Of a stretch of 34,688 bases of DNA, positions 1-34,688 are shown piece by piece. Numbering within the stretch: position 1 is the first letter of the stretch; every line of letters begins with the position of its first letter. The DNA comes from Candidatus Peregrinibacteria bacterium (GTDB lineage: Bacteria; Patescibacteriota; Gracilibacteria; UM-FILTER-43-11), in contig JAFGCR010000014.1 of assembly GCA_016932495.1 (NCBI GenBank), positions 1-34,688 on the forward strand, in the 5' to 3' direction. Made by a program: the position numbers and the translations under genes. Below the pieces are notes generated by a model. The model did no database searches. It was not told the origin of the DNA and worked only from the letters and a program-made list of their open reading frames with translations.

Positions 1-645
1 AATCCCGATGACGTGATCCGGAAGTACGGGGCTGACACTCTGCGTTTGTATGAGATGTTTATGGGGCCGTTTGACGCGGTGAAGCCCTGGAGCACCAAAA
101 ACATCGAAGGCTGTTTCCGTTTTCTGCAAAAAGTCTGGCGGTTGGCGGAAGAGGGGAATGTTGTGGATGAAAAACCGGATGCAGATTTAAACCGCTTGAC
201 CCATAAAACCATTAAAAAGGTCGGGGATGATATTGAGACGTTCGGCTTCAATACCGCCATTTCGCAAATGATGATTTTAACCAATGAATTGTTTAAGCTG
301 AAAAAAATCCCCAGAGAAGCCCTTGAGAAACTGTCACTTATCCTTTCTCCCTTCGCGCCGCATCTGGGTGAGGAGTTATGGGAAAAACTGGGCCACAGTA
401 AGACGCTGGCTTATGAGCCATGGCCTGAATATGATCCTAAACTGGTTGTCGATGACACGTTTGAGCTGGTGTTTGCGGTCAACGGCAAAAAGCGCGGTTC
501 CAAAATGGTGCCGAAAACTATTTCCGAAGAAGGCGCCATTAAAGAAGCACTGGCAGACGGCGGTGTACAGCGGAATATTGAAGGAAAGGAAGTGATTAAA
601 AAGATCTATGTGCCGGGGAAGCTGGTGAATATTGTAGTTCGATAG
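1..645 (+). CDS. leuS: Leucyl-tRNA synthetase, C-terminal part (5' end outside the window)
   Basis: Frame is open from base 1 (NPDDVIRKYGADTLRLYEMFMGPFDAVKPWS...); typical LeuRS post-KMSKS and anticodon-binding region; stop TAG 643-645. Confidence 0.93.
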   Translation, partial: NPDDVIRKYGADTLRLYEMFMGPFDAVKPWSTKNIEGCFRFLQKVWRLAEEGNVVDEKPDADLNRLTHKTIKKVGDDIETFGFNTAISQMMILTNELFKLKKIPREALEKLSLILSPFAPHLGEELWEKLGHSKTLAYEPWPEYDPKLVVDDTFELVFAVNGKKRGSKMVPKTISEEGAIKEALADGGVQRNIEGKEVIKKIYVPGKLVNIVVR

Positions 646-864
646 TTCTGCCTATGGTGTGGAACTATTTCATGTGGGCCAACACTTTGTGTGTGGAACT
701 GTTTCGCGTGGATCTGACCTTCGCTCGTGTAAATTCAAAATAAGGGTTCAACCTATCACAATGTTAATTAAAAAGTCAATTTGAGGCGAATAGGTTCCAA
801 CATGAAGCGGTCCCACGGTTGTTAGACCAGTCTCACATTGAAATGGCTCCACAGCGAAGCGGAA
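646..864. repeat. Spacer repeat array A between convergent genes, possible bidirectional terminator
   Basis: Direct copies GTGTGGAACTATTTCATGTGG (657-677) and GTGTGGAACTGTTTCGCGTGG (691-711); inverted relatives at 797-816 and 833-852; CCACAGCGAAGCGG at 849-862. Confidence 0.75.
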
Positions 865-2046
865 TTATTCCTGCTGAATGATCGTAAAGTCAAACAGCGG
901 TACGGTGGTCTTTGGCGTGACCGTGGAGGTGATGGATTGTTTGAATCCACGGTAATATCCGTCGGATTTGATCTGAATGTAGGGGCGGGGGAGTGAGTCG
1001 GAACTGGAATTGACCGTGTATTCAAAATAGGGGAGTTCAATCCGTTCCTCCTGCGTAGGATTGTTGATATAGGGGGTGTGGATATGCTCCATCGGGGCGA
1101 TGATCAGGAATTCGAAAAGCAGTTTAGAGTGGGTATCGGCTGAGGCGCGGTCGATGAAAGCAGAAATCTTTTCTAAATCTCCATTTTCATTGATGCCGTA
1201 AGCCGAATCACTCAGAGTGAATTCAAAATCATTGGTTTCTCTGAAATCCTGCTCACACAATTCCGATTTTTCATTGCCGGCGCCCGAGTCGCTGAGGCAG
1301 CCCCGGATAGGGATCAGGCTTTTTTCCGCGCCGTCCGACATCTTCCATAAGATCACTGGGTCTTTTTCACTGTCTTCATTCACTTTGCCGTCGCAGTCTT
1401 TGTCTTCCGGGTTTTCCGGACAGTTCTCGATGGCTTGCTGTGTGACAGGTTCATCAGGATCTTCATTGATGGTATTCAGGCTTCCGTCATAATCTCTGTC
1501 ATTGTCGATTTTCAGCTTTCCCGTTGAACCGGGTATGATACCCTCCGGTATTTTAAAAGTGATGCTGAAGGTATCGTTGATGGTGGCGATATCGGTAGCA
1601 GCAAAAGGACCGGAGTTGATGCCATTGGTATTTGTGCCGGTGTAATTAGTATCGTTATAAAGATAGATCATCAGTTTCTGGTTCGCATACATCCGGCCCG
1701 ACCATTCAGTTGCCCCGCTGATGCTTTCCACTTCCCATTCATTGCACCAGTCGGCAGTACCCGTACTGCATGGTTCTGAATTGATAAAATTCGTGTTGCG
1801 TACTGCGCCGTCGTCCAGCGGAGGGGTTTCATAGCCCGCGAAATGGGGTGTTATTTCATACAGCGCGTCCTCTAAGCCGGCTTCGGCTGCCAGATAAGCC
1901 CGGTTGCTTGCTTCAATGCGCGTGGAGGCCTGAAGTCCCCGTATGATCAGCTGGCTCACGGCGGCGGACGAGACCATCAGCAGGGTAACGAGCCCGATGA
2001 CGAGCGGCATGGAGACGCCTTTGGTGTGCTTTTTTTCGGTGGGCAT
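865..2046 (-). CDS. PilX-like minor pseudopilin / pilus assembly protein with Asp-rich calcium-binding-like segment
   Basis: N-terminal GVSMPLVIGLVTLLMVSSAAVSQLIIRGLQASTRIEASNRAYLAAEAGLEDALYEI is typical of PilX-type proteins; DNDRDYDGSLN and DKDCDGKVNEDSEKD segments; last gene of a pseudopilin operon. Confidence 0.7.
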   Translation of the reverse strand: MPTEKKHTKGVSMPLVIGLVTLLMVSSAAVSQLIIRGLQASTRIEASNRAYLAAEAGLEDALYEITPHFAGYETPPLDDGAVRNTNFINSEPCSTGTADWCNEWEVESISGATEWSGRMYANQKLMIYLYNDTNYTGTNTNGINSGPFAATDIATINDTFSITFKIPEGIIPGSTGKLKIDNDRDYDGSLNTINEDPDEPVTQQAIENCPENPEDKDCDGKVNEDSEKDPVILWKMSDGAEKSLIPIRGCLSDSGAGNEKSELCEQDFRETNDFEFTLSDSAYGINENGDLEKISAFIDRASADTHSKLLFEFLIIAPMEHIHTPYINNPTQEERIELPYFEYTVNSSSDSLPRPYIQIKSDGYYRGFKQSITSTVTPKTTVPLFDFTIIQQE

Positions 2047-2054
2047 TAAAACAA

Positions 2055-5000
2055 TTAAGGGCAGGTAAAAGAAACGCGGATTTCAGACAGCCAGGGACTG
2101 AAAGTGCCGGCTGAGTCGGACAATTTTGCTTTCCAGACCAGATTATTATCATTGGGGCCGAAATTTACATTGACTCCGATATCAGCCGTTGAAAGCCAGT
2201 TATTGCCGGAGCAGTCCATAGGGCCGCACCAGGTCAGGCCGCCATCATTGGAAAGCTGCCATTTGATTTCGGTCATTCCGCCGGAGTCCGCGAACTTATC
2301 ATCAAACACAGCGTTCTGAATACGGGCATTAAGTACACGGGGGCAGCTGGCGGGATTGAAAGGCAGGGATTCGCTGATGATCTCGCCTTCAATGGGCGCT
2401 CCGCTCGCGTTCAGTGTATACGTTCCGTCCGCGTAAGTGATGGTGTCGTCGTAAGACTGGATATAATTCTGAGAAGATAACTGGTCAAAGAAACTGCGCT
2501 GGTTCCAGTCGAGACAGTAATGGTCATTGATTCCCACCAGTCCGTTGCAGTTTTCATCACTGTTTGAGCCGTCACCTGCCAGGCTGAGCGTGTCATTGCA
2601 CACTTCGAGATTTGTGTTAAAGGGAAAGCCTGTCACGTTACAGCACTCGGGTTCGAACGTCTCATCCGCCAGGGCGGCGAGGGGGTCGGCTTTCGTGTCG
2701 ATATGGTCAAAGCGCTCATGGCCCGTGACCGCGCTGACCCGGCAGTTGTTGTTCAGGCCGTCTATGCATTTGTCATGGGTGTTTTCCAGGATATTCGGAT
2801 GGATATTGATGTTCGTGTCATCACAGTCATAAGTAGGGCGTTCTTCCAGTGCCATTAGAGTTGCATTGCATTCCGGCGGATTGCCTTTATAAAGGTTGGC
2901 GTCCTGAATGCCGAATCCATCCGCGTCCGTATCCATACAGCAGGCTCGATCGCTGTGATCCCAGCCATCATCTCCGATCGCCACGGCATAACGGGCGTTC
3001 ACAAAACTGCAGTTGTTGTCGATGGGCTCACCGACAAGCGGGGAGCCGACACCATAAGTCGCGTCATCGCATAACTCTGGGTTGTCGTCATCCGTCCCTA
3101 CGTCAAAAAGGCCGTTTCCATCATTATCAATAAAAGGCCTGATGCTTGCGTCATCATCATTGCAGTCGATGATGCCATAGGGGCCGTAGGAATCCGCTTT
3201 TTTATCTTCGGTCTCACAGGTCATCACGCCGATTGGACCCATAAAGCTGTCATTGTCATTATCCGGGCAGCAGTCTTCATCGCTATTAATTCCCTGATTG
3301 CCGTCAAAAAGAATGTCACAGTCATTATCGACCCCGTCGTTACAAATCGTTTCCCCGCCTTCTTCATAGGGTTTGATATTCTGACACAGGCCGCCGGTAT
3401 CCGTGCATATCTCATCCAGCTCCGTATCGATATCAAACGGGGCTTCAAAGTCTGTGTAATGACCGAGGAAGTCATACCATACGTAGTCATCGGGGTCCGG
3501 CGGGTTCTGGTCCAGCACGCTGATACCCGCGAGTGCCTGATCGTGTAGGGTGTTGCTGCAAATGGTCGCTGTGCAATCCGGATCGAATTCATCAGCGCCC
3601 CCTGAGTCGTCCAGCGGGTCATAGTCACAGTCATTGTCCAGCCCGTCAACGCACAGCACGCCCACTTCATCCCCCTCATTGACCAGCCGGTGATGAATGG
3701 GGTCGTCCGGAGCAGTCGCGCGGTCGCACAGCCCGCCGATATCGATACAGATCTCATGCAGTTCATCGGATTCCGGTTTGCCGAACAGGTAGTTCGGGTT
3801 GTCGTAAAAACGGGGCCCCAGTATCACATCGGTCGGATCTTTAACACCGTTAGTGCACATGATATCGATGCAGTTCTGGTCGTATTCATCCGCTCCCTGG
3901 CGGAGCGCGATGTTCCATTCAGCCACGGAGCTGTTTTCGTCCAGGCCCTCATAGGCCATGTAGTCTTCCAGGCCTGCGGTCACAATATCCTCCCAGGTAA
4001 GTTCAAAGTCGTAATTGCAGTCATTGTCATAACCGTCCGAGCAATTGGTCTCACTGAGGGCCAGCGGGCGGAAGTAACACGCACCGCCCACATCGATACA
4101 GGCTTCTCCCGGATCCAGATAGCCGTTGTTGCACAAGTGTACCAGGCAGTTCGGGTCCTCTTCATCGGTCAGTCCGTCCCCGTCGTTGTCCACATCGTCG
4201 TGACAGCGCCGGTTTTTGCATTCGTCATCCCCGTCGCAGGAATTCATCTCGTTTTTTCCGCCCTCGTAATAGGTCCGGCCCCCTTCCGTATCAAAAGGCG
4301 GTTCGTGGTCGAGACCGTCCGGTTCCGGCGGGTCGATCGGGACGAACAGTTCTCCTTCCATCCGGACCGGGGTGATGAGACCGCTGACGATATTATCAAA
4401 TGCCTGTTCCTCATAAATAATGTCGCTGCATCCGGGCCATACCCCCTGTGAACAGGTCTGCTGCGCGCCTGCCACAATGCCCTGGTTTTTGGGGCAGGGT
4501 CTCATGTCGCCGTCGATGCATTCCTGCAAATTGCATTCCGTGATGATCTCGGTCTGGGTGCGGGAGGAGACTGTGGATTCAAGGACAATGTCCGGCGTGC
4601 TTCCCCGGATCTGACTGGCAATACGCGGGCTGGCGCGGATGATCATTTTAATCGTTACATGAGGCTGGATCTGGACGTCAGCATCCGCGTAAGCTTTCCG
4701 CGGGTCGTCGCTGGGAGTGATGAAAAATTTCAGGTCCACCACATCCAGCGAGGCAGGAGTGATATCCATGTAACTGCTGTTTTCCAGGTCATCCGGGTCA
4801 TCGCGAATGATCTCGGTATAACCGAAGATACAACTCGGCGGAAGATCGCCGGGGGTTATCCGATCACATTCAAAGCCTTCGTCACAGACCCAGGTATCCA
4901 CCAGGCCGTCTTTTTCTCCCTGATCCCTTCCGCATCTTAAGCTGTTTTCTCCGTCTGACAGGTGATCGATTCCATAGTCTTTCCCTACTAGTTTTAAAAG

Positions 5001-5624
5001 GGCTATTTTACCAATCGTGTTTCCCAGTTCATCCGTGGTTTCGATGCGTCTTAGGTACGTCCGGTGGGTCCCGGTCGGGTCGATCAGGTAAAGTTTTTCC
5101 TGGATCGGGCTTTCCAGGGGGGCTGGCGTATCCTCATTACGAATGCCCGTGCTTTCATCGTCATAGGTGCCGTATTTTCCGTCCGGTCCCGCGGAATAAA
5201 ACTGCCGGCTGTACTGGCAGTAGTTCTGGCCGTACGTCTCGTTAATACCGGTGCCGAAAAAGTTCGCGGCCTGATTATAGTATTCTTCGTAATCCACACT
5301 GCCGTTTCGGACCTCTTTCACAATCCGTTCCATGACAAAGCGGGCTTCTTCATAAACGATGTTGGCCGCTTTGATATTGCGGTAGGAGTTGAAGAAATTG
5401 GTGTAGATCCCGGTGGCCGTGGCGATCAAAACACCCAGAATGAATGTGGAGACAAGAAGCTCGGCAATGGTGAAGCCCTTCTGATTGAGACCTATTGAAG
5501 ACCCATCGAGGACCCGATGGATTGAAAATCCGATCCTCAGTCTATTGGGTCTTCGATTGGGCCCTCTATTGGAATATGCCTCTGTTATATCATTGTATTG
5601 TTGTATCGTCGTGTCGTTAAGCAA
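2055..5624 (-). CDS. Large PilW-like pseudopilin with MopE-like Cys/Asp-rich repeats
   Basis: Type IV prepilin motif KGFTIAELLVSTFILGVLIATATGIY; repeated CxDGxDNDCD motifs (CSDGYDNDCN, CVDGLDNDCD, CNDGVDNDCD, CIDGLNNNCR). Listed start is TTG at 5622-5624; true start uncertain. Confidence 0.82.
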   Translation of the reverse strand: MLNDTTIQQYNDITEAYSNRGPNRRPNRLRIGFSIHRVLDGSSIGLNQKGFTIAELLVSTFILGVLIATATGIYTNFFNSYRNIKAANIVYEEARFVMERIVKEVRNGSVDYEEYYNQAANFFGTGINETYGQNYCQYSRQFYSAGPDGKYGTYDDESTGIRNEDTPAPLESPIQEKLYLIDPTGTHRTYLRRIETTDELGNTIGKIALLKLVGKDYGIDHLSDGENSLRCGRDQGEKDGLVDTWVCDEGFECDRITPGDLPPSCIFGYTEIIRDDPDDLENSSYMDITPASLDVVDLKFFITPSDDPRKAYADADVQIQPHVTIKMIIRASPRIASQIRGSTPDIVLESTVSSRTQTEIITECNLQECIDGDMRPCPKNQGIVAGAQQTCSQGVWPGCSDIIYEEQAFDNIVSGLITPVRMEGELFVPIDPPEPDGLDHEPPFDTEGGRTYYEGGKNEMNSCDGDDECKNRRCHDDVDNDGDGLTDEEDPNCLVHLCNNGYLDPGEACIDVGGACYFRPLALSETNCSDGYDNDCNYDFELTWEDIVTAGLEDYMAYEGLDENSSVAEWNIALRQGADEYDQNCIDIMCTNGVKDPTDVILGPRFYDNPNYLFGKPESDELHEICIDIGGLCDRATAPDDPIHHRLVNEGDEVGVLCVDGLDNDCDYDPLDDSGGADEFDPDCTATICSNTLHDQALAGISVLDQNPPDPDDYVWYDFLGHYTDFEAPFDIDTELDEICTDTGGLCQNIKPYEEGGETICNDGVDNDCDILFDGNQGINSDEDCCPDNDNDSFMGPIGVMTCETEDKKADSYGPYGIIDCNDDDASIRPFIDNDGNGLFDVGTDDDNPELCDDATYGVGSPLVGEPIDNNCSFVNARYAVAIGDDGWDHSDRACCMDTDADGFGIQDANLYKGNPPECNATLMALEERPTYDCDDTNINIHPNILENTHDKCIDGLNNNCRVSAVTGHERFDHIDTKADPLAALADETFEPECCNVTGFPFNTNLEVCNDTLSLAGDGSNSDENCNGLVGINDHYCLDWNQRSFFDQLSSQNYIQSYDDTITYADGTYTLNASGAPIEGEIISESLPFNPASCPRVLNARIQNAVFDDKFADSGGMTEIKWQLSNDGGLTWCGPMDCSGNNWLSTADIGVNVNFGPNDNNLVWKAKLSDSAGTFSPWLSEIRVSFTCP

Positions 5625-5627
5625 TAT
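5490..5627. repeat. Spacer repeat array B overlapping the 5' end of the large pseudopilin ORF
   Basis: Minus strand has roughly 12-nt units TCCAATAGAGGG/CCCAATCGAAGA/CCCAATAGACTG; plus strand has ATTGAAGACCC/ATCGAGGACCC; the two sets are inverted relatives. Confidence 0.65.
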
Positions 5628-6467
5628 TTAGCCGTTTAATTGTTCACGGCCAAGATAATCGGTGATATGGGTGGATAGTTCCACGGTATGTTCCATCCGG
5701 CTGTCGCGCCAGGTTACGGTAACCGTGATGCGCATGCGGTTCAGGCTGCCGGGGCCGGCCGCATTAAATTCCCCAGGGGTGCTGATGAGTCCGCCTCCGT
5801 TGGTCAGGTACTGGATTTTAACGGTCCGACGGAAGATAGTTTTGTCCGCTTCGGTTCCCAATCCGTCATCTGAAGGGATGTAAACATGGTTATAGGTGTC
5901 GGTATCGTTTACATAATCATGGTCCAGGTCTGTGTCAGTTAGGGGATCGATATCCACCAAAAACAGGGTGGCAAAGTCGATCCACTGGGTCCCGTCCCAC
6001 ACATAACTTTTGTTTTCATCAGTTTTACGGAAGGTATCGCCTTTAGCAGGGGATTCAGGGAAATTCACACCGCTGCTATCCATATTTAAAATATTGCCCA
6101 GCCGCCAGCGTTCTGTATCCTGTTTATAAATAATATATTCTCCGGGCAGGATCAGTTCGTCTACCGCGCCCGTGCAAGGAGCGTTCGGGTCAAATTTTGG
6201 CGCGAAGTTCCAGCACTGCCGGCGGTTGGTCGCAAATCTGAGCCAGTTCGTGTCCCGGATATTCCGCACGGCTTCGATGCCTTCCCGGGCGATATTGACG
6301 GCCACGACCCGGTTTTTGGCGATGTGGACATTTCCCAGTGAAGAGCCGATGATGGCGCTGGAAAACATGACCCCAAAAGACAGGATCGTCATCGCGATGA
6401 TGGCTTCCAGAATACTTTCTCCCCCCCTGTTTTTTAAAGAAAGTCTCATAAATTTTAATCGTTGCAT
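5628..6467 (-). CDS. PilV-like minor pseudopilin
   Basis: Prepilin-like N-terminus NRGGESILEAIIAMTILSFGVMFSSAIIGSSL (Glu at +5 after Gly); between other pseudopilin genes. Alternative start at 6449 (MRLSLKNRGG). Confidence 0.78.
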   Translation of the reverse strand: MQRLKFMRLSLKNRGGESILEAIIAMTILSFGVMFSSAIIGSSLGNVHIAKNRVVAVNIAREGIEAVRNIRDTNWLRFATNRRQCWNFAPKFDPNAPCTGAVDELILPGEYIIYKQDTERWRLGNILNMDSSGVNFPESPAKGDTFRKTDENKSYVWDGTQWIDFATLFLVDIDPLTDTDLDHDYVNDTDTYNHVYIPSDDGLGTEADKTIFRRTVKIQYLTNGGGLISTPGEFNAAGPGSLNRMRITVTVTWRDSRMEHTVELSTHITDYLGREQLNG

Positions 6468-7174
6468 TCATCGGCGCTGTATTCAAGGGCCGGAAAAGTT
6501 TTGATACGGTTGATGCGGATGAACTGGCATTTTTTTGCTGAATCCTCCGGGGCGGCCGGGTTGAAAAATTTCATCCCCAGCTCTTCCATGGAATCCATGG
6601 CTCCGCTATTGTCTCCAATAAAGGTATCGGCTAAGGGGGGAGTGTAGATCACCACGGCTTCCGTGGCAGTCGGTTCTTCCGGTTCGTCGGTGTCCCATTT
6701 CCATTCCCCGTCAAAATAAAAGGAGTGGAAATGAAGCAGGTTGCCGGGAATTTCAAAGGTCCTGATGACCCTGTCATTCCCATCGAACCGTTTGGCGTCG
6801 CTGTCATTGTCATCGTTCTGATACCCCTCATGATCCGGGCCGGCTCCCAGGTTGGCGAATAAAGTAAAGGTAGACATGGTGTCCGGATCGGGTTCCAGTT
6901 TTATGTAAACCCCGTATCCGTCTGCGGGGATCAGATTCTGCCCCAGCGTGTCCACATAAATTCCTTGGCTCGTATTGGCAAAATTGCGCGCGTCGGTCAG
7001 CATGCCTGTCATCTGGATAAAAGCTTCATTAAAATCAAAGCGGTCGCGTTCCTCAAAATAGATCCGTCCGCCGATGGTCATCAGGATGCCGGCAATGATC
7101 GTTACAATGAACATTTCCGCAATCGTGAAACCATTGCTTCGCAAAATTTTCAATTTTAAATTTTTAATTTTCAT
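6455..7174 (-). CDS. FimT/GspH-like pseudopilin
   Basis: SNGFTIAEMFIVTIIAGILMTIGGRIYFEERDRFDFNEAFIQMTGMLTDARNFA: prepilin cleavage motif followed by a GspH/FimT-like segment. Confidence 0.8.
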   Translation of the reverse strand: MKIKNLKLKILRSNGFTIAEMFIVTIIAGILMTIGGRIYFEERDRFDFNEAFIQMTGMLTDARNFANTSQGIYVDTLGQNLIPADGYGVYIKLEPDPDTMSTFTLFANLGAGPDHEGYQNDDNDSDAKRFDGNDRVIRTFEIPGNLLHFHSFYFDGEWKWDTDEPEEPTATEAVVIYTPPLADTFIGDNSGAMDSMEELGMKFFNPAAPEDSAKKCQFIRINRIKTFPALEYSADECND

Positions 7175-8496
7175 TTCGATAAAAGTTTTTTAGTTATTTT
7201 TTTCCCTTCCTCCACGCCGGGCTGACTGAACGCGTTCACTTTGTACATAAGCCCCAGAAGCGCGATCTGTATTTCAAAAAGCATGAAGAGCATGCCGAGG
7301 CTTTCCGCATCGATGGTCGGGATCTCAATGGTCACGTTTGGCCGCTTGTTTTTTGTTAGCGATTCCGACGTCCCCTGAAGCGCCGCGTCGATGATCTGAT
7401 TTAATTTTTTATGGTTCAGGAAATCCAGTTCTTTGGGCAGATGGCTGCCGAGCTTAATTTCGTTTTTATGTTTTAAGACGCGGAAGAATATGAACCATTT
7501 ATTAGCAGGCCCCTCGCAATACAGTTGGAGCTGGGAATGCTGGTCCGTGGTCCCCAAAGCGGTGATGGGGGTGGGGCCGACGGTGCTTTTTTTGCCGATA
7601 CTTTCCGCGAGCAGCTGCCGGTACCAGTCGCCCATCCGGAACAGCCGGCTGGAATAAGGCATTAAAACGGTCATCCCTTTCTCTTTCTTTTTATCCAGCA
7701 GGTATTGCAGGCAGGCCAGGATAAGCGCGGGGTTTTCTTCAGGATGTATTTTTTTGATAAGGTCCCTCATCTTTTTCGCCCCCTTCAAAAGCGCGCTGGT
7801 ATCCACTTTCATCAGGACCGCCGGGAGCAGGCCGACCGCGGAGAGCACGCTGAACCGCCCTCCGATTTTCGGCGGCACATCGAACAGATCAAATCCTTCT
7901 TTTTTCGCCAGGGTCCTCAGGGGATTCTTTTGAGGGCCGGTGATAAACACGAAATGTTTTTTCAGGTTTTTTACTTTTTTTTCTTCCAGTTTTTCACGGA
8001 ATATACTGTAAAGCGCAAGAGGTTCCGTCGTGCCGCCTGATTTAGAGATGACTATAAAAAGACTTTTTACCGGATCGGCCACTGACAGCAATTCCGCTAT
8101 GGGGTCGGGGTCGATGTTATCGATGATGAAAAATCGCGGTCTGTTTTTTAGGTTTTGGCAATGTCCGGTTAAGGCTTTTCTGACCGCAATAGCTCCCAGT
8201 GCGGAACCCCCGATGCCGAGCAGTATGATGTTTTCCCATCGGTTTTTTTCCTGTCCTTTTGCCCATGCTTTGATTTTGCGAAGTGTTGCCTGATCATCCG
8301 GGAGGTCCAGGAACGCATATTCCTCTTTATTTTTTGAACGAAAAATGGTTTTCAGGGACGGCTGATTTTTTTTAAGCTCTCCTAAAAAAGAACGCTTGCT
8401 TATGCCGTTCGCCAGCCCGATTTTGTCGCTTAAAGCGTTTTGGTAATCAACGTAGAGCATATTTTGTTTTGGTGGAATATTTTTTACCATCATCAA
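7171..8496 (-). CDS. pgi: Glucose-6-phosphate isomerase
   Basis: IILLGIGGSALGAIAVRKAL, FIVISKSGGTTEPLALYS, MPYSSRLFRMGDWYRQLLAESIGK and QLQLYCEGP motifs. Confidence 0.9.
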   Translation of the reverse strand: MMMVKNIPPKQNMLYVDYQNALSDKIGLANGISKRSFLGELKKNQPSLKTIFRSKNKEEYAFLDLPDDQATLRKIKAWAKGQEKNRWENIILLGIGGSALGAIAVRKALTGHCQNLKNRPRFFIIDNIDPDPIAELLSVADPVKSLFIVISKSGGTTEPLALYSIFREKLEEKKVKNLKKHFVFITGPQKNPLRTLAKKEGFDLFDVPPKIGGRFSVLSAVGLLPAVLMKVDTSALLKGAKKMRDLIKKIHPEENPALILACLQYLLDKKKEKGMTVLMPYSSRLFRMGDWYRQLLAESIGKKSTVGPTPITALGTTDQHSQLQLYCEGPANKWFIFFRVLKHKNEIKLGSHLPKELDFLNHKKLNQIIDAALQGTSESLTKNKRPNVTIEIPTIDAESLGMLFMLFEIQIALLGLMYKVNAFSQPGVEEGKKITKKLLSK

Positions 8497-8550
8497 TTAT
8501 ACCTTAATTTATGGGTGAAACTAAGGGATTTTTTTGATAATTTCCCGCTG

Positions 8551-9117
8551 TCAGTTTTGTTTTAAGAAATGCCTGATCACTTCTTCGGTTTCCGTGATGT
8601 CTGCCGGAAGGGCAGAAAGCGCTTTGATCACCTGGAATTTTTCGTACCCCAGACTGACCAGCGCGTCGGCTGCTTCTTCATTGTAAGCCATGGAAATGGT
8701 CTTCCCCCCGCCCGTTGCGACAGGAATGACTTTGTTTTTCAGTTCCAGTATCAATCGTTCGGCTGTTTTTTTGCCCAGCCCTTTGATCTTGGTCAGGAGC
8801 CCGCTATCCCCGTTCAGGATGGCCTGCTGGGTGATATGTATCGGAGTCGATAGGATATCGAGCGCCATTTTGGGTCCTATTCCTGACACGCTGATCAATT
8901 GTTCAAAAAATTTCAGCTCTTCTTTTCCGGGAAAGCCATACAGCGAAATGTCATCTTCCCGTACAGCGGTGTGGATATAGAGCTGGATCTTCTGGTCTGT
9001 TTTGGCGTTGGCGATGCATTCGGTCGTCGCGAAGACTTTATAGCCAACGGATTGGGTCAGCACAAGAAGTATTTTTTCGTTTTTATCGATGATGAGGCCG
9101 TTCAGGTAGCCGATCAT
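8551..9117 (-). CDS. ruvA: Holliday junction helicase subunit RuvA
   Basis: MIGYLNGLIIDKNEKILLVLTQSVGYKVF...LYGFPGKEELKFFEQLISVSGIGPKMALDILS...IKGLGKKTAERLILELKNK. The track start at 9234 extends into a spacer; the preferred start is 9117. Confidence 0.9.
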   Translation of the reverse strand: MIGYLNGLIIDKNEKILLVLTQSVGYKVFATTECIANAKTDQKIQLYIHTAVREDDISLYGFPGKEELKFFEQLISVSGIGPKMALDILSTPIHITQQAILNGDSGLLTKIKGLGKKTAERLILELKNKVIPVATGGGKTISMAYNEEAADALVSLGYEKFQVIKALSALPADITETEEVIRHFLKQN

Positions 9118-9185
9118 GGGGGAGTGGTTAGGGGATTTTATTGTAACGTTTTTTCTAGTAGAAGGGAAGAATGTAAGTTCCCGTA

Positions 9186-9221
9186 CTCTGAAAGTGAGGA
9201 TAGCTATCCTCACTTTCAGAG
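9186..9221. repeat. Perfect 36-bp palindrome
   Basis: CTCTGAAAGTGAGGATAG|CTATCCTCACTTTCAGAG: 18-bp arms, no loop, no mismatch; located between divergent ruvA and the M23 peptidase gene. Confidence 0.95.
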
Positions 9222-9262
9222 GTGAATCATTCATCTTTTCCCTTCCAATTTCTCTCTGAAAA

Positions 9263-9271
9263 TGATATAAT
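9263..9271 (+). promoter_or_regulatory. Extended -10 promoter for the M23 peptidase gene
   Basis: TGATATAAT (TGn-TATAAT) 22 nt upstream of ATG 9294; the -35 is weak (TTCCAA at 9243-9248, 17-nt spacing). Confidence 0.5.
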
Positions 9272-9293
9272 ATAGTGATAGTTTTGAACCCTT

Positions 9294-11003
9294 ATGAAAG
9301 CTTCTTTCTTTCAAAAACACCGGAAAACCGCCAGCCTGCTGATTCTTTTAAATTTTGTGTTTGTCAGCAGTGCTTTCGGGCAGATGATCCCGAGCGAGGT
9401 CCTTTCTCAGGATGAGGCGGACATTTTCCCTTTTTCCCACCTGGATTTTGAGGAAACCGATCCGTTTGAGGACAATTCTGAAGAACGTACGGTGGATTAT
9501 AGTGAGGATTTATATGAAATCACCGATGAGGGGATTTACGATTCAGAGGGTTATTTTCTGGACCCCGTATCGATTGAAGAGGCGAACCTTCCTGAAGAAA
9601 CGGTAACGAGCGCCCAGGACGCTTTTGAGGCGTATAAAGAAAGCATTATTTCCAACTGGGGCGGCAAGCGGGCCTTTACCGAAAGCCGGCTGGAAGGCAT
9701 CCGATCAAACCTGAACACAGAGAAAGACCGTTTTACTCAGCTGGAAAAAGAAATCGGCGAACTGAAAGAAAAGCTCGAGCCCCTCCAGCAGAAGATCGAA
9801 AGCCTGAAAGACCAGATCAATCTCCTGAACCACCAGCTGGTCGAGACCAAAAACAAGATCACCAATGCCGAGATACAGATCGCGGATAAAGAGATCCTGC
9901 TTCGCGACCTGATGTGGGATCTGAAGCAAAGCGAAACTGAGCTGAACATCCAGCGGAACATCGTTCTCCAGTACATCCTTCTGGTGTACCAGGAAGAAGA
10001 GAAATTTTTTGATTATTATGATGAAAGCTCCAGTACCTTAAAGCTTCTTTTGGCGGACAACAGCATGAGTGAGAACCTTTTGGGAAAAGAATATCTGGAA
10101 GTCCTGGAAGAGGCGGGACGGGAAGTCTTTTATGAACTGCATGACAAGAAAGTGGCCCTGGAAGAAAAACGTGACAAAGTGAATGAAGAACGGGAGAAGC
10201 TGGATGAACTGTACCGTTCCCTTGCCCAGGAACAGCAGATCCTGGAAGAGGGCCGCCAATCCAAAAAAGACCTGCTTGAAGAAACGATGGGCGAAGAAGA
10301 GCGTTACCAGCAATTGCTGGAAGAATCTATCCAGCAGCAGCTTGAATCCGCGATCGCCATCCAGAACATGCAGGACAACATCCAGTTTATTGAAGAAAAA
10401 TTAGAACTGCTGGATGATTCGTTGGAAAAGGTGGAAAATCTGAGTCCGGATTCAGAAAGTGTCGAGACTTTAGAGCAATTCCAGCAGGAGGTCATTGACG
10501 AATCAGGGACTGATGCAGATGAAGAAGGGGCGGCGGTGCGGGAATACGCTTTTTCATGGCCCGTTCCTCCTTTGGCGATCACGGCTTATTTCCATGATCC
10601 CACGTATCCGAAAAAATGGGGGGTCCATCAGGCCATCGATATCCGCGCTAAGCAATACACTGAGATCCGCGCGCCGGCGAACGGATATGTGTTCCAGACG
10701 AAAGACAACGGTATGGGCTACAGTTACATCATCCTGGCGCATAAGAACAAGTTTGTCACCGTGTACGGCCATGTTTCGGAGATCCGCGTGAAGGCCGGGA
10801 CGGTAGTGAAAGAAGGGGATGTCATCGGCCTGAGTGGCGGCACACCCGGCACCAAAGGGGCCGGCTGGCAGACCACTGGGCCGCATCTGCATTTTGAAGT
10901 ATGGCATGAAGGCAGCCAGGCGGACCCGCTCGACTTTTTGCCGGTTTTTGACCTTCCGATAGAATATATTCCGGACCGCTTTTTAGAAAATCTGCCTCAT
11001 TAA
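9294..11003 (+). CDS. EnvC-like coiled-coil protein with M23 (LytM) peptidase domain
   Basis: Signal-peptide-like N-terminus, long coiled coil, then HQAIDIRAKQYTEIRAPANGYV...YGHVSEIRVKAGTVVKEGDVIGLSG...GPHLHFEVW. Confidence 0.9.
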   Translation: MKASFFQKHRKTASLLILLNFVFVSSAFGQMIPSEVLSQDEADIFPFSHLDFEETDPFEDNSEERTVDYSEDLYEITDEGIYDSEGYFLDPVSIEEANLPEETVTSAQDAFEAYKESIISNWGGKRAFTESRLEGIRSNLNTEKDRFTQLEKEIGELKEKLEPLQQKIESLKDQINLLNHQLVETKNKITNAEIQIADKEILLRDLMWDLKQSETELNIQRNIVLQYILLVYQEEEKFFDYYDESSSTLKLLLADNSMSENLLGKEYLEVLEEAGREVFYELHDKKVALEEKRDKVNEEREKLDELYRSLAQEQQILEEGRQSKKDLLEETMGEEERYQQLLEESIQQQLESAIAIQNMQDNIQFIEEKLELLDDSLEKVENLSPDSESVETLEQFQQEVIDESGTDADEEGAAVREYAFSWPVPPLAITAYFHDPTYPKKWGVHQAIDIRAKQYTEIRAPANGYVFQTKDNGMGYSYIILAHKNKFVTVYGHVSEIRVKAGTVVKEGDVIGLSGGTPGTKGAGWQTTGPHLHFEVWHEGSQADPLDFLPVFDLPIEYIPDRFLENLPH

Positions 11004-11674
11004 ACCGGATGGATCATCACCACATATTCTCCCTTCGGTTTCCCCGCAGGAAGTTTTTCCCCGATATCGCTGATGGTCCCTCGGAAAAAAGTTTCATGGA
11101 TCTTGGTGAGCTCTTTGGCGACCACGATTTCAGCAGCCGGTTTTAAGAAATCTTTTAATTGCGTCAGCGTCTTCATCAGCCGGTGAGGGGATTCATAAAA
11201 TACCACCGTATACTCTGAACCAGCGATTTTCTGGAAGACGGTCTGCCGTCCTTTTTTAACCGGCAAAAATCCTAAATACAGAAATTTGTCGGTGGGCAGA
11301 CCCGATGCGCACAAGGCGGTGATCACGGCGCTGGCGCCCGGGACCGGGATGACTTCAATATCATTTTCCATGGCCGCCTGGATCAGTACATAGCCCGGAT
11401 CGGAAATGCCCGGCGTGCCGGCATCCGAGATCAGGGCGACATCGTCCCCGTTTTTCAGATACGCCAGCACCTTATCCACTTTGGTCTGTCCGCTGTGGCT
11501 ATGGAAGGACAGGAGCGGTTTTTTGATGCCGTAATGATCGAGCAGGATCCTGGAATGGCGGGTGTCTTCACACGCGATCAGTTCGACAGTCTCAAGGATT
11601 TTTTTGGCGCGGAACGTCAGGTCATCGAGATTGCCGATGGGGGTGGCTACGATGTGTAATTTACCTTGTTTCAT
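11000..11674 (-). CDS. rsmI: 16S rRNA (cytidine-2'-O)-methyltransferase RsmI
   Basis: GKLHIVATPIGNLDDLTFRAKKILETVELIACEDTRHSRILL...SDAGTPGISDPGYVLIQAA...VPGASAVITAL. Track start at 11770 runs into a repeat spacer; preferred start 11674 (or 11683). Confidence 0.92.
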   Translation of the reverse strand: MKQGKLHIVATPIGNLDDLTFRAKKILETVELIACEDTRHSRILLDHYGIKKPLLSFHSHSGQTKVDKVLAYLKNGDDVALISDAGTPGISDPGYVLIQAAMENDIEVIPVPGASAVITALCASGLPTDKFLYLGFLPVKKGRQTVFQKIAGSEYTVVFYESPHRLMKTLTQLKDFLKPAAEIVVAKELTKIHETFFRGTISDIGEKLPAGKPKGEYVVMIHPV

Positions 11675-11684
11675 AAATTTCATG

Positions 11685-11785
11685 TTGTGGGGCCATTTCA
11701 TTGTGGGGCAATTGTGGGGCCGCTTCGCTGTGGGGCGATTGTGGTTACAATTCAACCATCGCTCCACCATCGCTCCACTATTCGT
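11685..11785. repeat. Spacer repeat array E
   Basis: TGTGGGGC begins at 11686, 11702, 11713 and 11729 (spacing 16/11/16), giving two 27-bp composite units; followed by inverted-like CCATCGCTCCACCATCGCTCCAC. Confidence 0.85.
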
Positions 11786-12109
11786 TTACCCGTTCGACAT
11801 CAGATGTAAGTGGATATGGAAGATGATCTGGCCGGCTGATTCCCCGACATTGAACAACAGCTGGTAGCCGTCCAGCTTTTTTTCTTTCGCGATGTTGCGC
11901 GCCGCTAAGGCCATCTTGCCCACCAGCACCTCATCCGCTTCATCTTCTCTGAGGTCTTTAATAGTGTCGATGTGTTTTTTGGGCACGATCAGAACATGGG
12001 TTTTAGCTTTGGGATGAATATCATTAAAGGCGATGAGATCGTTATCCTCATACACGATTTCCGAAGGGATCTCTTTTTTAATGATCTTACAGAAAATACA
12101 GTCATCCAT
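11786..12109 (-). CDS. HIT family (HinT-like) protein
   Basis: CIFCKIIKKEIPSEIVYEDNDLIAFNDIHPKAKTHVLIVPKKHI...ESAGQIIFHIHLHLM (HIT motif). Confidence 0.93.
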   Translation of the reverse strand: MDDCIFCKIIKKEIPSEIVYEDNDLIAFNDIHPKAKTHVLIVPKKHIDTIKDLREDEADEVLVGKMALAARNIAKEKKLDGYQLLFNVGESAGQIIFHIHLHLMSNG

Positions 12110-12124
12110 GCGCGCAGGATTAAG

Positions 12125-12829
12125 TTATAAATTCGTTATAGGCAGGTCCAGACCTTCCAGCTCTTCTTTCAGGTCGGTTTTGACCTCTTCCTCAATGGCC
12201 GGTTTGTCATCTTCCAGATATCCGCTGATGACTTTTTTGATGTTTTCAAAGGGCTGCTGGCCGATGAGTTTGTATTCATTGATCAGCAGGGTCGGTTTGA
12301 CCATCACCTGATTTAAAGACGCGTATTCAATATCGTCCTGAACCGCTTTTTCATGCACTTTTGCTTCCATGCAGTCTGTCAGCGCCTCTGTGTTCAGCCC
12401 CAGGCCTTTTCCCAGCCCGATGAGTGATTTGGCGCTCAGATCTTCTTTATTATCATGGATTTTTTCGTACAGGTCCCAAAAATGTTCCTGGTCCGCCGCG
12501 CATTTCAGGGCTAATGCGGACTCGTAAAGCGGTTCATCATTGATATCCGGAACGACATAGAGATGCAGGTCGATCTTTCCCGTTTCCTGCGCCAGCGCCT
12601 TTATTCTCGGCAGGGTGTTTTTCGCAAAATCCGTGCAGTCCGCGCACGTCAGGTCGTCGAAGGCGTCGATCCGCACCTTGTTGGGCAGGGAGGGGCCTTC
12701 CTGCCGAAACGTATAGGTGAAATCCGGCGGAATCGGGCTTTCCACTCTTACAACCGGTTGGCCGGAATAGCCCATAAAAACTAAAAAGGCCAAAACGATG
12801 CTGATGAATGTCGACGCGTTTAATTTCAT
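12125..12829 (-). CDS. DsbA-like thioredoxin-fold protein
   Basis: N-terminal hydrophobic anchor; FDDLTCADCTDFAKNTLPRIKAL (CxxC); KPTLLINEYKLIGQQPFENIKKVI near the C-terminus (cis-Pro-type segment). Confidence 0.8.
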   Translation of the reverse strand: MKLNASTFISIVLAFLVFMGYSGQPVVRVESPIPPDFTYTFRQEGPSLPNKVRIDAFDDLTCADCTDFAKNTLPRIKALAQETGKIDLHLYVVPDINDEPLYESALALKCAADQEHFWDLYEKIHDNKEDLSAKSLIGLGKGLGLNTEALTDCMEAKVHEKAVQDDIEYASLNQVMVKPTLLINEYKLIGQQPFENIKKVISGYLEDDKPAIEEEVKTDLKEELEGLDLPITNL

Positions 12830-12833
12830 GACC

Positions 12834-13523
12834 TTAATCTATCAGTTCGGCCCCTTTATTACAAGCGCTCCCTATCCAGATGAAATCCGTTTTTCCCCTG
12901 AAGGTTTTTTCAGATGTTTTCAGACTGACGGGACCCTTAAACTGGCCAAAGACCATTGATCTTTTTCCGCTTAATCCGGCCGATTCCGCCCCCTGTTCCT
13001 TCAGAATCCTGACCAGTGCTTTTAGGTCGGGGAAATAAGACGGGGGATTATGATTTTTGGCCCATTCTGGATCAATGAGGATGTGTTTCGGGCGGATCAG
13101 CACTATTTTTTTACTCGTTTCAGGGAGACTAAAAAAGATTTTCAGGATCGCGGGCATTTTAGGGTCAATGGTTTTGGCGATTGCTGACAGTTTTTTATTC
13201 GGCAGATTAAATCCCCATAATTGATTCAGCGCGATCAGCGCGCCGGCCGCGTTACTTAACTGGGAATGGAGGCCGCTGAAAGTGGGAATGTTTTTTTCGA
13301 TGCCGATTTTTACCCCGAATTTATTCGGTTTTAATTTTTGCAGCGCCGCTGCCGCTTTAAAAACCGGGTTTTCATCATTGGTCGGGATCTTATACCCTTT
13401 TGTTTTGAGGAGGTGTATTTTACGCTCGTTAATGGTTTTGATGGCCAACTTGTCATACAGGGCAACAGGAATCCATTTTTTGCCACTCACAATAAAAGCT
13501 GGTGTTTCAATCGTTATTTTCAT
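12834..13523 (-). CDS. Degenerate IspE-like GHMP kinase family protein
   Basis: KNIPTFSGLHSQLSNAAGALIALNQLWGF aligns by eye with the IspE ATP-binding motif region; SAGLSGKRSMVFGQF resembles the C-terminal GHMP motif. Short at 229 aa. Confidence 0.55.
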   Translation of the reverse strand: MKITIETPAFIVSGKKWIPVALYDKLAIKTINERKIHLLKTKGYKIPTNDENPVFKAAAALQKLKPNKFGVKIGIEKNIPTFSGLHSQLSNAAGALIALNQLWGFNLPNKKLSAIAKTIDPKMPAILKIFFSLPETSKKIVLIRPKHILIDPEWAKNHNPPSYFPDLKALVRILKEQGAESAGLSGKRSMVFGQFKGPVSLKTSEKTFRGKTDFIWIGSACNKGAELID

Positions 13524-13595
13524 GGGCTGATTATAAATGAAAGTGATTAGACGGAAAAGTAAGCGGTGTGATACAATACTTAAAACAGTGTTTTA

Positions 13596-13624
13596 TTGCC
13601 ATTTTTGGTCAAAATTGGTATAAT
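13596..13624 (+). promoter_or_regulatory. Sigma70-type promoter with extended -10
   Basis: TTGCCA (13596-13601), 17-nt spacer, TGG-TATAAT (-10 at 13619-13624); upstream of the 187-aa gene. Confidence 0.7.
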
Positions 13625-13637
13625 TAATTAATTAAAA

Positions 13638-13688
13638 GATTGAAGATTAATTTTTAACAGCGAAGCGTTTCAATTTTCAATCTTCAAT
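13638..13688. repeat. 51-bp quasi-palindromic repeat, copy 1 (F)
   Basis: GATTGAAGATTAATTTTTAACAGCGAAGCGTTTCAATTTTCAATCTTCAAT; matches 20811-20861 with 4 differences, no gaps. Confidence 0.9.
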
Positions 13689-13695
13689 AAAAAGA

Positions 13696-14259
13696 ATGCC
13701 CGCTAAAAACCAACATCCAGAGGCCGAAAAAAAACAACCCTCCGCCCACGAGTCGGTGGAGTCGTTTATTGGCCGGAAAAAGGCGGAAAAAGAGGCTGAA
13801 GTCAGAGAAGCAGTTTCCGAAAAAATGGCCGGTACGCAGGAAGAAGTGGCCGAAGTGATCGGTAGCGCGGAAAAGCCGAAAGAAAAAGTCTCTAAAAAGG
13901 CCGGGGAAAAAGGGGAGGGAAAGATGCCGGCGGGCAAAGCTCCGTCTGATGACCAAGCCGCTCAGGTCATTACGGCGGATTTAAAGGATTATGATTTTCC
14001 TTCCGAAGAGGTGATGGTCAAAAAGATCCGTACCGCCATTCAGGCTCAGATCAAATTCGAATGGAAGCGGGCGAAAAATTTTCAGGGAAAATTGGATAGC
14101 GGGGGGGCGGACGGGTATAACAAATCCATTGCCCGCATCCGCAGTCTTAAGCAGGTTTTGGCTTCCCTGTTCACTTCGGCGGCAGGTTTCTTAAAAAACC
14201 TGTACGTCAAATATTTCACGCCGGATGGGAAGCGGAGGAAGATGGAGGAGGTGGAGTAG
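13696..14259 (+). CDS. Uncharacterised charged protein, 187 aa
   Basis: Open ORF after a good promoter; Lys/Glu/Ala-rich N-terminal half, helical C-terminal half; no family recognised. Confidence 0.7.
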   Translation: MPAKNQHPEAEKKQPSAHESVESFIGRKKAEKEAEVREAVSEKMAGTQEEVAEVIGSAEKPKEKVSKKAGEKGEGKMPAGKAPSDDQAAQVITADLKDYDFPSEEVMVKKIRTAIQAQIKFEWKRAKNFQGKLDSGGADGYNKSIARIRSLKQVLASLFTSAAGFLKNLYVKYFTPDGKRRKMEEVE

Positions 14260-14262
14260 GGA

Positions 14263-17200
14263 TTAAACAGTTGCTTTCGCCTTTTCCTTTTCCCACCAGT
14301 TATTCAGAATCTCTACCATCTTTTCTTTTGGTAGTCCTATTTTTTCGTAAAACTTGATCCAGTTGCCGCTTCGGTCAGCGTCCAGCACTTCGGTGTCAAT
14401 AATTCCCGCTTTATCAAAATCGATATCTCCACCGTCCACTTCAAAGGGGCGTTCGGCACCCGCCACCCAATGATGTTTTGCGGATTCGCCCTTTATCCAG
14501 TTTAATAGGTTGCTCATGGAAACTGCCTGGGCAAAATTGAGGCTGGTGGCATAATTCTCGATATTCCATGTATCACCTGATTTTTTAATAGTCGTTTTAG
14601 CGTCAGAATCCAGACGTTTTAACAGGATGGTATTTTGATCTTTTACTTCAAAATCCAGCTGACTCCAGTTCATGCCTTCTTTGATTCGGGTGATTTCTGC
14701 AGTGTACTCCTGTTCAAAATGTTCAGATTCTTTGGGTTCCTGATTTTCAAATGAAGCGGGCGCAATGTGTCCGATTTCTTTACGTCCTTTATGGAATTTA
14801 CGGATGGCTTCATTGTAACCGTTTTGAAGTATTTCTGCCATGCTCCTGACTTGATAGGCGAAATTAAAGCATTGGGCGTCATGTATAAATTCAGTGGTCG
14901 ATACCACAAAGGAGCGGTGGCGGTATCCCAGTACATCGTTGCTGTTCTGATAAAACCGCTCCACAACCTCCTTTATGAATCCTTCTTTATTCATATCCTG
15001 TTCGTCCAGTGTAAGATCGAATGACAGGCCTGGGTTAAACATATGCCATTCGCTTCCGTCCCAGTAGATTCCGTGGAATTCCTCTTTTTCTTCGCAGAAA
15101 AATTCTTTGATTGTCGCCTCGTCCGCATCTCCCGTGTAACCAAAGTATTCCGCGAGCCGGTACATGGCGTACAAGCCCGGTTTCCGGCTTTCTTCGGGAA
15201 TGTTTTTTTCAAATTGCTGATAACTCGGGGAATTTTTTACATCCATGTCGTTTAAATTTGTCAGGACTTCATCTAAGGTCATGGGCGGTTCGAAAAGTTT
15301 GGGATTACTCAACGCCATTTTCCAGTGCACACTCCGTTTAGCCACCAGATAATTCCGGATCATGGTCGCGTATTCACGCATGGCATACATGATGCCGGGA
15401 TTTTCCGCCAGTTTTTTTTCTGCTTCAGGGTCTTCGGTGACTTTATGGATCTGAACATACAACCGAAGCAGATAGAATGTATCCATTTTTTCCAGATTTT
15501 CTTCCAGATAGGGGTTCTCCTTTTTATCGAATGTGAGTAAGTGGCTTTTGTACGCATCGATCAGTAAGTAGGGCGCAAAATCCCTTTTGGCCTCTGGGCT
15601 GAAAGAGGTTCCTGTGATGTCGTAGCGTTCATCCATCAGGTCATAAACGGTTCCTTCACTGACAAATTTCAGTTCACCGCCCGCCCGCTTTTTTTCTTCG
15701 CGCATTTGCATCAGGTCATCAAAAAGCTGAGCGTCGGCAATGAATTGTTTAGCGGCTCCATAATTTTTTACGCTGGTTGCAATGCTATGCTGAAAATAAT
15801 ATTCATGATATTTGGTATAGCTTTTTTCAATGGCTTCGTTGATTTCGTAATTTTTCGCCCCTTGTTTTTTATTTTCATCAAACATGATGTTGTAGATCTC
15901 CGGGTTTTTATGAGCTGCGATAAGCGCTTTGAACATCTTATGCATGATTTTCTTTTTCTCTTCGATGCCTTTGTCCACTTCCTTATCCAGTGCTTTTTGA
16001 TAGGCATATGGATTGGTTTCTCCGAAAGCCGAACCGGAGGCTTTGAAGCCCGAAATCCATGATTCACCTAAATTGACTCCATGGTAAGTGGTGAACCATT
16101 GATGGATTAAATCGTCATACGGGTAGCTCTGCAACCATTCCGCTTCACTGCGAACCCTTTCCTCTGCCACTTCATACATTTTTTCTCCTGCATAAACCAC
16201 AAAAGTGGCCGGGACCCATGCGCGTCCAAGTGCTTTAGTGGCAGCACCTCCTTTGCCGAACAGTGTCATTGCAAAAGCGGTGTCGATGGCAGTGTTGGCT
16301 AAATAGAGTCCCCCCATGGCTGTTTCCATTCCAACCCTTTCAGGATTATCCGTTGAGACGGCTTCATAAAGGTGGGAACCTGAACTCCAGGCGCCAACTG
16401 CCGGGGCTGCCACGAATAACGCTTTGCCGCCTCCTTTTAAGAATTTTAAGGCTTTTATCAGTTTGCTTGATTCATTAATCGCTTTGAAAGCTTTTTGCGA
16501 ATTTTCCATAGCGGCCTCGACGGCTTTTTGAGTTGTTTTTAAGGTTTCGGCAGACCCTTTGGCTGTTTTCATGGCTTCTTCCACTTTTTTTAGTTCGTTC
16601 AGCTGGGCGACCAATTTTTCCATTTCTTTTTTAGCTTCAGCCGCTTTATTCAGTAGCTCTTCTGCCTTGGCCGCGTTTTTCATTTTATTGGCGCGGGCAA
16701 TTGCTTTTTCAATGGTGGTCATATCGGCTTCCGCATTGGCGAGCATTTTTTGCAGATTTCCTTCGGCCTGGGCGTAACGGTCAAACCGTTTGGCTACATT
16801 TTTATATACATTGCTTAGTTTTTCTTTGGCCTTCCCCGCTTTTTCCCCGATGGCTTTCCTGAGTTTGGCGAGGCGGGATTCGGTTTTTCCGGAGGTTCCG
16901 ATTTTTTCTCCTTCTTCCAGAACATGTTTAATATCTTCAGCGCTTCCCCCTTTCAGCATTTGTTCGATCACTTCACTTTCCGCAGCAAGACCTCTTTCTT
17001 TTAATGAGTTCTGGATTCCTTTTTTGATATCGTCGATTTGGCCCTGAAGTTTTGCTCGTACATCCAAACGCATTTCAGTGCTTAATTTTGATTCCAGTAT
17101 TCCGATTTCTTCCAGCTCCCTCGCATAAAAAGTCGCAGCTTCTACTTGAGTGACTGCGGCAGGCGCACCACTTTCCATTTTTGATAAGATTTCTTTGATT

Positions 17201-20200
17201 TTATTTTGGTCTTTGGTGTCCGCGATCAGTTCCGCTGTTTTCCGGTCAATAGTTACGCCTTTTTTGGCTAATGTTTTTTGGATTTTATCGGCGTCGACTT
17301 GCTTGGCCAATGTCTTAAGCAGTTGATTGAATTTTTTAGTGCCGGCAACGGCTTCAATGATCTCTTTGTTGCTAAGATACTGGCTCCCGTCGGTTACCAT
17401 ACCAATAAATTTTTTGACATATTTAGGATTTTTAAGCTGTCCTAACAAATATTCTCTTTCCGACCCATTTATTACACCGATTTCTTTAATTATTGGCTTA
17501 AGTTTCTTATAACTGTCCGCATTTTTAAATTCAGGATGGCTGATTAATTTCGAAAAAAAGTCATCCAATTTTTCCGCTTTGTTGTATGCCTTGTCGATGT
17601 CAATAGCTTCACTTCCTTCTTTTAATACCGTGATTTCTCCTCGCCCTCTTCCGCCAAAAATTCCATCATAACGGTCGGCAAATCGTTGTGTATAAATGTG
17701 CAGCATACGCTTGTTCCAGTCAGGCATTAATAATCGGCTGAACTCCTTTTTTGTTCCGGCCGCCCATGCATATTTGGCCCTTTTCCATAACCCCATTTTC
17801 GCTAAGGGCTTTACGGAATAATAATGCCGGAGCATTTTAGCGTCCCGGAGCATAAGGTTGATTGCCTGACTTGGTGATTTTCTGTATTTGAGGATACTGA
17901 CAGCGGCCAAGCCTTTTTCTTTGCCAAACCGATATAATTTGTAAGCGCTTTTAGTGGGCAGTGTTATTGGTGTCGTAAATCCTTTTCTGAATCCTTTAAC
18001 CCCCCCCCACACTTTTGAAAGGGGTCCTCCCTTTGCCTTAAGGATTCCAACGGTTGTACCGATGGCAATGTAAGGTGACGTACCGACAGCCCATACTTTC
18101 AAACCTTCTCCGACATCCCCATTGATCCATGCTTTAACGGCATCGACCGCGGCCCCCATCGGCTTAAAAAAGATATGTTTTAAACCCACTTGTATATAAC
18201 CCATATGAGGTTCTTCCCGGGAAAAGAAAAGTGTAAAACCTTGGCTTACAATCAGACTGAGCATCGCTGTCCATCCACCATCCAGAGCCTCTTTCCATTC
18301 CTCATCGCTGACATCCAGAGCCGCTCTGAAAGGGGCAATAGAATCTTTGGCCATCACAATGGATCCCCTCACAGCCTCCTGTCCGAACCCTCCGCCGAAT
18401 GTAAGAAAATCTGCTTTCGCCATCTGTCCAAGGAATTGTTTGCGTCTTTCAGGGGGCAATTCATCAGTCCATGGTGATAGTGCTTCTTCGGCGGTTTTGG
18501 CTACATTTTCTATTCGTTGTTTTGCGTATTCCTGCAAGCGGCTGAAATACGGCTTAAGGATTGCCAGATCCGGCAGCTTTATATTGAAGTTCGTTTCGGC
18601 ATTCGAAAGCACGTAAACCAATTCAGACAGATAACGGGTTTTAACCTCCGGGCTTACCGTATTCAGCAGTGTGTAAAGCAGAGCTAATTGGGTCGGTTGG
18701 CCGACTTTTTGCTCAGGATTTTTAAAGTCGATATTTTTTGAGACAAAATTTAAATAAACGGCGTCTGAGAAAGCAATGGGTTCCGGTGAATCGAAATACC
18801 TCTGGAGCAGATTTGAATTGTTTTTAGGATTTCCGATGGATTCGGTAGGAAGTTCAAAACGTTTAATACAATTGGGGATTATATCTTCGAGTGTCCGTTT
18901 TTTTATGGTTTCAAAGAATTTTTCGGCCGCTAAGATCGCGTTGATCGATCTGCCTTCGGCACGGGCATTGCTTAAAACGTCTTTTGTCTTCATATTCAGC
19001 GTTGCCCCACGGAAAATATCTTTAAAAGCAATGGCTCGGAAATCACGTTTTTCCTCTTTTGTTAAAAGCTGGGTCTCGATACCTAAATGTCTGCTTAAAT
19101 CTTCAAGGAATTTCCCTTTTTCATCCTTCTTTTCAGCGCCATGGACGGCTTTTTTGATTGATTGTTTCAATTCCACTATTTCGTAGCTGCCTGCCGCAAT
19201 GGCTTTCTTTAAACTTTCCTGTACATTTTTATTGATTTTATGGGCAGGATCTTCGGCCAGATGTTTTTCAACAAAATCTTTTAGAAGCATACTTCCGTAA
19301 TCAAATCGCCCCCCCATACCTTTCTGCAGACCGTAATAGGTTGATGCAATGATATTAAAAGCTGCGTAAATATTTTCCGGTTTTACATTATTGATCGGCA
19401 TGAGTTCATTGTCATTCGGGATAGTTCCTTCTTCACCCATGTCTTTGAACTTTTGCCAAAAGGCCGCAATGTCTCCTACCTTTTTCTCTTTTAACCGTTT
19501 GCATATATTCAGTATTTCAGCTTTATCACCTGGCTGATACCGCCTTTCATTCAAACAATGGAGGGCGATTAAAAGGCTTACTGGCCCATCAAAATCAGCC
19601 TCTTTTTTCAAGATATCCGCCTGTTCTTTTCCTTTGTCCAATAGTCCTTTAGCCTTATCTTCCCCCTCCGCCGCCTTTGCTGCCGCTGCCGCCTCCAATG
19701 CCGCGATCCTTTCCTCAGCCTCTTTGAGTTTTCCATCTTTCATTTTTCCCGCAATGTCATCCAGGTCCGCGTCACCGATTTTGATGCCCATTTTGGCATA
19801 CAGGAGTTTTTTCAGTTCCCCCCGGCCTAAAAAGAGGCCGAGCAAAAGAATACCTAAAATCCCCATGGTCTTTTTGCTGGGCATCAGGCTTTCAAAAAAT
19901 CCTTTTTCACTGCCTTGCCCCAGGGTTTCAGGGGTTTCATCTTTTCTTCCCCAGTCGAATATGCCTTTGAGGACTTTGTAGCCCAGATAGGCGCCTACAG
20001 CGCCTACAGCCAGAAGGCCGATGGTGGCGGTCTTGTCCCGTTTCCACATATCTCCCAGTTCGTCGAGCCATTTTTTGCTTTTTTCCTGGGCGTTTGAGGT
20101 GATCTCCTGCCAGGCTTCCTGCAAATGTTTGCCGGTCGGGCCGCCCTGACCGGTGAGTTCATTGTATTTTTCGATGGCGGCGGTTTCAAAACCATGGACT

Positions 20201-20526
20201 TTAACCCCGCTGCTGGTTGCTTTGGTCGCCAGGGTGCTGGCAGAGAGCTGAGTTAAGTCGATGTCTTCTTTTTTTTCTTTTAACCGCGCCATCAGGCCGC
20301 CAATGATCATTTCAACGGCGTACAGGCCCTGGGTCTGTTTTTCAGGCTCTACATTCGCCTTCAGCTTCGGTATCTCCATTACGTCTTCGGTGCTGACATC
20401 CATTTTTTCTAACAGGTCAGCGTTTTCTTTTGCTGATTTTTTCAGCTCCGCGATTTCACGGTCCGTGTCTTTGTCGGACTGGGTGCGGAGTTTTTCAATG
20501 GCTTTTTTGGGGTTTAGATCACGCAT
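14263..20526 (-). CDS. Giant uncharacterised protein (2087 aa) with several hydrophobic segments and coiled coils
   Basis: Single 6.3-kb ORF; hydrophobic stretches such as TIGLLAVGAVGAYLGYKVL, MGILGILLLGLFLG and ALFVAAPAVGAW; no catalytic motif recognised. Confidence 0.85.
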   Translation of the reverse strand: MRDLNPKKAIEKLRTQSDKDTDREIAELKKSAKENADLLEKMDVSTEDVMEIPKLKANVEPEKQTQGLYAVEMIIGGLMARLKEKKEDIDLTQLSASTLATKATSSGVKVHGFETAAIEKYNELTGQGGPTGKHLQEAWQEITSNAQEKSKKWLDELGDMWKRDKTATIGLLAVGAVGAYLGYKVLKGIFDWGRKDETPETLGQGSEKGFFESLMPSKKTMGILGILLLGLFLGRGELKKLLYAKMGIKIGDADLDDIAGKMKDGKLKEAEERIAALEAAAAAKAAEGEDKAKGLLDKGKEQADILKKEADFDGPVSLLIALHCLNERRYQPGDKAEILNICKRLKEKKVGDIAAFWQKFKDMGEEGTIPNDNELMPINNVKPENIYAAFNIIASTYYGLQKGMGGRFDYGSMLLKDFVEKHLAEDPAHKINKNVQESLKKAIAAGSYEIVELKQSIKKAVHGAEKKDEKGKFLEDLSRHLGIETQLLTKEEKRDFRAIAFKDIFRGATLNMKTKDVLSNARAEGRSINAILAAEKFFETIKKRTLEDIIPNCIKRFELPTESIGNPKNNSNLLQRYFDSPEPIAFSDAVYLNFVSKNIDFKNPEQKVGQPTQLALLYTLLNTVSPEVKTRYLSELVYVLSNAETNFNIKLPDLAILKPYFSRLQEYAKQRIENVAKTAEEALSPWTDELPPERRKQFLGQMAKADFLTFGGGFGQEAVRGSIVMAKDSIAPFRAALDVSDEEWKEALDGGWTAMLSLIVSQGFTLFFSREEPHMGYIQVGLKHIFFKPMGAAVDAVKAWINGDVGEGLKVWAVGTSPYIAIGTTVGILKAKGGPLSKVWGGVKGFRKGFTTPITLPTKSAYKLYRFGKEKGLAAVSILKYRKSPSQAINLMLRDAKMLRHYYSVKPLAKMGLWKRAKYAWAAGTKKEFSRLLMPDWNKRMLHIYTQRFADRYDGIFGGRGRGEITVLKEGSEAIDIDKAYNKAEKLDDFFSKLISHPEFKNADSYKKLKPIIKEIGVINGSEREYLLGQLKNPKYVKKFIGMVTDGSQYLSNKEIIEAVAGTKKFNQLLKTLAKQVDADKIQKTLAKKGVTIDRKTAELIADTKDQNKIKEILSKMESGAPAAVTQVEAATFYARELEEIGILESKLSTEMRLDVRAKLQGQIDDIKKGIQNSLKERGLAAESEVIEQMLKGGSAEDIKHVLEEGEKIGTSGKTESRLAKLRKAIGEKAGKAKEKLSNVYKNVAKRFDRYAQAEGNLQKMLANAEADMTTIEKAIARANKMKNAAKAEELLNKAAEAKKEMEKLVAQLNELKKVEEAMKTAKGSAETLKTTQKAVEAAMENSQKAFKAINESSKLIKALKFLKGGGKALFVAAPAVGAWSSGSHLYEAVSTDNPERVGMETAMGGLYLANTAIDTAFAMTLFGKGGAATKALGRAWVPATFVVYAGEKMYEVAEERVRSEAEWLQSYPYDDLIHQWFTTYHGVNLGESWISGFKASGSAFGETNPYAYQKALDKEVDKGIEEKKKIMHKMFKALIAAHKNPEIYNIMFDENKKQGAKNYEINEAIEKSYTKYHEYYFQHSIATSVKNYGAAKQFIADAQLFDDLMQMREEKKRAGGELKFVSEGTVYDLMDERYDITGTSFSPEAKRDFAPYLLIDAYKSHLLTFDKKENPYLEENLEKMDTFYLLRLYVQIHKVTEDPEAEKKLAENPGIMYAMREYATMIRNYLVAKRSVHWKMALSNPKLFEPPMTLDEVLTNLNDMDVKNSPSYQQFEKNIPEESRKPGLYAMYRLAEYFGYTGDADEATIKEFFCEEKEEFHGIYWDGSEWHMFNPGLSFDLTLDEQDMNKEGFIKEVVERFYQNSNDVLGYRHRSFVVSTTEFIHDAQCFNFAYQVRSMAEILQNGYNEAIRKFHKGRKEIGHIAPASFENQEPKESEHFEQEYTAEITRIKEGMNWSQLDFEVKDQNTILLKRLDSDAKTTIKKSGDTWNIENYATSLNFAQAVSMSNLLNWIKGESAKHHWVAGAERPFEVDGGDIDFDKAGIIDTEVLDADRSGNWIKFYEKIGLPKEKMVEILNNWWEKEKAKATV

Positions 20527-20783
20527 TATTTTTTGGGTTTTAATTTTTCAAGCTGGTGGCGGGTTTTTAAATGGCTCAGGTTTTTACTGATGATCAGCTG
20601 TTCCGCCTCTTTGAGCTGGTCATTTTCCAAACTGTAGCCAAGGAGCGCCCATTCTTCTTTTTGCCGGTCGGTTAAGAATTGTGCTTTTTCGACGGCTTTC
20701 TGATAGCGCGTTTGGGCGTTATGGCGCTTTTGGTCGTAATCGATGGCGCCGGGGCTGATGAGTTGTTGAGTAGGGATGTTCAT
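20526..20783 (-). CDS. Small uncharacterised helical protein, 85 aa
   Basis: Start 20783; stop shares 1 nt with the start of the 2087-aa ORF (TAATG), indicating coupling. Confidence 0.75.
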   Translation of the reverse strand: MNIPTQQLISPGAIDYDQKRHNAQTRYQKAVEKAQFLTDRQKEEWALLGYSLENDQLKEAEQLIISKNLSHLKTRHQLEKLKPKK

Positions 20784-20810
20784 TTTATTTATTGAAGATT
20801 TAAAATTGAA

Positions 20811-20861
20811 GATTGAAGATTAATTTTCAATAGCGAAGCGTTTCAATCTTTAATCTTCAAT
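20811..20861. repeat. 51-bp quasi-palindromic repeat, copy 2 (G)
   Basis: GATTGAAGATTAATTTTCAATAGCGAAGCGTTTCAATCTTTAATCTTCAAT; outer arms ATTGAAGATTAA/TTAATCTTCAAT are perfect inverted repeats. Confidence 0.9.
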
Positions 20862-20875
20862 GAATTAATCTATAT

Positions 20876-20884
20876 ATTATAACA
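20876..20884 (-). promoter_or_regulatory. Extended -10 promoter for the 85-aa/2087-aa operon
   Basis: Minus strand TGT-TATAAT (TATAAT at 20881-20876); no good -35 seen. Confidence 0.5.
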
Positions 20885-20913
20885 TTTTTTACTCTGAAAA
20901 GCCACCCCTAAAT

Positions 20914-21029
20914 GGTTGTCGGTGTCGGTGTCGCCGCGCGTATCGGTATCGTAAAACGTTAACGTCACCGGCCCGACACCGTTTGACCACAACGATACGA
21001 GCCATGACAACACTAACGACACCTTGTGT
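20914..21029. repeat. Spacer repeat array H downstream of valS
   Basis: GTCGGTGTCGGTGTCGCC...CGGTATCG on the left; inverted relatives CCGACACCG, CAACGATACG and AACGACACC on the right. Confidence 0.7.
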
Positions 21030-23708
21030 TTAAAACTGTGCCAATTGCTCCTTTAATTTCTCCACTTTTTCCTCCGATTCCTCTAATTTTTTCCTCTCAC
21101 CTTCCACCACAGCGTCGGGGGCGTTTTCCACAAATCGTTTGTTGCTGAGTTTGGCGCTTAATCCTTTCAGGTATTTTTCCAGATTTTTCACCTCTTTTTC
21201 CAGGCGTTCTTTTTCCTTGTCTGTGTCTACTAATCCTTCCAAAGGGATGAAAAGCTCCATGCCGTGTACCACGTCGGCGGCGGCTTTGTCGGGTTTTTCA
21301 CCGGTTTCCTGCAAGGTCAGCTCACTCACGCGGGCCAGGCGCAGAATATCTTCCTCATTCCGTTTCAGTTCATTAGCTTTTTCGTGGGCGTAGATGATGA
21401 CCGGGACTTTTTTGGCGGGTTCGATCTTGTTTTCCGCGCGCAGATAGCGGATTTTGGTGATGATGTCGATCAGTCGGGTGATTGGTAAATCACAGTATTT
21501 TCGGCTTTCCAGGGCAGGGTAGGAGGCATGGATCAGCATGCCCTCCGCTCCCGGCAGGTGGCTCCATATTTCCTCCGTTACAAACGGGATGAAGGGGTGC
21601 AGAAGGATGAGAATGTTTTTAAGCACATGGTAAAGTACGGCGGCATTCTGCTTGTCGCCCTTGGAAAGCTCCAGATACCAGTCGCAGAAATCATTCCACA
21701 GAAAGTCGTATAACAGCTGCCCGGCTTCACTGATCTTGTATCCCATCAACGCATTGTCGGCTGCCTGAATGGTTTTATTCATCTTGCCCAGGATCCATTC
21801 ATCGGCGTCGGTCAGGTTTTCAGTGTCGATAACCGGTGTATCCTTTATTCCTTTTTCCTCGAAAATTCCCAGCACAAAACGGCTGGCGTTCCAGAGTTTA
21901 TTGGTGAAATTGCGGTACCCTTTGATCTTTTCCTCATACAGGCGCATGTCGTTGCCCGGCGTGTTGCCGATGACCATGCTCATCCGGAGGGCGTCGGCGC
22001 CGTACTGCCCGATCATGTCGAGCGGGTCGATGCACGTGGCGGGATCGGATTTACTCATCTTTTTACCCTCTCTCGTCCGGATCAGCCCATGCAGATACAC
22101 GGTTTCAAACGGGATCTGGCCGGTGGCGTACGTGGTCATTAAGATCATGCGGGCGATCCAGAAAAACAGGATGTCATACCCCGTTTCCATCATCTGGGTG
22201 GGGTGGAATTTTTGGAAATCCGCGCTTTGTTCAAGCAGGTCATCGAGCGACAGGATACCGTCTTCGGTGACGGCAGGATCGATGAGCGTGCTCCATGTCC
22301 ATAATCCCGAGGAAAACCAAGTGTCCAGCGTGTCTTCGTCCTGCTTCCAGCCGTCTCCTTCCGGTGCCTCAAGGCCCACAAATACGTCATCGCCCTTGTA
22401 CCAGACCGGAATGCGGTGCCCCCACCAGATCTGACGGGAGATGCACCAGTCCTGTAAGTTGTCGATCCAGTGGAAATACGTCTTCTCAAACCGGTCGGGG
22501 ATGATGCTGACTGCTTTTGAACGTACCGCTTCCTGCATCACTTCCTTTAAGCTCATCACTTCCCCTTTCCAGCTCACGGTTTTTTTATTCACGTCGATGA
22601 ACCATTGCAGTTTCGGCAGGGGCTCAATAGGCTGTTTGGAGCGATAGGAGATGGAAAGCTGCTGAGGGTAGGATTCCTCCGATTTCAGCCGTTTTTCTTT
22701 TTTCAGACCTTCCACAAATTGCTCCCGGCAATCCTGAACCGTCATTCCCGTATACCCTTTTATATGTCCTGTGATGGTGCCGTCTTCGTCAATGACCTGA
22801 ATGGGGTCGGTTTTGATCTCTGCTTTATGCCGCTGCCATAATTCATAGTCCGTTTTGCTGTGAAACGGAGTCACTCCTACCACGCCGGTTCCGAATTCCA
22901 TGTCGACGGTATGGTCGGCGATAACTGTTATGCTGATGATCTGTCCGCCCGGCCATTTTACGTCGAAATCTCTTCCGATCAGATGCTGGTAGCGCTTGTC
23001 ATCCGGATGGACCGCGAGTGCGGTGTCGCCCAGTTTCGTTTCCGGACGGCTGGTGGCCACATACAGCGGTTTGCCGCCGGTCTGTTTCGCGCTCAGGTAT
23101 TCAAAGGTATAAAGGGTCCCTTCCTTTTCTTCATATTCCACTTCATCATCTGAGATGGTGGTCTGAAGGGCGACATCCCAGTTTACCACCCGCTCGGCCC
23201 GGTAGATCAGCCCGTCTTCATACATTTTTTTAAACACTTCGTTCACACAGCGGTGGAGGGACTGGTCCATGGTGTACCGCTCGCGCGACCAGTCACAGCT
23301 GGCCCCCATCTTCCGTATCTGCGACCGGATCACTCCCTGGCTTTTTTCCACGTACTGGGCGATCCGTTTGATCAGCTTTTCACGTCCTAAGCTCCGCGGG
23401 TTTTCAATCCCTTCCTCCTCCTTCAGGTTTTTGATCACTACGCTTTCGGTGGCGATGGCGGCGTGGTCGGTGCCCGGCAGCCACAAAGCTTCATACCCTT
23501 TCATCCGCCGGTGCCGGATCATGATGTCTTCCAGCGCCAGCATGACCGAATGCCCGAGATGAAGGACGCCGGTGGCGTTGGGAGGCGGCATGGAGATCGT
23601 GAAGGGTGGTTTATCAGAATCAGCGCTTGCTTTAAAAGCCCCGCCTTTTTCCCAGGTTCTGTAGATCTTATCTTCATATTTTCTGGCTTCGTAGGCTGAC
23701 GGTAACAT
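21030..23708 (-). CDS. valS: Valyl-tRNA synthetase
   Basis: PPPNATGVLHLGHSVMLALEDIMIRHRRMKGYEALWLPGTDHAAIATESVV; GKKMSKSDP; C-terminal coiled coil. Confidence 0.96.
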   Translation of the reverse strand: MLPSAYEARKYEDKIYRTWEKGGAFKASADSDKPPFTISMPPPNATGVLHLGHSVMLALEDIMIRHRRMKGYEALWLPGTDHAAIATESVVIKNLKEEEGIENPRSLGREKLIKRIAQYVEKSQGVIRSQIRKMGASCDWSRERYTMDQSLHRCVNEVFKKMYEDGLIYRAERVVNWDVALQTTISDDEVEYEEKEGTLYTFEYLSAKQTGGKPLYVATSRPETKLGDTALAVHPDDKRYQHLIGRDFDVKWPGGQIISITVIADHTVDMEFGTGVVGVTPFHSKTDYELWQRHKAEIKTDPIQVIDEDGTITGHIKGYTGMTVQDCREQFVEGLKKEKRLKSEESYPQQLSISYRSKQPIEPLPKLQWFIDVNKKTVSWKGEVMSLKEVMQEAVRSKAVSIIPDRFEKTYFHWIDNLQDWCISRQIWWGHRIPVWYKGDDVFVGLEAPEGDGWKQDEDTLDTWFSSGLWTWSTLIDPAVTEDGILSLDDLLEQSADFQKFHPTQMMETGYDILFFWIARMILMTTYATGQIPFETVYLHGLIRTREGKKMSKSDPATCIDPLDMIGQYGADALRMSMVIGNTPGNDMRLYEEKIKGYRNFTNKLWNASRFVLGIFEEKGIKDTPVIDTENLTDADEWILGKMNKTIQAADNALMGYKISEAGQLLYDFLWNDFCDWYLELSKGDKQNAAVLYHVLKNILILLHPFIPFVTEEIWSHLPGAEGMLIHASYPALESRKYCDLPITRLIDIITKIRYLRAENKIEPAKKVPVIIYAHEKANELKRNEEDILRLARVSELTLQETGEKPDKAAADVVHGMELFIPLEGLVDTDKEKERLEKEVKNLEKYLKGLSAKLSNKRFVENAPDAVVEGERKKLEESEEKVEKLKEQLAQF

Positions 23709-23774
23709 GTTTTTTAGGGTTTGAATGTCAGCCCAAATCTTAACACAATAGCCACTTATAGGTAAAAAGATATT

Positions 23775-23873
23775 TTCGTTTTCGATTGCCAGTTATAGAT
23801 ATCGGTTATCGTGATTCGTAACTCGAAGCTCGATCGAGCATCCAGTTACGATAAACGAAAGTCGACATATGTA
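23775..23873. repeat. Spacer repeat array I with a 16-bp-arm palindrome
   Basis: GTAACTCGAAGCTCGA (23818-23833) | TCGAGCATCCAGTTAC (23834-23849): no loop, 2 mismatches; related words TTATCG/TTACGAT/TTCG around it. Confidence 0.75.
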
Positions 23874-24254
23874 TTACATGCTGGAAATTTCTTCCAAAAG
23901 TCTGGCTTCACGCTCACGCTCTTCCTGTTCAAACCTTGTTTCTTCTTCCTCACGCGTCCGTTTTTTTTCTTTGTATTTGGATTCGTCGAATTCCAGTTTG
24001 CCCTTGTCCGCCCCTTCTTTCGCCTTTTCTTCGTAGGTTTTATTCACTTCCTCCATCTGTTTTTTCTCGTTTGCCAAAATCTCGCGCAGGTTATCGAGCT
24101 GTTCTTCCGTCATGATCGGCAGGACATCCACCCAGTACTGGCGTTCTTCATCGTTCATAGACTGGCTTCCGATGATCATGTCGACCAGTTCCGGGAATTT
24201 TTCCCGGGTTTCATCGGGGACAGTCAGCGTGGTGGTTTTCGGATCGATTACCAT
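23874..24254 (-). CDS. Uncharacterised charged coiled-coil protein, 126 aa
   Basis: Glu/Lys/Arg-rich C-terminal helix; N-terminal MNDEERQYWVDVLPIMTEEQLDNLREIL resembles part of the 85-aa protein. Confidence 0.65.
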   Translation of the reverse strand: MVIDPKTTTLTVPDETREKFPELVDMIIGSQSMNDEERQYWVDVLPIMTEEQLDNLREILANEKKQMEEVNKTYEEKAKEGADKGKLEFDESKYKEKKRTREEEETRFEQEEREREARLLEEISSM

Positions 24255-24321
24255 AGGGTTCAGATTATCTATTTATTATACCAAAAAAATGCCTTATTTA
24301 CAAGGAAACCGGATTCTGAAG

Positions 24322-24341
24322 GCGCGGATAATAATCCGCGC
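24322..24341 (-). terminator. Hairpin downstream of prsW-like gene, possible terminator
   Basis: GCGCGGAT-AATA-ATCCGCGC: perfect 8-bp arms, 4-nt loop; no long U tract follows on the minus strand. Confidence 0.4.
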
Positions 24342-24368
24342 TTCAAATTTTCGTTTCCCGATCTCCTA

Positions 24369-25214
24369 TTACACCACCTTCAATATTTTCGTATTCAGTT
24401 TTTTGGTAAAAAGATACGACATATACAAAAATCCTCCGATGATCCCCGGCACCGCTATGAATGTCAGGTTCCGGCCGAATAGTTCAAGGGTGGTACTGAG
24501 GTTAAAAATGACATGCAGAAAGGTGGCCAGCATCATTCCTTCTAAAACCAGGATCTTTTTTTCATGCCCTCCGCGGCGGGACGGACGGGCCTTTAAAATA
24601 TTCTGCCGGATGATATGAAGACTTAATATTTCATAATTGATGAGGTCTTTTAATTCAAACGTCAGAAGGTGTTTTTTAGAAAAAGGAGTGATCTGTTTTG
24701 AGAAATAGGCGTAGGCCCAGATCAGTCCGGCCAGGCCTGAAAAAAGCGTATGGGCCAGCATGGTCCCCAGGCTCCGGAAAGCGACCACATAAATAAAGTT
24801 TCCTCCGTGCAGATCACCTGAAAGAAAACTGCTCAGGTAAAACAGGTTTTCCATAAACGCGAAACCCAGGGCGGCCGTGACTGCGTAGACCACCCCGTCG
24901 ATCAGCTGGTTGAATTCCAGACGATGGCGGGTGACCACAAAAATGGCGGCGGACAGTTTTGCCGTTTCTTCCATCAGCGCAAAAATAATGGTGCCCGACA
25001 GGCCGCTTAAAAAGAATGGGCTGAGATGGAGCCAGGTCATCACATGACGGAGAAAGATAAACGGAATGACCATGGCGATGCCGACGAGAAATGTCTGGGC
25101 GATCGCTTTTTTGGGCTCAGGGTCTTTGGCATCTTTTTTGTAATACAAAACCAACCAACCCATCGCCGGAATAAAAGCGAAGAAGAAGGCGATGGCTAGA
25201 TGACTTAGGTTCAT
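24369..25214 (-). CDS. PrsW-family intramembrane metalloprotease
   Basis: Multi-TM; FALMEETAKLSAAIFV (EExxK), DGVVYAVTAALGFAFMENLFYL, LAHTLFSGLAGLIWAYA. Track start at 25277 lies in a repeat spacer; preferred start 25214. Confidence 0.85.
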   Translation of the reverse strand: MNLSHLAIAFFFAFIPAMGWLVLYYKKDAKDPEPKKAIAQTFLVGIAMVIPFIFLRHVMTWLHLSPFFLSGLSGTIIFALMEETAKLSAAIFVVTRHRLEFNQLIDGVVYAVTAALGFAFMENLFYLSSFLSGDLHGGNFIYVVAFRSLGTMLAHTLFSGLAGLIWAYAYFSKQITPFSKKHLLTFELKDLINYEILSLHIIRQNILKARPSRRGGHEKKILVLEGMMLATFLHVIFNLSTTLELFGRNLTFIAVPGIIGGFLYMSYLFTKKLNTKILKVV

Positions 25215-25215
25215 G

Positions 25216-25315
25216 CGAATGGTGGCTCGAATGGTGGGCCGGATGGTGGTGGGCCGAATGGTAATCGTATAATACAAGCCACGATTCGGCCTACAATACG
25301 GTCCACAATCCGAAA
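25216..25315. repeat. Spacer repeat array J
   Basis: CGAATGGTGG-type words at 25216, 25228, 25240 and 25255; inverted relatives CCACGATTCGGCC, CTACAATACGG and CCACAATCCG. Confidence 0.85.
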
Positions 25316-25804
25316 TTATTTAACTTTCAGCACTTTATATTCGTACACACCGGCCGGCACTTTGACCTTGATCACATCGTTTTTCATCTTGCCCAGGAGC
25401 GCCGCTCCGATAGGGGATTCGTTGGAGATTTTGGATTCGGTAGGGTCCGCTTCGGTGGAGCCCACGATGGTGTAGGTCTCCGGGTCATCTTTTTCTGTCA
25501 GGTTCTGGACGGTCACCGAGGTGCCGATCTGCACCGTGGCATCCGTGCTCTTTTTCCCTTCTGTGATGATCTGGGCGTTGGTGATCATTTTCTCCAGTTC
25601 GATGATCCGGCCCTCAATAAAAGCCTGTTCATTTTTTGCCTCCTCGTATTCGGAGTTTTCCGAAAGGTCGCCATAAGAAATGGCTTCTTTTAAACGTTCT
25701 GCTACTTCTTTCCGGCGGACGCTTTTAAAATGATCCAGTTCATCTTTCAGTTTGGCCAACCCTTCTTTGGTTACCAATACTTGTTCGTCATCGTTGTTAG
25801 GCAT
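25316..25804 (-). CDS. greA: Transcription elongation factor GreA
   Basis: LVTKEGLAKLKDELDHFKSVRRKEVAERLKEAISYGDLSENSEYEEAKNEQAFIEGRI; SPIGAALLGK. Confidence 0.95.
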   Translation of the reverse strand: MPNNDDEQVLVTKEGLAKLKDELDHFKSVRRKEVAERLKEAISYGDLSENSEYEEAKNEQAFIEGRIIELEKMITNAQIITEGKKSTDATVQIGTSVTVQNLTEKDDPETYTIVGSTEADPTESKISNESPIGAALLGKMKNDVIKVKVPAGVYEYKVLKVK

Positions 25805-25810
25805 ATCTGT

Positions 25811-25890
25811 AATAGATTAAAGATTTAAGATTAAAGATTTTAAATCTGAAATCAGATCCTGAACTTGATCCAGGCTGAAATCAGAAATAA
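25811..25890. repeat. Spacer repeat array K
   Basis: AGATTAAAGATTTAAGATTAAAGATTTTAAATC, then CTGAAATCAGATCCTGAACTTGATCCAGGCTGAAATCAG with direct and inverted words. Confidence 0.7.
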
Positions 25891-25893
25891 GTT

Positions 25894-27144
25894 TTATTTA
25901 TCCTTGATTTTAATGCTGGTGGGATGGTCACGGAGTTTCTGGAGGATCTTGGCTTCGATCTGACGGATCCGTTCGCGTGTGACTCCGAATTCCCGCCCGA
26001 CTTCTTCAAGAGTATGGCCGATGCCGTCATCCAGGCCGAACCGCATGCGGATGATCTTCTGTTCACGCGGAGAGAGGTACTGAAGCATGGCGTGGATGTT
26101 TTCCTTGATGATCTTGCGGTTGGTGGAATCGGCCGGTGAGATCGCTTCATCGTCTTCGATGAAATCTCCCAGCTTACTGTCTTCTTCCGCCCCCACAGGC
26201 GCCTCCAGGGAGATGATGTCCTGAGAGATCTTTAAAATATGGCGGACTTTTTTAATATCCATCTGCATTTCAGAGGCCAGTTCATCCACGGTGGGTTCAC
26301 GGCCCAGTTCCTGAAGCAGCTGGCGCTGGGTATGGGTGAGTTTGTTGATGGTTTCCACCATGTGCACCGGAATGCGGATGGTCCGGGCCTGGTCGGCGAT
26401 GGCACGGGTGATGGCCTGGCGGATCCACCACGTGGCGTAGGTGGAAAATTTAAAGCCACGTTTCGGGTCGAATTTTTCAACGGCGCGGAAAAGCCCGATA
26501 TTTCCTTCCTGGATCAGATCGAGAAAGGAGAGACCCCGTCCGATATATTTTTTCGCGATGGAAACGACCAGCCTCAGGTTGGCTTCGGCCAGTTTCTGCT
26601 TGGCGATCGGGTCACCTTTGGCAATGCGTTTGGCCAGCCGGATCTCTTCGTCGGCTGTTAAAAGTTCCACCCGTCCGATTTCGCTTAAGTACATCCGGAC
26701 CGAGTCATTGGCGATCTCTTTTAAGTTTGCCTGTTTTTTAATCGCTTTCTGTTCGGCCTCTTCATCTTTTTCTTCCTCATCCACCTCGGGTTTTTCTTCA
26801 CCTTCCTCTTCAAATTCGTCGATTTCCGTCAAAAGGTCATCCAGTTCCCCTTCGTCAAAATCCGGAACCTCGCCTTCTGTTTTTTCTTTTTTAGCCTTTT
26901 CCCCCCAGATGATATTGTCTTTCACGTCGATGACTTCGATTCCCAGGTCCAGGAAAAGGGTGTAGATCTCGTCCAGCAGGATCACATTTTCTTCGATTTC
27001 CGGCATGGCTTTTAGAAGCTCCTGATGAGTGACAAACCTCTGTTCACGCCCTTTCTGGATCAGGTGCCGGATCGCTTCGGGGTATTTGGCGAGCGTTTTG
27101 TCGTCTGGCTGCGCGATGAACTTATTTTGGATTTTTTTGGCCAT
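25894..27144 (-). CDS. rpoD: Primary sigma factor (sigma70)
   Basis: [115 protein letters not shown]. Confidence 0.97.
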
Positions 27145-27189
27145 AAGGGGCGCAAATTAAAAAATTAAAATAGAGCTTCGGCCGGTTTT

Positions 27190-28929
27190 TTAGATCCGTT
27201 GTTCCAGTTTAGAGATTTCCATTAATCGGTTGAGAAGCAGTTTCGCATCCTGTTTATCTTTGGAGGCGTTTAATTTTACCTGATAATCCCTTTTGATGAC
27301 GTCAATGTTTTTCCGGTTGATCTGACGGATAAGTTTTCCAACTTCTTTCCCTGCCAGCTCTTTGGGAAAATCAGGATATTTTTCGTCGATAAGAAGGCTG
27401 TAAATACTGACATTTTCGCGTTCTTCCTCTGTCAGTTCAGAGAGGACGCGCTCCATATTGATCGGGCTTCCAAGAGTGTACACTTTTTTGAGAAGGTTGT
27501 AAAACCTTTCTGTATTAGTATCAAACGGCACATTGTCGATCAGATTTTCGGCAACGGTTTTATAGGTTTCCGGATACGTAAAAATGAAGCCCAGTAAAAA
27601 TTCTTCACGGCTGAAAATCCGTTCGTCCGGCTTCGTTTCCCTCTCTGTTTTTATGCCGGGATAGGTTTTTATTTTTGTATTTCTCAGATCGTTCCAGAGC
27701 AGGCGTACATCGGTTTTTAACTCCAGGGCCAGCCGATTGAGGTAGACCCCCTGTTCCACCTCACGTTTATATAGTTTGATCAGCGGGAGCAGAAAGTCCA
27801 TGATCTGCCGTTTGCCTTCCATGGTCTGTTTATCGAATCGGCTGAACGTGTAATCAAAATAAAAATCCATGACGCTGATCGGATTTTCAAGCGCATTTTT
27901 CCAGGCTCCGGGATTTTTCTGGATGCATTCGTCCGGGTCTTTTCCTTCAGGGATCCGGATGATCTGGATGTTCACGTCCGCCATCTGGGCGAGTTCGATT
28001 CCGCGGAATGTCGCTTCACGTCCCGCACTGTCCTGATCAAAGGCAAAAGCGATGTTCTGGGTATAGCGTTTGATGAGTTTGAGCTGCTGGGGAGTCAGCG
28101 CGGTCCCGCAGGTGGCGATGGTGTTTTCGTTGCCCGCCTGATGCGCGGCGATCACGTCCATATATCCTTCCACAAAGATCGCCCGGTCTTTTTCTTTGAC
28201 ACTCTCCTTTCCCCAATTCAGCCCATAAAGCACCAGGCTCTTGTTGTAAGCCGGAGTTTCGGGGGAATTCAGATATTTCGGCTCCCCGTCACCCATAATC
28301 CGCCCGCTGAATCCCACAGGGTTATCCTGATGGTCGAAAATCGGGAAGATCAGACGGTCCCGGAACCGGTCGTAACTGTTTTTATCCGCAATCGAACGCT
28401 GGCTCACGACGGCCGCGTCGATCAGTTCACGGGGTTCAAACCCCTTTTGCAGGAGATAATTTTTAAGCTGGTCAAAGGAATCCGGCGCGAAGCCCAGTTT
28501 GAATTTTTTAATGGTTTCTTCCGCCAGCCCCCGCTTCAGGAAATATTCTTTTTTAGCGTGATTTTCTTCCAGCTGTTCCTGAAAAAACTGAACGGACCAC
28601 TGGTTGATCTCGATAGACCGCAGGCGTTTGTTGTTGAGTTCAGGCATTCTCTGCGGGAGAGTGACATTGGTCTTTTGCGCCAGGATCTTGACCGCTTCAT
28701 TAAAACTGACGTTTTCAATCAGTTCGACAAATTTAAAAATATCCCCGCCCTGATGACAGCCAAAGCAGTACGCGATACCTTTTTCCGGGCTCACCATAAA
28801 ACTGGGCGTCTTTTCATTATGAAACGGACATAAGCCCTTTAAATTCCGGCCGGCTTTTTTCAGCTGAACGTAACTGCCGACCAATTCCTCGATCCCCATG
28901 CGGGCTCTGATTTCTTCTAAATGATCCAT
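27190..28929 (-). CDS. dnaG: DNA primase
   Basis: Zinc-finger CPFHNEKTPSFMVSPEKGIAYCFGCHQGGD; TOPRIM region AIFVEGYMDVIAAHQAG...AFDQDSAGREA. Confidence 0.96.
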   Translation of the reverse strand: MDHLEEIRARMGIEELVGSYVQLKKAGRNLKGLCPFHNEKTPSFMVSPEKGIAYCFGCHQGGDIFKFVELIENVSFNEAVKILAQKTNVTLPQRMPELNNKRLRSIEINQWSVQFFQEQLEENHAKKEYFLKRGLAEETIKKFKLGFAPDSFDQLKNYLLQKGFEPRELIDAAVVSQRSIADKNSYDRFRDRLIFPIFDHQDNPVGFSGRIMGDGEPKYLNSPETPAYNKSLVLYGLNWGKESVKEKDRAIFVEGYMDVIAAHQAGNENTIATCGTALTPQQLKLIKRYTQNIAFAFDQDSAGREATFRGIELAQMADVNIQIIRIPEGKDPDECIQKNPGAWKNALENPISVMDFYFDYTFSRFDKQTMEGKRQIMDFLLPLIKLYKREVEQGVYLNRLALELKTDVRLLWNDLRNTKIKTYPGIKTERETKPDERIFSREEFLLGFIFTYPETYKTVAENLIDNVPFDTNTERFYNLLKKVYTLGSPINMERVLSELTEEERENVSIYSLLIDEKYPDFPKELAGKEVGKLIRQINRKNIDVIKRDYQVKLNASKDKQDAKLLLNRLMEISKLEQRI

Positions 28930-28938
28930 TATTTATAA

Positions 28939-29013
28939 TCGTGTCTCGTGCTTCGTGTCTCGTGACTTGTATTTTATTTGCTCACGAGTCACTAGGCACG
29001 AGTCACTAGGCAC
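28939..29013. repeat. Spacer repeat array L
   Basis: CACGAGTCACTAGG twice in perfect tandem (28983-28996, 28997-29010); inverted relatives CGTGTCTCGTGCTT and CGTGTCTCGTGACTT on the left. Confidence 0.9.
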
Positions 29014-30051
29014 TTAATAAAATAAGTTTTTCTGATCTTTGTTTTCAATGTATTCGATCTTCAGGTGCGCGTAGGCGTTCTCCGTGACCACGCGCCCCCG
29101 GCTGGTCCGGTCTAAAAAGCCTACCTGCATCAGATAGGGCTCGTAGAGGTCTTCGATTGCCTCAGTCTCTTCGGCGGTGGCGGCGGCAATGGTGTTCAGG
29201 CCGACCGGGCCGCCATTGAATTTTTCGATGATGGTCAGCAGGATCTTCCGGTCGGTCCGGTCGAGGCCGATGACATCGACACCGATGGTCTTTAAGCTGC
29301 TTTTGGCCAATTCCGCGTCGATCTTTTTTTTGTCGGCCACTTCCGCAAAATCACGCACTCGTTTAAGCAGGCGGTTGGCAATGCGGGGAGTGCGCCGGGC
29401 ACAGCGGGCGATTTCTTTGATGGCCTCATCGTCGATCGCAATGCTCAGGATGGCGCTTGAGCGCCTGAGAATGCTTTCGATTTCCTGTTCGGTGTAAAAA
29501 TCCAGTTTATAAATGTGGCCAAAACGGTCGCGGAGCGGAGAAGAAAGCGAACCGGCTTTAGTGGTGGCGCCGATCAGGGTGAATTTAGGCAGCTGGATGC
29601 GCATAGAACGGGTGGCCGGCCCTTTTCCTATAATAATGTCCAGCGCGTAATCTTCCATGGCGCTGTACAGGATCTCCTCCACTTGGGTTTTAATGCGGTG
29701 GATCTCATCGATAAACAGGATGTCATTTTCTTCCAGGTTACTCAGAATGGAAGCCAGGTCGCCCTGTTTCTCAATGGCTGGTCCGGAGGTGGTTTTGATG
29801 TTCACTCCCATTTCGTGCGCCACGATGTTGGCCAGCGTGGTCTTGCCCAGCCCCGGAGGCCCGTAAAGCAGGATATGCTCAATGGGTTCTTTGCGCTTTT
29901 TAGCAGCCTGCATGGCGATTTCCAGGGTTTTTTTAATATCCTCCTGCCCGACATATTCGTTCAGGGTTTTGGGGCGCAGGGTCAGGTCGAACTGCTGGCT
30001 GTCATCGTCTGCCTCCCTAGCAGTGGTGATTTGGTTTTCTCTTTCGATCAT
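29014..30051 (-). CDS. ruvB: Holliday junction helicase RuvB
   Basis: [101 protein letters not shown]. Confidence 0.97.
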
Positions 30052-30101
30052 AATTTAATAACGATATAACGAAATGACGGCGTAACGAAATAACAAAGGG
30101 G
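30052..30101. repeat. Short TAACGA-word array upstream of ruvB
   Basis: AATAACGATATAACGAAATGACGGCGTAACGAAATAAC: AACGA repeated at short irregular spacing. Confidence 0.55.
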
Positions 30102-30148
30102 ATTATTATTATAGTCGGGAACTCACTATTACGCTAATGATTTTATAA

Positions 30149-30224
30149 TGGTACCCCAGGCAAGAATCGAACTTGCGACCTCCAGCTTAGAAGGCTGTTG
30201 CTCTATCCACTGAGCTACTGGGGC
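30149..30224 (-). tRNA. tRNA-Arg, anticodon UCU, CCA encoded
   Basis: Minus strand GCCCCAG TA GCTC AGTGGATA GAGC A ACAGC CTTCTAA GCTGG AGGTC GCAAG TTCGATT CTTGC CTGGGGT ACCA; 76 nt cloverleaf with one A.G mismatch at the top of the anticodon stem. Confidence 0.96.
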
Positions 30225-30364
30225 AGGTCACATTTATTTTAGGTTGCATTTTGCCTGGGGGCAAGGTAAGGTTAATTTCCTCTGTATCAAGTCTTAAAAA
30301 AAATCTTGATTCAGTCTAGTGCTTGTGTTATATATATCCAGGTTTTTTAAAAAAAATAGCCAAC

Positions 30365-31318
30365 ATGTCTTCCATAAGAGTCCGAAGTCTGCGGAAAAAC
30401 TACGGAAATACCGAAGCGCTGAAAGGGATCTCATTTGATGTCCATAAAGGCGAGATCGTGGGGTTTCTTGGGCCGAACGGCGCCGGTAAGACGACTACGA
30501 TGAAGATCCTGACTTGTTACATGGCAGCCGACAGCGGGGAGGCGCATGTGTCCGGTCATGATTGTTTTAAAGAAGACCTGGCGGTTCGCCGGAAAATCGG
30601 CTATCTGCCGGAAAACAATCCTTTATACAGCGATATGACTGTGGCGGAGTATTTAAGGTATATGGCGGAGCTCCACGATACACCCGCTGAAAAAATGAAT
30701 GAACGCCTCACCGAGGTGACGGTCGAATGCGCCTTAAGCGGTAAGCTTGGCGATACTATCAGCACCCTTTCCAAAGGATACCGTCAGCGGGTGGGTTTGG
30801 CCGCGGCGCTGATCCATGATCCCGATATCCTGATTCTGGATGAGCCGACGGTCGGACTGGATCCGAACCAGATTGTTGAAATACGCAATCTTATTAAAAA
30901 ACTTTCCCAGGAAAAGACCGTTATTCTCTGCAGCCACATTCTGGCTGAAGTGGAACTCACCTGCAGCCGGATCATCATCATCAGCGACGGCCGGATCGTG
31001 GCCTCAGGCACGCCTGCTGAACTGAGAGAACTTGTTGAAGGTCATGTGAATTTAAAACTGATCATCCGGGGAGATAAAGAGGCAGTGAAAAAAATCCTCA
31101 AAAAAATACACGGCGTCAAAAAAGTAGACATTTATCATGTGCCCGAAAAGGACGCTTTCGGTTATGACCTGGTCACGGCCAAAAACCGTGATCTGCGGGA
31201 AAAAGTGACAAAAGTCATTTTTGAGAACGGATTCCAGCTTCTTGAAATCCATAAAGAGACTGTCAGCCTTGAAGAGATCTTCAATGAGGTGACCAAAGGA
31301 TTAAAAACCACGACCTGA
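30365..31318 (+). CDS. ABC transporter ATP-binding protein, GldA-like
   Basis: Walker A GPNGAGKTTTMKIL; LSKGYRQRVGLAAALIHDPDILILDEPTVGLDP. Track start 30323; preferred start 30365. Confidence 0.92.
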   Translation: MSSIRVRSLRKNYGNTEALKGISFDVHKGEIVGFLGPNGAGKTTTMKILTCYMAADSGEAHVSGHDCFKEDLAVRRKIGYLPENNPLYSDMTVAEYLRYMAELHDTPAEKMNERLTEVTVECALSGKLGDTISTLSKGYRQRVGLAAALIHDPDILILDEPTVGLDPNQIVEIRNLIKKLSQEKTVILCSHILAEVELTCSRIIIISDGRIVASGTPAELRELVEGHVNLKLIIRGDKEAVKKILKKIHGVKKVDIYHVPEKDAFGYDLVTAKNRDLREKVTKVIFENGFQLLEIHKETVSLEEIFNEVTKGLKTTT

Positions 31319-31321
31319 CCT

Positions 31322-32044
31322 ATGAACTTTAAACACATCAGCACCATCATGCATAAAGAGCTGTGCGGCTATTTCAATTCCCCGCTGGCTTACATCTTTA
31401 TCACCGTATTCCTCACGCTCACTTCCTGGCTGTTTTTCCGCGGGTTTTTTATCGACAATGTGGCCAGCATGCGGCCGTTTTTCACGTTCCTCCCCTGGGT
31501 CTTTCTGTTTCTGATCCCTGCCGTGACCATGCGCCTGTGGGCCGAAGAGCAGAAGGCCGGAACCCTGGAGATCCTCCTCACCGCCCCGCTGAATGAATGG
31601 GAAGCGGTTTTGGGGAAGTTTCTGGCCAGTTTCGCCTTTTTGGTGATCACCCTGCTTTTATCGCTCGTCCTTCCGATCATTCTTTTCTTTATCGGCGAAC
31701 CGGACTGGGGCATGATCGCGGGCGGGTATTTCGGCGCCGTCTTTTTAGGGGGCGCGTATCTGGCCATCGGCCTGTGGATCTCCAGCCTGACCCAAAACCA
31801 GATCACTGCTTTTATCTTGTCAGTGCTTATGATCTTTATTTTTTTTATTATCGGCGAGCCGGTGGTCCTTCATACGGCTCCTCCTTTTTTGCTCTCTGTT
31901 TTCAAATATCTGGGGCTTGGTTCCCATTTTTCCAGTATTTTACGGGGGGTGATCGACAGCCGCGACCTGATTTATTATTTAACGTTTATCGGTTTTTTTC
32001 TTTATCTGAATGTAACGAGTCTGAATAGCCGAAAATGGCATTAA
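31322..32044 (+). CDS. ABC-2 type permease, GldF-like
   Basis: Six-TM-like profile; KELCGYFNSPLAYIFITVFLTLTSWLFFRGFF; LWAEEQKAGTLEILLTAPLNEWEAVLGKFLA. Confidence 0.88.
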   Translation: MNFKHISTIMHKELCGYFNSPLAYIFITVFLTLTSWLFFRGFFIDNVASMRPFFTFLPWVFLFLIPAVTMRLWAEEQKAGTLEILLTAPLNEWEAVLGKFLASFAFLVITLLLSLVLPIILFFIGEPDWGMIAGGYFGAVFLGGAYLAIGLWISSLTQNQITAFILSVLMIFIFFIIGEPVVLHTAPPFLLSVFKYLGLGSHFSSILRGVIDSRDLIYYLTFIGFFLYLNVTSLNSRKWH

Positions 32045-32045
32045 T

Positions 32046-32100
32046 AGTGCAAGTTTCAAGTGCAAGTTTATTAATAATTCCTTGCACATGCACTTACCCC
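32046..32100. repeat. Spacer repeat array O inside the transporter operon
   Basis: AGTGCAAGTTT at 32046-32056 and 32059-32069, then inverted relatives CTTGCACA and ATGCACTT. Confidence 0.75.
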
Positions 32101-32120
32101 TTACACAGAACGTAGTTTAT

Positions 32121-33698
32121 ATGAATTTTCTCAATCGCTTTAAATACGCCCGGGATTCCTACTTCATCACGATTCTTATCGTGGCGATTGTTCTGATGGT
32201 GAATTTTATCGCAGCCCGCCATTTTATGCGCATTGATCTTACCAAAAACCAATTTTACGCTGTTTCTGATGCCAGTAAGACTATCATGAGGGATCTGGAG
32301 GATATTGTGACCGTTAAAGTCTTTTTTTCTGAAAAACTTCCCCCTAACCTGTTTGCTGTCCGCCAGTATGTGCATGATATCCTGGATGAGCTTGCCTCTT
32401 ATTCAAAGGGCGATCTCATGGTGGATTTTCTGAACCCCGAAGACTCTAAAATAAGACAGGAGGCTTTTGAACTGGGCATCCCGGAAGTGCAGATGAATAT
32501 TGTGGAAAAAGATAAACTTGAGGTAAAAAACGGTTTTCTGGGCGTCGCCGTGGTCTACGGCGACCGGGTCGAGATCCTGCCAGTGGTCCAGAATGTGCTG
32601 AATGTGGAATATGATCTGGTCGCGGCGATCAAAAAAGTGACTGCCCAAAGTACCCCAAAGATCGCTTTTTTGACCGGTCACGACGAACCTGAGCTTACCC
32701 AGCGCGCGGGCGTTGATCAGATGAGGGATACGTACGCCTTATTTAAACAGGCCCTGGACCATAATTATCAGGTGGAAACGGTAAATCTGGCGGAGAGCGG
32801 CACGTTTTCGGACACCGACACTCTGCTGATCGCGGGTTCCAAAACCGCTTTCTCTGATGAGGAAAAATACGCCATTGACCAGTTTTTGCTGTCCGGCAGA
32901 AATGCCATTCTGTTTCTGGATTCAATTGAGGTAAAACCCGACCTGCAGGCGGAAGCGTTTGATTTAAACCTGTCGGATATGCTGGAACATTATGGCGTGG
33001 GCATTGAGGAGCAGTTTGTGCTGGACCAGCTGAATGAGCGGGCGTCTTTCAACCAGGGTTTTATGAATTTTATCGTGCCTTATCCATTTTGGATCAAAGC
33101 GGTTCATCAGTATTTTGATCCGGAAAACCCCATTGTCGCGGCCATGGATTTTATCGTCCTTCCATGGGCCAGCCCGCTGAACGTATTTGACCGGGAGGGC
33201 GTGAATGCCACCGTTCTTGCTTACACAACTCCCAATGCCTGGCTCCAGCCCGGACCGCTCTTTAATCTCGACCCCAGTTCTTTGCAGATCTCCAGTGAAC
33301 AGTATCAGTATCCGTTAGCGGTTCTTCTGGAAGGGGAGTTTACCAGTTTCTTTAGCGGGGATGAGGACTGGATCAAATCCTCTGATGACTATCATGAAAA
33401 ATCCACTCAAACGGGCCGTTTGCTCCTGGTGGGCAATTCCCGTTTTATCAATGACCATTTTGTCAATCTGTACGGCCAGAATATGCTGTTCGCGCTGAAT
33501 ACCGTGGATTTTCTGACACTGGATGATTCCCTGATCTCGATCCGGTCCAAATCATCATTTGACTTTCCCCTGAAAGACCTGTCTGCGCGCGACCGCCAGC
33601 TCGTTAAATTTACCGGCATCTGGCTGATGCCGCTTGCTGTTATCCTTTTTGGCGTCGTCCGTTTTGTACTGCGCCGCCGTAAACCTTTTTCCCTTTAA
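32121..33698 (+). CDS. GldG-like ABC transporter auxiliary protein
   Basis: N-terminal TM, LTKNQFYAVSDASKTIMRDLEDIVTVKVFFSEKLPPNL; C-terminal TM followed by RRRK. Track start 32082 lies in a repeat spacer; preferred start 32121. Confidence 0.85.
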   Translation: MNFLNRFKYARDSYFITILIVAIVLMVNFIAARHFMRIDLTKNQFYAVSDASKTIMRDLEDIVTVKVFFSEKLPPNLFAVRQYVHDILDELASYSKGDLMVDFLNPEDSKIRQEAFELGIPEVQMNIVEKDKLEVKNGFLGVAVVYGDRVEILPVVQNVLNVEYDLVAAIKKVTAQSTPKIAFLTGHDEPELTQRAGVDQMRDTYALFKQALDHNYQVETVNLAESGTFSDTDTLLIAGSKTAFSDEEKYAIDQFLLSGRNAILFLDSIEVKPDLQAEAFDLNLSDMLEHYGVGIEEQFVLDQLNERASFNQGFMNFIVPYPFWIKAVHQYFDPENPIVAAMDFIVLPWASPLNVFDREGVNATVLAYTTPNAWLQPGPLFNLDPSSLQISSEQYQYPLAVLLEGEFTSFFSGDEDWIKSSDDYHEKSTQTGRLLLVGNSRFINDHFVNLYGQNMLFALNTVDFLTLDDSLISIRSKSSFDFPLKDLSARDRQLVKFTGIWLMPLAVILFGVVRFVLRRRKPFSL

Positions 33699-33711
33699 AC
33701 TTTTTACTTTT

Positions 33712-34683
33712 ATGACTGAAAAATTTGAGCAATCGTTTGATTATTTTAAAAAGATGAGCACGCTGAAAAAAGTCCTGATCGTGTTTGTCATCCTGCTTAT
33801 TTTTATTATTGTGGTCGAACAGCCGGGCCGGGATGCCAAAAAACGGCAGAGTGAAAAATTCTTTATTCCTAAGTTTGTGATTGAGGACGTCACTAAAGTC
33901 CAAATGGGGCACGCGGCGCAGGAACGGGAGGTCATTCTTGAGAAAGGCGAAGGGGGATGGCGTGTCGTGAACGGCCATTCTTTTCCCGCGGATACCCAGA
34001 AGGTAGATGATTTTCTGAAAGCCATGTACAGCCTTAAAGAAGGGTCAGTGGTCTCTAATAATCCTGAACGCACGGCTATTTTTTCCGTGGACGAGAAAAA
34101 CGGCATCCATGTTCAGGCATGGAACCATAAGGAACGGGCGATCGCGGATTTCTACGCGGGGGAAACCATCCCCGACGGTCAATATTTAAGAAGGGCGGAT
34201 GAAGATGAAGTCTTTCAGACTATCCCCAGTCTGACCCGTTTTCTGACTGATTCACTGGACAGCTGGAAAGACAAGACTCTTCTGAGTGTGGAGGAGGCGG
34301 ATGTTCGGCGGTTTTCCCTTAAAACCCCTGAGGAAGAAATTGTCTTAGAAAAGAAGGATATGGTGTGGCATGTGATACAGCCTGAGGATTACGAAGCCGA
34401 TGGTTTGGCGGTACGCACGCTTTTCGACCAGTTTAAACAGCTTCGCGCTAACGCTTTTGCGGAGAGCACCGATGCCAGTCAGGCCGATTTTTCCGGCCCG
34501 GATTACAAGCTGTCGGTTCGTATGAATGATGACGCGTTGCAGTTGGTTTTGTTTAAAAAGGCGGAAGAAGGGGATTACTACTTCGCCAAAAACGGGGATA
34601 AAGACATGGTCTATACTGTTGATCAGCCGTTGGTCGATGGTATTTTCGGATTGGAGTTTAAGGCGGAGAACCCCGCCCAATAA
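33712..34683 (+). CDS. DUF4340-like protein
   Basis: Single N-terminal TM, repeated LEKGEGGWRVVNGHSFPADTQKVDDFLKAMYSLKEGSVVSNNPE-type segments; directly follows the GldG-like gene. Preferred start 33712. Confidence 0.75.
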   Translation: MTEKFEQSFDYFKKMSTLKKVLIVFVILLIFIIVVEQPGRDAKKRQSEKFFIPKFVIEDVTKVQMGHAAQEREVILEKGEGGWRVVNGHSFPADTQKVDDFLKAMYSLKEGSVVSNNPERTAIFSVDEKNGIHVQAWNHKERAIADFYAGETIPDGQYLRRADEDEVFQTIPSLTRFLTDSLDSWKDKTLLSVEEADVRRFSLKTPEEEIVLEKKDMVWHVIQPEDYEADGLAVRTLFDQFKQLRANAFAESTDASQADFSGPDYKLSVRMNDDALQLVLFKKAEEGDYYFAKNGDKDMVYTVDQPLVDGIFGLEFKAENPAQ

Positions 34684-34688
34684 CCATT

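Follow-up and report, generated by a model that had tools for sequence, protein, structure and literature searches.

Short dispersed palindromes in the 5′ leaders of a Candidatus Peregrinibacteria genome: a repeat pair around a conserved gene block

Heptamer direct repeats are familiar from cyanobacteria as STRR sequences, to which the word arrays described below can be likened. At the 5′ ends of transcripts, stem-loops of the ompA type stabilise mRNA. The TAACTGA heptamers are direct repeats of one word upstream of start codons, with no predicted secondary structure (MacGregor 2015, PMC4679880). Earlier reports describe heptamers as one word per genome (PMC4679880) and palindromes mainly downstream of genes (PMC3733652); the present genomes show many word-built palindrome families in 5′ leaders, and orthologous leaders of sister species that can hold unrelated hairpins.

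The stretch of DNA analysed (the window; 34,688 nt) is contig 28 of a 1.175-Mb genome in 50 contigs. A sequence-only reading had reported a pair of 51-bp direct repeats at 13638-13688 and 20811-20861. The pair is real: on recounting, 47 of 51 positions are identical without gaps, a repeat finder extended the match to 56 nt at 91% identity, and a BLAST of the pair against the whole genome gave an E value of 1.4e-16. The element is longer than the 51 bp first noted, copy 2 running from about 20791 to 20861. The features are:

13619..13624, + strand: extended -10 box TGGTATAAT of the 187-aa gene, 14 nt upstream of copy 1; kept in G001 and G010
13639..13688, - strand: dispersed palindrome, copy 1 (50 bp); lies in the 187-aa gene leader, with GCGAAGC of the core on the + strand
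13696..14259, + strand: 187-aa gene, conserved in the family at the same place; no Pfam match and a sub-threshold NCBIfam match only
14263..20526, - strand: 2087-aa giant gene; relatives in conserved synteny in 13 of 18 family genomes, the present one included
20526..20783, - strand: 85-aa gene, first in the operon; its place next to valS is conserved in the family
about 20791..20861, - strand: dispersed palindrome, copy 2 (71 bp); lies in the 85-aa/2087-aa operon leader
20876..20881, - strand: extended -10 box TGTTATAAT of the 85-aa/2087-aa operon, 14 nt upstream of copy 2; kept in relatives
28941..29006, no strand assigned: palindrome of a different vocabulary (CACGAGN words) but the same architecture, in another window spacer

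The same reading had placed both copies in mRNA leaders, each between an extended -10 box (TGnTATAAT; 13619-13624 on the + strand, 20881-20876 on the - strand) and the first start codon. Both placements hold, and both boxes are kept upstream of the orthologous genes in relatives, reading TTGGTATAAT and TGCTATAATATATAGATTAA in the sister species (G001). The promoters are thus backed by a footprint and not by consensus alone, and each copy truly lies between a real promoter and a start codon.

The window pair belongs to a larger family. With up to three mismatches allowed, the core TCAATAGCGAAGCGTTTCAAT occurs nine times in the genome, on eight contigs (i.e. seven element copies beyond the window pair); the reversed control pattern gave no matches. 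Complete copies measure 50-78 bp and are palindromic: degenerate heptamer arms (ATTGAAR / YTTCAAT) surround a GC core, CGCTTCGCT, that reads AGCGAAGCG on the opposite strand; one strand carries GCGAAGC. As DNA, the GCGAAGC mini-hairpin is extraordinarily stable, with a Tm of about 78 C (PMC4686876), and this stability may be relevant to the element. Copy 2 and the copy before pilB (contig 49) are identical at 70 of 71 positions, and the six ungapped copies within the genome have 63-70 of 71 positions in common. The genes directly downstream of the nine copies, named by reading their sequences, are tsaE, the 85-aa gene, obg, purL, pilB, gyrB, a TIGR00725-like gene, lgt and the 187-aa gene. Eight of the nine copies have the same orientation relative to the gene, whilst window copy 1 is inverted (two-sided p 0.04). 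The element starts 14 nt after the -10 box in the 187-aa, 85-aa, pilB and purL leaders and 15 nt after it in the TIGR00725-like leader, which in these five leaders corresponds to about +7 of the predicted transcript.

The leader had also been called foldable. This stands for copy 2 (RNA fold z -4.9) and is shared by the purL (z -5.5) and pilB (z -4.0) copies, whereas copy 1 folds weakly as RNA (z only -1.8); as DNA, the element gives z values of -3.2 to -3.5. Rfam 15 has no curated family for the element, its single, chance-level match lying elsewhere (17036-17087), and a known cis-regulatory RNA family was rejected on this basis. Neither of the two element patterns was found in viral contigs.

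Like the TAACTGA repeats (PMC4679880), the element has a 7-nt unit, is intergenic, lies mostly before start codons of unrelated genes and is species-specific; unlike them, the system uses many vocabularies, degenerate words, palindromes around a GC core and wholesale replacement between sister species. It also recalls the REP/REPIN sequences and their RAYT transposases (PMC3733652, PMC2817692, PMC3116915): its palindromes are short and scattered through intergenic DNA, each genome has several families, and movement is probably in trans. In contrast to REP, the aligned copies have no GTAG or CGTC tag and no flanking Y1/RAYT gene, the copies per family are few, and they lie upstream of genes, past the promoter, rather than near 3′ ends. 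None of the genome's four Y1 genes has an element copy beside it in the sequence read, and a RAYT association was rejected. As in a MITE, the element is non-autonomous, has inverted repeats at its termini and is missing from the corresponding site of a relative, but its arms are tandem words, no parent transposon was identified and no target-site duplication could be resolved, the leaders being AT-rich and too diverged to define one. Its predicted position and fold, a hairpin near the transcript 5′ end and unpaired sequence ahead of the start codon, resemble those of an ompA-type stabiliser. Because the repeats have no REP tags or RAYT, lie upstream, and are palindromic with many vocabularies, we do not place them in a named family; the best reading makes them a variant of the REP/STRR-type repeats.

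Comparison with relatives indicates when the copies arrived. In the sister species, the leaders of the 187-aa gene (GGTATAATAATAAGATTGGTAATCACATTTCATG) and of the 85-aa gene (GCTATAATATATAGATTAAATAAACAAAAACCATG) are both without the element. The same genes and promoters are present there, which argues that both copies are recent, independent insertions; they appear most simply to have been gained after the split from G001, a comparison made with this single genome, 88% complete. The G001 leaders of pilB, purL, tsaE and obg likewise lack the element. Further afield, both the 187-aa and 85-aa leaders are without it in G010 and G009. The 85-aa leader of G014 is also without it, and the 187-aa leader of that genome has a different, AT-rich palindrome-like stretch; in G007 the 85-aa slot holds a different palindrome, of ATTCAAG words. 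At the same threshold, the core pattern that finds nine copies here matches once in G001, upstream of a different gene, and has no match in the 143 other class genomes searched. G011 and G016 hold more diverged relatives of the element that keep the core and differ in their arm words, and in G006 an orthologous leader (L057/L178) carries an ATTGAAR palindrome with no core. In other genera, spacers (L076 and L149) have related GC cores, ACGCTCGCTACGTTCGCTATT and ACGCTACGCTATC, beside AT-rich word arrays, which suggests a general architecture in which word arrays adjoin a GC mini-hairpin.

Direct repeats bounding three genes without known domains might be the ends of an inserted or excisable island, as the sequence-only reading had proposed. 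The giant protein, its small partner and the product of the convergent gene match no Pfam or NCBIfam family above cut-off, and no relatives of the 2087-aa protein were found in named genomes or in viral contigs. Nevertheless, the same block occupies the same place in relatives: reading from valS, G001 carries the 85-aa gene, the giant gene and the convergent 187-aa gene, followed by DsbA-like, HIT and TP-methylase genes, and this order recurs, as far as contigs extend, in G010, G012, G007, G015, G014 and G009. The block is thus syntenic beside valS in the family and present in seven relatives, among which three, the sister species included, are without the repeats in both leaders and G014 is without the repeat in the 85-aa leader. 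The seven additional copies also speak against an island, the element occurring at many spacers before unrelated genes, an outcome that the sequence-only reading had itself named as refuting its idea. Conserved synteny and empty leaders together rule out the repeats as island boundaries, and we give the island practically no credence. In genomes of this kind, flanking repeats should not be taken as good evidence for an island. Across the family, the trio on the valS side comprises a giant protein of 1,768-2,204 aa (full-length frames), a small one of 78-102 aa and a convergent one of 187-190 aa (13696-20783 here; L332-L338). A GHMP-kinase-like gene lies beside the 187-aa gene in G001 and G010 (L332, L333), and the same interval in G012, G007 and G009 (L334, L335, L338) has no match to it.

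A shared leader had further been taken as a sign of co-regulation. Extended to the whole family, this would mean a leader RNA controlling all nine genes, with the window's two transcription units among them. Every copy sits immediately upstream of a gene, eight in one orientation, the core is invariant whilst the arms vary, and most copies fold strongly. But the downstream genes are unrelated housekeeping genes, the testable orthologous leaders of the sister species are without the element, copy 1 is inverted and Rfam holds no family for it. The covariation analysis proposed with that idea found both-sided changes in 5 of 16 consensus pairs, which is in favour; the signal is nevertheless weak, with many broken cells, and we rejected it as proof of RNA function; palindrome correction could also mimic it. 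The claim of co-regulation was not borne out by the gene set or by the sister leaders, and we consider it improbable.

Palindromes and heptamer arrays are widespread in this genome and its sister. We sampled 407 kb of the present genome and 400 kb of G001. Stretches with a 7-bp period occur in 61 of 284 spacers here and 56 of 290 in G001, i.e. about 20% in both species, as against 0.2 and 0.8 in shuffled sequence; the control periods gave 9 and 3 spacers (period 6) and 15 and 11 (period 8). Several vocabularies coexist, including ATTGAAR, CACGAGN, ATTTCWG, GTAAYTT, CTTAAGN, TCANNTG and AAATCCG, amongst others. Palindromes above a 2% shuffle threshold were found in 80 of 196 spacers of 30-200 bp here and in 75 of 206 in G001 (about 40%), a total that mixes functions in that convergent spacers may include terminators. 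The palindromes sort into numerous families whose copy numbers differ between the species, for example 9:0 for CACGAGN and 2:6 for GTAAYTT (here:G001). Within the window, palindromes or heptamer arrays of other families lie in spacers at 20910-20984, 24317-24345, 25816-25839 and 28941-29006. The sampled contigs of both genomes (G000, G001; L192-L231) also show weaker excesses at periods 8, 11, 14, 16 and 22, with 11-nt words such as GAATAGACTGC. About six copies of a HIP-like perfect palindrome, AGTCCGGACT, lie within 0.9 kb, partly inside a Y1 transposase-like gene (L009:50-860); the window has none.

This strong genome-wide periodicity raises a further alternative: that heptamer slippage together with hairpin (quasi-palindrome) correction built the palindromes where they stand, with no copy inserted. 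The variable repeat number in the arms and the coreless palindrome in the orthologous G006 leader fit such an origin. It has difficulty with copies at unrelated loci that agree at up to 70 of 71 positions, the non-heptameric core included; slippage in place cannot account for this identity, and we regard an in-place origin as very improbable. Slippage may still shape the arms after insertion.

The window repeats are very probably two members of a nine-copy family of short, non-autonomous, dispersed palindromes that were recently and independently inserted into existing 5′ leaders and are tolerated as 5′ mRNA hairpins. This reading is supported by the near-identical copies at unrelated loci, the empty sites in the sister species, the ancestral genes and promoters, and the other palindrome families in the same slots elsewhere. 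Each copy would have entered a short leader that already existed, some 7 nt past the predicted transcription start, and copying presumably uses a process acting on single-stranded or transiently open DNA. One of the four Y1 (HUH) transposases acting in trans is a possible mover, held only tentatively; template switching between leaders with common TATAAT-AGATTAATT and AAAAATG surroundings is a candidate on much the same footing. Copies would be retained where the promoter and the ribosome-binding region are spared. With the hairpin between the start site and the start codon, the promoter stays intact and a little unpaired sequence remains ahead of the ATG, which would explain why the hairpin is tolerated; at the 5′ end of the mRNA it might be neutral or stabilising, and stabilisation is plausible, if doubtful. 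Counting against this overall reading are the failure to resolve a target-site duplication, the lack of a Y1 gene flanked by the element, the weak RNA fold of copy 1, the reliance on one sister genome and the orientation shared by eight of the nine copies, which purely neutral insertion does not require.

The fate of leader slots was followed in 83 orthologous leaders of the two species, with gene calls from a simple ORF picker. Both species have palindromes in 26 leaders, 13 of which hold an unrelated pair; a further 33 have a palindrome in one species only, with no counterpart in the other in 30. The palindrome-bearing spacer is longer by about 45 bp on average (mean palindrome 70 bp), as expected from insertion. 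The clearest cases are pilB and purL, where promoter and start codon are unchanged whilst one species has an ATTGAAR hairpin and its sister a hairpin of CCCAATCAGG or CACAACTC words; short leaders without the insert are found in other genera for pilB (G003, G004) and purL (G003, G010). Occupation of the same slot in both species is slightly over-represented (odds ratios 1.9 for heptamer arrays and 2.5 for palindromes; p 0.13 and 0.07), but at these p values a same-slot preference is not established statistically, and as some divergent spacers were counted for both genes, the pairs are not fully independent.

One could go further and regard the 5′ leader in this family as a hairpin slot, under selection for a hairpin a few nucleotides after the transcription start, with the sequence that fills it exchanged as a whole among unrelated palindrome families, perhaps through copying from one leader to another with shared homology from TATAAT to the start codon. 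We think this unlikely, although not negligibly so; if true, the presence of a hairpin would be functional and its identity irrelevant. The system makes two questions testable: how repeats with no transposase of their own are copied, and whether a leader needs a generic 5′ hairpin or a specific sequence. TATAATATAnAGATTAAT is common to the leaders of unrelated genes in several genera (window 20862-20881; L112-L191, L332-L338), forming a conserved stretch downstream of the -10 box, around the predicted transcription start.
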